From Bacteroidota bacterium (GTDB taxonomy: Bacteria > Bacteroidota > Bacteroidia > Chitinophagales > UBA10324), in NCBI GenBank assembly GCA_018267315.1, contig JAFDYS010000020.1, positions 1-64,000 of the forward strand: 64,000 bases of DNA. The letters are read 5' to 3'. Positions 1 through 64,000 of this stretch are shown here, piece after piece (the stretch's first letter is position 1; the number at the start of each line of letters is the position of its first letter). The notes beneath the pieces were generated by a model. The model did not search any database and was not told the origin of the DNA. It saw only the letters and a program-made list of their open reading frames with translations. A program made the position numbers and the translations under genes.

Positions 1-126
1 ATTTCTATCGCTCGTTGAACACAATGAACACCATCGAGGACAGGTGACGACTTATCTTCGTTGCAAAGGAATTGTTCCACCGGAGTATCCGTTTTGAAAA
101 CTGCTCAACAATTACAGCCTGGCATG

Positions 127-182
127 TTCTCGACAAGCTCGAACTGACCTCCGCGCGAGGGTCACTTCGAGCCCGTCGAGAA
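127..182. repeat. Imperfect 23-bp inverted repeat (REP-like palindrome)
   Basis: Arms at 127-149 and 160-182 are complementary at 20 of 23 positions around a 10-base loop. The arm core reads CTCGACAAGCTCGAA. It lies in non-coding DNA upstream of the DinB-like gene. It could be an extragenic palindromic repeat or an RNA hairpin. No second copy was noticed in the window. Apart from it, bases 1-233 hold nothing I can support as a gene. Confidence 0.7.
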
Positions 183-233
183 GTTGGGAGAGCCAACGTG
201 AATTTAGGATCACTTGCAATTAACTTAACTGTC

Positions 234-707
234 ATGGAATTGAAACAATACCTGATCGAGACATTTCAATACAACGACTATGCAAATAAGCTCGTGCTTG
301 AAAAGATCAAACAACTTCCGGAAAAAGAAGAAGCAATAAAATTTTTCAGCCACCTCATCAATTCGATGAACAAATGGCTGGCACGAATCCGTCAGGAACC
401 GGATGCAAACAAACGGGATTGGTGGGAACCTGCTTATCCGCTGGAAGAATTAGAATCACGCTGGAATGACTGTTTGAAAGCATGGATTGATTTCATCAAC
501 AGCAAATCAGAACAGGAATTGTTTGCCGTCATTCAATATGAGGGATATGATGGTGCCCGATGGGAAGTGCCGCTGAAGGACATTCCGCTGCAACTGAATT
601 ATCATTCCATTCATCACCGGGCACAAATTCAAACGATGATTCGCAAGCAGGGATTGGTACCGGACTTTGTAGACTACATCGGGACGAAATACCGGAAGAT
701 CGGCTAA
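234..707 (+). CDS. DinB-like family protein
   Basis: A 157-residue all-helical protein resembling the DinB/YfiT four-helix-bundle superfamily, whose members often bind a metal through three histidines and include thiol-dependent transferases. The family-like signs are a histidine in the first helical pair (SHLINS, about residue 40) and a late NYHSIHHRAQI motif (about residues 120-130) that would supply the other ligands. The open frame extends further upstream, but that part overlaps the 127-182 palindrome and reads as non-coding, so the ATG at 234 (MELKQYL) is chosen. No partner gene is adjacent, since the next genes are on the other strand. The substrate is unknown. Confidence 0.75.
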   Translation: MELKQYLIETFQYNDYANKLVLEKIKQLPEKEEAIKFFSHLINSMNKWLARIRQEPDANKRDWWEPAYPLEELESRWNDCLKAWIDFINSKSEQELFAVIQYEGYDGARWEVPLKDIPLQLNYHSIHHRAQIQTMIRKQGLVPDFVDYIGTKYRKIG

Positions 708-725
708 TGATTACCCGGCCATTCA

Positions 726-1436
726 TTATGTGAACGATCTCAGGTCGCTTAATACCGCTTCGCGAAACTGTCTTCCTATTGGAATAATCCTGCCCGGCAC
801 TTCTATTTGTGTTGTGTTGAATGCAGTTATCGCATGGCGTCTCACCAAAAATGAACGGTGGACGCGGATGAATTGTCCCGGAGGCATTTGCTTTTCAAAT
901 TCATTCATCGTTTGCCTCGTGATAATAGGTTTTTCAGGAACGACAATCCTGAGATAATCACGCTCACTCTCTACGTACATGATTTCTTCAAGCAAAATCT
1001 TCACCTCCTTCTTATCAGCATGTACAAAAATGAAAGGACGTGCAGGAGCAGAACCGGACTTGCTATTACCAACACCAGTCACTGAGTTTTCTTTCAGTTT
1101 ATTAACAGCGGTGAGAAAGCGACTGAATTCAATCGGCTTCACCAGGTAATCCACAACATTCCACTCATACCCGTCAAGGGCGTATTGATGATAAGCAGTG
1201 GTAACAATTACCTGAGGGCGACTTGTAAGCGTTTTCAGGAAATCAAATCCCTTTATTCCGGGCAAGTGTAAATCAAGAAACATCACATCCACTGCATTCT
1301 TCCTGAAGAACTCCATCGCCTTCAAAGCATCCGTGCAGTGGCCCGCAAGCCGAAGGAACGGCACCTGTGAAATGTAATCACTAAGCACCTCGGCCGCGAG
1401 CGGCTCATCTTCCACTATGAGACAGATCAGCGGCAT
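726..1436 (-). CDS. LytTR-family response regulator
   Basis: A 236-residue response regulator. The N-terminal receiver domain (about 1-120) has the acidic cluster EDE at 9-11 and the likely phosphoacceptor Asp55 in MFLDLHLPG. The C-terminal LytTR DNA-binding domain (about 135-236) has the typical YVESERDYLRI and FIRVHRSFLV blocks. The start at 1436 (MPLICLIVEDEP) fits the receiver fold better than the longer start 33 bases upstream. It overlaps the end of the histidine kinase gene by 32 bases, so the two are very probably cotranscribed and translationally coupled. It should be phosphorylated by that kinase and bind promoter direct repeats; its targets are not visible here. Confidence 0.93.
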   Translation of the reverse strand: MPLICLIVEDEPLAAEVLSDYISQVPFLRLAGHCTDALKAMEFFRKNAVDVMFLDLHLPGIKGFDFLKTLTSRPQVIVTTAYHQYALDGYEWNVVDYLVKPIEFSRFLTAVNKLKENSVTGVGNSKSGSAPARPFIFVHADKKEVKILLEEIMYVESERDYLRIVVPEKPIITRQTMNEFEKQMPPGQFIRVHRSFLVRRHAITAFNTTQIEVPGRIIPIGRQFREAVLSDLRSFT

Positions 1437-2487
1437 GGTGATTGGGATTGATGATAATGGTGGCAACAAATTTTCCGTTAGCGCGGTCCACCTGTATGGA
1501 GTGATCAGGATACAGCAATTCCAATTGTCTCCTCACATTGTTCAGGCCGATTCCACCTGAGGTATCGTCCGCTTCATGCCGATCAGCCATGTTGTTTTCA
1601 ACTGAGAATTTGATCTGATCCTGGTGTTTGCTCAGGTCAATGGAAATAGTGGTTTGATCACTGTGGTTGCCGGGGCCATGTTTAAATGCATTCTCAACCA
1701 AAGGAAGAAACAACAGCGGGGCAATCATCTCCCCGTTGCCAGGTATGTGGCTGCTTATATTCACTTTCACTCTGTCACCATATCTCAGTTTCTCCAGAGC
1801 CACATAATCTTCAATGATTTTCCATTCCTTTTCAAGAGGCACAAACGGTTCTTTACATTCATAAATCATGTACCTGAGCAACTTGGAAAGTTGCATCACT
1901 ACCTCCGATGTCTGCGGCGACTGCTTTCGTGAAAGCGCATAGATGCTGTTGAGCGTATTGAAAAGAAAGTGAGGATTGGTTTGCGCCCGCAGAAAATTGA
2001 GCTCCGATTGCAGTTTCTCCTGCACGAGTTGTTGCCGCTTTCTGGCATCCTTGGTTTGCTGCCGTAATAATTTGAATGCACAGGCCAAACCAACCACGGT
2101 GGTCAAATCCAGAAGTCTCCAGATAAATCTTGAAATATCTTGCGCAAACGTGGAATCAGGAAATGCTTCCTTAAACACCACGGGATAAACGATGGCGGTA
2201 AGCATGAAATGATACATAACCAGCGAAACAGCGGTGACCAAAACCAGCTCCAGCACCAGTCTCCATTTCGCTGCAAGTTTCAATCGAGGCAGAATGAAAT
2301 ACATGATCGTGTATGCCATCAGCAGTTTGGGAGGCAGCAGCAGCAATTCAGGAATCAGTGCTTTCATGATCCTCGTTCCCATCTCAAGTTCGAAAAAAGA
2401 GTGGTTGATGAGGAACACTTCTACGTAAGTATTCAAAGCGAGGTAAGTCGTCCAGAAAGCAACATGAAGAGCAATCCGCCGGATCAT
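1405..2487 (-). CDS. LytS/YehU-type sensor histidine kinase
   Basis: A 360-residue membrane kinase. Residues 1-140 contain about four hydrophobic segments (around 10-30, 45-67, 78-103, 122-140), followed by a short coiled linker. The His_kinase family motif QTNPHFLFNTLNSI places the likely phosphorylated histidine at 173. The C-terminal ATPase part carries the N box (PLVENAFKHG) and a glycine-rich GGIGLNNVRRQL block. No extracytoplasmic sensor domain is apparent, so the signal may be sensed in the membrane. The gene is upstream of and overlaps the LytTR regulator gene, which is its expected partner. The start at 2487 has a TAnnTTTG-like box four bases before it. Confidence 0.93.
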   Translation of the reverse strand: MIRRIALHVAFWTTYLALNTYVEVFLINHSFFELEMGTRIMKALIPELLLLPPKLLMAYTIMYFILPRLKLAAKWRLVLELVLVTAVSLVMYHFMLTAIVYPVVFKEAFPDSTFAQDISRFIWRLLDLTTVVGLACAFKLLRQQTKDARKRQQLVQEKLQSELNFLRAQTNPHFLFNTLNSIYALSRKQSPQTSEVVMQLSKLLRYMIYECKEPFVPLEKEWKIIEDYVALEKLRYGDRVKVNISSHIPGNGEMIAPLLFLPLVENAFKHGPGNHSDQTTISIDLSKHQDQIKFSVENNMADRHEADDTSGGIGLNNVRRQLELLYPDHSIQVDRANGKFVATIIINPNHHAADLSHSGR

Positions 2488-2491
2488 GCTT

Positions 2492-2499
2492 CAAATATC
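2492..2499 (-). promoter_or_regulatory. Putative -7 box of the histidine kinase gene
   Basis: On the minus strand this reads GATATTTG, one base off the Bacteroidota consensus TAnnTTTG, and ends four bases before the kinase ATG. The ABC exporter gene at 14483 has the same GATATTTGAAGC string just before its start. Transcription from here would give an almost leaderless mRNA. Confidence 0.4.
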
Positions 2500-2678
2500 G
2501 ATGTAACTGTGCATCTGTTTGGCCTTATAGACCAACGTCATTAGGAATACGATAAACGACAGGTCAGGCGCTGCAGTTGGCAGCGGCAATCCATCCGGCC
2601 GAGTGTCGGCTAGATTGATCCTTTAGTCGCAAAGAATTTTCGTTAGAAGATGAAGTTTCTTCATTTGAAAAAAATGAA

Positions 2679-4445
2679 ATGATGAAACGAACTCTCCTGC
2701 TCCTTTCACTCGCAGTTTCGCAACCTGCCTGGCTGTTTGCTCAACTCTTTACCAAAGTTACCACCGGTCCGGTTGTTACCACTGCAGGTGATAGCCGAAG
2801 CGTAAATTTTGTCGACGTCAACAATGACGGCTGGGAAGACCTCTTCATCTCAAACGGCCCGCAAGACGGAGATCACAATTTTTTATACCTCAACAATGGC
2901 GATGGTTCCTTTTCCTCTCTGACCAATGATGATATCGTAACTACCAATGGTGCTTATGACGGCGCCACTTTCGGCGATTATGATAATGACGGCGACCCGG
3001 ATGCATTGGTTGTTACCTGGTGGGGAGAGAAGAATCATTTCTTCCGCAATGAAGGCAACGGTACGTTTACTGAAGACGTTACTATCACCCCCGCCATTCC
3101 GAACACCTATTCCGAAACGGCCGCCTGGGGCGATTACGACCTCGACGGCTGGCTGGACCTGTACGTAACCAACAGCGACGGCGATTTCAAGAACCTGCTT
3201 TATCACAATAATGGCGACGGAACATTTACTAAAATCATTTCAGGTGCCCAATCGACAGATGCCAAAACTTCGCGCGGCGCTACCTGGATTGATTTTGATC
3301 TGGATGGCGATGAAGACCTGTATGTAGCCAATGAATCAGGCCAGCCGAATAATTTTTACATGAATGACGGCGACGGCGCTTTTACGAAGGTCATCACCGG
3401 ACCCATTGTGAGTGACACAAGAAGCACCATGAGCGCGAGTTGGGGAGATATTGACAACGATGGTGATCCGGATTTGTACACAGCGAATTCAGGAAATTTT
3501 GTGGGGGCGAAGAATCAGCTATACGTGAACAATGGAGATGGAACTTTTACGGAAGTGACAACCGGAGATGCGGTAACGGATGCCGGTTGTTCATTCAGTT
3601 CTGCATTTGAAGATTACGACAATGACGGTGATCTTGATCTGGCAGTCAGCAATGGTTTTTGCAACGGAAGCATTACCAACTTTCTTTACCTCAATGACGG
3701 AAGCGGACATTTCACGCGCGATCTAAGCAGCATCTCAGATCTTGCCACGCCGTGCTCCTACGGTGTGGCATTCGGTGATGTGAACAATGATGGTTTTCCC
3801 GAACTGGTTTTCGCTACCTGCAACAACAACGATCCCAATATTAATTCGCCGGACATATTCTACCTCAACAACGGTAACGGCAATCACTGGTTGAAAGTGA
3901 AGCTGGAAGGTTCATCATCCAATCGCTCCGCCATTGGTGCAAAAGTTCGTGTGAAGGCCATCATCAACGGAACTCCGGTGTGGCAGTACCGGGAAATCAC
4001 TTCGCAGTCGGGATATTGCAGCCAAAACAGCATGATTGCTCACTTTGGAATGGGAGATGCTCTGCAGGCGGATTCGATCCTCATTCAGTTTCCCGGTGAC
4101 GCGGATTCTGTGCTCATTAACATCGGTACCAATCAGCAACTCAATATCAAAGAAGCTTCCCTAACGGGAATCGCTCCGGTTCATGCATCGTGTTTGTTAC
4201 AGTGTTTTCCAAATCCCTCCGGCGGTTCGCTAAGTATTGTTTTGAATTCAGAATATTCACAGCAAATAAAGCTGCGGCTTCTGAACATAAACGGCGTGTC
4301 CGTTAGTGAAATGAATTTTAAAGTTGTTGAGGGAAAGAACTTCATTCAATGGAACCCTGATCATGCAGATTCTCTTTCGGGGATCTATTTCCTGGAAGCG
4401 GCAAACGCGGAAGTAAACGAGAAGATAAAAGTGAATTTCAAGTGA
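2679..4445 (+). CDS. Secreted FG-GAP/VCBS repeat protein with ASPIC/UnbV domain and T9SS tail
   Basis: A 588-residue secreted protein. A signal peptide (about 1-22, ending in LFAQ) precedes roughly seven FG-GAP/VCBS-type repeats with calcium-binding-like DxDxDGxxD loops (FVDVNNDGWEDLF, DYDNDGDPDALV), predicting a beta-propeller of about 370 residues. Residues about 400-490 match the ASPIC/UnbV domain of CRTAC1-like proteins (AIGAKVRVKA, QYREITSQSGYCSQN). The end (CFPNPSGGSLSI to a lysine-rich tail) is a T9SS type A sorting domain. It is therefore expected to be secreted across or anchored on the outer membrane. The start could equally be the second Met codon at 2682. Ligand or substrate is unknown. 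Confidence 0.93.
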   Translation: MMKRTLLLLSLAVSQPAWLFAQLFTKVTTGPVVTTAGDSRSVNFVDVNNDGWEDLFISNGPQDGDHNFLYLNNGDGSFSSLTNDDIVTTNGAYDGATFGDYDNDGDPDALVVTWWGEKNHFFRNEGNGTFTEDVTITPAIPNTYSETAAWGDYDLDGWLDLYVTNSDGDFKNLLYHNNGDGTFTKIISGAQSTDAKTSRGATWIDFDLDGDEDLYVANESGQPNNFYMNDGDGAFTKVITGPIVSDTRSTMSASWGDIDNDGDPDLYTANSGNFVGAKNQLYVNNGDGTFTEVTTGDAVTDAGCSFSSAFEDYDNDGDLDLAVSNGFCNGSITNFLYLNDGSGHFTRDLSSISDLATPCSYGVAFGDVNNDGFPELVFATCNNNDPNINSPDIFYLNNGNGNHWLKVKLEGSSSNRSAIGAKVRVKAIINGTPVWQYREITSQSGYCSQNSMIAHFGMGDALQADSILIQFPGDADSVLINIGTNQQLNIKEASLTGIAPVHASCLLQCFPNPSGGSLSIVLNSEYSQQIKLRLLNINGVSVSEMNFKVVEGKNFIQWNPDHADSLSGIYFLEAANAEVNEKIKVNFK

Positions 4446-4449
4446 AGAG

Positions 4450-4468
4450 TGAAATGACTCTCATTTCA
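4450..4468. terminator. Hairpin between convergent genes
   Basis: An 8-bp perfect stem (TGAAATGA / TCATTTCA) with a 3-base loop lies just after the FG-GAP gene and overlaps the stop of the small minus-strand ORF. It could end transcription in both directions, but there is no clean T-tract, so this is tentative. Confidence 0.4.
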
Positions 4469-4625
4469 ATCTTACATCCTTCGCCTTGATGCTGATCACC
4501 TTGCCATCACGGTACACGATGAGTTCATTACCGTTCCTCAGTTCTTTCTCCACGAGGCGCATGATCGACGTGCGTGCGCCCTGAAGAATTTTTGACTCAG
4601 TGGTTTTTCTTTCGTTAGAAGTCAC
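4461..4625 (-). CDS. 54-aa ORF overlapping the zeta-toxin-like gene (possible antitoxin)
   Basis: A 54-residue charged protein beginning V/M-TSNERKTTESKILQGAR and ending KAKDVRLK. It starts with GTG at 4625, overlaps the last 11 bases of the upstream kinase gene in another frame, and stops at 4461. An in-frame stop lies five codons upstream of the GTG, so no longer form exists; an internal ATG at Met21 is the only other start. A helical N-terminal half is followed by a strand-like patch (ELIVYRDGKVISI), an arrangement I associate with small partners of predicted zeta-type kinases. The tight overlap suggests translational coupling. An antitoxin role is inference from context only. Confidence 0.6.
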   Translation of the reverse strand: MTSNERKTTESKILQGARTSIMRLVEKELRNGNELIVYRDGKVISIKAKDVRLK

Positions 4626-5193
4626 GGGCCTTGCGTTTTATTTCTTCCCAAATGGTTTCATCACTCACTTCCATATCCATGTCCCTTCCTCCGGAAGCAA
4701 TCAACTCGGGATTCACATCAGAATTGTCGAGCACCACCCAATGATCGGCGAGCGGCAGGTAGAGGTTAAAAAGATTTTTGATGCCGCGCTTGTATCTTCT
4801 GGCCACAATTTCATCAGCAAGAAAATTTCCACCCTGACGGATGCGGTTGTGAATGCGCCGGATGGCCACATGTTCCGATTGCAGATAAAGAAAGATGAGC
4901 GTGACATGATAACCCTGACTTCGGGCTTTCTTAATCAATGAGCCGTAAGCAAGATTGGATAGGGAAGTCTCGAAAGCAAAATCTTCACCCTGCACAATCA
5001 ATTCGGTGATGCGTGCCAGCATGAGTCTTCCCGAGAGAAAAGCAATCTTTTCTGACTGAAACGGAGAAATACCTTTGGCAATTTCATCAGCATTCACAAA
5101 CTCGCGGCAATACAAAAATTCAGGAACCATGGTGAAGGCGACCGTGGTCTTTCCGGCACCGCTGCAACCCGCTATGATATAAAGTTCAGGCAT
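4615..5193 (-). CDS. Zeta-toxin-like P-loop kinase
   Basis: A 192-residue P-loop NTPase of the predicted zeta-toxin/COG4185 type. Walker A is GCSGAGKTT (residues 9-17). A zeta-like NADEIAKG block follows near residue 35 and an FAFETSLS block near 70, with basic residues RRIHNRIR and RRYKRGIKN in the lid region. Family members are proposed to phosphorylate UDP-sugars or other small substrates, but many COG4185 proteins are uncharacterised. It begins two bases after the odhB stop, so it is probably read on the odhB transcript, and overlaps a 54-aa ORF at its 3' end. It may be a toxin of a two-gene module or a housekeeping kinase. Confidence 0.8.
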   Translation of the reverse strand: MPELYIIAGCSGAGKTTVAFTMVPEFLYCREFVNADEIAKGISPFQSEKIAFLSGRLMLARITELIVQGEDFAFETSLSNLAYGSLIKKARSQGYHVTLIFLYLQSEHVAIRRIHNRIRQGGNFLADEIVARRYKRGIKNLFNLYLPLADHWVVLDNSDVNPELIASGGRDMDMEVSDETIWEEIKRKARDF

Positions 5194-5195
5194 TG

Positions 5196-6434
5196 CTATA
5201 AAGATAACATTTCCTTCACCGGATCACCCCCGACCAGCAACATTTCAGGATGCTCCAGCATTTCCTTAACACGCACAAGAAATGAAACGGATTCTTTTCC
5301 GTCAATAATACGATGATCGTAACTGAGCGCTACATACATCATGGGGCGAATCACAATCTGCCCGTCAATCACCACAGGGCGCTCCTGAATTTTATGCATG
5401 CCGAGAATCGCCGATTGCGGTACGTTGATGATCGGGGTCGACATGAGCGATCCGAACACCCCGCCATTCGTAATGGTAAACGTTCCACCGGTCATTTCTT
5501 CCAGCGTCAATTTATTATCACGTCCTCTCTTGGCGAGGTCGGCAACTTTTGATTCGATTTCAGAGAATGAAAGTGATTCAACATTTTTGATAACGGGAAC
5601 TACCAATCCTTTCGGTGTGGAAACAGCAATAGAGATGTCGCAGTACTCGTGATAGATGATTTCATCGCCGTCAATATATCCGTTCACCGCCGGAAATTCC
5701 TGCAAGGCGTAGCTGCACGCTTTGGCGAAGAAACTCATGAAGCCGAGGTTGACTCCGAATTTTTCTTTGAATGCGTCTTTATGCTTCGAACGTATGTCCA
5801 TGATGGATTTCATGTCCACTTCGTTGAAGGTGGTAAGCATGGCTGTTTCATTCTTTGCTGCTACCAGGTGCCTGGCCACGGTTTTGCGCAGTGAACTCAT
5901 TTTCTCCCGGCGCTCTTCCCGGCTGAATGCTTTCACCGGCTGTCGCTTGTTCCTGATGGCATCGAGCACATCGACTTTGGTGATTCGCCCGCCTTTGCCG
6001 GTTCCGTTGCCCACTTCCGTTCCTGTTTCGCGAATCAATTTATCAGCGGCAGGTGAAGGAATATTTTTCGCATAGGTTTCCGTTTGAGTTGCCGGGGCAG
6101 AAGATTTTTCTTCAATAACCTGGGGCCTGGCATCGGCGGTAACCGGCAGTTCTTCTTTGACTGAGCTTGTTTCTTTTACAACCTCTTTCGCCACTTCCAC
6201 ACTTGTATCAATGGTGCCCAGCAGATCGCCGATTTTTAAAACCGATCCTTCTGCCGCCACAATATGCAGCTTGCCGCTTTTCTCAGCCGGCAGTTCATTG
6301 GTCGCCTTTTCACTTTCCAGTTCGCAAATGGATTCATCAATGTGTACAAGGTCGCCTTCTTTTTTCAGCCACCTGGAGAGCGTGACTTCATTGATGGATT
6401 CCCCGAAGGAGGGAATTCTGATTTCGATTTCCAT
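5196..6434 (-). CDS. odhB: Dihydrolipoyl succinyltransferase, E2 of 2-oxoglutarate dehydrogenase
   Basis: A 412-residue E2 that transfers succinyl groups from the lipoyl arm to CoA in the TCA cycle. The lipoyl domain (1-75) carries Lys43 in ESEKATNE, the expected lipoylation site. A proline/alanine-rich linker leads to a peripheral-subunit-binding domain (about 125-165), then the catalytic acyltransferase core with the active-site motif SYDHRIIDG near the end. The length is normal for OdhB/SucB. The E1 gene, often adjacent, is not here: upstream is a hemerythrin-like gene. A TAAATTCG box (minus strand, 6451-6458) lies 16 bases before the start and may be its promoter. The toxin-like kinase follows after two bases. 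Confidence 0.93.
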
Positions 6435-6482
6435 AAAGAAAATTGCGCAGCGAATTTAGTCGCTTTAACGGAGCAAAGCATT

Positions 6483-7139
6483 TCAGGATCCCACGCACTT
6501 CACCATGCGATCAAACTGCGGCTTCAGCCGCCATAGGTAAATCCATTTCACATAAAAGGGCAGCACGGAAAAAAACATATTCCTTTCTTCCTTCGTCATC
6601 ACATCAGCCAGCCAGGGCAATGAAAGCCGGAGCCGTTCGGGCGGCATCATCCGGGTATAACGATCTTCCGCTTCGATCACTTCTTCTCTTTTAAATTCCT
6701 GATTGATGGCTCTTCCCACAACATTTTCTTCCGCATCGAGGTGGCTTATCACCAGCCGGCCGTAAGCCAGGGCCAGGTTATTGAAATCTGCCGCCGCGAT
6801 CTGTGTACTGTTGCCTAAGCTGTTCAGCATCATGCTGAGTTTTTCTTCAAAGCGATCAAGCGCTTTGTGTTCATCATCCATCTGCTGCAGCTCGGGTGCA
6901 AAGCCCGGCGCCCGCTGCCGGATGATCGGGAAAAAGAAGGTGTCTTCACCCTCGTGATGATGATGCACCATCTGCGCGTGATAGCTGAACCACTGCATTA
7001 CCTTCATCCAATCCCGCTGGTTGTAAGCTGCAAACCTGCCGGTAACGAATTTCAATCGCTCCACATCTTTACGCAAGGCACGATGCGTGAGATAGTAGCC
7101 GAAAAGGAGGGGACGTTCCATGATAAAAGATTTCAGCAT
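6483..7139 (-). CDS. Hemerythrin HHE domain protein
   Basis: A 218-residue helical protein with the spaced His/Glu pattern of bacterial hemerythrin-like (HHE) domains: HAQMVHHHHEGED at 54-66, DDEHKALDRFEE at 88-99 and a third SHLDAEENVV block near 145. Such domains hold a di-iron centre and bind oxygen or take part in iron and nitrosative-stress handling. The second half (about 165-218) is basic and aromatic and lacks metal ligands. A start at Met7 (7121) is also possible. It is divergent from the YCF48-like gene at 7173, with only about 35-50 bases for both promoters. Confidence 0.82.
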   Translation of the reverse strand: MLKSFIMERPLLFGYYLTHRALRKDVERLKFVTGRFAAYNQRDWMKVMQWFSYHAQMVHHHHEGEDTFFFPIIRQRAPGFAPELQQMDDEHKALDRFEEKLSMMLNSLGNSTQIAAADFNNLALAYGRLVISHLDAEENVVGRAINQEFKREEVIEAEDRYTRMMPPERLRLSLPWLADVMTKEERNMFFSVLPFYVKWIYLWRLKPQFDRMVKCVGS

Positions 7140-7172
7140 GAAGATGATAAATCTCCGCTACATTCATACTGC

Positions 7173-8243
7173 GTGAACAAGCTGCATCACCTCATCCTTT
7201 TTTTACTTTCTGCAGGAAAAATCATGGCTCAGGATTTTTCCGTCGAGAGCTACCGGGTTTTTGATACGGGCACTGAAACCAGCATTCGTGCGCTGGAGGT
7301 GCTCAACGATTCCGTGGTATGGTTCAGCGGCACAGGAAATATTTTCGGGTTTACGAATGACGGAGGAAACTCGTGGGTGGTGGATACCCTCCGGGCCGAT
7401 TCAATGAATCTTGACCTGCGTTTGCTGGCCCTGCCTGATGAGCATACGGTGATTACGGGGAATGCAGGCACACCGGCCTACATTTTCAAATCGGATGATT
7501 ATGGAGTGACGTGGAAGACGGTTTATGAACGCGATGACCCCGAGATCTTTCTCGATTGCCTCCGGTTTAGTGATAGCCGTAATGGTATTGTGCTCGGGGA
7601 TCCGGTGCTTGACTGTTTTCAGATCCTGCTTACTTATGACGGAGGAGATACATGGAAAGAAGCAGCCTGTGCTACCGTTCCTCCGGCACTCGGCGGAGAG
7701 GCCTGCTTCGCATCGAGTAATAGCAGTTGTGTGGTGAAAGGAAAACTGATATGGTTCGGAACGGGCTCCCTGCACTCGCGCGTCTTTGCCTCGGCCGATG
7801 GCGGCCTTCGCTGGAAAGCGGTTGATGCCCCCGTGATGGAAGGACAGGAACTCACCGGCATTTTTTCAATTGACTTCTATGATGCCCTGCATGGCGTAGC
7901 AGCCGGCGGGAATTATGATGATAAGACATCTTCGACGCTTACGGTGGCAGTGACCGAGGATGGAGGAAAAACATGGGAGATGATTGATGAAGAAAATGCC
8001 CTGCCCTTTGTATCGTGTGTGCAATACCAACCTGCCGGTAATGGCAAAACAATTCTTGCTGCCTGCCTGCCCGGAATTTATTTCAGCGTGGACGGCGGGC
8101 AACACTGGAACCGCCTGAAGAATGAATCGGGCAAGAACATCAATGAATCCTTCTTTACTTTTCGTTTTTCTCCGTCCGGACACACGGCATGGTTCGCCGG
8201 CGCTTCCGGTAAACTGGCATGCATGCGGTTCACACAGAATTGA
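7173..8243 (+). CDS. Secreted YCF48/BNR-like beta-propeller protein
   Basis: A 356-residue secreted protein with repeated propeller blades carrying Asp-box-like motifs (TNDGGNSWVVD, TYDGGDTWKEA, TEDGGKTWEMI, SVDGGQHWNRL). These proteins are often labelled 'oxidoreductase' in Bacteroidota but lack obvious catalytic residues and resemble YCF48 assembly factors. The open frame continues upstream without a stop; the GTG at 7173 is chosen because it starts a good signal peptide (MNKLHHLILFLL, cleavage after KIMAQ). ATG at 7224 would remove it. No T9SS tail is seen, so a periplasmic location is likely. The function is unknown. Confidence 0.75.
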   Translation: MNKLHHLILFLLSAGKIMAQDFSVESYRVFDTGTETSIRALEVLNDSVVWFSGTGNIFGFTNDGGNSWVVDTLRADSMNLDLRLLALPDEHTVITGNAGTPAYIFKSDDYGVTWKTVYERDDPEIFLDCLRFSDSRNGIVLGDPVLDCFQILLTYDGGDTWKEAACATVPPALGGEACFASSNSSCVVKGKLIWFGTGSLHSRVFASADGGLRWKAVDAPVMEGQELTGIFSIDFYDALHGVAAGGNYDDKTSSTLTVAVTEDGGKTWEMIDEENALPFVSCVQYQPAGNGKTILAACLPGIYFSVDGGQHWNRLKNESGKNINESFFTFRFSPSGHTAWFAGASGKLACMRFTQN

Positions 8244-8374
8244 AGAGCGCACCAATCTCTGAGCTTCAGTTACGCGCGCCTCCGCCCTTTTTGAGTGTGA
8301 AGGATCAGCTGAAATGAAACCGGATTTTTTTCGTTTCCTACCTTCATAGCAGCAAACCAACCATTGATACCGCA

Positions 8375-10345
8375 TTGATTCCCCTTTCGGTAATTATCGT
8401 TAATTACAATGTGCGCTTCTTCCTGGAGCAGGCGCTGCTATCGGTGCGGAAAGCCATCAGGAATATTGAAGCCGAAATAATTGTGGTTGACAACTGCTCG
8501 GTGGACGGAAGCGTGGAAATGCTGAAAGAAAAATTTACCGACGTGATTCTTATTGAGAACAAAGAGAATGTCGGATTTGCGAAGGCCAACAATCAGGCGA
8601 TCAGAATCGCCAAAGGGGAATTTGTGCTGCTCCTCAATCCGGATACAGTGGTGGAGGAAGACACCTTCACCAAATGTGTCGGTTTCATGAAAGAGCATCC
8701 TGAAGCCGGCGGCCTTGGCGTGAAGATGTTGGACGGAAAAGGAAATTTTCTGCCGGAGTCAAAGCGGGGATTCCCCACCCCGTTTGTGGCCTTCTGTAAA
8801 GCGTTCGGACTGTCGCGCCTGTTACCGAAATCAAAAACTTTCAACCGGTACCATCTCGGATTCCTTGCCGAAAATGAAACGAATGAGATTGAGGTGCTGG
8901 CCGGCGCTTTTATGTTTCTTCGTAAGGCCGCACTCGATAAAGCAGGATTGCTGGATGAAAGTTTTTTTATGTACGGGGAGGACATTGATCTCTCCTATCG
9001 CATCGTGAAGGCGGGCTACAGGAATTATTACTTTCCAGAAACACGCATCATCCACTACAAAGGCGAAAGCACGCGCAAGGGCTCGATGAATTATGTGCGG
9101 ATGTTCTATCAGGCCATGATCATTTTCGCGCAGAAACATTTTTCATCCGGCGGCGCCGGCTTTTATGTTTTCATGCTGAAGCTGGCCATTTACCTGAGGG
9201 CCGCACTTTCGGTGGTATCACGCCTTGCCAAACTATGGACGCTTCCGTTGTCAGATGCTGCATTCATTTACATCGGCTTGCTGCTGATCAAAGATTATTG
9301 GGAAAGTCATATCAAGATTGCAGAAGGGCTTCGTTACCCCCAGGAATATGTCCTGCTCGTATTACCGGCCTATGTGATCGTGTGGTTGTTTTCCGTTTTT
9401 CTCAGCGGCGGATATGAAAAGAATGCGCGGCCGGCACGTTTCATTCGCGGCCTTTTCTTCGGAACCATTGCCATTGCCGCCATCTATGCCTTCCTGCCTG
9501 AATCACTACGCTTTTCCCGCGCAATGATTTTACTTGGCGCCGGCTGGTCAGTGTTTGTAATGACGATTACACGAATTACCACTCACTTCATTCAGCACAA
9601 AAACCTGCGACTGGGTGAAGTGGCGGAGAAGAAAGTGGTGATTGTGGGCAGTGACGCCGAAACAGAGCGGGTGACCACATTGCTCAATCAGGCCAAAGTG
9701 AAAAATGACCTGATCGGATATGTCTCTGTTAATGGTGAAAGCCCTGCTCAGCCACACCACCTGGGCGAGTTGAACCAACTCAGGGAGATTGCCACCATTT
9801 ACCGGATTGATGAACTGATCTTCTGTGCCAAAGATGTTCCTTCGCAGCAGATCATTGAGTGGATGACGCAGATCGGGCCGCAACTCGAATACAAAATCGT
9901 TCCTGAAGATTCACTCAGCATCATTGGATCCAATTCCAAAGATCTTCCCGGTGAACTTTACACCATTGACATCAAGTTAGCCATTGACTCAACTTACAGC
10001 CGGCGCAACAAGCGATTATTTGATCTGCTCAGTGCAGTCCTGCTTCTGATTTCATTTCCGGTCGGTCTTTTCGTTGTGAAGAAACCATTCCACTTTCTTC
10101 AGAATATTTTTTCTGTGGCCGCCGGAAACAAAACCTGGGTGGGATACGGCGGCACGGAAGTCACCCAACACCGCCTTCCGGATATTAAGAACGGCGTCAT
10201 CACTCCGCTGGATGAACTTCCTGTTACAGCGCTGAATGATTCCGCCATCGCCCGCATCAATTTTCTGTATGCCAAAGACTATTCGCCGTTACGCGATGCG
10301 GAACTTGTTATCAAATGCTACCGCAAGCTGGGCACGGAAAGTTGA
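8375..10345 (+). CDS. Family 2 glycosyltransferase fused to a membrane/degenerate sugar-transferase region
   Basis: A 656-residue membrane protein. Residues 1-245 are a GT-A family 2 glycosyltransferase (LSVIIVNYNV at the start, LLLNPDTVVEED metal-site region, MYGEDIDLSYRI near 200), like rhamnosyltransferases of polysaccharide synthesis. Several hydrophobic segments follow (about 270-390). Residues from about 418 (KKVVIVGSDAE) form a nucleotide-binding-like domain, and from about 545 (RRNKRLFDLLSAVLLL) a segment recalls the membrane anchor of WcaJ/PglC-type sugar-phosphate transferases, but without a clear catalytic motif. The start is TTG at 8375; there is no in-frame ATG nearby. It probably acts in cell-surface glycan assembly. 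Confidence 0.8.
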   Translation: MIPLSVIIVNYNVRFFLEQALLSVRKAIRNIEAEIIVVDNCSVDGSVEMLKEKFTDVILIENKENVGFAKANNQAIRIAKGEFVLLLNPDTVVEEDTFTKCVGFMKEHPEAGGLGVKMLDGKGNFLPESKRGFPTPFVAFCKAFGLSRLLPKSKTFNRYHLGFLAENETNEIEVLAGAFMFLRKAALDKAGLLDESFFMYGEDIDLSYRIVKAGYRNYYFPETRIIHYKGESTRKGSMNYVRMFYQAMIIFAQKHFSSGGAGFYVFMLKLAIYLRAALSVVSRLAKLWTLPLSDAAFIYIGLLLIKDYWESHIKIAEGLRYPQEYVLLVLPAYVIVWLFSVFLSGGYEKNARPARFIRGLFFGTIAIAAIYAFLPESLRFSRAMILLGAGWSVFVMTITRITTHFIQHKNLRLGEVAEKKVVIVGSDAETERVTTLLNQAKVKNDLIGYVSVNGESPAQPHHLGELNQLREIATIYRIDELIFCAKDVPSQQIIEWMTQIGPQLEYKIVPEDSLSIIGSNSKDLPGELYTIDIKLAIDSTYSRRNKRLFDLLSAVLLLISFPVGLFVVKKPFHFLQNIFSVAAGNKTWVGYGGTEVTQHRLPDIKNGVITPLDELPVTALNDSAIARINFLYAKDYSPLRDAELVIKCYRKLGTES

Positions 10346-10472
10346 CGGCTGCATTTTTATGTCCATTGAACTCATGATTGAACAATTGCGTACACGTTCA
10401 GTGCGTCCTGTGCGTTACTCATCAACGCGGGATTACCAATTCAACTAACTTGGTAACCTGTTATCAGCTGAA

Positions 10473-11132
10473 GTGAAAGCCCTTGCCCTACCCGTCCTTC
10501 TGTGCTCCCTGCTCGCGGGGCTATCCCTATGCCTGATACCTGATGGCTGCGAGGCACAGAAACCGCTGCGTCTAAGGCATGATGAGTCCGGCATTTTTGC
10601 GTTGGGCATTCGAACCGGTATGGCCATTTCCAATAATGACGGCTGGTATTTCAGCCCCGGCTGGGGTGCTCAAACACGCATTCAGGCCAGCCGCCATTTC
10701 AACACCGAGTGGTATCTTGAATTTTTTCACGGAGCATACACGGATTATGCCGTACGCACTGACGGACATATCGGCGGATTGCTGATGTGGTATCCGCAGC
10801 ATCGCCCGCAGAATGTAGCACCGTTTCTCTGCCTCGGCCCGAATGCTGATTACATAAAACTTCGAGACCGGCTTAACAAAGAGAACTTCACCAGCCGCTG
10901 GTCACTGGGTGCGCAGGCCGGCATTGGTATGCACATTACCCTCACCCGTAGAAGTGACATCACCATCAGCACTCAATACATGACTCATTTCGGGCAGTCT
11001 ATGGCATTGGCCGTAAATGAATCCACCGTGGTTACCATACCCAAGAGTGGCAGCGGACTAGATGGGCACATTCTGCTGAATGTTTCCATGAACTATAAAA
11101 TGGCGGACTTATGGAAAAGATTAAGATTCTAA
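10473..11132 (+). CDS. Outer-membrane beta-barrel protein
   Basis: A 219-residue exported protein with a GTG start at 10473 and a signal peptide (MKALALPVLLCSLLAGL, cleavage near CEAQ). The mature part alternates short amphipathic strands rich in aromatics (GWYFSPGWGAQTRIQ, FNTEWYLEFFHG, WSLGAQAGIGMHITL), as expected for a small eight- to ten-strand outer-membrane barrel. No catalytic His-Ser pair of PagL is evident, so an enzyme function is not claimed. The end overlaps the next barrel gene by 22 bases, which indicates one operon and probably a shared role. Confidence 0.65.
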   Translation: MKALALPVLLCSLLAGLSLCLIPDGCEAQKPLRLRHDESGIFALGIRTGMAISNNDGWYFSPGWGAQTRIQASRHFNTEWYLEFFHGAYTDYAVRTDGHIGGLLMWYPQHRPQNVAPFLCLGPNADYIKLRDRLNKENFTSRWSLGAQAGIGMHITLTRRSDITISTQYMTHFGQSMALAVNESTVVTIPKSGSGLDGHILLNVSMNYKMADLWKRLRF

Positions 11133-11716
11133 TACTGCTGGCTTTGCTGCTAATGGGGTTCTCCGCCAATGCGCAGAACTTCCACAATCCGCCTTTTGTG
11201 AGAAAGGGACTTATGTATATATCCACCGGGCTCAGTGGCGGATACATGACGTTTGAACCTTACCAGAATATTTATGTGAACGGAAGCTTTGGTTATTGCA
11301 TGGAAGATCAGATTGCCGTGAGAACGGATCTTTATGTTTTCATTCCCGATGTGAATTTCAAAGGTCAGTTGAATCAAAACACCGGCATACTGGTAGGCGG
11401 TGAATTTCATTTGCCCTTCAACCGGTTTGATTTGTCGCTGCTGCTTCAACCGGGGGTTTCATTTGTTTACCTTGAAGAAGGTGTGTCAACCAAGAAGGTG
11501 CAAACCGAACCGGTGATCAGCGGGTCCATCGGCACGAGCTATTACCTCTTTAACAATTTTCATGTGTTTGCATCAGCCATGTACCTGCATGGCAGCTACT
11601 TTATGGAGCAACCTGATCCTTATCATCTCGATGAATTCCGCATTACGGCGGGCATTGGCGTAAACGTTTTTGTTAACCATACGCCTGTATTTCAGCGAAA
11701 GCGCGTGAAGTTTTAA
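11111..11716 (+). CDS. Outer-membrane beta-barrel protein
   Basis: A 201-residue protein with an obvious signal peptide (MEKIKILILLALLLMGF, cleavage after ANAQ) and a mature region of alternating hydrophobic/polar strands ending in a C-terminal phenylalanine (KRVKF), typical of outer-membrane barrels. It overlaps the previous barrel gene by 22 bases in another frame, so translation is probably coupled. I cannot assign a specific transport or structural function. A run of A and T bases follows, but no strong terminator. Confidence 0.7.
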   Translation: MEKIKILILLALLLMGFSANAQNFHNPPFVRKGLMYISTGLSGGYMTFEPYQNIYVNGSFGYCMEDQIAVRTDLYVFIPDVNFKGQLNQNTGILVGGEFHLPFNRFDLSLLLQPGVSFVYLEEGVSTKKVQTEPVISGSIGTSYYLFNNFHVFASAMYLHGSYFMEQPDPYHLDEFRITAGIGVNVFVNHTPVFQRKRVKF

Positions 11717-11810
11717 TGCCGGCAAAAAAAATTTCGTTAAGACGGAAAACATCATAGGCAGAATCCGATTAATGGATTGATCTTTGCCCTACCATTACAA
11801 AACAAAAATT

Positions 11811-12257
11811 ATGAAAGCACTCAAATCAACCGTAGCGTTGATGGCCGCATTAGTCATCACGATTGCAGCAGTCGCTCAACAGCCGGCTCCCGCTGCCAAA
11901 AAAGAAGAACCTAAAAAGGAACAGGCCGCCAAACAAATGTCACCGAAGGAACAATGGACCGCTCAGTATAACGAGTGGAAGCCGAAAGTTGACATGTACC
12001 TGAACAAGGTGAAAGAAAACGGCGACAAGTATCCTGAATTCACTACCGAAGTGAAGAAACTCGATCAAATGTCAAGCGCCTTCAATCAGAAGATTGCCCG
12101 CTATGACGCTGCCAACGATCAGGAAAAAGCCAAGTATGCCGACATGATGAAGGAAGATGCGAAGAAGGTACAGGAACAGGCCACCAAGGTGAAGGCCATG
12201 TATGACAAGAACTGGCCGGCAGCTGAAAAGAAGGAAGCTCCCAAGCAACAGAAATAA
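11811..12257 (+). CDS. Small secreted lysine/glutamine-rich protein
   Basis: A 148-residue exported protein of unknown function. A signal peptide (MKALKSTVALMAALV to AAVAQQ) is followed by an Ala/Pro/Lys-rich linker and a long charged helical region (about 45-140). The open frame extends nine codons further upstream, but the ATG at 11811 gives the proper signal peptide. The gene stands alone with a strong terminator directly downstream. A TCTTTGCC string lies about 25 bases before the start and may be part of its promoter. A periplasmic role is plausible, but no family is recognised. Confidence 0.75.
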   Translation: MKALKSTVALMAALVITIAAVAQQPAPAAKKEEPKKEQAAKQMSPKEQWTAQYNEWKPKVDMYLNKVKENGDKYPEFTTEVKKLDQMSSAFNQKIARYDAANDQEKAKYADMMKEDAKKVQEQATKVKAMYDKNWPAAEKKEAPKQQK

Positions 12258-12276
12258 CGATTCATCAAAATCAACA

Positions 12277-12310
12277 GGAAGCGCTTCATAATGGAGCGCT
12301 TTCTTTTTTT
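12277..12310 (+). terminator. Rho-independent terminator
   Basis: A 7-bp perfect stem (AAGCGCT, 12279-12285, with AGCGCTT, 12295-12301), extendable by two pairs including one G-T, closes a 9-base loop and is followed by seven T residues. It lies 20 bases after the small secreted protein gene. Confidence 0.85.
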
Positions 12311-12343
12311 CAAGAAATTTGCATCACACAAAAACACATAATC

Positions 12344-12646
12344 ATGCAGGAACTCATTTCAAAAGTATCGGCCGCGGCCGGCATCACGGAAGAACAGGCA
12401 AAAAAGTCTATTGACACGGTTTCCGGATACATCAAAGACCGGCTCCCGGAATCATTCAGAAGCCAGATTGACAATTTGCTGGGCGGAGGTAACCTCTCTG
12501 AAGGAGTGAAATCAAAACTTAATGAAGTGGCTACGGAGATGCGCGGAAAGGCAGAAGATGTATTTAAGGAAGTGCGGGAAACGGCGGATGAAATGGCCGG
12601 TAAGATCCGTGAAATGTTTACGGAAAAGAAAGATGAAAATAAATAA
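12344..12646 (+). CDS. Small conserved-type helical protein of unknown function
   Basis: A 100-residue acidic protein without a signal peptide. The first part (ISKVSAAAGITEEQAKKSIDTVSGYI) looks like a short helical domain of the kind seen in DUF2267- or DUF2780-like proteins, followed by a glycine turn (LLGGGNLSEG) and a long charged helix with heptad-like spacing, perhaps a coiled coil. I cannot name a function. The gene is separated from its upstream neighbour by a terminator and converges with the ABC exporter gene, sharing a stop-codon hairpin. Confidence 0.7.
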   Translation: MQELISKVSAAAGITEEQAKKSIDTVSGYIKDRLPESFRSQIDNLLGGGNLSEGVKSKLNEVATEMRGKAEDVFKEVRETADEMAGKIREMFTEKKDENK

Positions 12647-12660
12647 CGCGGACGCGTTAT
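12643..12660. terminator. Shared hairpin over two convergent stop codons
   Basis: An 8-bp perfect stem ATAACGCG / CGCGTTAT with a 2-base gap includes the TAA stop codons of both the small helical protein and the ABC exporter. It lacks T-tracts, so if it terminates transcription it does so weakly. Confidence 0.45.
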
Positions 12661-14483
12661 AGCATTTGCAAATCCACGAGGTGTTTGTACAGCCCGTCCA
12701 AACGGATGAGTTGTTCATGCGATCCGCGTTCAGCAATGCGGCCTTGCTGCATGACCAGAATTTCATCGGCATTCTGAATGGTTGACAACCGGTGCGCAAT
12801 TACGATGCTCGTGCGGTTTTTCATGAGATTGAAAAGCGCTTCCTGCACCAGCCGTTCGGATTCCGTATCGAGTGAGGAAGTGGCTTCATCTAAAATGAGA
12901 ATGGGAGGATTCTTCAACACGGCGCGTGCAATGGTCATTCGTTGCTTTTCCCCGCCGCTTAGCTTACCGCCGCGATCCCCGATGTTGGTATCGTAACCCT
13001 GCTCCATGCGCATGATAAAGTCATGTGCATTGGCCACTTTGGCCGCCTCGATCACCTGTTCCCTGGTCGCCGACGGATTTGCCAGCGCAATGTTGTTATG
13101 CACTGAGTCATTAAACAACACGGGATCCTGCGTTACAATGCCCATCAGCTGCCGCAGGTCGTGCAGCCGTAATTTCCGGATGTTGATTCCGTCTATCAAA
13201 ATTTCGCCGCCCGTGGGGTCGTAAAATCTCGGCAGCAGATCAGAGAACGTTGTTTTTCCTGAACCCGAAGGACCAACCAGCGCAATTACTTTTCCGCGTT
13301 CGATCACGGTATTTACTTCCTGCAACGCATAACGCTCTTCTTCATAGCCGAAGGAGACATTGCGATACTCGATTCGTTGTGTGAAATCGGAGATTGACTG
13401 TGCTGCGGGATCATCGCGGATCTGATCGGGTGTGTCAACTATTTTAAGAATACGGTCACCGGCAGCCAGTCCGCGCTGCACATTGGAAACAGCGGATGAT
13501 ATGCCTTTAGCCGGCGGCAGTATTTGCGAATACAATGCGATGTAAGCAAGAAACTCACTGGCTGTAAGCCCCGTATCGCCCTTCAGCACCATGCTGCCTC
13601 CGTAAATCATCACCACAGCCACTACGGCCACAGCCAGCGTTTCTGACAAGGGTGACGCCAGTTCGCGCAGGTTGTTGATTGATTTAGTGAGATAGCGCGA
13701 ATGATCATTCTCTGCATCGAATTTTTTCTCTAAAAGTTTTTCGGCATTGAATCCCCGGATGATCTTGGAGCCGCTCACCGTTTCTTCGGCAATGGCCAGC
13801 AACCGGCCGAGCAAACTCTGATTTGAAACCGATTGCTTCTTCAGTCTTCGGGATAAGGTACCGATGATGATGCCGCCAACAGGCAACAACACCAGTGTGA
13901 ACAATGTGAGCTTGGCGGAGAGCATGAACAACAGAATGAAATACGCCACCAGCGTAGCCGGCTCGCGAAAAACCACCTGAACGGAAGTAGCGACGGAATA
14001 TTCCACTTCCTGTACATCATTGGTGAACACACTCAGCAGGTCGCCTTTTTTCTGATGCTGAAAATATCCGGGATGGATGCGAAGGAACTTGTCGTAAATG
14101 GCCTTGCGCAGGTTCTGCATCATGCGCGAACGCATGCGCGACAAGATGCGCTGCGACCAGTACCGGAACACATTCGCCAGGAAAACGGACGACAAAATGA
14201 TGCTGACTACAAATACGAGGGCGCCTTCCTTTCCGTTTTTTGCAAGCACCTGCCCGAAGTTATAGTTGAACAGGTCAATGAAGTAATTAATGGAAAAGTG
14301 AAATTCGGGGTGAGAGGATACTACCGTAGTGGGAACCGTCCCGAACAAAACATTGAGCAGCGGTACGAGCAATCCGAAATTGAGCGCTCCGAAAATCACA
14401 CTGAATAATGCCGTCACAAAATATTCCGGCACATAGGCCGAATAGGGTTTTGAAAAAGCGATAAGCCGGAAGTAGGTCTTCAT
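12657..14483 (-). CDS. MsbA-like ABC exporter (fused permease-ATPase)
   Basis: A 608-residue half-transporter. Residues about 1-335 form a six-helix membrane domain; residues about 360-608 are the nucleotide-binding domain with Walker A GPSGSGKTT, a Q loop (IVTQDPVLF), the signature LSGGEKQR, Walker B ILILDEATSS and an H-loop IVIAHRLST. The family exports lipids, lipid A precursors or drugs as a homodimer in the inner membrane. The order and length fit MsbA-type exporters, but substrate specificity cannot be read from the sequence. It is a single gene with a TAnnTTTG-like box (GATATTTG) seven bases before the ATG. Confidence 0.93.
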   Translation of the reverse strand: MKTYFRLIAFSKPYSAYVPEYFVTALFSVIFGALNFGLLVPLLNVLFGTVPTTVVSSHPEFHFSINYFIDLFNYNFGQVLAKNGKEGALVFVVSIILSSVFLANVFRYWSQRILSRMRSRMMQNLRKAIYDKFLRIHPGYFQHQKKGDLLSVFTNDVQEVEYSVATSVQVVFREPATLVAYFILLFMLSAKLTLFTLVLLPVGGIIIGTLSRRLKKQSVSNQSLLGRLLAIAEETVSGSKIIRGFNAEKLLEKKFDAENDHSRYLTKSINNLRELASPLSETLAVAVVAVVMIYGGSMVLKGDTGLTASEFLAYIALYSQILPPAKGISSAVSNVQRGLAAGDRILKIVDTPDQIRDDPAAQSISDFTQRIEYRNVSFGYEEERYALQEVNTVIERGKVIALVGPSGSGKTTFSDLLPRFYDPTGGEILIDGINIRKLRLHDLRQLMGIVTQDPVLFNDSVHNNIALANPSATREQVIEAAKVANAHDFIMRMEQGYDTNIGDRGGKLSGGEKQRMTIARAVLKNPPILILDEATSSLDTESERLVQEALFNLMKNRTSIVIAHRLSTIQNADEILVMQQGRIAERGSHEQLIRLDGLYKHLVDLQML

Positions 14484-14490
14484 TCTGCTT

Positions 14491-14498
14491 CAAATATC
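14491..14498 (-). promoter_or_regulatory. Putative -7 box of the ABC exporter gene
   Basis: Reads GATATTTG on the minus strand, one base from TAnnTTTG and seven bases before the ATG. It is followed by AAGC, exactly as upstream of the histidine kinase gene. Confidence 0.4.
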
Positions 14499-14604
14499 AC
14501 CTTGAAATATTCAAATCACAAATACACCGGTGCCGTTGAATCGGCCAGCTCACACTGAGACGCACCATGCATAAAATAATTTCAGGGCATCTGACATTTA
14601 CCTC

Positions 14605-14625
14605 TATTTTCGTTCGATAACGAAC
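14605..14625 (+). promoter_or_regulatory. Putative rbfA promoter box with overlapping palindrome
   Basis: TATTTTCG (14605-14612) resembles TAnnTTTG. Immediately overlapping it, GTTCG-ATAA-CGAAC (14612-14625) is a perfect inverted repeat at the expected transcription start, a possible operator or 5' hairpin. The rbfA ATG is about 40 bases downstream. Confidence 0.35.
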
Positions 14626-14664
14626 AGGACCCGGGCCTATTCACTCACCCTTTAATGATTTCAG

Positions 14665-15018
14665 ATGCAAACGACCAAACAGAAGAAAGTGGCCAGTGTG
14701 ATCAGGGAAACACTCAGTGAAATATTTCAGCGGCAAAACCTTTCCATGGTAAATGGCGGAATGGTCACCATATCAGAAGTGGCAGTGTCGCCCGACCTGC
14801 TCATTGCTAAAGTGTATCTCAGTCTCTTCCAGGTGAAGCAACCGAAAGAATTCATGAAAGAACTGGAGAAGCACTCGCCTGAACTGCGCCATCAGCTCGG
14901 CAATAAAATCCGGAATCAGGTGCGCCGCATTCCGGAGTTGCATTTCTACCTTGATGAAACCATGGACCAGGTGTTCCGGCTGGAAGAAATCTTCAAGCAG
15001 ATTAAGAAGAGTGACTGA
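14665..15018 (+). CDS. rbfA: Ribosome-binding factor A
   Basis: A 117-residue KH-type RNA-binding protein that binds the 30S subunit during late 16S rRNA maturation. Family-typical features are the helix with IRETLSEIFQRQ near the start, the VTISEVAVSPDLLIAKVYLS strand block (about 29-49) and the C-terminal RIPELHFYLDETMDQVFRLEEIF region, where the DE-x-hydrophobic pattern is conserved. The length is normal. The next gene, a LolC/E-type permease, begins four bases after the stop, so the two are cotranscribed, a common Bacteroidota arrangement. Confidence 0.95.
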   Translation: MQTTKQKKVASVIRETLSEIFQRQNLSMVNGGMVTISEVAVSPDLLIAKVYLSLFQVKQPKEFMKELEKHSPELRHQLGNKIRNQVRRIPELHFYLDETMDQVFRLEEIFKQIKKSD

Positions 15019-15021
15019 TTG

Positions 15022-16248
15022 ATGCAGCTGCCGATTACGTTTGCCCGCCGCTATCTGGTTTCGAAAAAATCTTCGAATGCCATCAACATTATTTCATGGA
15101 TTTCCGCTGCGGGAATTTTTGTGGGGTCGCTCGGCCTGATCCTGGTGCTTTCTGTTTTCAACGGATTTGAAGGACTCGTTATTTCGCTTTACAACACCTT
15201 CAACCCCGACTTCGTGATTGAAGTGAAAGAGGGAAAATCATTTGCGCCCGACTCGTCCCTGATTCGCAAGCTGGGAGCCATAGAAGGGGTGCGCGCCGTT
15301 TCCCGGGTGATTGAAGAAAATGCCTTGCTCACTTACGGCGATCAGCAGTACATCGCCACAGTGAAAGGCGTGGAAAACAATTATGGCACGATCAGCGGCA
15401 TTGACTCATCCATGTATGAAGGCACTTTCGTGTTACAGCACGGCAATGAAGAATTCGCCGTGCTTGGAGTAGGTGTGGAGCAATCACTCGGCATTAACTA
15501 CGAAGATCCGTTTGGCTTTGTCACCATCTACATTCCCAGGAAAGGCACATCAGCGGTTGTCAATCCGGAGGATGCATTCAACCGCGAAATCATTAAACCG
15601 GCAGGCAGTTTTGCCATTCAATCAGAGTTTGACAGCAAATACGTTCTCGTGCCCATTGATTTTGCACGCCGGTTGACCGGCTATTCAAAAGAAGTTTCTT
15701 CCGTGGAATTAGCCCTGTTGCCGGGAGCCGCCGGTGCACAGGTGCAGGAAATGATACAGTCGGTGATGGGTCCCGGCTATACAGTGAAGAACCGGCTACA
15801 GCAAAATGAAACATTGTACAAGATCATGCGAACGGAAAAGTGGGCCGTTTATGCCATTCTCACTTTCATCCTCATCGTGGCGGCCTTTAATATCATCGGC
15901 TCACTCACCATGCTGGTGATCGAAAAGAAAAAGGATATCTCCATTCTTAAAACCATGGGCGCCGGCGAACCACTCATCCGACGCATATTCCTCAGTGAAG
16001 GAATGCTGCTCTCTTTCATCGGCTGCGGGCTTGGTTTTCTTGTTGCAGTCATTCTCATTCTCATTCAACAGCACTTTGAAATTCTTAAGATCGGTGGCGG
16101 CTCCTTTGTGATTGATGCCTACCCGGTGATTATGAAACCCGGTGATTTCGCACTCGTATTCGCCACCGTGATGCTTATCGGAATGGCCGCAGCGTGGTTC
16201 CCTTCAGCCCGCGCTGCAAAATCGGCGATTGAAATAGCCCGCGAGTAA
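15022..16248 (+). CDS. LolC/LolE-type ABC transporter permease
   Basis: A 408-residue inner-membrane permease of the MacB/FtsX superfamily. It has an N-terminal segment (FARRYLVSKKSSNAINIISWIS) with a first membrane helix, a large periplasmic domain (about 50-260), and three C-terminal membrane helices (about 272-298, 322-350, 370-395). The IISWIS-AGIFVGSLGLILVLSVFNGF pattern is typical of LolC/E, which with the LolD ATPase release lipoproteins from the inner membrane. No LolD gene is adjacent. The ATG at 15022 is preferred to the TTG at 15019. Confidence 0.88.
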   Translation: MQLPITFARRYLVSKKSSNAINIISWISAAGIFVGSLGLILVLSVFNGFEGLVISLYNTFNPDFVIEVKEGKSFAPDSSLIRKLGAIEGVRAVSRVIEENALLTYGDQQYIATVKGVENNYGTISGIDSSMYEGTFVLQHGNEEFAVLGVGVEQSLGINYEDPFGFVTIYIPRKGTSAVVNPEDAFNREIIKPAGSFAIQSEFDSKYVLVPIDFARRLTGYSKEVSSVELALLPGAAGAQVQEMIQSVMGPGYTVKNRLQQNETLYKIMRTEKWAVYAILTFILIVAAFNIIGSLTMLVIEKKKDISILKTMGAGEPLIRRIFLSEGMLLSFIGCGLGFLVAVILILIQQHFEILKIGGGSFVIDAYPVIMKPGDFALVFATVMLIGMAAAWFPSARAAKSAIEIARE

Positions 16249-16301
16249 CCGCACAATCCATGCTTTCACGATTCCCATGTTGTCTCATTTTCTCAAAAGT
16301 T

Positions 16302-16309
16302 TACATTTG
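16302..16309 (+). promoter_or_regulatory. Consensus TAnnTTTG -7 box of hpt
   Basis: TACATTTG matches the Bacteroidota -7 consensus fully. A TTG at 16280-16282, 19 bases upstream, would be the -33 element. The ATG follows after only five bases, which predicts a leaderless or nearly leaderless hpt transcript. Confidence 0.6.
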
Positions 16310-16314
16310 CGCCT

Positions 16315-16848
16315 ATGGATGTTTTAAGAGTTAATGATTTGGATTTCCGCCAGTTTCTGTCTGATCAGGATATTCAGAACCGCATTAAACAGATTGCAGC
16401 ACAGATTAACCAGGATCTGAAAAATGAAAGCCCGTTGTTTCTTGGAATTCTGAACGGCTCATTCATGTTTGCCGCCGACCTGATGAAAGAAGTTTCGATC
16501 AAGAGTGAGATCACTTTTGTGAAATTGTCCAGCTACAGCGGACTGCAATCTACCGGCGATGTGCGCACCCGTATCGGGCTGGAGACACCGGTGAAAGGAC
16601 GGGTGGTGGTGATTGTGGAAGACATAATTGATTCCGGCAAAACGGTTTTTGAATTGCTGGAAATACTGAAAAAGGAAAAACCCGAGCGCATCATTGTTGC
16701 CACCCTCCTGCTCAAGCCCGATGCCCTTCAATACGATCTCGAAATTGATTATATCGGTTTCAAAGTGCCCAATAATTTCCTGGTGGGCTACGGTCTTGAT
16801 TATGACGGACTGGGCCGAAACCTCAGAGATATCTACATGAAAATCTAA
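16315..16848 (+). CDS. hpt: Hypoxanthine phosphoribosyltransferase
   Basis: A 177-residue cytosolic type I phosphoribosyltransferase of purine salvage, joining hypoxanthine (and usually guanine) to PRPP. The diagnostic PRPP-binding motif VVVIVEDIIDSGKT spans about 97-110; FLGILNGSFMFAADL (42-56) is the first phosphate loop, and the C-terminal PNNFLVGYGLDYDGLGRNL block binds the purine and metal. The length is normal. It is followed by adk and obgE on the same strand, a frequent Bacteroidota cluster. A close-spaced TAnnTTTG box precedes it. Confidence 0.95.
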   Translation: MDVLRVNDLDFRQFLSDQDIQNRIKQIAAQINQDLKNESPLFLGILNGSFMFAADLMKEVSIKSEITFVKLSSYSGLQSTGDVRTRIGLETPVKGRVVVIVEDIIDSGKTVFELLEILKKEKPERIIVATLLLKPDALQYDLEIDYIGFKVPNNFLVGYGLDYDGLGRNLRDIYMKI

Positions 16849-16926
16849 CGGCGTTCTCTCTGAAATAAAGACGGTCAACCTATACTTAACCGAAATGCGC
16901 CATCCGAAATTCGCAATACCCATCCC

Positions 16927-17508
16927 ATGTTAAACATCGTATTATTCGGCCCGCCCGGCAGCGGCAAAGGCACGCAAGCCGTGATGCTGAAAGAGAAGTA
17001 CTCCCTGTTTCATATTTCCACCGGAGATATTTTCCGCAGGGAAATCAAAGGAAAAACCGAGCTCGGCCTCGAAGTAACCGGATACCTTGACAAAGGCCTT
17101 CTCGTGCCGGATGAAGTGACGTTCAAAGTGCTGGCAACGGAAATCCGCAACAACATGGATAAGATCGGGAATGGCATTCTGTTCGACGGGTACCCGCGCA
17201 CCACGCCGCAGGCAGAAATCATGGACAAGTTCTTTGATGAGCGGGGCACACCGGTGAGTATGGTGCTTTCACTGCTGGTTCATGATGAAGAAGTGGTGAA
17301 ACGCATTTTGCAGCGCGGAAAAACTTCCGGCCGCAGCGATGATAATGATGAGAGCATCGTTCGCGAACGGTTACGGGTTTACAAGGAGCAAACGTTGCCG
17401 CTGGCTGACTATTACCGCGGGCAGGGGAAATACGTTGAGCTGAACGGCGAAGGTTCCATTGAAGAAATTTTCGGACGGCTCTGTGCTGAGATTGATAAAG
17501 TGAAATAG
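16927..17508 (+). CDS. adk: Adenylate kinase
   Basis: A 193-residue kinase converting ATP and AMP to two ADP. Walker A is [11 protein letters not shown] (8-18), the AMP-binding region has [11 protein letters not shown], and [11 protein letters not shown] is the NMP-binding/Walker B-like segment. The lid is short ([15 protein letters not shown]), so this is a short-type enzyme without a zinc lid. It lies 78 bases after hpt and 98 before obgE. It is essential for nucleotide balance in the cytoplasm. Confidence 0.96.
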
Positions 17509-17594
17509 CTGATACCGGGCCTCAGTCGTCATCACCGTGCAAAGAAGCAATCGCGGCTTCTCATATCGTTTCACGTTTTTCTGTTTTCTCTTCC

Positions 17595-17602
17595 CACCTT
17601 TG
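17595..17602 (+). promoter_or_regulatory. Putative -7 box of obgE
   Basis: CACCTTTG differs from TAnnTTTG only in its first base and ends four bases before the obgE ATG. A clear -33 TTG was not found. Confidence 0.35.
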
Positions 17603-17606
17603 CCTT

Positions 17607-18599
17607 ATGGCTGAATCGAACTTTGTTGATTATGTCAAGATCTTTTGCCGCAGCGGAAACGGCGGTAACGGTTCCGTTCATTTCCGGCGTGACAAGTTCG
17701 TGGCCAAAGGCGGGCCTGACGGTGGCAACGGCGGCCGCGGCGGGCACATCATTCTCCGCGGCAATAAACAACTCTGGACCCTCCTGCATCTTAAATACCG
17801 CAAGCACATTCATGCGGAGAACGGCGAGCACGGGAGCGGAAGCAATTGCACCGGCGCCAGCGGCGATGACATCATCCTTGAAGTGCCGCTGGGCACGGTA
17901 GCCAAAGATGCAGAGAGTGAAGAAATCTATTTCGAGATCACGCACGATGGGCAGGAAGCGATTCTATGCAAAGGCGGTCGCGGCGGACTCGGCAATTCCA
18001 ACTTCGCTTCACCTACTAACCAGGTTCCCATGTATGCGCAGGATGGAGAAAAAGGTGAAGAAGGATGGAAAATTCTCGAGCTGAAAATCCTGGCTGATGT
18101 GGGACTTGTTGGTTTCCCGAATACGGGGAAGTCAACCCTGCTCTCCGTGGTGAGCGCTGCCAAACCCGAGATTGCAAATTATGCCTTTACCACACTCACT
18201 CCCAATCTTGGCATCGTTTCATACCGCGATAACAAATCATTTGTGATGGCTGATCTGCCGGGCATCATCGAAGGCGCACATGAAGGCAAGGGACTCGGCA
18301 TTCGTTTTCTGCGGCATATCGAACGCAACTCCATGCTGTTGTTCATGATTCCGGCTGACAGTGATGATATCCGGAAGGAATACAAGATCCTGATTAATGA
18401 ACTGAAACTTTACAATCCCGAATTGCTGCATAAACCGAAAATGCTGGCTATCACCAAAAGCGATCTGATTGATGACGAGCTGGAAAAACTCCTGAAGAAA
18501 GAGTTGCCAAAAGATCTTGATTGCATTTTCATTTCATCCATCACCGGTAAGAACATACCGAAGCTCAAGGACAAGATATGGGAGATGCTGAATGAATGA
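17607..18599 (+). CDS. obgE: Obg family GTPase
   Basis: A 330-residue ribosome-associated GTPase involved in 50S assembly and stringent-response control. The glycine-rich Obg domain occupies 1-157 ([28 protein letters not shown]). The G domain follows with G1 GFPNTGKST (about 168), switch I region [11 protein letters not shown]3 [16 protein letters not shown], and G4 TKSD. The C-terminal OCT domain of longer homologues is absent, normal for Bacteroidota. It is the last of the hpt-adk-obgE run. Confidence 0.96.
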
Positions 18600-18677
18600 G
18601 GCAGACAGGCAAACACAAATCAAGCAGATGAACGCGGATCGATTGTACTCGCAGGATAATTGAAAAGAACCATTCGC

Positions 18678-20438
18678 TCACCTTATCACCATCACGGTTC
18701 CTTTGGCCTGAATGTGCTTTCCGGAATCGTCAATTACATCCACCACGTAAGCGTAGGCGCCCTGTTGCACATAAACACCTTTGAATTTACCATCCCAGCC
18801 CTGTGAAGGATTTTCACTGAAAAAAATCTGCTCGCCCCAGCGGTTGAAGATGAGGAAGGAAAAACTCTTCACCCCTTCCACGTTCAGGATCGGGGTGAAT
18901 ACATTGTTTTTACCCAGCGGAGCAAAAGCATTCGGCATATAAATCTGCGATGGTTGATTAAGGCAAATCTCATTCGACCGGCTGTGAATGGTGTCCTTCA
19001 CGCCATTCGGAAAAATCATGGAATCTACCGCCACCACGTAATAGCACGGTGTGGCGGTTTCGGTGAGGTTTCCTTCTTCATAATTCAGTGTGGCTGCATT
19101 GAGCGAAGTGAGGAAATTAAACCCGTTGCCGTCATCGCGGTAAATTTCATAGTTGATCACTTTACCGTAGTCCATTTGCGAAGGGTTCCATGAAATGTAG
19201 TAAGTCAGATCGCTGAAGGCATATCCCTGAAGCAGCATTGTTCTGCCAAGCGAAGAGGTGTCGTGCACATTGCAGCTGTCGAGCGTGATGAGCCGGTAAT
19301 AATAGCTGCTTTGCGATGTTTGGGCCGTGGTATCCAGAAACACATTCACAACACTCAGGTCAGGAGGCGAAAACGTGGCCAGTGCGGTAAACGAAATGGA
19401 ATCCACCGATCGCTCGATCGTGAATGTCTTCAGGTCGGCCAACGGATCCACCGAATATTTCACTTCAACCGTATTGGCGGCCACCACACTCACTCCCCTC
19501 ACATAAAGATCATTGGCGGCCTGCACCACATTCAGTGTGACACACACTTCATTTGATGTTGAAAGGAATGCACTGTTCTTTTCTTTAGCCACAATGGTCA
19601 TGCACAATTCATCTCCATCATTAAATCCCGAAATGGTATCTCTGAGTGTATTGACGGTATAGGTTTGATACAAAACCGGCGGAGCTCCGTTCACTGAAAT
19701 GAAGAGATCATATTTCTCCACCCCTTTTTGCCAGCGATCGTAGCGGCTCCAGTTTAGAATGATGCTTTGCGAACACCGAATCACCGTATCCTCCAGCAGG
19801 ATGGTATGTTGCGGCGATTCATTGATAAGCCCTGTGTTGATGCAACTGTCAATGGCTGCAAGCGTGTAGCTCATGGTATCGAGCGATGGTGTTGATGCGG
19901 CATCAACGTAAGTAGTAACGCCGGCACCGTACACCGTATCAATCGGGTTGTTGAAACCGTTGAGAAAACGATAAATGATATAGCCAAATGTTTCCGGCGA
20001 AGTACCCGGCTGCCAGTTAATGACGGCCTGATCAGCCGAGACGGTCACATAATTAATTATGGGTGTGACCGGGTCGAGGTTGTCCAGCGTATCAGATTGC
20101 AGCACCGTTCCGCCGGGGCAATTGAAATCGCTCTCCATATAATAGAAGTAGGTTGTATTGCCGCCGTTGCCAACCGGATCAACATAAGAAGTCTGAAACT
20201 GATTGAGTATGGTAGCTACGATGGAATAAGGACCATTGATGTTGTTGCTGCGAAAAATGTAGTAGGCCTGAAATGGCCCGCAGGCGTTTCCCGGCACGCC
20301 CCAATCCAGACGGATGTCTCCATTGTTATTCACTGAAACGCAGTGCAGGTAAGGTGGAATGATTTGCTGCGCAGACGCGCGAACAGTGACCCAGGCCAGG
20401 GCCCCTAACAATACAACCTTTCTTATTCCTGTCGCCAT
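18678..20438 (-). CDS. Secreted protein with FN3-like repeats and T9SS type B (gliding-motility-type) C-terminal domain
   Basis: A 586-residue exported protein. The ATG at 20438 is chosen because it starts a signal peptide (MATGIRKVVLLGALAWV, cleavage near ASAQ); an upstream Met would overlap the M16 gene. The body holds several beta-sandwich, FN3-like repeats (blocks such as YYFYMESDF, YYYRLITLDSC, CYYVVAVDS). The end (YMPNAFAPLGKNNVF, FNRWGEQIF, WDGKFKG, GAYAYVVDV) is the gliding-motility-associated type B sorting domain. It is expected to be secreted by T9SS, possibly as an adhesin. It lies 20 bases after the M16-like gene. Confidence 0.9.
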   Translation of the reverse strand: MATGIRKVVLLGALAWVTVRASAQQIIPPYLHCVSVNNNGDIRLDWGVPGNACGPFQAYYIFRSNNINGPYSIVATILNQFQTSYVDPVGNGGNTTYFYYMESDFNCPGGTVLQSDTLDNLDPVTPIINYVTVSADQAVINWQPGTSPETFGYIIYRFLNGFNNPIDTVYGAGVTTYVDAASTPSLDTMSYTLAAIDSCINTGLINESPQHTILLEDTVIRCSQSIILNWSRYDRWQKGVEKYDLFISVNGAPPVLYQTYTVNTLRDTISGFNDGDELCMTIVAKEKNSAFLSTSNEVCVTLNVVQAANDLYVRGVSVVAANTVEVKYSVDPLADLKTFTIERSVDSISFTALATFSPPDLSVVNVFLDTTAQTSQSSYYYRLITLDSCNVHDTSSLGRTMLLQGYAFSDLTYYISWNPSQMDYGKVINYEIYRDDGNGFNFLTSLNAATLNYEEGNLTETATPCYYVVAVDSMIFPNGVKDTIHSRSNEICLNQPSQIYMPNAFAPLGKNNVFTPILNVEGVKSFSFLIFNRWGEQIFFSENPSQGWDGKFKGVYVQQGAYAYVVDVIDDSGKHIQAKGTVMVIR

Positions 20439-20457
20439 TCCCTTTTTGTAAAGCAAT

Positions 20458-21741
20458 CTATTTTGAACCAGCCACCGCTTCAATCATGGAAGCAGGATCA
20501 AGATATTGCTGAGCCAGCCGCAGCAATTCCTCTGATGTAGTGGTCCGGGTTTCATTCACCAGCCGGATGAAATATTCCTTATCCAAGCCAAAAACAATTA
20601 GCCCCCGGATGATCTCTGATACATTCAATGGTCCGTCTGCATCTCCGAGTAATACACCCAGCATGTAATTACGCACAATCTTCAATTCATCTTCCGGTAC
20701 CGGTTCATTTCTCAAACGATCTATCTCCCGATAAATTTCCTTCACCGCCGCATCCGTTACGTGATGTCCCACTTCAGTTGAAACAAAAAAGCAGGCCGTA
20801 TTCACGTACGAGGCAATACCGGAATGAACGCCGTAACAATATCCTTTATCCTCGCGGAGGTTTTGCATGAGCCGGCTACCAAAATAACCACCCAACACGG
20901 TGTTGAGAACGCGGAGCTTGGGAAAATCAGGATGTGTTTTATTAACCAGGATTTTACCGGCGCGGATGGCGGACTGAACTGAATCTTTCCTCTCAATAAA
21001 AAACTGCCGGCCGGGCGCGGTTTCCACTGTGTGAGTAAAATGAGAGTCGTTGGATGCAGGAATTACCCGCTTACCGAACGTGTCGTCAAGCATCTTTAAA
21101 TGCTCATCGGTTACTTTACCGGCAGCTATCAGCCTGAACCCGCCATGTACATACCCTGACTCGTGAAATTGACGGAGGGTTTCTGCAGAAAGTCCGTCGT
21201 AATCTTCAGCAGAAGTGGTATAGCCATTCGGATGATTTGCACCAAAGAGACGCAGATTGAATTCGCGGTGCGCAAGAAAATCCACTTTCTCGAGGTTTAC
21301 CTTCAGCCGCTGCTTGCTGTTCCGGATGTGCGTTTCCAATTCAGCTTCCGGAAAAGCGGCTTCATAAATCATTTCATGCAACAACGGCAGCAGATTCGGC
21401 AGATGTTTGGTGAGACAAAAAAGCGTGATGGTGGAATAATCAATGGCTGCATCGGTATTAATGTTTGCGCCATAGTACTCAAACTCCTCCGCCAATTGCT
21501 GCGCGGATTTTGAAGTGGTTCCTTCCATCAGCATTTTCGCTGTGGTGGTTGCCACGGCGCGCTGCGGTTCCTGCCAGCGGCCGGCATCAAAAAGAAATTC
21601 CAGCTTGATCACTTCCTGTGTTCCTGCGCTGATGCGCCACACGTGCGCCCCGTTTGCCAGTTGCACCGGCTCCACCTGCGGAAGCTCAATCCGCTCTATG
21701 TCGCGAAGCGGCGGCGCCACCGTTCTGTCCACAACTTTCAT
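20458..21741 (-). CDS. M16-family peptidase-like subunit lacking the HxxEH motif
   Basis: A 427-residue protein with the two-domain M16 (insulinase/mitochondrial processing peptidase-like) architecture. At the position where active members have HxxEH it reads TAKMLMEGTTSKS, so the zinc ligands are missing and it should be the non-catalytic partner. The glycine-rich and substrate-binding part is kept (LGGYFGSRLMQNLREDKGYCYGVHSG, about 280-305). M16B subunits normally work as an active/inactive pair; no active gene is next to it, since the upstream neighbour is a divergent transporter. It probably acts with a subunit coded elsewhere. Confidence 0.9.
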   Translation of the reverse strand: MKVVDRTVAPPLRDIERIELPQVEPVQLANGAHVWRISAGTQEVIKLEFLFDAGRWQEPQRAVATTTAKMLMEGTTSKSAQQLAEEFEYYGANINTDAAIDYSTITLFCLTKHLPNLLPLLHEMIYEAAFPEAELETHIRNSKQRLKVNLEKVDFLAHREFNLRLFGANHPNGYTTSAEDYDGLSAETLRQFHESGYVHGGFRLIAAGKVTDEHLKMLDDTFGKRVIPASNDSHFTHTVETAPGRQFFIERKDSVQSAIRAGKILVNKTHPDFPKLRVLNTVLGGYFGSRLMQNLREDKGYCYGVHSGIASYVNTACFFVSTEVGHHVTDAAVKEIYREIDRLRNEPVPEDELKIVRNYMLGVLLGDADGPLNVSEIIRGLIVFGLDKEYFIRLVNETRTTTSEELLRLAQQYLDPASMIEAVAGSK

Positions 21742-21876
21742 AGCGGTTAAAAGTACGAAATGAAGAAAGGAGTGAGTCAGCGCATGCAGTGGCTGTTGGC
21801 ATCTTATATCTCATGACGCAAGGCGGCCTTTCTATTCCGATTATCTTGCCCGTGAATCATTCACCATTCATTTTTC

Positions 21877-23145
21877 ATGGCCACATCCAAGCCATCCATT
21901 GCACCCATCGTCATACTCGGCATCCTGTTTTTCATATTCGGATTTGTGACATGGCTGAACGGAACCCTCATCCCCTACCTGCGCATCGCCTGTGAGCTGA
22001 ACACCTTTCAATCCCTGCTCGTTGCATTTGCCTTTTACATCTCATACTTCGTCACCGCCATTCCCTCTTCGCGGGTGCTGCACCGCACGGGATATAAACG
22101 CGGCATGATGCTCGGGCTGGGCATTATGGCCGTGGGGGCGCTCGTGTTTATACCTGCCGCCATGAGCAGAACGTATTCATTATTCCTCATCGGTTTATTC
22201 ATCATCGGCACCGGATTATCCCTGCTGCAGACCGCTTCCAATCCGTATATCACCATCATCGGCGACCTGGAGAGTGCGGCGGCACGTATCAGCATCATGG
22301 GCATTTGCAACAAAGTGGCCGGTGTGCTTGCGCCATTAGTGCTGGGTGCGCTGGTTCTTTCTGATGCAGATCAGCTTACTAAAGAACTGGAGACGCTTCA
22401 GGGGGTTGAACGCATAGCACGACTGGATGCCCTGGCGCATCGCGCCATTGTTCCATACGGATTCATGGCGGGTGCCTTGGTGGTACTTGCTTTATTCGTC
22501 CGGTATTCGGGGCTGCCGGAACTGGATGACTCCTCGGTTTCGGCCGGCGATTCAAAGTTGCTGACCGCGCCCGCTTCGAAAAACTCTGTGCTGGGTTATC
22601 CGAACCTGGTACTGGGTGTGATCGGTATTTTCGTTTATGTAGGTGCTGAAGTGATTGCAGGTGATACCATCGGCACCTACGGGCAATCCATCGGCATTCC
22701 GCTTTCACAATCGAAGAACTTCACTGCCTTCACGCTCTCGGCCATGGTGATCGGGTACATCATCGGCATCGCCACCATTCCCAAATTTATCCGTCAGGAA
22801 AAAGCGTTGGCCCTTTCCGCAGCCGTAGGCATTCTCTTTTCATTGCTGATCCAATTCACTCACGGTTATTCCTCTGTCCTCTTCATTGCATTACTCGGAT
22901 TGGCGAATGCGCTGATGTGGCCGGCGATCTGGCCGCTGGCCCTTGAAGGACTCGGCAGATTTACGAAGATCGGATCCGCCCTGCTCATCATGGGCATCGC
23001 CGGAGGTGCGCTTCTCCCGCTGCTATACGGACGGCTGGCTGACATTCCATCCATCGGACATCAGCATGCTTACTGGATTTTGCTGCCCTGTTACCTCTAC
23101 ATCCTTTATTATGCCTTGAAGGGGCATCGGTACCGGACGTGGTAA
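21877..23145 (+). CDS. FucP/GluP-type MFS sugar transporter
   Basis: A 422-residue MFS permease with about 12 hydrophobic helices. Family signs are FFIFGFVTWLNGTLIPYL in the first helix, the QSLLVAFAFYISYF segment, and the loop after the second helix (RVLHRTGYKRGM). It resembles the fucose/glucose/galactose proton symporters of the FucP-GluP group. The sugar is not determined. It is divergent from the M16-like gene. It is not beside a catabolic gene. The start at 21877 (MATSKPSIAPIVILG) is the only one giving an intact first helix. Confidence 0.9.
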   Translation: MATSKPSIAPIVILGILFFIFGFVTWLNGTLIPYLRIACELNTFQSLLVAFAFYISYFVTAIPSSRVLHRTGYKRGMMLGLGIMAVGALVFIPAAMSRTYSLFLIGLFIIGTGLSLLQTASNPYITIIGDLESAAARISIMGICNKVAGVLAPLVLGALVLSDADQLTKELETLQGVERIARLDALAHRAIVPYGFMAGALVVLALFVRYSGLPELDDSSVSAGDSKLLTAPASKNSVLGYPNLVLGVIGIFVYVGAEVIAGDTIGTYGQSIGIPLSQSKNFTAFTLSAMVIGYIIGIATIPKFIRQEKALALSAAVGILFSLLIQFTHGYSSVLFIALLGLANALMWPAIWPLALEGLGRFTKIGSALLIMGIAGGALLPLLYGRLADIPSIGHQHAYWILLPCYLYILYYALKGHRYRTW

Positions 23146-23158
23146 CATTTGCTCTGCC

Positions 23159-24406
23159 TCAGTACACCATAAATTTTTGAGTGAAAATTTTTCTTGCAAA
23201 CTGAATACGCGCCACATACATACCGGGCGATAAACTCATGGTGTTTACATTGAAGGTTATACTACCGTTGAATGGCTGATTCCGTTTTTCTTCCTGAAGA
23301 ATTCCCTGCGAATTGAAAACGAGGAACTCCAATTCCGTATTTTCCGGACTATAGCAATAAAACCTGATTTCATGTGCTTCAGGAATCACCATGACCTGGA
23401 CCGTTGCTGCGGACACCGGTCCGGAAACAAGAATGACATGAGAATATTCTTCCGTTCCATCCCTGTCCACAATCCTCAACCGGTAATATCCTGCAGCAGG
23501 AAACGGCCACTCGTCGACAAATGAATAAGAAGAGGATGAAGCGGAAAAACCGGCAGCACTCACTTCGCCGATAGCTGCGAAAACAGTTCCATCATCACTT
23601 CGCTCCACCACAAAATGATCGGTGTTGAATTCGCTTGCTGTTTGCCATTCTAAAAGATTTCCTTCGGGAACATTCATTCCGTTGAATGAAATAAGTTCAA
23701 CAGGCAAGGTAGTCAGCGGCTGCACCACCACATCATCAATAAAATAATATGCGCCGTCGGCGCCGGGGCCATGGTAGGTGTGGGCAGTATTCGCATCATC
23801 TTTAAAATGCCCGATGGTGATGTATTGAAAAGCCGAGGATGGGGTATATTGAAATGAAACCTGCGTCCATCCGGTACTCCATAACTGGTTTACATAGTCA
23901 CATTCGGGTGTGATATTGATCGGTTCATGATCCACTTGTGTAAGCGGTGCGGTGGACAGATCTACGCCAATATGATCACACGAAGAGCCGTTGTAATTGT
24001 TGGTTCCGTTTGAAATGTAAAATGAAATCTCATAAGCGGTGCCGATGGTCATGGGAGCGGAAAGCTGGATGGCAATATATTCCCTGAAGTTGGCTGTGGA
24101 AGCAAGCCACATGGCAAGCCCCATCACGGCATTGCCTGTATGCGCATTGATGGTGCCGAAGGTGGTGGAAGGTAAATGCACGCCGGATAAACTCGTGGCG
24201 GATGTATGCATGTAATCGGGACTTGCATAAGGCCAAGCGAAAAGCGGATGATTGTTTACATCATTCCACGTGGTGCAATCATACCATTGCCCGTAACCGG
24301 TGGGAATGGCTGAATTAGTTTCAAAGCTGTTGTTGGGAACCAAATTGGTAGCGACTGCTTGTTGCAGCATCAGGCAAAGACCGATTGCGATACCTACCAA
24401 CTTCAT
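23159..24406 (-). CDS. Secreted protein with T9SS type A sorting domain
   Basis: A 415-residue exported protein. It has a signal peptide (MKLVGIAIGLCLMLQQAVA), then a carbohydrate-binding-like beta-sandwich (about 20-225) containing an NLVPNNSFE start, often seen in jelly-roll domains. A short FN3-like linker (ELISFNGMNVPEGNLLEWQTASEFN) is a motif also used by the T9SS cargo at 58527-60563. The end (FNSQGILQEEKRN to KIFTQKFMVY) is a T9SS type A tail. The function is unknown; the jelly-roll suggests glycan binding. Confidence 0.88.
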   Translation of the reverse strand: MKLVGIAIGLCLMLQQAVATNLVPNNSFETNSAIPTGYGQWYDCTTWNDVNNHPLFAWPYASPDYMHTSATSLSGVHLPSTTFGTINAHTGNAVMGLAMWLASTANFREYIAIQLSAPMTIGTAYEISFYISNGTNNYNGSSCDHIGVDLSTAPLTQVDHEPINITPECDYVNQLWSTGWTQVSFQYTPSSAFQYITIGHFKDDANTAHTYHGPGADGAYYFIDDVVVQPLTTLPVELISFNGMNVPEGNLLEWQTASEFNTDHFVVERSDDGTVFAAIGEVSAAGFSASSSSYSFVDEWPFPAAGYYRLRIVDRDGTEEYSHVILVSGPVSAATVQVMVIPEAHEIRFYCYSPENTELEFLVFNSQGILQEEKRNQPFNGSITFNVNTMSLSPGMYVARIQFARKIFTQKFMVY

Positions 24407-24576
24407 ACGCCCACACTCTTTAGCAAAATTGAAAGTGATTCACGATATGAATGCTGAGCTTTGTCATCCCGCGGATTGTATTGATTGATGACCTGGAATA
24501 CATCAAATTCATTTGGTAAAGATGTGTGGCGAATCACATGGAATTAGAATCTTTGTGACCGAGAACAGAAGGGGAA

Positions 24577-25101
24577 ATGCTGAACGGGAGATTGCCTGAC
24601 TTGAAGAATGAACAGACTCACCGTGCTGTGTTGCTCCTTGGCAGCAATCTTGGTGACCGCTTACATCACCTGGAGGCAGCGCTGGACGCCATTACCCATA
24701 CGGCAGGACAAGTAGAAAAAACTTCCGCTGTTTATGAAACACAACCCTGGGGTGTAACCGGTCAGCCCAATTACCTCAACGCAGCGCTTATCTTGCGCAC
24801 TCATCTCTCACCGGCCGATTTACTGAATGAGCTGAAAGCCATTGAGCAGCGCGAAGGAAGAACGGACCGGAAGAAATATGCATCCCGCACACTCGACATT
24901 GATATTCTCTTCTACGACGATCTGGTGTTAAATCTTAAAGAGCTCACCATCCCGCATCCGAAACTGCACCTGCGCCGATTTGCCCTCGTACCGCTGGATG
25001 AAATCGTGCCTGGTCTTCAGCACCCCGTATTGAATAAATCAGTCCGTCAACTCGTTGCTGCGTGTGAAGATCACCTGGATGTGAAATTATTTGAGCCGTG
25101 A
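24577..25101 (+). CDS. folK: 2-amino-4-hydroxy-6-hydroxymethyldihydropteridine pyrophosphokinase
   Basis: A 174-residue HPPK that transfers pyrophosphate from ATP to the pterin in folate synthesis. Diagnostic motifs are LLLGSNLGDRLHHL near 22, ETQPWGVTGQPNYLNA (about 50-65), and the ATP-binding RTLDIDILFYDDL (about 108-120). The first ~18 residues before the core are slightly longer than usual, so a TTG start at 24601 is possible. It converges with the CHAD gene; the two stops are two bases apart. Confidence 0.93.
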   Translation: MLNGRLPDLKNEQTHRAVLLLGSNLGDRLHHLEAALDAITHTAGQVEKTSAVYETQPWGVTGQPNYLNAALILRTHLSPADLLNELKAIEQREGRTDRKKYASRTLDIDILFYDDLVLNLKELTIPHPKLHLRRFALVPLDEIVPGLQHPVLNKSVRQLVAACEDHLDVKLFEP

Positions 25102-25103
25102 AG

Positions 25104-25922
25104 TTAATCAGCTGTGGCGCCGTCACCGCCCGGCGGAAATCGTTCCGTGAGTTCATGCAGTAACTGTTCTGAATTTTTTGAAGACACTTCTTCCATTTCC
25201 GCAATCACTTCCCTGAGTTCCCCATCGGCTTTCATTTGCTCCTTCAGTTTTTCGCCGCGCTGCACAAAAACCACTTCATCGTGCCACTTGCCGATGAGTT
25301 CTTCCCAATCATTCAGTTTTTCCGATTCCAAAACACCATCCATTAGCACACCGGGCTCTTCTTCAGCAAATGACCGGTTATACTTCAGTTCTTTCAGGTA
25401 CTTGCGCAACTGGTGCAATTGAGCTTCGCTGATATTTTGCATTGCCCTCAGCTGATTGATCCGTTGCAACAGATCATCAAAATATGCTTTCAAATTTTCT
25501 GTGGTGATTTCCTTGGCTGCCTTTTGCATTTTTTTCTGAAGTTTCTTTACATCCCTTTTTCCGCAATCAGTAAAATGCTGTTTGAATTTCCGCTGCGCGG
25601 AATGTTCCTTCTTCTCCAAAAATGCTAAAACGGTTTTCTTCGGCACTTGTCCCGCCCGGGTGAGCGCCAGAATACGCTCCCGCAACAATTGTTTCTCACG
25701 AACCCTGCCCGCTTGCTTAAAAATCTTGCGTGCGGCTTTCCAGTCTTCTTCACCAATCAAACCCTGCCCGGAAAAAAGCAGGATGTTGAACACAGCCCGG
25801 AGCTGCTTGAGTGAAACACGCAGGCGGTGAATCGCTTCCGCATCAAACTGCTTCAACGATTCATTGGCGGCAGCCAGGGCATCTTCTTCATGTTTCGCAA
25901 TCGCTTTGCTAAGGACTTTCAT
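25104..25922 (-). CDS. CHAD domain protein
   Basis: A 272-residue, all-helical, strongly basic protein with the CHAD pattern of paired conserved His/Arg motifs (HRLRVSLKQLRAVFNILLF near 33 and HQLRKYLKELKY near 165). CHAD domains bind polyphosphate and are often found in polyphosphate granules. There is no CYTH domain or polyphosphate kinase in view. The last part is acidic. It is a single gene and shares no operon with the folK gene, which lies on the opposite strand. Confidence 0.88.
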   Translation of the reverse strand: MKVLSKAIAKHEEDALAAANESLKQFDAEAIHRLRVSLKQLRAVFNILLFSGQGLIGEEDWKAARKIFKQAGRVREKQLLRERILALTRAGQVPKKTVLAFLEKKEHSAQRKFKQHFTDCGKRDVKKLQKKMQKAAKEITTENLKAYFDDLLQRINQLRAMQNISEAQLHQLRKYLKELKYNRSFAEEEPGVLMDGVLESEKLNDWEELIGKWHDEVVFVQRGEKLKEQMKADGELREVIAEMEEVSSKNSEQLLHELTERFPPGGDGATAD

Positions 25923-25999
25923 TACCGGAATCGCAATGCTCTAATTTACGAAGCGGCTCACGACCGGCCATTGACTGACTTCAGTCAGCGCAATGATTT

Positions 26000-28789
26000 C
26001 TATCGTTTCCCCCAGTCAAAGACGGCATTGATGTAAGCCAGCCGGCCGACATACGGACCGCCGTACACTTCATACTTCATGTTGTTGAGCACATTGGAAG
26101 CGCCCACTTTCACGTTGAGGTGAATCTTGTTGAAAGACTTATTGATCTGTACATCGAGTTTCCCATAGGTGGGCACAAAACCCGTGAACTGCGGCGACCC
26201 TTCATACAAAAATCCCTGCACCCAGCGATAATTCACACTGAAGCCCCAGTCAATGATGCGCCAGTCGCCGATGTGTGAATGAATTTCTCTGCCGCTCACA
26301 CCGATGTTGAATTTATTTTCGGGCGTGTTGTAAGCCGGAATGATGGGATCGGTGGAACCATGCAGGTCGAGCCGGTTGAATGAATAATTGCCGCTGATGG
26401 TATAATACTCCTTGAAGTAGTAATTCAAACCGAGTGAAAATCCCATCGTCGTCACCTGATCTGTGGCGTTGGAGGCCACGCGGTAAACAGTCAACCCGTT
26501 GAGGCGGTTGAAAATCGCATTGTAGTCAATCAGCGCGCCGAGGTTGTAGCCGATGAAATACTTGTACCAGCTGTAGTATCCTTCCATGTCGAGGAAGAGA
26601 TGTTTGAACAGGGAAGTGCGGTAACCCAGTTCGGCTGTCTTCACTTCTTCGGGCCGCACCGGCGCCACATTGAAAAAGACAAGTGAATCGTATTTCTGAT
26701 TGTCAATGTAATTGAACAAAGATTCCAGCGTAACCAGTGAATCAAACCCGGTGATGTTTCCTACGAGAATGGCACGGCCCACATTGTAATAGAGGTACTG
26801 ATCAGTAAGCGTGGGATTACGGATTGCCGAGGAGAATGAGGCGCGGAATACATTCTGCCCGGCCAGGTACACGACCGAAGCAGCGGGTGAGAAGAGATAC
26901 GGGAAGTTCTCATTCTTATCCATGCGAATGGTGGCATTCAGTTTCAACCTTTGATCCATCAGCCATTTCTCAATGCCGCCGTACACGCCGTACTCATCAT
27001 TCGTGATCACGCGCCCGGCCGTGTCGCTGAAAATGGTGCCATGTGAATTGGGACGGTACATGCGGTAGTTGGCGCCCACCGTAATGTCTGCAAACTTTGG
27101 TTTGAAGATGTATTCGCCATGAATGTGATACAACGCCGACCGGTCATAGAATTTTGATCCGCCTTCAGAAAATGATTCTTTGGAAATAATGGAAGTGAAC
27201 AGCGAATCAAACTCCGGCGTACCCGGCTGGTAAAAGGGATGCTCGCCCGGGCTGAGACTGCTGTTGTCAGCATAGTTTCTGGAAAGATTGTGAAATGAAT
27301 CAACCACGCCCGGAATGGTGAGCAAGTAGGCATTGATGGCATCGAGATAGGCCTGGTAACAGGTATCGCAACCGGGAACAAAAACAAATTGAGGATAATC
27401 AGGAAGACTCTGAATATACGGAACAGCGTAAGTCGAGTAATAGGTGTAGTAATCCGTTCCCCAGTTTACGTCACTCTTGGCTGATTGCGTCATGAGGATG
27501 GAAGTGAAATAGGCATCGTAGGAATTACCCGAGTTCTCATTGGTGGCATAAGCGCGCAGGAAAAATTTATTGTCCTGCCTCACTTCAATCCGGTTCTGGA
27601 AAAACAATATGTCTTTCACCGCATAGCGGTTATCGCCCTGGTAGATGGTGGTTCCTGATCCGAAACTCGAAGCGAGAATAAGCCGGATACTGTCAGTAAG
27701 CCAATAGTGCAAAGCGCCGGTGGCTTTGTAGTTGCGCGTGTTGTAGTCCACCAGATTTTTCTCCATGTAACCTGTGCGGTAAAAACGGTTCAGTCCGGGA
27801 AAATTGGCCGTGCTGCCGGTGTAATCGTGAGCGAAATAAAATTCATCACCGTAGCGGTTCACCGCATCATAGCCGCCGGGATTATCCTTGCCATCCTGCG
27901 CATCATAAACGGGATCGAGGTTCGTGGCTTCCCAGTCGTATGCGCGCATCACATAACCGTTCAGCTTGTAAGCAAGCTTATCCTTTCCTTCCTTATTCTT
28001 AATGACCTGATCCCAGCGGATGGCGCCTTCAAACAATTCGCGCTCGCCGAACTTGAGCGACACACTCAGCCCCGGAGTTTGAAACGGGTCTTTCGTCGTC
28101 ATCGAGATCACGCCGTTGAAAGCATTGGGTCCGTAGTAAGCCGAACTTGCTCCCACGATCAGGTCCACCTTGAGCACATCAAGATCGGGAGCGCCAAGAA
28201 AATTACCGAGAGAGAAATTCAAGCCCGGCGCCTGGTTATCTACGCCATCAATAATCTGCAGTGAACGAACCGGAGAAGTGGAATTGAAACCACGCGTGTT
28301 GATGATCTTGAAACCGAGCGATGCTGAAGTGATGTCCACTCCTTTGAGTTGACCGAGTCCTTCATAAAAATTGAAAGCCGGCGTTTCCTTGATCGCAATT
28401 TGATCCATGCTCTCGACCGTAAGCGGCGACTGCTTGGCTTTTTCAGATAGTCGGCTGCCGGTGATCTGCACTTCACTCAGCACCACTCTGTCCGCTTCGA
28501 GCCGGAAGCTGAGTTTGGAAGAAACTTCATTCACCGTAAAATCCCTCGTCACAAAACCAACGTAAGAGATCATGAGCGTAATGGGGAAACTGCGATTGCC
28601 TACATCAAGTGAGAATTTGCCGTCTTCATCAGTTACCACTCCAATGGAAGTTCCTTTAATCACCACATTGGCGCCGATAAGCGGTTCTGAGTTGGATTCA
28701 TCTTTTACCGTGCCGCTGAGTGTTTGAGCATTGCTATAAAATGCGAAGGCAAGAAGAATGACAAACGTCAAGAGGACGACTCCTTTCAT
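26000..28789 (-). CDS. TonB-dependent outer-membrane receptor with CarboxypepD-like N-terminal domain
   Basis: A 929-residue outer-membrane receptor. A signal peptide (about 1-21, SNAQ) leads to a carboxypeptidase regulatory-like domain (about 22-105, LSGTVKDESNSEPLIGANV), the plug (about 115-235, including GVDITSASLGFKI and DVLKVDLIVGASSAYYGPNAFNG), and a large 22-strand barrel. No SusD gene is adjacent, so it is not a classical SusC pair. The ligand is unknown. The mature barrel ends in FDWGKR. The upstream region is a repeat-rich gene-free stretch, which probably contains its promoter. Confidence 0.92.
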   Translation of the reverse strand: MKGVVLLTFVILLAFAFYSNAQTLSGTVKDESNSEPLIGANVVIKGTSIGVVTDEDGKFSLDVGNRSFPITLMISYVGFVTRDFTVNEVSSKLSFRLEADRVVLSEVQITGSRLSEKAKQSPLTVESMDQIAIKETPAFNFYEGLGQLKGVDITSASLGFKIINTRGFNSTSPVRSLQIIDGVDNQAPGLNFSLGNFLGAPDLDVLKVDLIVGASSAYYGPNAFNGVISMTTKDPFQTPGLSVSLKFGERELFEGAIRWDQVIKNKEGKDKLAYKLNGYVMRAYDWEATNLDPVYDAQDGKDNPGGYDAVNRYGDEFYFAHDYTGSTANFPGLNRFYRTGYMEKNLVDYNTRNYKATGALHYWLTDSIRLILASSFGSGTTIYQGDNRYAVKDILFFQNRIEVRQDNKFFLRAYATNENSGNSYDAYFTSILMTQSAKSDVNWGTDYYTYYSTYAVPYIQSLPDYPQFVFVPGCDTCYQAYLDAINAYLLTIPGVVDSFHNLSRNYADNSSLSPGEHPFYQPGTPEFDSLFTSIISKESFSEGGSKFYDRSALYHIHGEYIFKPKFADITVGANYRMYRPNSHGTIFSDTAGRVITNDEYGVYGGIEKWLMDQRLKLNATIRMDKNENFPYLFSPAASVVYLAGQNVFRASFSSAIRNPTLTDQYLYYNVGRAILVGNITGFDSLVTLESLFNYIDNQKYDSLVFFNVAPVRPEEVKTAELGYRTSLFKHLFLDMEGYYSWYKYFIGYNLGALIDYNAIFNRLNGLTVYRVASNATDQVTTMGFSLGLNYYFKEYYTISGNYSFNRLDLHGSTDPIIPAYNTPENKFNIGVSGREIHSHIGDWRIIDWGFSVNYRWVQGFLYEGSPQFTGFVPTYGKLDVQINKSFNKIHLNVKVGASNVLNNMKYEVYGGPYVGRLAYINAVFDWGKR

Positions 28790-28937
28790 GCACTATAGGG
28801 GTTTGGCTTTCGTGTACCAAAATAGCATTTGTTTTTTGACAGGATGGCGGGAGATGGTGGGCGTAATTGCATGCCGGCAGTGGCTCTTCATAGATTAAAA
28901 GCAGTACAACGTGGACATGATAGCAGGAAAGTCTCTA

Positions 28938-29054
28938 TCCCTATCTCGCGCGCGCATGCAGCACAGAAAATGAGCAAGGCATGCGCGTACGCAATGCGGC
29001 AAAGCACGCGCATTCCATGCAAGAGCTAAACGACATGCGCACGCCAGAGGCGGG
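28938..29054. repeat. 117-bp intergenic repeat, copy A
   Basis: It aligns without gaps to 29280-29396 at about 104 of 117 positions; most differences are transitions. It begins TCCCTATCTCGCGCGC and contains the shared block GCACGCGCATTCCATGC. No coding potential is evident. Confidence 0.85.
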
Positions 29055-29069
29055 AAATTAACCCCCTCC

Positions 29070-29118
29070 CTCCCGATTGCATCGGGAGTACTCCCCCTTG
29101 CTGTGCGGGGGAGAGTAC
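29070..29118. repeat. Two adjacent inverted repeats
   Basis: CTCCCGAT-TGC-ATCGGGAG (29070-29088) is a perfect 8-bp stem. It is followed by GTACTCCCC / GGGGAGAGTAC (29088-29118), a 9-bp stem with a two-base bulge. They follow a C-rich patch. Confidence 0.7.
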
Positions 29119-29206
29119 TTGCTAATTCAGACGACGACAATTTGGAGTAACATGTGGTCGCTGCAACGGAATTTAGAAAATGTAGAACTCCTGCTCGTTG
29201 AGTACT

Positions 29207-29251
29207 GTCCTCCTTTAAGGAGGACCGATTTTTTCTTTTTCAGAAAAAATC
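29207..29251. repeat. Two tandem perfect hairpins
   Basis: GTCCTCCTTTAAGGAGGAC (29207-29225) is a 9-bp perfect palindrome around one base. Immediately after, GATTTTTTCT / AGAAAAAATC (29227-29251) forms a 10-bp stem. Either could act as a terminator-like or RNA-processing structure. Confidence 0.7.
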
Positions 29252-29279
29252 AGGAGGTAATTAAAACCTACCCCCTCCC

Positions 29280-29396
29280 TCCCTATCTCGCGCGCACATG
29301 CAGCACAGAAAATGAGCGAGGCGTGCACGTGCGGAATGCAGCAAGGCACGCGCATTCCATGCAAGAGCTAATCGACATGCGTGCGCCGGAGACGGG
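29280..29396. repeat. 117-bp intergenic repeat, copy B
   Basis: Second copy, offset by 342 bases from copy A and in the same orientation. It contains a GGAATGC...GCATTCC stem not perfectly kept in A. It ends about 70 bases before the lspA stop codon. Confidence 0.85.
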
Positions 29397-29465
29397 GGGC
29401 AAGCATGCACCGGCAACAAATGACTGTTTGGCGAGGACGCACACCTGCTTTAGAATCGGAAGCTT

Positions 29466-30128
29466 TTAATTCTCCGGCTGTGTGGATTGAACTTCCGCTG
29501 AGTTTACGGGAGTGTCAGAGAGCGGCGGCTCGGGCTTGAAAAATCTTTTTTGGAAAAGAATGATGAGCAATACGCCGGTGGTGATGGAAGCATCGGCGAT
29601 GTTGAAGATGGGGCGGAAGAAAATGAAGTAATCTCCTCCCCACATAGGCACCCACTTCGGCAGGAATCCTTCAAAGAGCGGGAAGTACAGCATATCCACC
29701 ACCCGGCCGTGAAGCAAGGGGGCGTAACCGCCGCCGTCGGGAAAAAGCACGGCCGGTGCATCGCCCACGCTGGCTGAAAATATCTGCCCGTAAAAGACTG
29801 AATCAATAATGTTACCTGTGGCGCCGGCGAAGATGAGCGCCATGCTGGCCACAAAACCCGGATGCGCATTGCGGTTTACGATGCGAACGATATACACACC
29901 GATCAGAATCACGGCAATGAGGCGGAACAAGCTCAGCATAAGTTTACCCGATTCGCCGCCCCAGGTCATGCCGAAGGCCATGCCTTCATTCTCGATGAAA
30001 TAGATGTAAAACCACTCGAAGATCTTCTTGCTTTCATTATAGGTGTAATGAAGCTTGATCCAGAATTTGAGGGTCTGGTCGAGGGCTAAAACAGCAACGA
30101 TGATGGCGGCGGGCCGGAGGAATTTCAC
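29466..30128 (-). CDS. lspA: Lipoprotein signal peptidase
   Basis: A 220-residue inner-membrane aspartic protease that removes signal peptides from diacylglyceryl prolipoproteins. It has four membrane segments (about 5-22, 65-85, 92-110, 178-196). By comparison with known LspA, the catalytic aspartates should be Asp145 in GRVVDMLYF and Asp179 in FNIADASITTG; GATGNIID (102-109) is the conserved loop. A roughly 30-residue insert between GNIID and RVVD is typical of Bacteroidota enzymes. Its start overlaps the regulator stop by four bases (ATGA), so it is the end of the ileS operon. Confidence 0.95.
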   Translation of the reverse strand: MKFLRPAAIIVAVLALDQTLKFWIKLHYTYNESKKIFEWFYIYFIENEGMAFGMTWGGESGKLMLSLFRLIAVILIGVYIVRIVNRNAHPGFVASMALIFAGATGNIIDSVFYGQIFSASVGDAPAVLFPDGGGYAPLLHGRVVDMLYFPLFEGFLPKWVPMWGGDYFIFFRPIFNIADASITTGVLLIILFQKRFFKPEPPLSDTPVNSAEVQSTQPEN

Positions 30129-30895
30129 ACGTTCTGTGATTGTTGCGGATGCGATTGCATCAGCTTGGCTTCCATACTCAGCGTCGCATGCGGCACGGCA
30201 CGCAGGCGTTCTTTCTCAATCAGCTTCCCGGTAACGCGGCAGATGCCGTAGGTCTTGTTGTGAATGCGGATGAGGGCCTTATCAAGGTGATCAATATACA
30301 GGCGCTGGCGGGCGGCCATCTGCGTCAGGTATTCACGCTCCATGGAGTTGCTGCCGTCGTCGCTGGAGGCAAATGTGTTTTCGGTATCGCCCACATTATT
30401 CTCTCCTTTGTGACTGATTTGATCCTGCAGGTATTTCAGTTCGTTCTTCGCTGCATCCAATTTCTCCATAATAAGCTGGCGGAATTCTTCCAGTTCCTTG
30501 TCGCTGTAACGCGATTTCAGAACCGTATTCTTATTGGCTTTGCGGATACCATTGTTGGAAACCACCATCGGATGAACCGCCGGTTTTGAAGCTACCTTCG
30601 GTTCTTCCCGTTTTACCGTAGTGGACGCAGCGGCTACCCTGGTAATATGTGGAGTAGGGCGCGCCACGGCTTTCTTCTGAACGGGCTTAGCCACAATCTT
30701 TGCTTTTGGAGCAGGTTTCCTGGGTGCAGGTTTCGCAACCTTTTTTGCCACCGGTTTTGCCGGTTTCTTTGCCACCGGTTTTTTTGCCGCAACCTTTTTT
30801 GACGGCTTACTTACTTTTTTAGCGGTTTTGCTTGATTTTGAACCTGCTTTCACTGGTTTCTTGGACGGCTTCGCCTTCTTGCTACTCTTAGCCAT
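30125..30895 (-). CDS. DksA/TraR-like regulator with lysine-rich N-terminal region
   Basis: A 256-residue protein. Residues 1-120 are a histone H1-like, Lys/Ala/Pro-rich tract made of repeats such as KPSKK, KPVAKKP and KPAPRKPAP. Residues about 130-256 resemble DksA/TraR, an RNA-polymerase secondary-channel regulator: a coiled-coil (LMEKLDAAKNELKYLQDQISHKG) then YGICRVTGKLIEKERLRAVP. Only one Cys of the usual four zinc ligands is visible, as is common in Bacteroidota. The gene starts two bases after ileS ends and overlaps lspA. The basic tail may bind DNA or RNA. I infer regulation of transcription. Confidence 0.85.
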   Translation of the reverse strand: MAKSSKKAKPSKKPVKAGSKSSKTAKKVSKPSKKVAAKKPVAKKPAKPVAKKVAKPAPRKPAPKAKIVAKPVQKKAVARPTPHITRVAAASTTVKREEPKVASKPAVHPMVVSNNGIRKANKNTVLKSRYSDKELEEFRQLIMEKLDAAKNELKYLQDQISHKGENNVGDTENTFASSDDGSNSMEREYLTQMAARQRLYIDHLDKALIRIHNKTYGICRVTGKLIEKERLRAVPHATLSMEAKLMQSHPQQSQNV

Positions 30896-30897
30896 GC

Positions 30898-33800
30898 CTA
30901 ATCTTTTTTGCGTTTGATAATGATCTTGACAGGGGTGTCGTTGACTTCCAGGGAGTTACCGTCTATTACGTTGTCGGTTAATTCGAAAGTGTCTGCCAAA
31001 ATTTCTGCGCAAATATATTCTTTAAAGTTCTGTACAGAAGAAATTAATTCCGGCTTCCGCTCAATCAATACCAGAATGCGATCGGTTACATTGAAATCCA
31101 GCTCCTTACGAAGTTTCTGAATCTGATTCACGATCTCACGGGCATTGCCCTCTTCACGTAACGATTCGGTAACAGTGGTATCAAGGGCTACGGTTACGCC
31201 ACCTTCTGATGCCACCTGCCAGCCGGCTACATCTTCTGAAATCACCTCCACTTCCGTTAATGAAATCTCCACCACATTGCCCTCAAGGTTCAACGAAATG
31301 CTGCCGCTTTTTTCAAGCGACTGAATTTCCTGTTGCGAAAGTTGAGATAGCTTTTCATGAGCTGCTTTCATCGCTTTTCCGAGCTTGCTTCCCAGTAATT
31401 TGAAATTCGGTTTCACTTTCTTTTTGATGAAACCGGCATCATCACTCAGGAACTGCAATTCTTTCACGTTCACTTCGGAAAGAATAAGATCCTTCACACG
31501 GTTCAACTGATCCTCAAAATGTTTTCCGGATGAAGGAACCAGCACTTTCTGCAATGGCTGCCGCACTTTGAGGTTGACTTTCTTTCTGATCGAAAGAATG
31601 AGTGACGAAATATTCTGTGCCAGATCCATCCTCTCTTCCAAATCGGAATCAATCACTTCGATTTCCGCCACTGCAAATGATGTGAGATGAACGGAAGTCC
31701 AGTGCAAGGGTGAGTTGCTCTTGCGTGCTTGTTCACGGATGCCACCCGTAAGATTGCGGTACATCCAGTCACTGAAAAAAGGAGCGACCGGGCTCATAAG
31801 CTGAACCACTGCGTTGAGGCATTCAAAGAGTGTTTCGTATGCGGCCTTCTTGTCATCATTCATCTCTCCTTTCCAGAATCGCCTTCTTGAAAGACGCACA
31901 TACCAATTGCTCAAATGGCGGTCAACGAATTCTTCAATGAGACGGGCGGCCGGTGTGGGATCGTAATCGGTAAAATATGCATCCACTGCTTTCACAAGGG
32001 AATGAAGTTTGGAGAGAATCCAGCGATCCATTTCACTTCTTTTCGAAACAGGAACGATATTTTTTTCATCCGGTTCAAAGCCATCAATATTCGCGTACAG
32101 GGCGAAGAATGAATATGTGTTATACAGCGTGCCGAAGAGTTTGCGGCGCACCTCTTCAATGCCTGCCGCATCAAACTTGAGGTTGTCCCACGGCTGCGCA
32201 TTGCTGATGAGGTACCAGCGCGTGGCATCGGCGCCGTACTTGGCCATCACCTCAAACGGCTCCACCACATTGCCGAGGCGCTTGCTCATTTTGTTCCCGA
32301 ACTTGTCAAGCACCAGCCCGTTCGCGATCACATTTTTGTAAGCCACCGAATCGAAGAGCATGCCTGCAACCACATGCAGCGTGTAGAACCAGCCACGTGT
32401 TTGATCCACGCCTTCGGCGATGTAGTCAGCGGGATAATTTTCGCGGAACACCTCTTCATTCTCGAACGGGTAATGCCATTGGGCATAGGGCATAGCGCCG
32501 CTGTCAAACCACACATCAATCAAATCCGGCACGCGGCGCATCGGTTTTCCTGTTTTCGAAACCAGCACGATATCGTCCACGAATGGCTTGTGCAGGTCAA
32601 TATCGAGTTTCGTGTTTTTGATTTCGAGTTTGGAGTTGGCGTTCAACCCGGCATTTTTCGCTTTCAGAAATTCAGCGGTGAGTTCTTCTATTGAACCGAT
32701 ACATATTTCTTCACTGCCGTCATCAGTTCTCCAGATCGGAAGCGGTGTTCCCCAGTAGCGCGAGCGCGAGAGATTCCAATCCTGCACATTTTCCAGCCAG
32801 TTGCCAAAACGCCCTTCGCCGGTGGATGCCGGTTTCCAGTTGATGGTTTTGTTCAGCTCCACCAGGCGATCCTTGCATGCCGTGACCTTGATGAACCAGG
32901 AATTAAGCGGATAGTACAGCACCGGTTTATCAGTCCGCCAGCAATGCGGATAAGGGTGTTCGTATTTCTCCGTCTTGAATGCCTTGTTCTCTTTCTTCAG
33001 CTTGATGGCGATGCGTTCATCCACCGACAGGTATTTCGATCCGCCTTGTTTTACACGCTCGGCTTCCTTCTCTTCATCTGAATAATACTGCTCCTTCACA
33101 TATTCACCGGCGAAGTCAGTAACTTCTTTTACAAACCGTCCTTGCAGATCAACCAGTGGAGAGGTCCTTCCTTTTTCATCTTTTACAAGAATCGAGTCGA
33201 TTCCTTTCTGTCTGCAAACCCGGAAGTCATCAGCGCCGAAGAGCGATGCCGTGTGTACGATGCCCGTGCCTTCTTCGGTAGAAACAAAATCACCGACGAT
33301 GACGACGAATGCTTTTCCGTCGGGCTGAACGTAAGGCATCAACTGTTCATAGCGAAGCCACTCCAGATCTTTCCCGACTGCTTCTCCGATTATTTGAAAG
33401 GGAATGTCTTTGTCACCCTGCTTGTAATCATTCAGGTTGAGCGAGACATTTTTCTCAGGGAAATATTTTCCAACTAATTCTTTGGCAAGTAAGACCGTGA
33501 CCGGCTGAAAGGTATATGGATTGAATGTGCGAATGAGTGAATAGGTAATCTTCTCTCCCACTGCCAGCGCGCAATTCGAAGGGAGTGTCCACGGAGTAGT
33601 CGTCCAGGCGAGGAAACAGAGATCGGTCTCTACGTTTTGAAAAAGGAATTCACTTTTCTCATCGCGTATCACTTTGAACTGCGCTACAATGGAAGTATCA
33701 CGCAGCGGCTTGTACGTACCCGGTTGATTGAGTTCGTGAGAGCTGAGTCCGGTGCCTGCTGCCGGTGAATACGGCTGAATGGTATAGCCCTCGTACAAAT

Positions 33801-34314
33801 ATCCCTTGTCATAAAATTTTTTGAGTAACCACCACAGCGATTCGATGTAAGAATTTTCAAACGTCACATAGGGATGATCGAGATCAACCCAGTATCCCAT
33901 CTTGCGCGTCAGGTCTTCCCACACATCCTTGTACTTCATCACTTCCTGCTTGCAGATGGCATTGTATTCTTCGATGGAGATCTTAGTACCAATGTCATCT
34001 TTACGGATACCAAGCATTTTCTCCACACTCAGCTCCACTGGCAATCCATGCGTGTCCCATCCGCCTTTTCGCTTCACCTGAAATCCCTTGAGTGATTTGT
34101 AGCGACAGAACAGATCTTTGATCGTTCGTGAAATCACATGGTGAATGCCGGGTTTGCCATTGGCGCTGGGTGGTCCTTCGTAAAACACGAATGAAGGATG
34201 TCCCTCGCGTGACGAAATGCTTTGCTCAAATATTTTCTCTTCCTCCCAAAACTTCAGCACCTGCTGATCAATTTCAGGAAGGTTGAGCGATTTATATTCC
34301 GGATACTTCTGCAT
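30898..34314 (-). CDS. ileS: Isoleucyl-tRNA synthetase, long (type 2-like)
   Basis: A 1138-residue class I synthetase charging tRNA-Ile. HIGH-like motif PPSANGKPGIHH is near 49-60, WDTHGLPVE follows, the editing (CP1) domain includes AWTTTPWTLPSNCALAVG (about 240), and the KMSKS motif reads KMSKRLGN (about 679). The length, the THGLPVE block and KMSKR resemble the eukaryote-like, second bacterial form of IleRS, reported to be less sensitive to mupirocin. It leads an operon with the DksA/TraR-like gene and lspA. The leader contains one arm of an 18-bp inverted repeat. Confidence 0.95.
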   Translation of the reverse strand: MQKYPEYKSLNLPEIDQQVLKFWEEEKIFEQSISSREGHPSFVFYEGPPSANGKPGIHHVISRTIKDLFCRYKSLKGFQVKRKGGWDTHGLPVELSVEKMLGIRKDDIGTKISIEEYNAICKQEVMKYKDVWEDLTRKMGYWVDLDHPYVTFENSYIESLWWLLKKFYDKGYLYEGYTIQPYSPAAGTGLSSHELNQPGTYKPLRDTSIVAQFKVIRDEKSEFLFQNVETDLCFLAWTTTPWTLPSNCALAVGEKITYSLIRTFNPYTFQPVTVLLAKELVGKYFPEKNVSLNLNDYKQGDKDIPFQIIGEAVGKDLEWLRYEQLMPYVQPDGKAFVVIVGDFVSTEEGTGIVHTASLFGADDFRVCRQKGIDSILVKDEKGRTSPLVDLQGRFVKEVTDFAGEYVKEQYYSDEEKEAERVKQGGSKYLSVDERIAIKLKKENKAFKTEKYEHPYPHCWRTDKPVLYYPLNSWFIKVTACKDRLVELNKTINWKPASTGEGRFGNWLENVQDWNLSRSRYWGTPLPIWRTDDGSEEICIGSIEELTAEFLKAKNAGLNANSKLEIKNTKLDIDLHKPFVDDIVLVSKTGKPMRRVPDLIDVWFDSGAMPYAQWHYPFENEEVFRENYPADYIAEGVDQTRGWFYTLHVVAGMLFDSVAYKNVIANGLVLDKFGNKMSKRLGNVVEPFEVMAKYGADATRWYLISNAQPWDNLKFDAAGIEEVRRKLFGTLYNTYSFFALYANIDGFEPDEKNIVPVSKRSEMDRWILSKLHSLVKAVDAYFTDYDPTPAARLIEEFVDRHLSNWYVRLSRRRFWKGEMNDDKKAAYETLFECLNAVVQLMSPVAPFFSDWMYRNLTGGIREQARKSNSPLHWTSVHLTSFAVAEIEVIDSDLEERMDLAQNISSLILSIRKKVNLKVRQPLQKVLVPSSGKHFEDQLNRVKDLILSEVNVKELQFLSDDAGFIKKKVKPNFKLLGSKLGKAMKAAHEKLSQLSQQEIQSLEKSGSISLNLEGNVVEISLTEVEVISEDVAGWQVASEGGVTVALDTTVTESLREEGNAREIVNQIQKLRKELDFNVTDRILVLIERKPELISSVQNFKEYICAEILADTFELTDNVIDGNSLEVNDTPVKIIIKRKKD

Positions 34315-34324
34315 AATTAATTAC

Positions 34325-34342
34325 CAATTAGCAATGATCAAT
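34325..34342. repeat. Left arm of 18-bp inverted repeat
   Basis: The 18 bases CAATTAGCAATGATCAAT are perfectly complementary to 34808-34825. The pair encloses the four-helix-bundle gene. The arms are AT-rich and of a kind often seen as degenerate spacer repeats in this phylum, so chance similarity is possible but unlikely at 18 of 18. Confidence 0.75.
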
Positions 34343-34368
34343 TCATCAAACCGCTATCGGTTGCAACT

Positions 34369-34725
34369 TCAGAAATTTGATGAATCATCACTTTTAAGAA
34401 TCTTGTTAAATATCAAAATGAATTCTGTCGCTTCTTTTTCCAATCCGGATCTTTCAACTTCTAATCTTTCATTACCCCCTGATTCCATCAATCTTAAAAA
34501 CAACCGGCACACTTTCGATTCTTTCCTGCAAACTTTTATACGATAGAAAAAATCCTTTTTGCTTAGCGCTTCATTCGCCTCAATATAATTTGCAGCCACA
34601 GACCCGGATGCCCGTATCAATTGCTTTGAATCTTCTGCATTCGAAATAGTCTGAGGTAATTCTTTTACAAATGCACGAACATCCAGAGCAAATTTTTCTG
34701 TCCGTTCTTCCAGATCGAATTTCAT
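34369..34725 (-). CDS. Four-helix-bundle protein of the 23S rRNA intervening-sequence family
   Basis: A 118-residue cytosolic helical protein matching the 'four helix bundle protein' family (TIGR02436-like). The hallmark block is RASGSVAANYIEANEALSKKDF (about 42-63), followed by KVCRKESKVCRLFLRLM. Members are encoded inside 23S rRNA intervening sequences of some bacteria and elsewhere as free genes, and they resemble the Avd accessory protein of diversity-generating retroelements. No reverse transcriptase is present here. It sits between ileS and the RND gene and is framed by an inverted repeat. The role is unknown. Confidence 0.9.
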   Translation of the reverse strand: MKFDLEERTEKFALDVRAFVKELPQTISNAEDSKQLIRASGSVAANYIEANEALSKKDFFYRIKVCRKESKVCRLFLRLMESGGNERLEVERSGLEKEATEFILIFNKILKSDDSSNF

Positions 34726-34807
34726 TTCTCACGGCTTCTTGTGATAACAATTTTCAACCGATTTATTTGAAAATTGACAGGTAATCATTGATTATTGAAC
34801 ATTGAAC

Positions 34808-34825
34808 ATTGATCATTGCTAATTG
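34808..34825. repeat. Right arm of 18-bp inverted repeat
   Basis: ATTGATCATTGCTAATTG is the exact reverse complement of 34325-34342. It lies 82 bases upstream of the four-helix gene start, in a run of short ATTGATCATT-type repeats ahead of the RND gene's stop. Confidence 0.75.
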
Positions 34826-34844
34826 CTAATTGATCATTCCCATC

Positions 34845-37232
34845 TCAGTGCTCATCAATAACGGGCTGTGAAGCGATCTCTCCTTCTTCAATCACGTCAA
34901 TTTCATCAGCGGGCGTTTTGTACTTGAGGTTTCCGCGATCAACCCATTTTCTTAATCCGAGCAGTAGCGAAGGAAGCAGCAAAAGATTATTGAACATGGC
35001 CACCACGAGTGTGATGGAGGTCAGCAGTCCGAGGTAAAATGTTCCGCCGAAATGCGACAGCGTGAAAATGATGAATCCGAAAAACAGGATGATGGAGGTA
35101 TAGATGATGCTGATGCCCGCTTCATACAAAGCCATGGAAACCGTTTTAGAGATATCCCAGTTATGCCGGTGCAGCTCCTGCTGATACTTCGCCAAAAACC
35201 GGATGGCATTGTCAATGGCAATACCGAATGCAATGGAAAAAATGAGCACCGTTGACGGCTTTAACGGAATGCCGAAGTACCCCATGATGCCCGCTGTGAT
35301 GATGAGCGGAATCAAATTCGGAATGAGAGAGAAGATGATCATGCGCCATGAGCGGAACAGGTAACCCATGCAAACGGCGATGAGCACAAAGGCGAGCAGC
35401 AAACTGCTCGTGAGTCCTTCAATGATGTACCGGTTTCCTTCCAGGAAGATGACACTGGCGCCAGTGACCGTCACGCTGTATTTGGATGTATCAAGCGCAG
35501 CGTAAATTTTCGGTGTGAGTTTATTGAGCAATTGCTCCATCCTCGTTGTTCCGATATCGGCCACATTGAGCGTAAGGCGCGCGATCTGCCGGGTGCTATC
35601 CACAAAGGAGGAAAGCAGGTGCGAGGTGTCTTTGGTATTGCCGAGATAAGAAAAAATGAACGGACGCTCCATCTCGTTGGGCAAGCTGTAATCAGCCGAG
35701 TCGCCGCCGTAATAGCCCTGTCTCACGAACTTGATTCCTTCAATGATGGAAATGGGCCGCGAGAATTCATTGAATGAGCGCAACGTATCCTGCAACTGAT
35801 CAATCTTCTTCATGCGGGCCGGCGTGAGCACGCCGCCTTTCTTTTTGGTATCCACCAGAATCTCCACCGGCATTACACCATGGAAATTCTTTTCAAAAAA
35901 CTTCAGGTCAGTGTAGATCTTATCCTTGTGCGGAATGTCATCCACGATGTACCCGATGGCCTTCAGCTGCAGGCAGCCGATGAGCGCGATCACCACCAGC
36001 GCTCCGGTACCCAGGAAAATCCACTTGCGCTGATGATGCACGAGGTATTCCAGCTTCTTCAAAATATTGTTAAGCGCTTTGTATTCGAGGTAACCTGTAT
36101 GTCTTTGCTTCGGTGACGGAAGAAAACTGTACACACAGGGAATGAGAATGATGGAAATGATAAAGATGCCCGCAATGTTCAGCCCGGCCACCAGTCCGAA
36201 CTCCTGCAAAATTTTTGACTTCGTAAAATAGAACACGCCGAAGCCGATAGCGGCCGTGAGATTGGTAAACAGCGTTGCCAGACCGATCTTTTCCACTACA
36301 CGGGTAAGCGCTTTCATCTTATTACCATGCTTCACAAATTCGAGATGATATTTATTGAGCAGGTAAATGCAATTCGTAATGGAGATCACCACTACGAGAG
36401 GCGGAATGAGTCCTGTGAGGATCGTGAGCTGATAACCGAGCCATTCCACCGTGCCCAGTGTCCATATTACGGCAATAGATACCACGGCAAAAGAGGCGAT
36501 CACGGAAATGAATGAGCGCAACAGAATCAACAAGACCAGCAGGGTTGCCACAATCGCCAGGATGAGGAAGAGTTTGGTTTCATCGGCGATGCGCGTGGTC
36601 ATCAGCGTTCTGATGAGCGGCATGCCGCTGTAATGGACTTCGGTCTTGTTCTGCTCCGAAAACACATTTCCATATTCCTGAATCTTCTCCACCGTGGCCA
36701 CACGGTCTTTCGAGTTGAGTTGCTTGCTCGCAATATGCACCGCCATCAGGGTGGCATTCGATTCCGGGTTGTAAAGGAGGTCGCGGTAAAAGGTGAGCTG
36801 CATGAAACGCTCCTTCAGCGAATCCATCTCCTGCTGATTGCCAACATGCTCAGGAAATACCGGTACCATTAACAGCCGCTTGTTCAGCGTATCCCGTTCA
36901 AACGTGACGCTCTTGGGGATGCACAGCACCTGATCAACGCCCGGAATGGTTTTGAGCTGGTTTGCGAGCTGCGACCATGAATTGAAGAAATCGGTACTGA
37001 AAAGCTTATCTGATTGAATACCGAGCACCATCACATTTCCATCCTCGCCAAACTGCTTTTTAAAATCCATGTACTTGATGTACTTGGGATTGTTGGCGGG
37101 GATGACAGCAGGATTGTTGTACGTCATCTTCACCATCCGTGCATGATAGAACATGACGGCGGTAAATGCACCGAGCGCAACCAGAAAAGGAATGCGATAA
37201 CGAAGAACTGACCGGGCGACAATATTCCACAT
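34845..37232 (-). CDS. RND/MMPL-family exporter
   Basis: A 795-residue inner-membrane protein with duplicated MMPL-type halves, each with one leading helix, a periplasmic domain and a five-helix bundle (about 210-360 and 610-770). Family blocks include GLIPPLVVVISITNCIYLLNKY and SLIPNLIPLIITAGIMGYFG, and SIAFGIAIDNAIRFLAKY. The substrate could be lipids or hydrophobic compounds. No membrane-fusion protein or outer-membrane gene is adjacent, which fits MmpL/HpnN-like single-gene exporters. The ATG at 37232 is favoured over one 15 bases upstream. Confidence 0.9.
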   Translation of the reverse strand: MWNIVARSVLRYRIPFLVALGAFTAVMFYHARMVKMTYNNPAVIPANNPKYIKYMDFKKQFGEDGNVMVLGIQSDKLFSTDFFNSWSQLANQLKTIPGVDQVLCIPKSVTFERDTLNKRLLMVPVFPEHVGNQQEMDSLKERFMQLTFYRDLLYNPESNATLMAVHIASKQLNSKDRVATVEKIQEYGNVFSEQNKTEVHYSGMPLIRTLMTTRIADETKLFLILAIVATLLVLLILLRSFISVIASFAVVSIAVIWTLGTVEWLGYQLTILTGLIPPLVVVISITNCIYLLNKYHLEFVKHGNKMKALTRVVEKIGLATLFTNLTAAIGFGVFYFTKSKILQEFGLVAGLNIAGIFIISIILIPCVYSFLPSPKQRHTGYLEYKALNNILKKLEYLVHHQRKWIFLGTGALVVIALIGCLQLKAIGYIVDDIPHKDKIYTDLKFFEKNFHGVMPVEILVDTKKKGGVLTPARMKKIDQLQDTLRSFNEFSRPISIIEGIKFVRQGYYGGDSADYSLPNEMERPFIFSYLGNTKDTSHLLSSFVDSTRQIARLTLNVADIGTTRMEQLLNKLTPKIYAALDTSKYSVTVTGASVIFLEGNRYIIEGLTSSLLLAFVLIAVCMGYLFRSWRMIIFSLIPNLIPLIITAGIMGYFGIPLKPSTVLIFSIAFGIAIDNAIRFLAKYQQELHRHNWDISKTVSMALYEAGISIIYTSIILFFGFIIFTLSHFGGTFYLGLLTSITLVVAMFNNLLLLPSLLLGLRKWVDRGNLKYKTPADEIDVIEEGEIASQPVIDEH

Positions 37233-37244
37233 AATGAGAGCGCG

Positions 37245-37276
37245 CAAAAGTACGCAACCGCCTCAGCGGTTACAAA
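37245..37276 (-). promoter_or_regulatory. RND gene promoter with central palindrome
   Basis: On the minus strand TTTG (37276-37273) is followed 20 bases later by TACTTTTG (37252-37245), a full TAnnTTTG match, 12 bases before the ATG. The spacer contains AACCGC-TGAG-GCGGTT, a 6-bp stem (37256-37271) placed as an operator would be. Confidence 0.55.
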
Positions 37277-37385
37277 CACATTGATGCGAGGCTTGATGAA
37301 TATCATTTTTTGCACAGCAAAATTGGATTTACCTTTAAGAGTCATTTGTGAGGAAGTATTTTAACCGCACGTTTCAATCTTTCCT

Positions 37386-38975
37386 ATGCGATATTTATCT
37401 TCTCTTCTATTTTCTTTCATTTGCTGCAATTGTCTTTTTCTCGCCAATGTTTTCTCTCAACCGACGATTACATTGAGTAAGACTGTTGGTTCTTCTGGAA
37501 CTGAAAGCATTCATGATTTAATTGCTGACCAGGATGGCCATATCATTGCTCTCGGGCAATGCGACTCCGTTGATCGCGACACAAGCTGCCACTACCACGG
37601 AGGATCAACTGATATCTGGCTGGTGAAGATGGACGCTGCCGGAAATATTCTCTGGCAGAAATGCTATGGTGGCAGCGAGGAAGATAACGCATATCAAATT
37701 ATTCAAACTACTGATGGCGGTTTCTTGTTCACCGGTGTCACTTTCTCTTCTGATGGAGATGTAGCCGTTAACCAGGGATATTTTTATCAGGTTTGGATTG
37801 TAAAGACTGACAGCAATGGAAATATCCAATGGCAGCAAGGTTTGATTGCAGCCAAAACCTATGACTTAATGCAGCTACATAATGGCAAATATCTGATCGC
37901 CTGCTACACAATTAATAGTTCAAGCAGTTTCCCTGTTCACTATGGCGGAGGATTTGTCAATGATGCATGGCTCACTTGGATAAATAATGATGGCACAATA
38001 GATACTTCGCGCATTTATGGTGGAACGGCTGACGACTACATTACTCAGATAATTGAGTTGCCTGATCATGACTTGCAGTTGTTTGGATACACTGAATCCA
38101 TTGACTACGATCTTGTCGGGACTTCGGCTAATGGCTTCCGGGATGGCTGGATTTTCAGAACTGATTCGAATGGATCAATCAAATGGACAAAGCGATGGGG
38201 AGGAAATCTTCCTGACGCAATTGATGGCGCTGTACTACTTCCAAACAAAAACTTTTTAACTGCCGGTTCAAGTGACTCTAACCAAGGGGATTTTTTATCA
38301 AACCATGGAAGCAGTGATGTTTGGATAATGCTGCTTGATTCGGTAGCAAATAGAATAAGCAATTATTTATATGGTGGTTCCAACACTGATGCGATGGATT
38401 TTCGAAGGCGGATTCATTCGGCTAATAATGGAATATTTACCGTTGGTGCTCTTTCTTACTCATCCGACGGTGACGTTGGCTTTAATCATGGCTATTCTGA
38501 CTTTTGGTTTTTTGCGATTGATTCTAATGGTGTCTTAGTTAATTCCAAAGTCGTCGGCGGAAGTTGGGTCGACGATCTCTATTGTAATAGTTTACATGAG
38601 GGCAATACAGCACTTCTGGGCGGACTTACAGCCTCTGATGATTTCGACGTTCACGATTATCATGGCAATGGTGATGGATGGATTGTTGAAATAGGAAATT
38701 TTACAATGGTCGGCGAAGTTGTTTCCGAGAGCGTAATTTCCATCTATCCTAATCCATTGCATTCTCAATTCATGCTTTCATCAACGGATGAAAATGTGTT
38801 GAACAATGCCACGCTTGAAATCTATTCTTCCAACGGAATTCTTATGGCAACAAAAAAAATCCGCCGGAAGCAGGAAACCATATTAATCGGCAATCTACCC
38901 CCTGGAAATTACAATTGTTTGATACTTGACGGAAACAATAAAAGAATAACCTCGGCTAAACTCATTATTCAATAA
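37386..38975 (+). CDS. Secreted beta-propeller-like protein with T9SS type A tail
   Basis: A 529-residue exported protein. It has a signal peptide (about 1-25, NVFSQ), repeats with a YGGS/YGG motif about every 50-60 residues (IHDLIADQDGHIIALG, DAYQIIQTTDGGFLFTG, DYITQIIELPDHDLQLFG), a predicted propeller of about six blades, and a C-terminal type A domain (IYPNPLHSQFMLSS to SAKLIIQ). Its DNA is markedly AT-richer than the neighbouring ileS and exporter genes (a sampled line at 37861 is about 35% GC), which may reflect relaxed or foreign composition. It precedes the giant cargo gene by 29 bases and may be cotranscribed with it. Confidence 0.88.
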   Translation: MRYLSSLLFSFICCNCLFLANVFSQPTITLSKTVGSSGTESIHDLIADQDGHIIALGQCDSVDRDTSCHYHGGSTDIWLVKMDAAGNILWQKCYGGSEEDNAYQIIQTTDGGFLFTGVTFSSDGDVAVNQGYFYQVWIVKTDSNGNIQWQQGLIAAKTYDLMQLHNGKYLIACYTINSSSSFPVHYGGGFVNDAWLTWINNDGTIDTSRIYGGTADDYITQIIELPDHDLQLFGYTESIDYDLVGTSANGFRDGWIFRTDSNGSIKWTKRWGGNLPDAIDGAVLLPNKNFLTAGSSDSNQGDFLSNHGSSDVWIMLLDSVANRISNYLYGGSNTDAMDFRRRIHSANNGIFTVGALSYSSDGDVGFNHGYSDFWFFAIDSNGVLVNSKVVGGSWVDDLYCNSLHEGNTALLGGLTASDDFDVHDYHGNGDGWIVEIGNFTMVGEVVSESVISIYPNPLHSQFMLSSTDENVLNNATLEIYSSNGILMATKKIRRKQETILIGNLPPGNYNCLILDGNNKRITSAKLIIQ

Positions 38976-39004
38976 TTTCTCTCTCATGAAAAATCGGTTC
39001 AGTC

Positions 39005-42000
39005 ATGAAAAACTTACTAACAGTTCTCATTGCTGGCATATTATCAGCCAGCTTTTCAAACGCACAAACTTCTGCCCAGTATTTATCCAACAGTGACAAC
39101 TTCTGTTCCTCTTCCGGAACATTTCAAGGCAATTGGAAGCTCACTGGCCCTATATGTTTGACAACTCAAAATATGGGAAGGATAGACCCCGTTTGGGTGG
39201 ATCCTGATAATGAGAATCATATTTATGCAGGCAGCTTAAGCGGAGGGTTGTTTGAAAAAACAACAAGCGGTGATTGGATATGCCTGACCAATAAACTGCC
39301 GGGTGTTGGGGTTCATGACGTTGATGTGTACAAGAATGGAGGACAAACCACGATTGTCATTTCAACCGTTACTGATGACAAGCGATACAGCTACGGTCAC
39401 GGTATCTACGAATCAACGGATGGAGGCACGACATGGACTTTTGATGAAGAGTATATTGAAGCTGCCGGAACTCAGCTTGGCATAGTAAACCGTACAAGAT
39501 TCTTGCATGGAACGGATGGACTAATTTCTATCTGCAATCATAAAGTTTTGAAGAAATCATCTCTCAGCGATCCCAATTCACATTGGACAGTTCTCCCGGT
39601 CACAGGCATGGGAGCAGATATTGATTTATTTGATCTTGAAATGTCCCCAACTAATGCAAATATTTTTTGGGTTGCAGGAAATAACGGACCTAGTGGCACC
39701 GGCATTGGCCTGTTCTATACATCAGACGGTGGAACAAACTTTACTGATCTGACTTTAACACTAACCAGCCCCACCTTTATCAACATAGCCGTGCCAGTCA
39801 ATGATGATGCCTTCGCTTATTATTTTACAGGTACTACTGCATGGATCAATCATTACCACTGGAATGGAAGTACTTACCAGCTTCAGCCCAATCCAACTCA
39901 GCCAGGGCAGCGGGGAAACTGGTTTGCGGTTTCACCACTAGGGAATCTGGATACTATGTATTTTGGAACATCCGCTACAAATGCTTTTTATTATTCTTAT
40001 TCAGGTGGTGATACTCTAAGTAGCGCGGTTAATACTTTGCATGCTGATGTTCGGTATATCAGCGTGTATTCAACCAATGGGCATGTATATGTAGGAGATG
40101 ATGGAGGCGTAAGCAAGTCGGCTTCTCATGGTAATAGCAATACATGGATAGACTTAAATGCTTCCGGATTAAATGTAACGGAGTTCTACGGCTTAAGTGG
40201 AGTTGAGGAACAACCAAATTTGATTTTCGGCGGCGCACAAGACAACTATGTCTGGCGGTTTGAAAATGGTGTGCCCTCATTTGTGCAAACGGGCTGGGAT
40301 GGTTACAAAACGGAAAGTTACCAGGATGCTTCAGGCAATGTCCAGGTATTTTATCAGTATGGTCCGGGAAAATATCCTTCGAATATGGAGAGAAAGCAGG
40401 ATGGTGGCAGTTCACCAGTTGGTATTCTTCCCAATCGAGACTCTTTCTGGGGGGGAACCTACACAGGCCCTGATCAACATAGCAGACCAATTTACAAGTA
40501 TCCAAACGGAAAGTTTTATGTCGGGCAAAATGATCTCTATTTTTCTTCTAATAATGGCGGGAATGGTTACCCGATTGATGCAGGAGATTACACCGCTGCC
40601 GGTTTGAGCGGACAACCTCCTTTCAACAATAATGTTGACCATGTGAATGCCTTTACTGTTTCGCCGTTGGACGAAAACAGAATTTATGTTGCCTTCGGTG
40701 GCGCAGGCGATTATGGTGGCAGCGATCATTTTCGGTTTCAACTTTATTTTAACGATCCTCAAAATGGTTGGCAGAACCGCACGCCTGGATGGCCAACTGC
40801 TTGTTCATCATGCAGCACATGTAACGCTTATGCGACCTGCGGTGCTTCAATAACCGGAGTTGTTTCTGATCCTAATAATTACAATCGTGTGTGGATTTGT
40901 TTCAACAATTTTGATTATGATGCGGATAGAACATTGAGTGATCAAAAGAAGACCGGCGTCAAATTCTCCGATGATGCGGGAGTAACATGGCATGATATGA
41001 ATACAAACTTGCCCAATTTTCCTATTAACTGCATCACCTATCAAAAAGGGACAGATGATATACTTTATATTGGAACAGATGCAGGTGTTTTTCGCTGGGT
41101 GCATGCATCTGGTCAGTCAGCATGGGTTGGTTATTGGGAATGTTTTAATGTTGGGCTTGATCCAACAAGAAGAATGCCATCCTGCATGGTTCGTGACATC
41201 AACATAAATTATTGTGCAGGAAAAATTAGAGTTGCTACATTAGGTCGCGGAATTTGGGAGAGCGATTTATATCCTCAAACTCTTGTGGCACCCCGCACAC
41301 AAAACTCCGCTACTTGGAGTTCAAATCGTAAAGAAATCCAGTCATTTACTATTCCTAACGGGCAAACGCTCACGATAAATAACGGTGCAGTGATTAACAT
41401 GGCTGCAAATACTTTTATTAAAATCCAAACCGGCGGTAAACTCGTCATCGATAATGCTACCATTAAGAACGATTGCGGCTACATGTGGAGCGGCATTCAG
41501 GTATTGGGAACCGGATCATCACAAACACAAACGCCAAATTCAAAGCAAGGTGTGCTCGTGATGAAAAACGGAGCAAAGATTGAAAATGCTTATGTGGCGG
41601 CTATGGCAGATCAGGCCACTTATACCGCACCTGATTATACCTATCCGAATGGTTCGGCCACCGGTAATTCACAAACAGACAAAACGGGTGGCATCATCCA
41701 GGTTCAGTTTAATCAGTCGAAGCCAGATACCATCAGCAACTGCCGCAAGGGAATCGGATTCGGGTATTATCATTCACCGCCTGTCAGCGGAAGTGAACCG
41801 GCTAACAAGAGTTACATCTATGGTTGTGTTTTTCAAAATACAGGCACTCTAAATCTTCCTTATGTGAATGCCTACACTTCGGAATTCATTTCAATGTGGC
41901 AGGTTCACGGTGTGGGGCTTGCCGGAAACAAATTTTACGGGCCTACCGGCATCAATCAGTCTGCTGCTCCACTGACTGCTGTTGTCAGCACCGATGCGGA

Positions 42001-43900
42001 TTATACGATTGGCGACTATTGCATCAGTGGAGATTTGCCGTGCACCAACGTGCAGCATACGGAGTTTCATGATTTATTCAGGGGAGTGAAGTCCACCATC
42101 ACCGATCCCACGGAAGCAGCACGGCTTCTTAAAGTTTCAAACTGCATCTTTTCGAATGTAAGACGATCCGTTTATTTGGCCGGACATAAAAATGCGACGT
42201 TGACTTTCAATACCATTAACCTGAATCAGGCGACTGTAGATACAGCTTACGGAATCTATACGAATGCATGCACCTTCTACACGATTGAGGAAAATACAAT
42301 TACCGGTGTGGGCACCAGTTGGCCGAACCACTACGGAATGATCATCAATAATTCAGTTGGACCCAATAATGTGAATGATGATAATCTTGTTTACAAGAAC
42401 ACATTTAACGATTTGAAGTATGGAGCGGTTTCGATGCGGCGCAATGCCGATTGTGCCACCGGCTGCACTCATGGGCTGGAGTTTCGCTGCAACACTTTTA
42501 ACAATGTGAAATTCTCTATTGCTGTTTTCCCGGAAAATCCAAGCGGTTCAGGTCAACCGACCATCAAACAATCACAGGGCAGTTCGACCGATCCGGTGGG
42601 AAATTATTTTAACATCAGTACCACGCAATATTCATTGTTTAAGTCAATCGGATTTCCTGACATCACTTATTTTCATCACAGCAGTGATCATTACAATCCG
42701 CTTAGCCCAGTTACGTTGTACAGTCATTTCGTTTTGCAAAACACCAACATGGCTGCTGATGGCAATACCTGCCCCTCTCATTTTGGCGGCGGTGGCGGAG
42801 GAAATCTCAAGGTGGAAGCATTTTCACCCGATGATGCAAAAGCGGAAATAGCAGCTTTGGATTTTTCACTTGATTCATTGCAGGCCTTCATCGATGGTGG
42901 AAATACGGCAGCATTAGTGGATGAAGCGAAGAATGCAACAGTAACCTCCGCTCAACTGAAAACAGATTTACTCGCTGTAGGACCCTATCTTTCTGATACC
43001 GTTTTGAATGCTTCACTTCAGCGGGATCAGCCCATGACAAACAGCGATGCCAAAGCCGTGATACTGACTAATTCACCTGTGACTGATACAGTGTTCGCTG
43101 TACTTGAAGAAGAAAAACCAGCGGTTGCCGATAACGTGGTAGTGCAAAATGCGCAGGATGGTTTATCGGCGCGGGCTGATCTGGAAAGTGAAATGGGCAA
43201 TCTGAATCTTGAGAAATATCTGACGCTTCGTGATCTGAAGAACTACTATGAAGAAAATGATTCTGTTGAAAGTTATTATTCCTATTTACTTGAAAAGGAC
43301 ATGAATCAAGAGGCAATTCCGTATGCATTTGCATTGGGTGATTCATTAAAAGTACAGGAATTGGTAGATGGTATTTCAACTGCTACTACCGAAGGAAGTA
43401 ATTTGAAACAATATTATCAGATGACGCTTGATAAGATGAATTCAGGAGAGAGTATGATGAATTTATCAGACGATGAACAGGCATTTGTTACGTCAATTGC
43501 TAACGAAGAATCCTACAGCGGTATTCTTGCTTCTAACCTGAATGCATTCTTAAATGACACTTGGTATTATGAGGAGATTCCTATCATTGATGAATCGAAA
43601 TTGAAAAATGAGGATAATGAGAATGTGATCAACAAAACGATTCCATCTAATCCTGATATTTATCCAAATCCTGCCTTTGACGAAATTTTTATTGTCATTC
43701 CGAACGACTATTTGGGGAGTGAAATGTCAGTGAGAATTTATGATGTTTACGGAAAGGAGATGTTTCGTCAAGAAGTAGGGCACAGCGGAATAGAAATTCC
43801 AATCCACATCCATTCGCTTCCCACAGGAATTTATTTCTGTGAATTGTGTGCTGATGGTGATGTGATCAGAAATGATAAACTGCTGGTGGTGGATGAATAA
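39005..43900 (+). CDS. 1631-aa secreted beta-propeller/beta-helix protein with T9SS tail
   Basis: A very large exported protein. It has a signal peptide (about 1-20, FSNAQ) and a BNR/sortilin-like propeller region (about 50-755) with Asp-box motifs (STDGGTTWTF, TSDGGTNFTD, SDDAGVTWHDM). From about 770 to 1270 there is a right-handed beta-helix-like region (INMAANTFIKIQTGGKLVIDNATI, then NTITGVG and NTFNDLKYG turns). A pentaglycine hinge near 1261 leads to an acidic helical region (about 1270-1550), then a type A T9SS tail (IYPNPAFDEIFIVIP). The function is unknown; surface adhesion or polysaccharide binding is plausible. There is no catalytic motif. Confidence 0.9.
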   Translation: MKNLLTVLIAGILSASFSNAQTSAQYLSNSDNFCSSSGTFQGNWKLTGPICLTTQNMGRIDPVWVDPDNENHIYAGSLSGGLFEKTTSGDWICLTNKLPGVGVHDVDVYKNGGQTTIVISTVTDDKRYSYGHGIYESTDGGTTWTFDEEYIEAAGTQLGIVNRTRFLHGTDGLISICNHKVLKKSSLSDPNSHWTVLPVTGMGADIDLFDLEMSPTNANIFWVAGNNGPSGTGIGLFYTSDGGTNFTDLTLTLTSPTFINIAVPVNDDAFAYYFTGTTAWINHYHWNGSTYQLQPNPTQPGQRGNWFAVSPLGNLDTMYFGTSATNAFYYSYSGGDTLSSAVNTLHADVRYISVYSTNGHVYVGDDGGVSKSASHGNSNTWIDLNASGLNVTEFYGLSGVEEQPNLIFGGAQDNYVWRFENGVPSFVQTGWDGYKTESYQDASGNVQVFYQYGPGKYPSNMERKQDGGSSPVGILPNRDSFWGGTYTGPDQHSRPIYKYPNGKFYVGQNDLYFSSNNGGNGYPIDAGDYTAAGLSGQPPFNNNVDHVNAFTVSPLDENRIYVAFGGAGDYGGSDHFRFQLYFNDPQNGWQNRTPGWPTACSSCSTCNAYATCGASITGVVSDPNNYNRVWICFNNFDYDADRTLSDQKKTGVKFSDDAGVTWHDMNTNLPNFPINCITYQKGTDDILYIGTDAGVFRWVHASGQSAWVGYWECFNVGLDPTRRMPSCMVRDININYCAGKIRVATLGRGIWESDLYPQTLVAPRTQNSATWSSNRKEIQSFTIPNGQTLTINNGAVINMAANTFIKIQTGGKLVIDNATIKNDCGYMWSGIQVLGTGSSQTQTPNSKQGVLVMKNGAKIENAYVAAMADQATYTAPDYTYPNGSATGNSQTDKTGGIIQVQFNQSKPDTISNCRKGIGFGYYHSPPVSGSEPANKSYIYGCVFQNTGTLNLPYVNAYTSEFISMWQVHGVGLAGNKFYGPTGINQSAAPLTAVVSTDADYTIGDYCISGDLPCTNVQHTEFHDLFRGVKSTITDPTEAARLLKVSNCIFSNVRRSVYLAGHKNATLTFNTINLNQATVDTAYGIYTNACTFYTIEENTITGVGTSWPNHYGMIINNSVGPNNVNDDNLVYKNTFNDLKYGAVSMRRNADCATGCTHGLEFRCNTFNNVKFSIAVFPENPSGSGQPTIKQSQGSSTDPVGNYFNISTTQYSLFKSIGFPDITYFHHSSDHYNPLSPVTLYSHFVLQNTNMAADGNTCPSHFGGGGGGNLKVEAFSPDDAKAEIAALDFSLDSLQAFIDGGNTAALVDEAKNATVTSAQLKTDLLAVGPYLSDTVLNASLQRDQPMTNSDAKAVILTNSPVTDTVFAVLEEEKPAVADNVVVQNAQDGLSARADLESEMGNLNLEKYLTLRDLKNYYEENDSVESYYSYLLEKDMNQEAIPYAFALGDSLKVQELVDGISTATTEGSNLKQYYQMTLDKMNSGESMMNLSDDEQAFVTSIANEESYSGILASNLNAFLNDTWYYEEIPIIDESKLKNEDNENVINKTIPSNPDIYPNPAFDEIFIVIPNDYLGSEMSVRIYDVYGKEMFRQEVGHSGIEIPIHIHSLPTGIYFCELCADGDVIRNDKLLVVDE

Positions 43901-44028
43901 ACCCACTTGATTTATGGGTGAGAAACTTCCCTGCCCTGCCGACATGCACGGAGTTTATAGACCTGCCCAGGTTTAGTTAGGGGAAGTTGCAGCGTTATTC
44001 AAAAGCATACGCCGGTTCCCGATTAATT

Positions 44029-46275
44029 CTAATTCGGTTTTAGCGCATCGTAAAGTTGCCGGTAATTCGGATCCTGCGGCGATTGCTGCAGCAGTTTCAT
44101 GGCATATGGAACGGCTTCGGCGCTCCGGTTCCTTTTGTAATAGAAAATGGCCATCACGTAGTTGAGGTCCCTGCTTTCGGGATTTATGGATAATCCCTTT
44201 TTATAAACCTTCTCCGCTTCCGCATCACGTTTCAATTGCTCAAGCAGCAATCCATAGTTGTAGAAGACCCGCGGGTTACGGGAAACCGTGCTTGCTTTGG
44301 CAAATGCATCCGCTGCCTTGTTCATCTCATTCATCTCCACGTAAACCAGGGCGAGATAGTACATCACCTGCTCATTATCGGGTTCGATCTTCTGAGCTGC
44401 CAATAACTGATTAAGCGCTTTTTCCTTTTGCCCGATGATGTCATACATCGTGGAAAGATTCACACGTGCGGGAATGAGCAGACTGTCCATCTCAATCGCT
44501 TTCAGATAATCATGTTCCGCTTCCGTATAATTTTTCAGCCGTGACTGCACATCGCCCATCATCATTCGTCCGGTGGGGAATGGCGCCTGAAGCAGCAGGA
44601 AACTTGTCAACTCATTTTTGGATGCATTGAATGCGCCGAGCAAATTATTACCCACGCTGTCCTGGTATTCCAGCAGCAGGTCAGCGGCAGCGATCCTCAC
44701 AGCTTTCACTGGATCCTGCAACAGTGGTTCAGCAGATGCCATCCACTGATCGGCCGGGTAAAACCGTGCGGCGCGCAATGCTTCATACCGCACCTGGGCA
44801 TCATCGTGCTTCATGCCCTGCACAATGGCAGCAATGTTTCCTTCATCATAGGTGAAGCCCATGTAATGCAGCGCCGTAGCATGAGCGATCACGGGAACAT
44901 TGGTATCCGGTGCACAGAGTTTCTGCAAATGCATGGCGGCATCAGCATTTCCCAATGCGCCGGGAATGAGATCGTCGCTGAAATGATATCTCCTGTCCGG
45001 TCCAAACCATTTTACGATCAGGTCGGCGGCCCATTTCGCACTCTTATCACTATGACAGTTGTTGCAGGCATTGGGTGTTCCGTATTTCACGGACTGATCC
45101 GGCCGCGGCACGCGGAAACTGTGATCGCGCCGCAGATCGGTAACCATATAAAGCTTGGTGGGCATGTGGCAGTTCACGCACTGCGCGCCTTCGGAATTGA
45201 CGGGATGAAAGAAATGCTCCGGTGAATCGAGTTTCCTTTCGTGGCACTGAAGACAGAGGGCATTGCCGGTTGTTACCAGCTTTCCACTATGAGGGTTGTG
45301 GCAGTTGCTGCACTTCACATCATGCATGTACATGCGGCTCTGCGTAAACGAACCGTATTCATATACCTCATCATTGAACTGCCCATCTGCATGGTACATC
45401 GGCGTATGCGGTGTTTCAGGAATATAATGATCGAGTAATTGCAATGATTTAAACGGCGATTCATCCACCGTCATCCGGCGGCTGTGGCACGGAGCACAGG
45501 TGGTGAGCTGATCTTTCGATGATTGCTCCGACGCAAAAACCAGGTACGAGCCGAGCACCTTCTTTGTTGAATCGTAATCTTTAGCAGACACATATTCCAC
45601 ATGCTTTTTGCCGGGTCCATGGCATGCTTCACAGCTCACATTAATGATTGTCCATGTGGTGCTGAATGAATCGTTCACCGCATCGTAATTCATGCGCAGG
45701 TTGGTGGAGTGGCATGAAGCGCACATGGAGTTCCAGTTCTGCGCCTGCCCGGTCCAGTGCAGCCAGTCGCGGTGGTAAAGTTTTTCATTGGGGTACTGCT
45801 GAAACCATTTTTCATTCTTCACATCCCAGCATTGCCGCGTGCATTGCATTTTTCCTTTGGGAAAAGAAACGAGGTATTGCTGCAACGGACGAATGCCAAA
45901 AGTGTATTTGATTTCGAACTCTTCATTCTTCCCCGATGGCCCTTCGGTGTTTAGGAAGTACGCCCCGTCCTTTTTGAAGAAGCGGGACGTAATGCCGTTT
46001 GCATTGAGTGAAACATCATTGAAGTTTCCGCTCACGGTTGAATCATTCGGCTCCATCATCGCGTGAAAATGATCGGAAGTTTTCCAGTCAGCGTATTCCT
46101 TCTCATGACATGAACCGCATTTGATATCACCGACAAAATCTCCGCTCAACATGGCAGCGGTGTCTGATGAAGACTCCGTATCCGCTTGTTTTTGCTTGCA
46201 TGATTGGAGGGAATAAAGAATTGAATACGTGATTGCCACAAGGACAATTACAAAAAGGATAGCGCGCCGCTGCAT
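44029..46275 (-). CDS. Octaheme cytochrome c-type protein with HEAT-like and TPR regions
   Basis: A 748-residue exported protein with eight CxxCH heme-binding motifs: CGSCH (53-57), CASCH, CEACH, CAPCH, CSNCH, CLQCH, CVNCH and CNNCH, in about the first 410 residues, resembling cytochrome c554-type multiheme families. A signal peptide with a lipobox-like LQSC (Cys26) suggests a lipoprotein. Residues about 415-540 look like HEAT-type helices, and 560-748 are TPRs (ARVNLSTMYDIIGQKEKALN, NYGLLLEQLKRDAEAEKVY). It should carry electrons in the periplasm or at the outer membrane; the substrate is unknown. It is a single gene, divergent from the PorZ-like gene. Confidence 0.92.
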   Translation of the reverse strand: MQRRAILFVIVLVAITYSILYSLQSCKQKQADTESSSDTAAMLSGDFVGDIKCGSCHEKEYADWKTSDHFHAMMEPNDSTVSGNFNDVSLNANGITSRFFKKDGAYFLNTEGPSGKNEEFEIKYTFGIRPLQQYLVSFPKGKMQCTRQCWDVKNEKWFQQYPNEKLYHRDWLHWTGQAQNWNSMCASCHSTNLRMNYDAVNDSFSTTWTIINVSCEACHGPGKKHVEYVSAKDYDSTKKVLGSYLVFASEQSSKDQLTTCAPCHSRRMTVDESPFKSLQLLDHYIPETPHTPMYHADGQFNDEVYEYGSFTQSRMYMHDVKCSNCHNPHSGKLVTTGNALCLQCHERKLDSPEHFFHPVNSEGAQCVNCHMPTKLYMVTDLRRDHSFRVPRPDQSVKYGTPNACNNCHSDKSAKWAADLIVKWFGPDRRYHFSDDLIPGALGNADAAMHLQKLCAPDTNVPVIAHATALHYMGFTYDEGNIAAIVQGMKHDDAQVRYEALRAARFYPADQWMASAEPLLQDPVKAVRIAAADLLLEYQDSVGNNLLGAFNASKNELTSFLLLQAPFPTGRMMMGDVQSRLKNYTEAEHDYLKAIEMDSLLIPARVNLSTMYDIIGQKEKALNQLLAAQKIEPDNEQVMYYLALVYVEMNEMNKAADAFAKASTVSRNPRVFYNYGLLLEQLKRDAEAEKVYKKGLSINPESRDLNYVMAIFYYKRNRSAEAVPYAMKLLQQSPQDPNYRQLYDALKPN

Positions 46276-46397
46276 TATGCCGGATAGGATGCGCCAAGAT
46301 AACGGAAAAAGCGAGGGTCAATCATTCTGAAACAAGCCCGAACTTTCTCAGTAATAATCCTGAATCCTCTTCGTTTTACGGGGCACAACCAACATTG

Positions 46398-46405
46398 TAT
46401 TTTCG
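46398..46405 (+). promoter_or_regulatory. Putative -7 box of the PorZ-like gene
   Basis: TATTTTCG fits TAnnTTCG, a one-base variant of TAnnTTTG, and ends six bases before the ATG. Confidence 0.4.
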
Positions 46406-46411
46406 CCGCCC

Positions 46412-48706
46412 ATGAACAGAGTTTTTCTCTCTTCGATATTTTTTCTCTCCATCATCTCAGGCAAGCTTGGCGCACAACCATTGGCGATCGGTCAATGGCG
46501 CACCGAACTCACCTACCGCAATGCCTTGAGTGTAACAGCTTCCGACAACAAAGTGTATTGCGCCACCGAGCTCACCTTTTATTCCGTGGATCTCACGGAT
46601 GGTTCCATGGAACCCTATACCAAGGTCACCGGATTATCCGATGTTAAAACCACGCTCCTCGCTTACGATAAGTCGCACGACTTGCTGATGGTATGCTATT
46701 ACAACAGCAACATTGACATCATCAAAGACGGCGTGATCACCAATATTTCCGACATAAAGAGAAAAAACATCGTGGGTGACAAGGCCATTTACTGCGTTTA
46801 CTTTCTCGGTGACTACGCTTATCTCGGCTGCGGCTTTGGCATTGTGGTGCTGGATCTGCTGAAGAATGAAATTAAGGACACCTACTACATCGGGCCAAAC
46901 GGCACCAACCTGCAGGTGAACGGCATCACGTCTGATGCCGATTATCTGTACGCAGCTACCACATCCGGTTTGTATCGCGGTTCGCTGAGCGATCCCTTCC
47001 TCGCCGACTTTTCGAGATGGCACCTCTTCACCTCCGAAGAAGGATCATTCCCCGGCAACTACACCAATGCCGTCACGTATCAGAATGTAGTGCTGGCTTC
47101 GAAAAAGGACACCGTATTTCAATTCACCAATAATGCCTGGTCGCCTTACTACGTTCGCGCCGGGCTGGATGTAAAAAAAATGCATGCGTTTCCTGATCAG
47201 TTGATCATTACCCACATTGGATCGGCCGGGGCAAGAACCACCGTACTGCATGCAAACGGAGAGATGGATTCTATCAGCGTGCCGCAGCCACTCGAAGCCA
47301 TCAGCGCAGGCGGAGACATCTGGATCGCAGATCTGTACAACGGATTGCAGAAGTATTCGGCCGGAAACCTGCAAACTATTTTTCCCAATGGTCCGCAGAG
47401 CTCCAAGGTTTTTGACCTCACGGTGAACAGTGCCAATCACAATTTGTATGTCGCACCCGGCGGATGGAATTCATCTTACGGTTTTGTTTACAACCAGGAT
47501 GGCTTTTTTGCTGAGCTGGATGATTATTGGACGCACTGGGACAAAACCACCAATCAGGAGCTGACGGATGTATGGGATTTTGTGTGCGCTGCCGTAAATC
47601 CCGCCAACAACCTGGTGTATTTCGGCAACATGACCAACGGCATTTATGAGTTTGATGACAACGCAGGCATCACCAATCATTTTGATGACGAGAACAGTTC
47701 GCTCACCGGTGCCAATGGCGACATTCAGCGCGTGAAGGCCGCCGACATTGAATTTGACAGGCATGGAAACATGTGGGTTTCCAACATCGGATCACTCACG
47801 CCTGTATGCGTGCGCAAAGCGGATGGAACGTGGCTGAAATTCGCGCCGCCGTTTCCGGTGGATCAGCAGTGGGTGACCAGCATCGCTTTCGATGATTATG
47901 ACCAGGTGTGGTTCATCCTGCCGCGGCAGGGCGTAATGGTTTACAACTACGGTGCATCGCTCGACAGTCCGAATGATGATCAATGGAAGCAACTCATCAA
48001 TGTTCCCGGCAGCGGTAACCTTCCCACACTGGCCGTGAATTGCCTGGCGGAAGACAAAGACGGCAGCATTTGGCTGGGAACGGAAACCGGTGTGGCTGTT
48101 TTCTACTGCGCCGGTGATGTGTTTTCACCTTACGGATGTGAGGCGCAGCAGATCATTGTGAACTCGGGCGGCTACAATGGGTATCTTCTTGCCACGGAGA
48201 ATGTGAAGAAGATTCTCGTGGACGGAGCCAACCGCAAATGGGTGGCGACCGATAACGGGCTGTGGTTGTTTTCTGCTGACGGGCAGGAGCAACTCCTTCA
48301 TTTCACTTTTGATAACAGTCCGCTTATTTCCAATTATGTGAATTCGCTCGCTATGGATAACAGTACGGGCGAACTTTATATCGGCACTGATAACGGCATC
48401 ATGGTCTATCGCGGTGATGCAACTATCGGCTCCGATTATTCCTGCGGACCGGTGGTGTTTCCGAATCCGGTACGTGAAAATTACTCGGGACCCATTGCCA
48501 TTTCCGGTGTGGTGAATGATGCTGATGTGAAGATCACCGATGCCAACGGCACCCTCATCTACCGCACCAAAGCCAATGGCGGGCAGGTGATCTGGGATGG
48601 AAACAACTACAGCGGCGAGCGCGCCAAAACGGGCGTGTATCTCGTTTGGGCCGCCAATACCGATGGCTCGGTTACCTGCATCACCAAGCTGCTAATCATT
48701 AACTGA
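46412..48706 (+). CDS. porZ: PorZ-like T9SS-associated beta-propeller protein
   Basis: A 764-residue exported protein, about the size of PorZ, the T9SS-associated protein that delivers anionic lipopolysaccharide for cargo attachment. A signal peptide (about 1-20) is followed by IGQWRTELTYRNALSVTASDNKVY, similar to the PorZ opening. The two seven-blade propellers that follow have WIGTETGVAVF and WVATDNGLWLF blades like two-component regulator propellers. The C-terminal domain (FPNPVRENYSGPIAI to KLLIIN) is sorting-domain-like. It is followed 22 bases later by recX. The identity rests on domain pattern and length. Confidence 0.7.
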   Translation: MNRVFLSSIFFLSIISGKLGAQPLAIGQWRTELTYRNALSVTASDNKVYCATELTFYSVDLTDGSMEPYTKVTGLSDVKTTLLAYDKSHDLLMVCYYNSNIDIIKDGVITNISDIKRKNIVGDKAIYCVYFLGDYAYLGCGFGIVVLDLLKNEIKDTYYIGPNGTNLQVNGITSDADYLYAATTSGLYRGSLSDPFLADFSRWHLFTSEEGSFPGNYTNAVTYQNVVLASKKDTVFQFTNNAWSPYYVRAGLDVKKMHAFPDQLIITHIGSAGARTTVLHANGEMDSISVPQPLEAISAGGDIWIADLYNGLQKYSAGNLQTIFPNGPQSSKVFDLTVNSANHNLYVAPGGWNSSYGFVYNQDGFFAELDDYWTHWDKTTNQELTDVWDFVCAAVNPANNLVYFGNMTNGIYEFDDNAGITNHFDDENSSLTGANGDIQRVKAADIEFDRHGNMWVSNIGSLTPVCVRKADGTWLKFAPPFPVDQQWVTSIAFDDYDQVWFILPRQGVMVYNYGASLDSPNDDQWKQLINVPGSGNLPTLAVNCLAEDKDGSIWLGTETGVAVFYCAGDVFSPYGCEAQQIIVNSGGYNGYLLATENVKKILVDGANRKWVATDNGLWLFSADGQEQLLHFTFDNSPLISNYVNSLAMDNSTGELYIGTDNGIMVYRGDATIGSDYSCGPVVFPNPVRENYSGPIAISGVVNDADVKITDANGTLIYRTKANGGQVIWDGNNYSGERAKTGVYLVWAANTDGSVTCITKLLIIN

Positions 48707-48715
48707 TGTTCATGC

Positions 48716-48723
48716 TAACTTCG
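48716..48723 (+). promoter_or_regulatory. Putative -7 box of recX
   Basis: TAACTTCG fits TAnnTTCG and ends four bases before the recX ATG. It lies within 22 bases of the previous gene's stop. Confidence 0.4.
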
Positions 48724-48727
48724 GTGC

Positions 48728-49219
48728 ATGGATTCACGGGCTCCTAAAAAAATCCTTACACCCAACGAGGCATTTGAGCGCGCAAAGAAGTACTGCGCCT
48801 TTCAGGAACGCAGCCACAGCGAGGTGCGGTACAAATTGCTTGACTACGGGCTTCGCGGAAAAGATCTGGAAGAGGTGATGGCACGATTGATCGAAGAAGG
48901 TTTTCTGAATGAAGAGCGATTTGCTTCGGCTTTTACGGGAGGCAAGTTCAGGATGAAGCAATGGGGAAAACAGAAGATCAAACAGGAACTGAAACGAAAA
49001 GGCGTTTCCGATTACCTCATTCAAAAAGCCATGAATGAGGTGAAGCGGGATGATTACGATGCCACGCTGAAAAAATTATTGGAAAAGAAAGCCGCCACGC
49101 TGAAAGACCGGAACATTTTTACGAAGAAGCAGAAGCTCTCTTCCTACCTCATCCGCAAAGGGTATGAGCCGGAGGAGGTTTATAAGCAGGTGAGTCAATA
49201 CTACCGACTGAAAGAATAG
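48728..49219 (+). CDS. recX: Regulatory protein RecX
   Basis: A 163-residue RecA-modulating protein made of three-helix tandem repeats. Typical features are ERAKKYCAFQERSHSEVRYKLLDYGL near 13-38 and MARLIEEGFLNEERFASAFTGG (48-70), with the F-x-G-K-x-R-x-K-x-W-G-K/R-x-K-I-K-x-E-L-K region (KFRMKQWGKQKIKQELKRKG, 71-90). RecX binds RecA filaments and limits recombination. It is probably expressed on its own from a close-spaced promoter box or with the PorZ-like gene. Confidence 0.93.
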   Translation: MDSRAPKKILTPNEAFERAKKYCAFQERSHSEVRYKLLDYGLRGKDLEEVMARLIEEGFLNEERFASAFTGGKFRMKQWGKQKIKQELKRKGVSDYLIQKAMNEVKRDDYDATLKKLLEKKAATLKDRNIFTKKQKLSSYLIRKGYEPEEVYKQVSQYYRLKE

Positions 49220-49384
49220 GATCCTTGAAAATTCATGTGACTGCACACATGATCGTAAAACTCCATCGAACCTTATCCCGTGTGCCTGCACTCAATAACT
49301 ACTAACACTTTGCTTACATTGATGTAATTTATTTTGGATATATCTTTTTGGACAACTAAGTTTGATTATCCAAATAATCGCATC

Positions 49385-49458
49385 ATGAAGACTGCTATCA
49401 ATATTCCATCTCTCTCTCTTTCTCTCTCTCTCTATCTCTTTCTTTCTCCCTTCTTCCC
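49385..49458 (+). repeat. CT-rich microsatellite holding an out-of-frame signal-peptide start
   Basis: An ATG at 49385 begins a 27-codon frame (MKTAINIPSLS...) through a TC/CT repeat (about 49408-49450) and ends at a TGA overlapping the next start. It is 74 bases before the ATG at 49459, so it is out of frame by two. Removing one TC unit would join it in frame to the downstream secreted protein and complete its signal peptide. It may be a phase-variable switch or an assembly error. Confidence 0.7.
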
Positions 49459-51351
49459 ATGCTTCTGACAAGTGTTCTATCGTATGCGCAAACCTGCGAG
49501 GCTTGTTATGTAGATGAAAACTGGACATTCTCGGCGGACAATGATGAGTTGGATGATGAGTTTTGGGAAGTTGAGCATGTTGATACGGATAACGACGATG
49601 TAAAAGATGCTTTTGCCGTGGTAGGAGGAACCCAGTTTAGCGGAGGGGCAGGGAGACAGGGTGTGCTTTATTTATTGAGCGAAGCGGGGAGCATAGTGTC
49701 AGGTTATCCAAAATATTTTGGCTCAAGCGGAAGCGATATCTTTTATGCGGTGGAGCAGGCCACCAATGGCAATCTCATCATTTGCGGAGCAAAGGAATCA
49801 AGCAATGTCGGAGGTACAAACAGCGACAATGTCTGGTTTGTCGAATTTGATTTGGGTTCTGCTTCTGCTGTAGTTCAAAGGGAATATGGCGGAACAGGAA
49901 ATGAATGGGGCTTTGATATTAAGGAAGCCCCCACCGGCTTGTATGTGATGGTGGCGAAGTCGGGCAAAAATGAAGATGAGGATCTCGCCGACAATGATAT
50001 AAACGCAAAAGGCGAGTACTGGATCCTCGACATTGACCCTGACACCTATCAGATCAACTGGGACGAAACGTACAGCGGGACATATACGGGTGTCAGCGGC
50101 CTCTACTATGATATGGCGACCAGTCTGGTGATTGATGGCAACGGCCATTACATGGTGGCCGGGCATTGTAAATCATGCGATCCGGATAAGATATATGATG
50201 AGGTGATGATTGTTAATATTGATCCTTCCGACTATTCTGCAACTACTGATGATATTTTCGGTTATGAAGGTCACGACCAGATTTCATGGGACTTAATTCA
50301 AACGGAAGATGATGGATTTTTTTCGGCCGGAGTGACCCATCCCAACATACCACCAGGATGTTTCGATGAGAATGAGCATGATGGCTATCTATTCATAACC
50401 GATGATGAATTGACCAACATCTGGACCGGAGGATGCCAACTCGACGAGGGTTTGGGGTTCGGCGGCTCGTATGCCGACAATTTTTACAGCGCAGCAGAGT
50501 TGCCTGATGGAAGTTTTCTTTTTGCCGGGGAAACCAAATCTGACAACTACGATGTCACCTGCAATCACAACGACCCCGATACCTACTCCGATGCCTGGCT
50601 TATGAAAGTAAACGAAGATGGTGAATGGCAGTGGTCTGAATCCTTTGGTGCTGAGTTTAATGATTACTGGCGCAGTATCAAACGATTGGAAGATGGATCG
50701 TTTATAATGGCGAGCTCGAAAGGTGCCGATGACTTACTACAGAATCAAAACTATTACGTCATAAAATTTCAGCTTGCCGATTGCGAGCCACCGGAGAATT
50801 TAGATGTTGTTGACGTTGACGGATGCGAAGCCATTCTTGCGTGGGAGATGGAAGATTGTGTTCCCGATTACAAACTAAAAGTGCGAAAGTCCACTTCGTC
50901 AACATGGTTTTTAATTGATGATGAAGCCACAAGTCCATACACATTTGAAGGAGACCCCGGCTTCAGCTATCAGTGGAGGGTAGAGGCGCTTTGCTCTCCG
51001 GATGAAACAAGCAACCACACCAACGGAGATCCATTCTCTTTAACCACCTGTAACCCTAAGATTGGAATTAATGACAGCAATGAAACAGGAAGCTTGACTA
51101 AAATTTATCCCAATCCTTCAAATGGCTCATCTGAGATAGCTATTCCTGATTCAAAAGAACAGGATCAAACGGTAACGATCGAAAAGATAAATCATCTGGG
51201 CAAGGTTGAGGTTGTTTCTTCTGTGCCCTTACTTGCCGGCCTGATCCAATTTTCACTACCTAATTCTGACTTATCTGCCGGCATCTATCTGGTAAGAGTA
51301 ATTACCGACAGCAAAGTCTATCAAGCGAAGCTCGCACTTACTCGCTTTTAA
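49459..51351 (+). CDS. Secreted protein with FN3-like and T9SS type A domains (start possibly phase-variable)
   Basis: A 630-residue exported protein as it stands, starting MLLTSVLSYAQTC. The first 11 residues (LLTSVLSYAQ) are only the tail of a signal peptide; the missing front (MKTAINIPSLS) lies upstream in another frame, across a CT repeat. The body (about 60-430) has propeller-like repeats (DIFYAVEQATNGNLIICG, NFYSAAELPDGSFLFAG). An FN3-like domain (about 435-530) and a type A tail (IYPNPSNGSSEIAIP to AKLALTRF) follow. Without the upstream start it would be poorly exported. Confidence 0.8.
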   Translation: MLLTSVLSYAQTCEACYVDENWTFSADNDELDDEFWEVEHVDTDNDDVKDAFAVVGGTQFSGGAGRQGVLYLLSEAGSIVSGYPKYFGSSGSDIFYAVEQATNGNLIICGAKESSNVGGTNSDNVWFVEFDLGSASAVVQREYGGTGNEWGFDIKEAPTGLYVMVAKSGKNEDEDLADNDINAKGEYWILDIDPDTYQINWDETYSGTYTGVSGLYYDMATSLVIDGNGHYMVAGHCKSCDPDKIYDEVMIVNIDPSDYSATTDDIFGYEGHDQISWDLIQTEDDGFFSAGVTHPNIPPGCFDENEHDGYLFITDDELTNIWTGGCQLDEGLGFGGSYADNFYSAAELPDGSFLFAGETKSDNYDVTCNHNDPDTYSDAWLMKVNEDGEWQWSESFGAEFNDYWRSIKRLEDGSFIMASSKGADDLLQNQNYYVIKFQLADCEPPENLDVVDVDGCEAILAWEMEDCVPDYKLKVRKSTSSTWFLIDDEATSPYTFEGDPGFSYQWRVEALCSPDETSNHTNGDPFSLTTCNPKIGINDSNETGSLTKIYPNPSNGSSEIAIPDSKEQDQTVTIEKINHLGKVEVVSSVPLLAGLIQFSLPNSDLSAGIYLVRVITDSKVYQAKLALTRF

Positions 51352-51381
51352 GTTTTACATCAGCCTTTCAAAGCAATCCAC

Positions 51382-52866
51382 ATGGAAAGAATATTCTATT
51401 TCTCGACGTTTCTTTTTTTACTTGATCAATCACATCTGTATGCGCAAAGCGCATGGTCACAAAAAAAGGATTTAAATATCGCTAGAGCCACAGGAGTTGG
51501 TTTTTCAATCGCTTATAAAGGGTATGTTGGTACTGGTGGTAATCCAAACACGGGCATTGCAAAGGATTTTTGGGAGTACGATCCCTCCACAAACGTGTGG
51601 ACTCAAAAAGCTGACCTTGGAGGAGAAGAAAGGCAGTTTGCAGTGGGATTTGCAATTGGAGAGTACGGCTATATTGGTACTGGAAATGGTGGAGATAGCT
51701 TCGACGATTTTTGGCAATACGATCCAGTATCAAACACCTGGACAGAGAAGGCAAAGTATCCCGGAGGTAAAAGAATGTGGGCAGTTGGTTTCTCAATAGG
51801 TGACAAGGGCTACATCGGCACGGGAACGAATCAAGGGTCAGAGTTCAGAAAAGACTTCTACGAATACGATCCCGCTACCGATACATGGACGCAAAAAGCC
51901 AATGTAGGCGGCGAGAAAAGGGCCGAGGCGGTCGGCTTCTCCATCGGCAATAAAGGATACATCGGCACCGGTGCCGTAGAAACCACCGGCTTCACCAATG
52001 ATTTTTGGGAGTACGATCCTGAGACTGATACATGGATAGAGAAAGCCGCATTTCCCGGCGAAGGAATCAATGCCGCCGTCGGTTTCGGCATTGGCAACAA
52101 AGGATACATCGGAACCGGACTGAAACTCGTCGGCGGTCCGGTCAACAGCTTTTGGGAATACGATCAACCAACTGATACGTGGACTGAAAAAGACACTGTA
52201 CCTGCAAGCGAAAGACAATATGCTGTGGGCTTTGCCCTTAATGGCAAAGGATACATCGGCACCGGCGTTCGCGGAAATGTTTACTTCAAAGATTTTTATG
52301 AATACACTCCCGAGAATTGCGCGGTACCAGCCAACCTCACCAGCACCAACATTTCTCCATCGAGCGCCAAACTGAAATGGGAGGCGGCCGCCGGCGCTAC
52401 GAAATACAAAGTCCAGCACAAAGCCGATTCCGCCGGAGCTCCGTGGATCAGCAAAGTAATCAACGCCGTCAACACCTCGGTCACCATCACCAACCTGGCG
52501 CCCGGCACCACTTACAAGTGGAAAGTGAGAAGTGTCTGCGGGAACGAGCACTCAGAGTATTCGGCTGCCGCATTCTTCACTACCGCGTTGAAGTTGGAAC
52601 ATGCCAGTGACGGCGAAATTTTCTTTGAAGTTTATCCTAACCCGCTTACATCTCATGCGACAGTTTCGTTTTCACTTTCTGAAGCCAGCGAGGTGCGGCT
52701 CGAAGTGTTTAATCTGACCGGCAAAAGAGTAATGGTTCTTAATCAGGTCATGGAATCCGGCGATCATGAACTGGAACTTCAGCGCGAGCAGATCGGAGAA
52801 GGACAATTTCTGATTCGGCTCATTACCGGCCATGCAACTTCTGTATTAAGAATGATGGTACTCTAA
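51382..52866 (+). CDS. Secreted Kelch-repeat protein with FN3 domain and T9SS tail
   Basis: A 494-residue exported protein. It has a signal peptide (about 1-22, LYAQ), about six Kelch-type repeats of roughly 48-50 residues with the core AVGFSIGNKGYIGTG followed by DFWEYDP and TDTWTQKA, an FN3 domain (about 313-400, SPSSAKLKWEAAAGATKYKV), then a type A sorting domain (VYPNPLTSHATVSFSLSEA to RMMVL). DNA composition shifts within the gene: sampled lines in the first repeats are about 43-45% GC, the later repeats and FN3 about 57%, and the tail about 37%. It follows the previous cargo gene by 30 bases. Probably an adhesive propeller. Confidence 0.9.
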   Translation: MERIFYFSTFLFLLDQSHLYAQSAWSQKKDLNIARATGVGFSIAYKGYVGTGGNPNTGIAKDFWEYDPSTNVWTQKADLGGEERQFAVGFAIGEYGYIGTGNGGDSFDDFWQYDPVSNTWTEKAKYPGGKRMWAVGFSIGDKGYIGTGTNQGSEFRKDFYEYDPATDTWTQKANVGGEKRAEAVGFSIGNKGYIGTGAVETTGFTNDFWEYDPETDTWIEKAAFPGEGINAAVGFGIGNKGYIGTGLKLVGGPVNSFWEYDQPTDTWTEKDTVPASERQYAVGFALNGKGYIGTGVRGNVYFKDFYEYTPENCAVPANLTSTNISPSSAKLKWEAAAGATKYKVQHKADSAGAPWISKVINAVNTSVTITNLAPGTTYKWKVRSVCGNEHSEYSAAAFFTTALKLEHASDGEIFFEVYPNPLTSHATVSFSLSEASEVRLEVFNLTGKRVMVLNQVMESGDHELELQREQIGEGQFLIRLITGHATSVLRMMVL

Positions 52867-52878
52867 AACTTTCAGCAA

Positions 52879-53165
52879 ATGAAAAATCATCTTGTTCAAT
52901 TTTCAATGCTTCTCTCCTGTTGTGCAGGCAACTTGCAGGCACAGATCGGTTCAGAATTCGAAACCGACAGCCTCACACCAAACACACTTATTGCATCATC
53001 TTTCATAAACGACAACGAAGGATGGCTGGCCGACCATGGCACTTCACACGCGATGAATCCAACACCGAGTTCATCCCCGATTGGGGCATTTACTAAGTGC
53101 TTGATGGAGCTAACGACATGTATCTAGTGGGCAGGCACGGCTACGTGACGAAGTGGAAACAGTAA
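52879..53165 (+). pseudogene. Remnant of a T9SS/YCF48-type secreted protein gene
   Basis: The frame at 52879 codes for a signal peptide (MKNHLVQFSMLLSCCAG, NLQAQ), a short propeller-like stretch (SFINDNEGWLADHG) and then stops at 53127. In another frame the 3' part reads VLDGANDMYLVGRHGYVTKWKQ and stops at 53165, a typical blade ending of YCF48-like proteins. The gene looks shortened by an internal deletion and frameshifted; no T9SS tail remains. It lies 12 bases after the Kelch gene. Expression of the 82-residue fragment is not excluded. Confidence 0.6.
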
Positions 53166-53260
53166 ACTTCATTAGTACAATCTGAAGGACCTTACTAAAT
53201 CAGTTACGTCAACTGTTACCCGAAGCCGGAACCCGAAATTTTAAGCTCAACACCCGATGC

Positions 53261-53839
53261 TCACAGCGCCACCTGATACTCTTCCTTCATCTTGCGCATG
53301 TTGATCAATGCATAGCGCATGCGTCCCAGCGCCGTGTTGATGCTCACGCCGGTGATGTCGGCAATTTCCTTGAAGCTTAATTCTGACCATTGCCGAAGAA
53401 TCACCACTTCGCGCTGCTCGGCGGGCAGGCGATTCACCATCTCGCGGATTTTTTCATGCGACTGCTTGCGCATGTATTCCTTCTCGGGATTGCCGTTGGA
53501 GAATTTCAGGATTTCGAAAATGTCGTACCCGTCCGACGTGGTGATCTGTGGTCCGCGTTTCACGCGGCGGTAATAGTCAATGCACAGGTTATGCGCGATT
53601 CGCATGATCCAGGGAAGGAATTTACCTTCCTCCGTGTATTCACCGGCGCGCAGTTTTTTCACCGCTTTCATAAAGGTATCCTGAAAGAGATCTTCGGCGA
53701 GATAGTGATCCCGCACAAACAGGATGATGGAAGTGAATACTTTACTTTTGTGCCGCCTGATCAGTAGTTCCAAAGCGGGTTCATGGCCCTGCAGGTACTG
53801 CTGTACAAGGACCTCATCAGAAATAAGGGTGTTCTCCAT
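53261..53839 (-). CDS. ECF-family RNA polymerase sigma factor
   Basis: A 192-residue sigma-70 factor. Region 2 (about 14-90) has ARRHKSKVFTSII-like sequence and the conserved DLFQDTFMKAV (about 50-60). Region 4 (about 130-185) has LPAEQREVVILRQWSELSFKEIADITGVSINTALGRMRYAL, the helix-turn-helix. The length and the absence of region 3 mark an ECF-type factor. No anti-sigma or receptor gene is adjacent, and the upstream 300 bases hold no gene. It probably responds to an extracytoplasmic cue. It ends about 95 bases from the pseudogene. Confidence 0.93.
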   Translation of the reverse strand: MENTLISDEVLVQQYLQGHEPALELLIRRHKSKVFTSIILFVRDHYLAEDLFQDTFMKAVKKLRAGEYTEEGKFLPWIMRIAHNLCIDYYRRVKRGPQITTSDGYDIFEILKFSNGNPEKEYMRKQSHEKIREMVNRLPAEQREVVILRQWSELSFKEIADITGVSINTALGRMRYALINMRKMKEEYQVAL

Positions 53840-54146
53840 AGACGTTTACCATTTTAGGGTGTTCCGCGAAACCGCTTTTGGCGTAGCGGGTTTCGGGCGC
53901 ATTCAAATCGGCACCTTGTGCCGGGTCGATTGGATTCGAAAGCGAGTAAACGTCAGTTCAGATGAAAATGCGGTTTTAAGTTTTATGAAGATGGTTTTGC
54001 GGAACAGATTGCTGCTTCAGCACAAAACAATCTTCGGATTCAATTCAATTTAAAAGGTAAATGAAGAATGCAACCTATAAGCTGATTACTGTTTCAGAGT
54101 AGCTTTTTGCGATAGATTTCGTCGGTTGCCTTAAGAATGGTTTACA
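53840..54146. other. 307-base intergenic region between the sigma factor and uvrA
   Basis: No gene is seen. A stem GAAACCGCT / AGCGGGTTTC with one bulged G (53868-53876 and 53885-53894) lies about 30-55 bases upstream of the sigma factor start and could be a leader hairpin or operator. The remainder is AT-rich and should contain both divergent promoters. Confidence 0.5.
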
Positions 54147-56987
54147 ATGATTAGTCAAATATCAAAAGAAAGTTTTGAAATAACAAAGCCCGCGCAAAAG
54201 AAAATTTTCATCAAAGGCGCCCGCACCCACAACCTCAGGAACATTGATGTGGAGATTCCGCACAATAAACTGGTGGTGGTGACCGGTGTTTCAGGTTCCG
54301 GAAAATCTTCTTTGACGATTGACACGCTCTATGCCGAAGGGCAGCGCCGCTACGTGGAATCACTGAGTTCGTATGCGCGCCAGTTCCTGATGCGCATGAA
54401 CAAACCCGATGTGGATTACATCAAAGGCATTGCGCCCGCCATTGCCATCGAACAAAAAGTATCGACACGCACATCGCGATCCACCGTGGGTACGCTCACG
54501 GAGATTTACGATTACCTGCGCATGCTCTATGCGCGCATCGGTAAAACTATTTCGCCGGTTTCCGGAAAGGAAGTGAAGAAGCACACGGTGACCGAGGTAG
54601 TGAACTATGTGAATTTACTCGAAGACGGCACAACAATTTTTGTCCTCTCTCCTTTTAAGAAAATCCCTGCCTCGCCGGCAGGCAGGCATCACCGAAGCGT
54701 GAAGGAAGAACTGAACATTATTCTTCAGAAAGGATTCGTGCGTGTGTTCACGGACGGAAAAATTCAAAAGATCGAAGACCTGCTGGGTTCTCTTACAAAA
54801 AAGGAAGAAGAAAAAGTCGCATCGAAACTCAGCATCGTGATCGACCGCCTCTCCTCAAAAAAAGATGATTACGATACGCAAACCCGTCTGGCTGATTCCG
54901 TTCAGATCGCCTTCTTCGAGAGCGAAGGGGATTGCATTATCTATACGGAACAAAACGGTGAACAGCAATTCTCCAACCGCTTCGAGCTCGACGGCATGCA
55001 GTTCGAAGAACCTTCGCCGCAGTTCTTCAACTTCAACAACCCGTATGGCGCCTGCAAGCGCTGCGAAGGATTCGGTTCGGTGATCGGCATTGATGAAGAT
55101 CTCGTGATTCCGAATAAAAACCTCTCGGTGTATGAAGGTGCCATCGCCTGCTGGAACGGCGAGAAGATGGGAGAATGGAAAGATGACTTCATAAAGAAAT
55201 CGAGGAAGAATGGGTTCCCCATTCACCGCGCCATCAAAGACCTCACGCAAAAACAAAAGAAGTTTTTGTGGGAGGGGGATGAAGAGACCTATGGGCTGAA
55301 CGAATTTTTTAAGTACCTCGAAACACAGACCTACAAAATTCAATACCGCGTGATGCTGGCGCGTTACCGTGGAAAAACCGGTTGCCCTGAATGCTATGGA
55401 ACCAGATTGAGAAAGGACGCCCAGTATGTTAAGATTGGTGGTAAGGCCATCACCGACCTGGTGGTGCTGCCGATATCTGAGGTGAAACAATTCTTTGATC
55501 AGCTCGGGCTGACGCCGAAAGAAAATGAAATCGCGAAACGCATCCTTACCGAGATCAACAACCGCCTGCAGGTGATGCTGGAAGTCGGTCTTGGCTATCT
55601 CACCCTCAACCGCCTCTCTTCCACCCTATCCGGCGGGGAAACACAACGCATTCATCTTACCCGAACGCTCGGGAGCAACCTCACTTCTTCGCTGTATCTG
55701 CTCGATGAGCCGAGCGTGGGATTGCATCCGCGGGACACAGCGCAACTCGTGAAAGTGCTGCACAAGCTCCGCGATCTCGGAAACACGGTGATCGTAGTGG
55801 AGCATGAAGAAGAGATCATGCGGCAAAGTGATCACATCATTGACATGGGCCCGCTGGCCGGTATTCACGGCGGCGAAGTGATTTACAACGGCAGCTACGA
55901 TGATATTTTTTCGAGCAAGGAAAGTCTGACGGCGAAATACCTGAGAGAAGAGCTCACGATCCCCGTTCCGAAATTCCGCCGCAAGTGGATCAACTCCGTT
56001 CAGCTCCTCGGCGCTGCAGAACACAACCTGAAAAGCATTGACATCACTTTTCCGCTCAATGCGATGACGGTAGTTACGGGAGTAAGCGGTTCAGGAAAAA
56101 CCACGCTCGTGAGAAAAATTCTTTATCCCGCTTTGCAAAAATCAATCGCCGGTTACGGGGAACGACCCGGCTTGCACAAAGACCTGAAGGGTGACCTGAA
56201 GATGATTTCTCAGATTGAGATGGTGGACCAGAATCCGCTGGGAAAATCATCCCGTTCCAATCCGGTTACATACATCAAAGCGTACGATGCCATCCGCGAT
56301 CTCTTCGCTTCACAGCGGCTGGCCATGTCGAAAGGGTTCAAGCCGAAACATTTTTCATTCAACGTGGAAGGCGGCCGCTGCGAAACCTGCAAAGGCGAAG
56401 GAGAGATCATAGTTGAAATGCAGTTCCTCGCTGATGTACATCTCGTTTGTGAAGAATGCAAAGGCAAACGCTTCAAAGATGAAGTGCTGGAAGTGACGTA
56501 TAAGGAGAAGAACATCGCCGATGTGCTGGAGATGAGTGTGGATGAAGCGATGGAATTTTTCTGGGAAGAAGAAAAAATTGTGGAGATGATCAAACCATTG
56601 CAGGATGTGGGACTCAGCTATGTGAAACTGGGGCAATCCTCATCCACGCTCAGCGGCGGCGAGGCGCAGCGGGTGAAGCTGGCATCGTTTCTCGGCAAAG
56701 GAAATATCGGTAAACCTGTGCTCTTCATTTTCGATGAGCCCACCACGGGCTTGCATTTTCACGACATCAGCAAACTGCTCAAGTCATTCGACATGCTGAT
56801 TGAAAACGGGCACAGCGTAATCATCATCGAACACAATGTGGAAGTGATCAAGTGTGCTGATCACGTGATCGACCTCGGCCCCGAAGGCGGCAGCGGCGGC
56901 GGGTATCTTGTTTTCCAGGGAATACCGGAAGAATTGGTGAAGGTGAAAGCAAGTTACACAGGAGAATATCTGAGGAAGAAGCTTTAG
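54147..56987 (+). CDS. uvrA: Excinuclease ABC subunit A
   Basis: A 946-residue DNA-damage recognition ATPase of nucleotide excision repair. It has two ABC cassettes: Walker [11 protein letters not shown] near 45 and [10 protein letters not shown] near 648, with signature LSGGETQR (about 495) and LSGGEAQR (about 835) and Walker B-like [10 protein letters not shown] and [10 protein letters not shown]. Two zinc modules are present (CKRCEGFG...CPECYG and CETCKG...CEECKG). The first 18 residues are an unconserved N-terminal tail. The insertion-like stretch [14 protein letters not shown] (about 171-184) is encoded partly by a GC palindrome. The length is normal. Confidence 0.95.
54666..54686. repeat. 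GC-rich palindrome inside uvrA
   Basis: CCTGCCT / AGGCAGG (7-bp stem) closes a CGCCGGC loop containing a GCCGGC palindrome. It codes in frame for part of [11 protein letters not shown]. It resembles the small mobile palindromic insertions seen inside genes of some bacteria. Confidence 0.6.
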
Positions 56988-56993
56988 CTCTGA

Positions 56994-58451
56994 TTACATG
57001 ACCACAAGTTTCGCAATGGCGCTAAGCCGGCTGCCTTGCAAAGCGCGAATCCAATAAACGCCGGGCAACAGGTTTTCTTTTTGCAATTGCATTGATTCAT
57101 TTGACTTCACTGTAAGCCGGCGGCAACTAACGCCGCGCGAGTCAGTAATGATCAGCTCAACATTGCCTGATATTTCGCCCGACAGCGTTATTGTAGCGGA
57201 TTCAGAAAATGGATTGGGTGTTACATTCAAATGCACGCCGGATGAAGCGCCTGCATTATGAATACCGGTGATTGAGGTGAAATAGATTTCATCAGTGGAG
57301 TCAGTTGTTCCGTCGGCAAACGTTACGGCTGCTTTATACCAACCATCAGCAAGCGCTGATAGAATTCGCTGATTGCTTTCAGGAATTTCTTCTCCATTCA
57401 AAAACCACTTGTACTGGATACCATAATTGACAGCGAGATTATTTCCTGCCACTTTGAGATAAGCGGAAGAGGCGCCAATCAATTGTTCCACGTTAATGAG
57501 TGGAGAATAAGGCAACGTGGTGTCGATCTTATTCGTCAACAGGTTAAAGACCAATAAGGAATCCTTGTCCGTATTGCCATAATAATTTGGAATGAGCAGG
57601 GTGTGTTTTTCCGGGTCAAAAGTCCCGCGCTGCTCATTCAGACGATTCTGATGTTTAAAGACTCCCAGCGAATCCATCTCTCCGCTCACAGGATCGAAGC
57701 GGATAATCTCTCCCCGTGGATCATCCGGATGGGGAACGAAATAACGCCAGCCATAATATGCATTGCTATTGGGATCGAAAGCAAGATCACCGGGAATTGA
57801 CACGATGGGATATAATGACCAATCCGGATATAAGTTAGGAATGTGACTTGTGTCGCTGGTAATTCCCAGACTATCTACAGTGATCCAATACATAAACGGT
57901 ATTAGAGGATCACCGGCAACGAAAGAAAAATTGCCATTCAGATAGTTTAGAACTCTGTTACTGCCGCCATATAAATACTCAGCATCAATATTATCCGCAA
58001 TGACCGTTACCGTGGCTGAAGCAAGATCAAATGCTTTAAGTTGGTTGTTCACCACAAACAACATTCTGTTTCCAAACGGATCATAGTCCAGATAAGTGCA
58101 TCCAACTTCAAAAGGATAAGCTGTATAAGTCCCGCTCAGGATATCCTCAATGAAGAGATGAAGTCCGGGAAGTGAATCTCCCCATCCGACAAAAAAGTAT
58201 CGCTTGTTGAAAGGATCCACCGCGCTCAGCATGTTCTGCACTCCAAAGTCGCCATGAAAAGCGTAGACCGTGTCTAACGTGCACGTGTGATAGTCATAAG
58301 CAACAAAGGCACCTGTATTGTACAGCCAATTGCCTGAAGAATCATGCACCCCGGCTTCGGTAATGCCATAGATCATGGCGTTTTGTGCGCGCATGATTCC
58401 GGGTGAAAGACAAGCAAGCAAACCCAGAAGTAAAGTTGATTTCAATTTCAT
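56994..58451 (-). CDS. Secreted protein with T9SS type A tail
   Basis: A 485-residue exported protein. The ATG at 58451 is chosen because it begins a signal peptide (MKLKSTLLLGLLACLS, cleavage near MRAQ). The body (about 30-300) looks like a beta-propeller with no recognised family (GDFGVQNMLSAVDPFNKRYFFVG, DYDPFGNRMLFVV), followed by an Ig-like domain (about 320-380, NYGIQYKWFLNGEEIPES) and a type A tail (VTPNPFSESATITLSGEI to AIAKLVVM). The function is unknown. It converges with uvrA, with the stops seven bases apart. Confidence 0.88.
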   Translation of the reverse strand: MKLKSTLLLGLLACLSPGIMRAQNAMIYGITEAGVHDSSGNWLYNTGAFVAYDYHTCTLDTVYAFHGDFGVQNMLSAVDPFNKRYFFVGWGDSLPGLHLFIEDILSGTYTAYPFEVGCTYLDYDPFGNRMLFVVNNQLKAFDLASATVTVIADNIDAEYLYGGSNRVLNYLNGNFSFVAGDPLIPFMYWITVDSLGITSDTSHIPNLYPDWSLYPIVSIPGDLAFDPNSNAYYGWRYFVPHPDDPRGEIIRFDPVSGEMDSLGVFKHQNRLNEQRGTFDPEKHTLLIPNYYGNTDKDSLLVFNLLTNKIDTTLPYSPLINVEQLIGASSAYLKVAGNNLAVNYGIQYKWFLNGEEIPESNQRILSALADGWYKAAVTFADGTTDSTDEIYFTSITGIHNAGASSGVHLNVTPNPFSESATITLSGEISGNVELIITDSRGVSCRRLTVKSNESMQLQKENLLPGVYWIRALQGSRLSAIAKLVVM

Positions 58452-58526
58452 GCAAGCGTTCTCAAACGAACGATTCATTCAATCAAAAATTGCATCGCCT
58501 GCCATTCTGAACACGGAAGGAATCCG

Positions 58527-60563
58527 TTATCTGCTCACGAGGAGCTTCAGGGATTCAACTCCCTCTTTCATTACCAGCATGGCGAAATAAATGCCGTCTG
58601 GCTCGCGGCTTAAGTCGATCACGATATTCCCGGAGTTGCCGGAGTATTCGGATCGCATGATCTGTCTTCCGCTTACGTCACAAATAATAACCTGCCGCGC
58701 GTTGCACTGAAGTTGAAACACGCCGGGAGAAATCGTGGACACAGAAATAGATGCGTCAAAAAAATCATTCCTGATAATGATCACATCAGAGTAACGAAAG
58801 GTGCCGTCAAAGTCAACCTGCCGTAACCGGTAATAATTCATATTGCCAATCCCATCATGATCATCAAAAGCGTAGTTGACTGTTTGGGTGCTGTTGCCCA
58901 TTCCATTCACCGTGCCAATGCTTTCGAAGTTTTCGCCGTCAGCGCTTCTTTCTATTTCAAAGTAGCGATTGTTGAACTCTGATGCGGTGGACCAATGTAA
59001 ATGATTGACTCCCCGGGATGCTTCTCCGGAAAATGAAATCAACTCAATCGGCAGCGTGACGGCCGTGCACTGATACTTCCCAAAAAAAGGATTGTCAACG
59101 GAAGAGGTGGCCGTAAGATTGGCCACACCGGAACCGGGATCAAAATCTACTGTGCTCGTACCAAACCACGGTGCGTTGAAAATGCCGGAGTAATAAACAT
59201 AGCTGACTCCGTCAGTAGCCAGGGCCGCTTTATATCCCATCACGGAACAATAGCAGGTTCTCCCGAACACATTGCCCCAGATGTAGTTTCCGTTAAGGTC
59301 ATACCGGGCGAAGATGTTGTAGTTGGGTGGTGGCAATCCGCCGGGCACGGATACATTAGCAGAACCACTTCCCGGATCCAGATCAATCGTGGATACACTG
59401 CCGCTCATGTAGCTTCCTGACAAAAACATGGTGCCGCAAGGATCGAGCAAGACGTCAATGTTGGCAGTATTCAGCGGAAGCATTTTGGCCCACACATAAT
59501 TTCCTGCCGCATCATACTTTCCAAAATAGGAACTGTTGCCGAGTGCTGCAGTATAATTTACCATTCCGGGACCGGGATCGAAGTCAACCGTGTTGTTGAA
59601 CGTTCCGGCGACATACACATCACCGCCGGCGTCCACATCAAGCCCGCTGCCGATATCGTAGCTGGTGCTTCCCATGGAATTCGCCCACAAATAGTTGCCG
59701 CTGCCATCGTACTTCGCAAAAAAGATATCGTTGTACCCTGCTGAAGTCAGGTTCACTGTTCCCACTCCGGGATCAAAATCTGCAGTGCTATAGTAACTGC
59801 CCGTGATGAAAATATTGCCGGAACCATCCAGCTCCAGGTCACGTGAATCATCGGTGTTGGTGCCACCCATTGATTTTGCCCAAAGAAGCGCGCCGCCGTA
59901 GTTGTATTTGGCAATAAAAATATCCGACGATCCGGCCGATGCGAGATTGGCTGTTCCGGCATCAGGATCAAAATCCACCGTGCCGTTGTAATAACCGGTA
60001 ATGAACATGTTGCCGCTTTCATCCGTCACGATTTCATTGGAAACATCCGTCCCGGTGGATCCGATGCTTTTTGCCCAGATGTAATTTCCATCCGCATCAT
60101 ATTTGGCAATGTAAATGTCACTGCTTCCGGATACGGAACTCAGATAGGCCGTACCGCCATTGGGGTCGAAGTCAACATTGGTTCCGGAATAGAAACCGGT
60201 GATGAGCAGATTTCCGCTGGCATCCTTGGTCATGCTGTTAGCTCCGTAAGATGCGTTGATGGGAATATTCTTCACCCAGAGATAATTTCCATTCGCATCA
60301 TACTTGGCGATGTACACATTGCATCCATAGGGTGATGGTGTAACATTGGCCGTACCTGATCCCGGATCAAAATCAACGGTACCGAAAAACACGCCGTAGA
60401 TGTACACATTGCCCGCTGCATCTACCACAGTGCTGCGCTGAATGCTTTCCACATTTCCCGAAAGCGCTTTCGCCCATTGATAAACGGGAACCTGAGCAAA
60501 AAGCATTTCACCCTTCCAAAACATCAGCAGGGCAAACACACTGAGGACTTTCGAATGTTTCAC
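58527..60563 (-). CDS. Secreted SBBP-type beta-propeller protein with T9SS tail
   Basis: A 678-residue exported protein. A signal peptide (about 1-23, LFAQ) precedes roughly eight to nine repeats of about 45-55 residues, with the pattern DFDPGSGTANV then IAKYDANGNYLWAKS (SBBP/beta-propeller repeat). A linker ELISFSGEASRGVNHLHWSTASEFN and the block YYRLRQVDFDGTF lead to a type A tail (CNARQVIICDVSGRQIM to LKLLVSR). The same linker type is in the cargo at 23159. A surface propeller is likely; ligand unknown. Confidence 0.9.
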   Translation of the reverse strand: MKHSKVLSVFALLMFWKGEMLFAQVPVYQWAKALSGNVESIQRSTVVDAAGNVYIYGVFFGTVDFDPGSGTANVTPSPYGCNVYIAKYDANGNYLWVKNIPINASYGANSMTKDASGNLLITGFYSGTNVDFDPNGGTAYLSSVSGSSDIYIAKYDADGNYIWAKSIGSTGTDVSNEIVTDESGNMFITGYYNGTVDFDPDAGTANLASAGSSDIFIAKYNYGGALLWAKSMGGTNTDDSRDLELDGSGNIFITGSYYSTADFDPGVGTVNLTSAGYNDIFFAKYDGSGNYLWANSMGSTSYDIGSGLDVDAGGDVYVAGTFNNTVDFDPGPGMVNYTAALGNSSYFGKYDAAGNYVWAKMLPLNTANIDVLLDPCGTMFLSGSYMSGSVSTIDLDPGSGSANVSVPGGLPPPNYNIFARYDLNGNYIWGNVFGRTCYCSVMGYKAALATDGVSYVYYSGIFNAPWFGTSTVDFDPGSGVANLTATSSVDNPFFGKYQCTAVTLPIELISFSGEASRGVNHLHWSTASEFNNRYFEIERSADGENFESIGTVNGMGNSTQTVNYAFDDHDGIGNMNYYRLRQVDFDGTFRYSDVIIIRNDFFDASISVSTISPGVFQLQCNARQVIICDVSGRQIMRSEYSGNSGNIVIDLSREPDGIYFAMLVMKEGVESLKLLVSR

Positions 60564-60844
60564 AAAGCAAAATGAAAACAGGACTCATTCTAAAACAATG
60601 ACGTTTGTCTGCATGCCGCATGTTGTTTCTCAAGCAGGAAAAAGCAATTGCTGAACAGGAATCAGGATGGAGCGGATGGTGAGAATAAATTTTCTCAATG
60701 AATTGATTTGCACAGCTACTGCTATTGCTTTTCATGCGATTCTAATGTCGTTTCGTCAAATCGCCCGAAATTCTTACATACGACTCAACAAAAATTCAGC
60801 TTTCATAAGTCATTCAATACTTTTGGCGGCTCAATAAAAAATTC

Positions 60845-63028
60845 ATGACACGACTCCTACTTGCCCTTTCACTTCTCATTTCATTTGCGCAAGCTCATTC
60901 ACAGGTTATCACCATTGCGGAAGCGCGCACCAAACCGAATGGCAGCACCGTTACCGTCCGGGGAATTGTAACGAACGAAGATGAACTCGGCACCATCCGT
61001 TACCTGCAGGATGGCACCGGCGGGCTAGCTGCCTATTCCAGCTCCATGAGCAATGTGCAGCGTGGTGATTCGGTGGAAGTGACCGGAGTGGTTGCGCCGT
61101 ACAACAACCTTTTCGAGATCACTCCCGTGAACAGTTTTTCAGTCATTACTTCTGGAAATCCGGTTCCGGCACCGAAGCTGCTCACGATGGCGCAGGGTTA
61201 TGTGGAAGCTTACGAAGGGCAACTGGTGCGGTTCAACAACAGCACTTTCATTTCAACCGGTAACTTCCAAACAGCGAGCGCCAACTACGATGCCACGGAT
61301 GGTTCGCTGGTTTCTGCAGAAGTCCGCATCAATTCCACTTCCAACATTGCCGGTACACCAATTCCCGGCGGCGCCATTGACATCATCGGCATCATGAGCC
61401 AGTTCCAGAGCACGTATCAGTTGTTGCCCCGCGACCTCAGTGATCTGGTGGCGCAGGGCAATCCGCCGGTATTCACTTCCACATTATTTCAGCACAACAT
61501 CACCACCTCTTCATTCGAAGTTTCTTTTAACACACAAAATCCAGGCAACACGATTCTGTATTACGGCACCACCACTGCGCTGGGAAGCATGGTGAGCAAT
61601 GCCACACTCACCAACGTGCACAATCTCGGCATCTCCAGTCTCTCGCCCACCACACTATACTATGTAAAAGCAGCCACCGTGAGCAGCAGCGGCGATACAT
61701 CCTTCTCTTCCATTACTCCCATGTTCACGCAATCGCTTTCATCCGGCACCATCACCTGCTATTTCACACGCGACGTGGACAACAGCGTGGCGCAGGGTGT
61801 GAACGCCAAAACACTTCCACAATTGATGGATGACTCACTCATTGCTTACCTCAACCGCGCCAAGTACACACTCGATATTGCGATCTATAACATGGACAAC
61901 AGCAACGGCATTGTGGACGCTATCAATGCGGCTTATAACCGTGGCGTGGTAGTGCGGGTGATCGGCGACGGAGATAATATGGACGGATCTGCATGGGGAT
62001 TACTTCAGGTAGGAAGCAATAACAAAAAATTAAGCCCCACCACGGAGCAGTACGGTATCATGCACAACAAATTCGTGATTATTGACGCGAACTCCACAGA
62101 ACCTGAAGAGGCGATCGTTTGGACCGGCTCGATGAACTTCACCAGCCAGCAGGTTAATACCGATGCAAACAACGTAATCATTTTTCATGACCAGAGTTTG
62201 GCGAAAGCATACCAGATGGAGTTTGATGAAATGTGGGGCGGACTTTTCGGGCCGGACAAATCAAACAACACTCCCAAGGAATTCAACATCGGCGGCAACC
62301 GGGTGGAACTGTACTTCAGTCCGAGTGATGACACGGAATCAGAAATCAAGAACACGGCTGAAACCGCTGATCACGATCTCGAGTTTTGTGTTTACTCTTT
62401 TACACGCATCAACATCACCTATTCCATTGACGACCGCACGCAGGCCGGTGTGTGGGGCGCCGGTATTATAGATGACACCGCAAACCTCAGCTATGGATAC
62501 GACATTCTCACATCCGACATGCCCGGTCGCGTATTCGTTGCCAACCACAGTTACCTCGTTCATAATAAGTACATGTTGGTAGACGCCAATGCGCCCGGTT
62601 TGGATCCCCTTGTGCTCACCGGCTCACACAACTGGACCAACTCGGCACAAACACGCAATGATGAAAACACGGTGGTCGTGCACAACGCTTCCATCGCCAA
62701 TCAATATTATCAGGAATGGGTGAAGCGTTACAAGGATGAGGGCGGAACCACATTGCCATCGTATATCGTAGCTGTGAGTGATCCGGTGAATCATGCAATG
62801 TCGCTGAATGTTTATCCCAATCCGGTGAATGATGTGATGTACTTCTCGCTGGAAGATAATTCACCTGCTTCCATTCAAATCATAGACATGAGTGGACGCA
62901 TCATCAGTGAAGCTGTAGTGAACAGCCAGTCATACCTTGATGCCTCTGCGCTGAGCAACGGGCTATATCTTATGAAGGTGACGCAGGGAAACCAGAGCGG
63001 ATTGGTGAAGTTTGTGGTGAGCAGATAA
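60845..63028 (+). CDS. Secreted PLD-family protein with OB-fold, FN3 and T9SS tail
   Basis: A 727-residue exported protein. It has a signal peptide (about 1-20, AHSQ), an OB-fold-like domain (about 25-110, GSTVTVRGIVTNEDE), an FN3-like domain (about 215-290) and two phospholipase D/nuclease-type HKD motifs: HNKFVIID with GSMNF (about 405-432) and HNKYMLVD with GSHNWT (about 575-600). The type A tail (VYPNPVNDVMYFSLED to GLVKFVVSR) closes it. The architecture suggests an extracellular nuclease or phospholipase; both HKD sites appear complete. It is followed by a strong terminator. Confidence 0.92.
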   Translation: MTRLLLALSLLISFAQAHSQVITIAEARTKPNGSTVTVRGIVTNEDELGTIRYLQDGTGGLAAYSSSMSNVQRGDSVEVTGVVAPYNNLFEITPVNSFSVITSGNPVPAPKLLTMAQGYVEAYEGQLVRFNNSTFISTGNFQTASANYDATDGSLVSAEVRINSTSNIAGTPIPGGAIDIIGIMSQFQSTYQLLPRDLSDLVAQGNPPVFTSTLFQHNITTSSFEVSFNTQNPGNTILYYGTTTALGSMVSNATLTNVHNLGISSLSPTTLYYVKAATVSSSGDTSFSSITPMFTQSLSSGTITCYFTRDVDNSVAQGVNAKTLPQLMDDSLIAYLNRAKYTLDIAIYNMDNSNGIVDAINAAYNRGVVVRVIGDGDNMDGSAWGLLQVGSNNKKLSPTTEQYGIMHNKFVIIDANSTEPEEAIVWTGSMNFTSQQVNTDANNVIIFHDQSLAKAYQMEFDEMWGGLFGPDKSNNTPKEFNIGGNRVELYFSPSDDTESEIKNTAETADHDLEFCVYSFTRINITYSIDDRTQAGVWGAGIIDDTANLSYGYDILTSDMPGRVFVANHSYLVHNKYMLVDANAPGLDPLVLTGSHNWTNSAQTRNDENTVVVHNASIANQYYQEWVKRYKDEGGTTLPSYIVAVSDPVNHAMSLNVYPNPVNDVMYFSLEDNSPASIQIIDMSGRIISEAVVNSQSYLDASALSNGLYLMKVTQGNQSGLVKFVVSR

Positions 63029-63051
63029 GAAGCGGATAAAAGCAGACACTC

Positions 63052-63084
63052 AAAGCGGTCAGCAAATTTGCTGACCGCTTTTTT
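63052..63084 (+). terminator. Strong Rho-independent terminator
   Basis: A 30-base perfect palindrome (63052-63081), 15-base arms AAAGCGGTCAGCAAA and its complement, is followed by T residues to 63084. It lies 24 bases after the PLD-family gene. Confidence 0.92.
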
Positions 63085-63162
63085 CATTTTCGCATCCGCC
63101 GGAACGAAGGCACATTCGTTTTATACTTATTTCTCTTATGTTGCATCTTGATCAATCGAAGT

Positions 63163-64000
63163 ATGAAACGGTGGTGGTTAATTCCGGTCATTTTAGTTTC
63201 CTTTTTTCACTCAGTGAGAGGGCAGGAAAAATCCATTGCATTCAAACACCTCACCTCTGAAGACGGGCTTTCGGATAACCAGGTCACGTGCATGCTCCGC
63301 GACAGGCAGGGATTCCTGTGGATCGGAACAAAAGACGGACTGAACCGCTATGACGGGCGCGACTTTTATATGTTCCGCCACCGTGCCGGTGACAGCACTT
63401 CACTTTGCAGCAACAACATCACTTGCCTGGCTTATGATAATGACTCCATCCTTTGGATCGGAACGTCGGTTTCGGGTTTCTGTTCCTATGATTTCAGAAC
63501 GCAAAAATTCAAAACCTACCATAAGGATAACACCCCTCTTGGTTCTAACAGCATTAACGTCATCCGTTTCGATTCCGTGAGGAATTGCCTCTGGCTTGGT
63601 TTAAACAACGGGGGGCTGCAACTCTTCCATCTCAAAACAAAAAGCATGGCAACTCCGGATACAAAAAGTTCTTTAGACATTGAAATGCTTGGAGCAGTAA
63701 GAAGCACCTATGATATTGTTTTCAAGAACTCAACTCCCTTTATTGCCTCCCTGACGGAATCATTGAAAAAGCTGGCAAACCTTTCATTCAAAAAGAGAAC
63801 GCCGGGATCTCCGCTCGAACCTGCCTTAACCATCAATGCGGCGCTGGCAGCAAGTGACGGAAATATTTGGTGCGGTGCCTGGGATAATGCGCTGCATCAA
63901 TTCAATGATGATGCAAAATTGGTTCAGAGTTACATATTCGATGGGTCACAAAAACTAAATTACTCAGCGGACGAAATCATCAGTCTTGCAGAAGATGCGG
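63163..64000 (+). CDS. Two-component-type sensor with regulator propeller (partial, runs off right edge)
   Basis: The first 279 codons of a larger gene. A signal peptide (about 1-22, SVRGQ) leads into two-component regulator propeller blades (SEDGLSDNQVTCMLRDRQGFLWIGTKDGLNRYDG, then ILWIGTSVSGFCSYD and CLWLGLNNGGLQLF). Such propellers form the sensor part of hybrid two-component or LytS-type kinases in Bacteroidota. The ATG at 63163 starts the signal peptide. The kinase part lies outside the window. The propeller spans at least four blades in view. Confidence 0.85.
   Translation, partial: MKRWWLIPVILVSFFHSVRGQEKSIAFKHLTSEDGLSDNQVTCMLRDRQGFLWIGTKDGLNRYDGRDFYMFRHRAGDSTSLCSNNITCLAYDNDSILWIGTSVSGFCSYDFRTQKFKTYHKDNTPLGSNSINVIRFDSVRNCLWLGLNNGGLQLFHLKTKSMATPDTKSSLDIEMLGAVRSTYDIVFKNSTPFIASLTESLKKLANLSFKKRTPGSPLEPALTINAALAASDGNIWCGAWDNALHQFNDDAKLVQSYIFDGSQKLNYSADEIISLAEDA

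Follow-up and report, generated by a model that had tools for sequence, protein, structure and literature searches.

The window, the whole 64,000-nt stretch of DNA that was analysed, carries a secreted-protein gene that is probably a contingency (phase-variation) gene, currently OFF and switched by slipped-strand mispairing at a CT/TC tract in its signal-peptide coding region. The source genome is a draft of an environmental Bacteroidota (72 contigs, 85% complete). A slipped-strand contingency design was the core of the original prediction, and much of it stands: a paralogue, a sister-family genome and further secreted proteins of the order and class show it too, mostly OFF and with intact bodies, and one tested pair of OFF genes is under purifying selection. 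The part that stands less well is the window tract itself, which is short (13 nt) and interrupted. The comparison makes chance or simple error an unlikely general explanation. On balance, CT repeats in signal-peptide cores seem to form a recurrent Bacteroidota phase-variation system, of an origin unrelated to those of Helicobacter and Neisseria. Such a system would randomly switch individual T9SS cargo proteins and lipoproteins, among them propeller proteins and proteases that are M12B-like or subtilisin-like, and most of its loci would be at rest in the OFF phase in the sequenced populations.

The CT/TC tract and its gene in the window

The features of the locus are as follows.

49385..49468, + strand: short open reading frame from the natural start, consisting of the signal-peptide n-region (MKTAINIPS) and the repeat, stopped by TGA (OFF frame; from the sequence and the unit-change table)
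49409..49433, + strand: TC/CT dinucleotide tract with perfect runs at 49409-49419 (11 nt) and 49421-49433 (13 nt), one T between them
49434..49458, + strand: an A, then an irregular all-pyrimidine extension of the tract (TCTCTTTCTTTCTCCCTTCTTCCC)
49459..51351, + strand: secreted-protein body, 630 codons, intact, starting inside the signal-peptide tail (LLTSVLSYAQ)
49567..50718, + strand: probable beta-propeller region (tentative; based on structural matches and on beta-hairpins in series in a model of low confidence)
51103..51333, + strand: type A T9SS C-terminal sorting domain (PF18962 / TIGR04183; Pfam and NCBIfam)

The forward strand from 49385 to 49468 reads ATG AAG ACT GCT ATC AAT ATT CCA TCT CTC TCT CTT TCT CTC TCT CTC TAT CTC TTT CTT TCT CCC TTC TTC CCA TGC TTC TGA, and its translation, MKTAINIPSLSLSLSLYLFLSPFFPCF, stops at the TGA at 49466-49468. 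The start lies 74 nt from ATG 49459, where the intact body frame opens and runs to 51351. The coordinates and the arithmetic of the original prediction, a signal-peptide front ending in TGA with its ATG 74 bases before the next, are right, and the unit-change table agrees with its claim that one TC unit fewer would make a continuous signal peptide running into the mature protein. With one unit removed, ATG 49385 reads straight through into the body and the signal peptide looks good; the same holds with two units added; and 0, +1 and -2 units lead to early stops. The product with one unit fewer begins MKTAINIPSLSLSLSLSLSFSLLPMLLTSVLSYAQTCEAC; as read from the sequence, its n-region is basic, its core consists of Leu and Ser, and it has a plausible region for cleavage. 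The nearest 5' stop in the body frame is the TAA immediately before ATG 49385, and no ATG, GTG or TTG was found in that frame between this TAA and 49459. The body would have an N-terminal Sec signal peptide only with the repeat one unit shorter or two units longer. The coding stretch from ATG 49385 to the body thus contains a simple sequence repeat whose unit length is not divisible by 3; a change in unit number either opens the full-length frame or brings an early stop; and the repeat lies within the signal-peptide coding region of a putative surface protein, as in genes of the oipA/opa type.

In the proposed mechanism the CT/TC tract would encode the hydrophobic core of the signal peptide. 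Since a CT repeat encodes Leu-Ser whichever frame is read, the core would tolerate any number of units while the downstream frame shifts. Unit numbers that join ATG 49385 to the body would allow the protein to be produced, to leave through Sec and to be sorted by the T9SS; either of the remaining frames would end translation within about 45 codons, with no export. The assembled window allele would be OFF by one unit. The mechanism presumes a useful rate of slippage at the tract in the source organism and a working signal peptide in the long joined frame. The repeat had been predicted to switch a surface protein between exported and not exported. Because the OFF frame stops after 27 codons, OFF would instead mean "not made", with at most a leaderless cytoplasmic product.

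The tract consists of TCTCTCTCTCT (49409-49419), a T, TCTCTCTCTCTCT (49421-49433), an A and then TCTCTTTCTTTCTCCCTTCTTCCC, and its longest perfect run is 13 nt, or 6.5 units. A TC/CT tract is present where one had been described, at about 49408-49450, and is interrupted and less regular than that description. It shares the top score among the tandem arrays of the window and is the window's sole near-pure pyrimidine run of at least 30 nt. When the encoded peptide is taken into account together with the local codon usage, in which TCT makes up only 12% of Ser codons, the length of the CT run has P=0.0026 and the dinucleotide periodicity has P=5e-5. In pattern searches of the 3.6-Mb genome (CT)6 occurs once and (CT)5 at three loci, two of which are signal peptides of the paralogue family of the window gene. 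The window tract is beyond chance.

Its length is borderline for slippage. Published cut-offs for dinucleotide repeats are 6 units in a Campylobacter phasome study (PMC6321876) and 8 units in a Neisseria study (PMC5953494). The window tract has 6.5 perfect units, its paralogue on contig G000:C22 has 5.5 and most relatives have 8-19. The first two are at or below the cut-offs, so their slippage may be slow, and the window locus may represent either slow switching or decay.

The C-terminal sorting domain is above both curated cut-offs (39.5 bits against 27 in Pfam, 36.6 against 23 in NCBIfam), which upholds the assignment to T9SS cargo. It was the only Pfam or NCBIfam match of the window protein above cut-off, and there was no homology to the Hop or Opa families. 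The structure model shows beta-hairpins in series and matches CylK and the PLL/PHL propeller lectins best. Its mean pLDDT is 49.6, so these fold matches only hint that the body is probably a beta-propeller; the protein may be an adhesin or lectin-like factor. The host has a T9SS as judged from one component, PorZ (NF052228, 573 bits against 260), which is encoded two genes upstream of the window gene, with recX between them. A promoter scan gave nothing above chance. Elsewhere in the window, at 52879-53127, a short ORF of 82 codons with a signal-peptide-like start (MKNHLVQFSMLLSCCAGNLQAQ) lies just 3' of a kelch/Fn3 T9SS cargo gene and is possibly a truncated cargo gene.

CT tracts in the protein family, the order and the class

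Besides the window gene, its genome encodes about ten members of the same protein family, and Chitinophagales bacterium CAN_BIN04, a sister-family MAG, has several. Most paralogues in the same genome have ordinary, in-frame, full MK... signal peptides that align to the same point. The paralogue on G000:C22 carries ATGAAACGCG(CT)5C right after its start, an 11-nt CT run, and is OFF; one added unit brings it in frame as MKRALSLSACWIMYVLATTTARSQSC. Four family members in CAN_BIN04 have CT runs in the signal peptide, three of them ON, with (CT)11, (CT)11 and (CT)6, and one OFF, with (CT)8, so that one position in one family shows differing repeat numbers and both phases. A comparison of homologous loci in related genomes had been proposed as a check; the CAN_BIN04 members, on contigs 42, 213, 228 and 401, have CT runs of differing length and in both phases, mostly longer than those of the source genome. 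A contig scan gave three loci, all in CAN_BIN04, and no sister-strain allele of the window gene. With one genome per species, repeat-number variation was seen between genes and between species.

The order was surveyed for ATGAA followed by (CT)7 within 33 nt in 398 genomes, and the class for a similar pattern in 395 genomes; additional loci came from a listing of all CT tracts in seven genomes. The total is 18 clear signal-peptide CT tracts, 15 OFF and 3 ON. Beyond the source genome and CAN_BIN04, the OFF loci are in G039, G296, G139 (three), G202, G051, G356 (two), G621, G594 and G697. Among the proteins they encode are M12B-like metalloproteases, an S74-containing protein, lipoprotein-like sequences and subtilases, of which one ends in a T9SS tail. 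A nineteenth locus, in G222, is ambiguous, with one ATG in frame and another not, and stands outside the 18. A mirror search for GA tracts of the same design picked up CT loci read from the opposite strand and no independent locus. When CT tracts of at least 8 units were listed without regard to genes in the 398 order genomes, about 23 loci were obtained, 11 of them in coding-strand signal-peptide ends; against an expectation of about 0.5%, the estimated share of such ends in searchable sequence, the binomial probability is ~6e-20, and at an expectation of 2% it is 2e-13.

Other tracts were examined and rejected as signal peptides. These are G230, G394, G139:C39, G202:C58, G459, G016, G104, G027, three in G004 (C108, C138 and C554) and G000:C72; a minisatellite in G392; tracts inside a gene (G038) and at a contig edge (G153); a probable contaminant in G308; and a repeat element in G002. 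In the last genome, 13-23 CT units on contigs C29, C48 and C95 (L154, L158 and L161) are followed by similar sequence (ACATTGACG or ACATTGATG) and no clear gene, and look like a dispersed repeat element. The CT tract on G308:C293 (L148) adjoins a reverse-transcriptase-like ORF of eukaryotic look and is probably contamination of that assembly.

Two further arrangements were noted. On the minus strand of G139:C164 (L111), adjacent metalloprotease-like genes at 5250-5221 and 2766-2741 have 15 and 13 units and different bodies. Their leaders are identical as far as the contig edge, over at least 36 nt upstream together with ATGAATAAGATAAAGA and the CT tract, and the ending of the contig at the leader suggests more copies. 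In two genera, secreted proteins that look similar by eye, at G139:C181 (L117, 248-285) and G222:C30 (L151, 1347-1324), have signal-peptide CT tracts of 19 and 12 units.

Phase, selection and alternative explanations

If phase were random, two thirds of loci would be expected OFF, and at least 15 of 18 OFF has P=0.10. All 14 loci outside CAN_BIN04 are OFF, the window gene and its paralogue included, which is above random phase (P=0.003); selection for the OFF phase in the sampled populations is possible. Selection on the proteins could be read in orthologous metalloprotease genes of G139:C164 and G202:C41, which are 74% identical, have 15 and 9 repeats and are both OFF. They differ at 49% of third positions, 18% of first and 14% of second positions, with dN 0.16-0.17, dS 1.1-2.7 and dN/dS ~0.06-0.14. 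These OFF orthologues, a single pair that does not include the window gene, are under strong purifying selection, and such constraint is not expected of permanently OFF genes.

The best surviving alternative to present-day switching is a former contingency locus now fixed OFF, a young pseudogene among intact paralogues whose interrupted tract permits too little slippage. The shortness of the tract and its breaks at a T and an A are in keeping with this, as is the number of related paralogues with ordinary signal peptides, since with about ten of them in the genome the loss of one would be tolerable. It is nevertheless unlikely: the 630-codon body is free of stops and its sorting domain is intact, the OFF orthologue pair in relatives is strongly constrained, and two members of one genome that are OFF at CT runs suit switching better than two independent losses.

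An assembly or sequencing error, in which the true allele would be one unit shorter and the gene stably in frame, is improbable. Repeats are error-prone and the genome is a draft, but any read spans runs of 11-13 nt, and the long genes of the window, which is 93% coding, show no further obvious frameshift. Across the many assemblies surveyed, 15 of 18 loci OFF would arise from stable genes with a probability of ~2e-17 at 5% error per locus.

Recoding is more doubtful still. If the frame were restored by slippage of the ribosome or of transcription on the CT tract, expression from unchanged DNA would be low and constant, which would suit both the lack of any ON locus among the 14 outside CAN_BIN04 and the purifying selection on one orthologue pair. 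The offsets of the OFF loci are mixed, with 10 of one kind and 5 of the other, and three loci are in frame; the direction is not conserved, there is no fixed recoding signal, and recoding at a fixed offset was rejected. CT repeats are not known as a slippery motif, and slippage during transcription generally requires homopolymers. That there is no switch at all, with translation truly starting at ATG 49459 and neither the CT tract nor the ATG before it playing a part, is hardly credible: this ATG is in frame and is followed by a plausible cleavage region (LLTSVLSYAQ), but its leader would be only 11 residues long and without a basic n-region, most paralogues have full MK... signal peptides, and the joined frame supplies the missing n- and h-regions from upstream sequence. 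Slipped-strand switching of the window gene is thus the preferred explanation.

Relation to known phase-variation systems

The mechanism of slippage is already known; its use on Bacteroidota T9SS cargo was not found described in the open-access literature. The search, which covered open-access papers only and is weak evidence, returned no description of repeat-driven switching of such cargo in the phylum.

In Helicobacter pylori, the part of oipA (and of babA and sabA) that encodes the signal peptide contains CT repeats, the frame shifts through slipped-strand mispairing, and the outer-surface protein is produced only in the ON frame (PMC10564699). The loci described here likewise have CT dinucleotide repeats in signal-peptide coding regions. 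They differ from oipA in encoding unrelated proteins in another phylum, namely cargo with T9SS sorting domains or lipoprotein-like signals, proteases included; their switching is deduced from sequence, and the tracts in the source genome are short. The opa genes of Neisseria form a multicopy family with a CTCTT pyrimidine repeat in the leader-peptide coding sequence, whose number sets the frame (PMC3745409). A pyrimidine repeat in the leader coding sequence, a frame set by repeat number and a multicopy family are shared with the loci described here, whereas the repeat is a dinucleotide rather than the opa pentamer, the products are T9SS cargo rather than Opa outer-membrane barrels, and the sequences are unrelated. 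The window locus would accordingly be a functional counterpart of oipA and opa, and not a homolog.

Phase variation in Bacteroidota is known mainly as DNA inversion. Should the proposed system be real, single-gene on/off switching by slippage would not be confined to host-adapted pathogens, and clonal environmental populations would have mixed secretomes. As the assembled allele is usually OFF, automatic annotation would hide such genes or assign them wrong starts. Within the phylum, the capsule and SusC/SusD genes of Bacteroides fragilis vary in phase by DNA inversion (reviewed in PMC11868660). Those systems and the one proposed here both place surface components under stochastic switching; the former act by site-specific recombination, the latter would act by repeat slippage.
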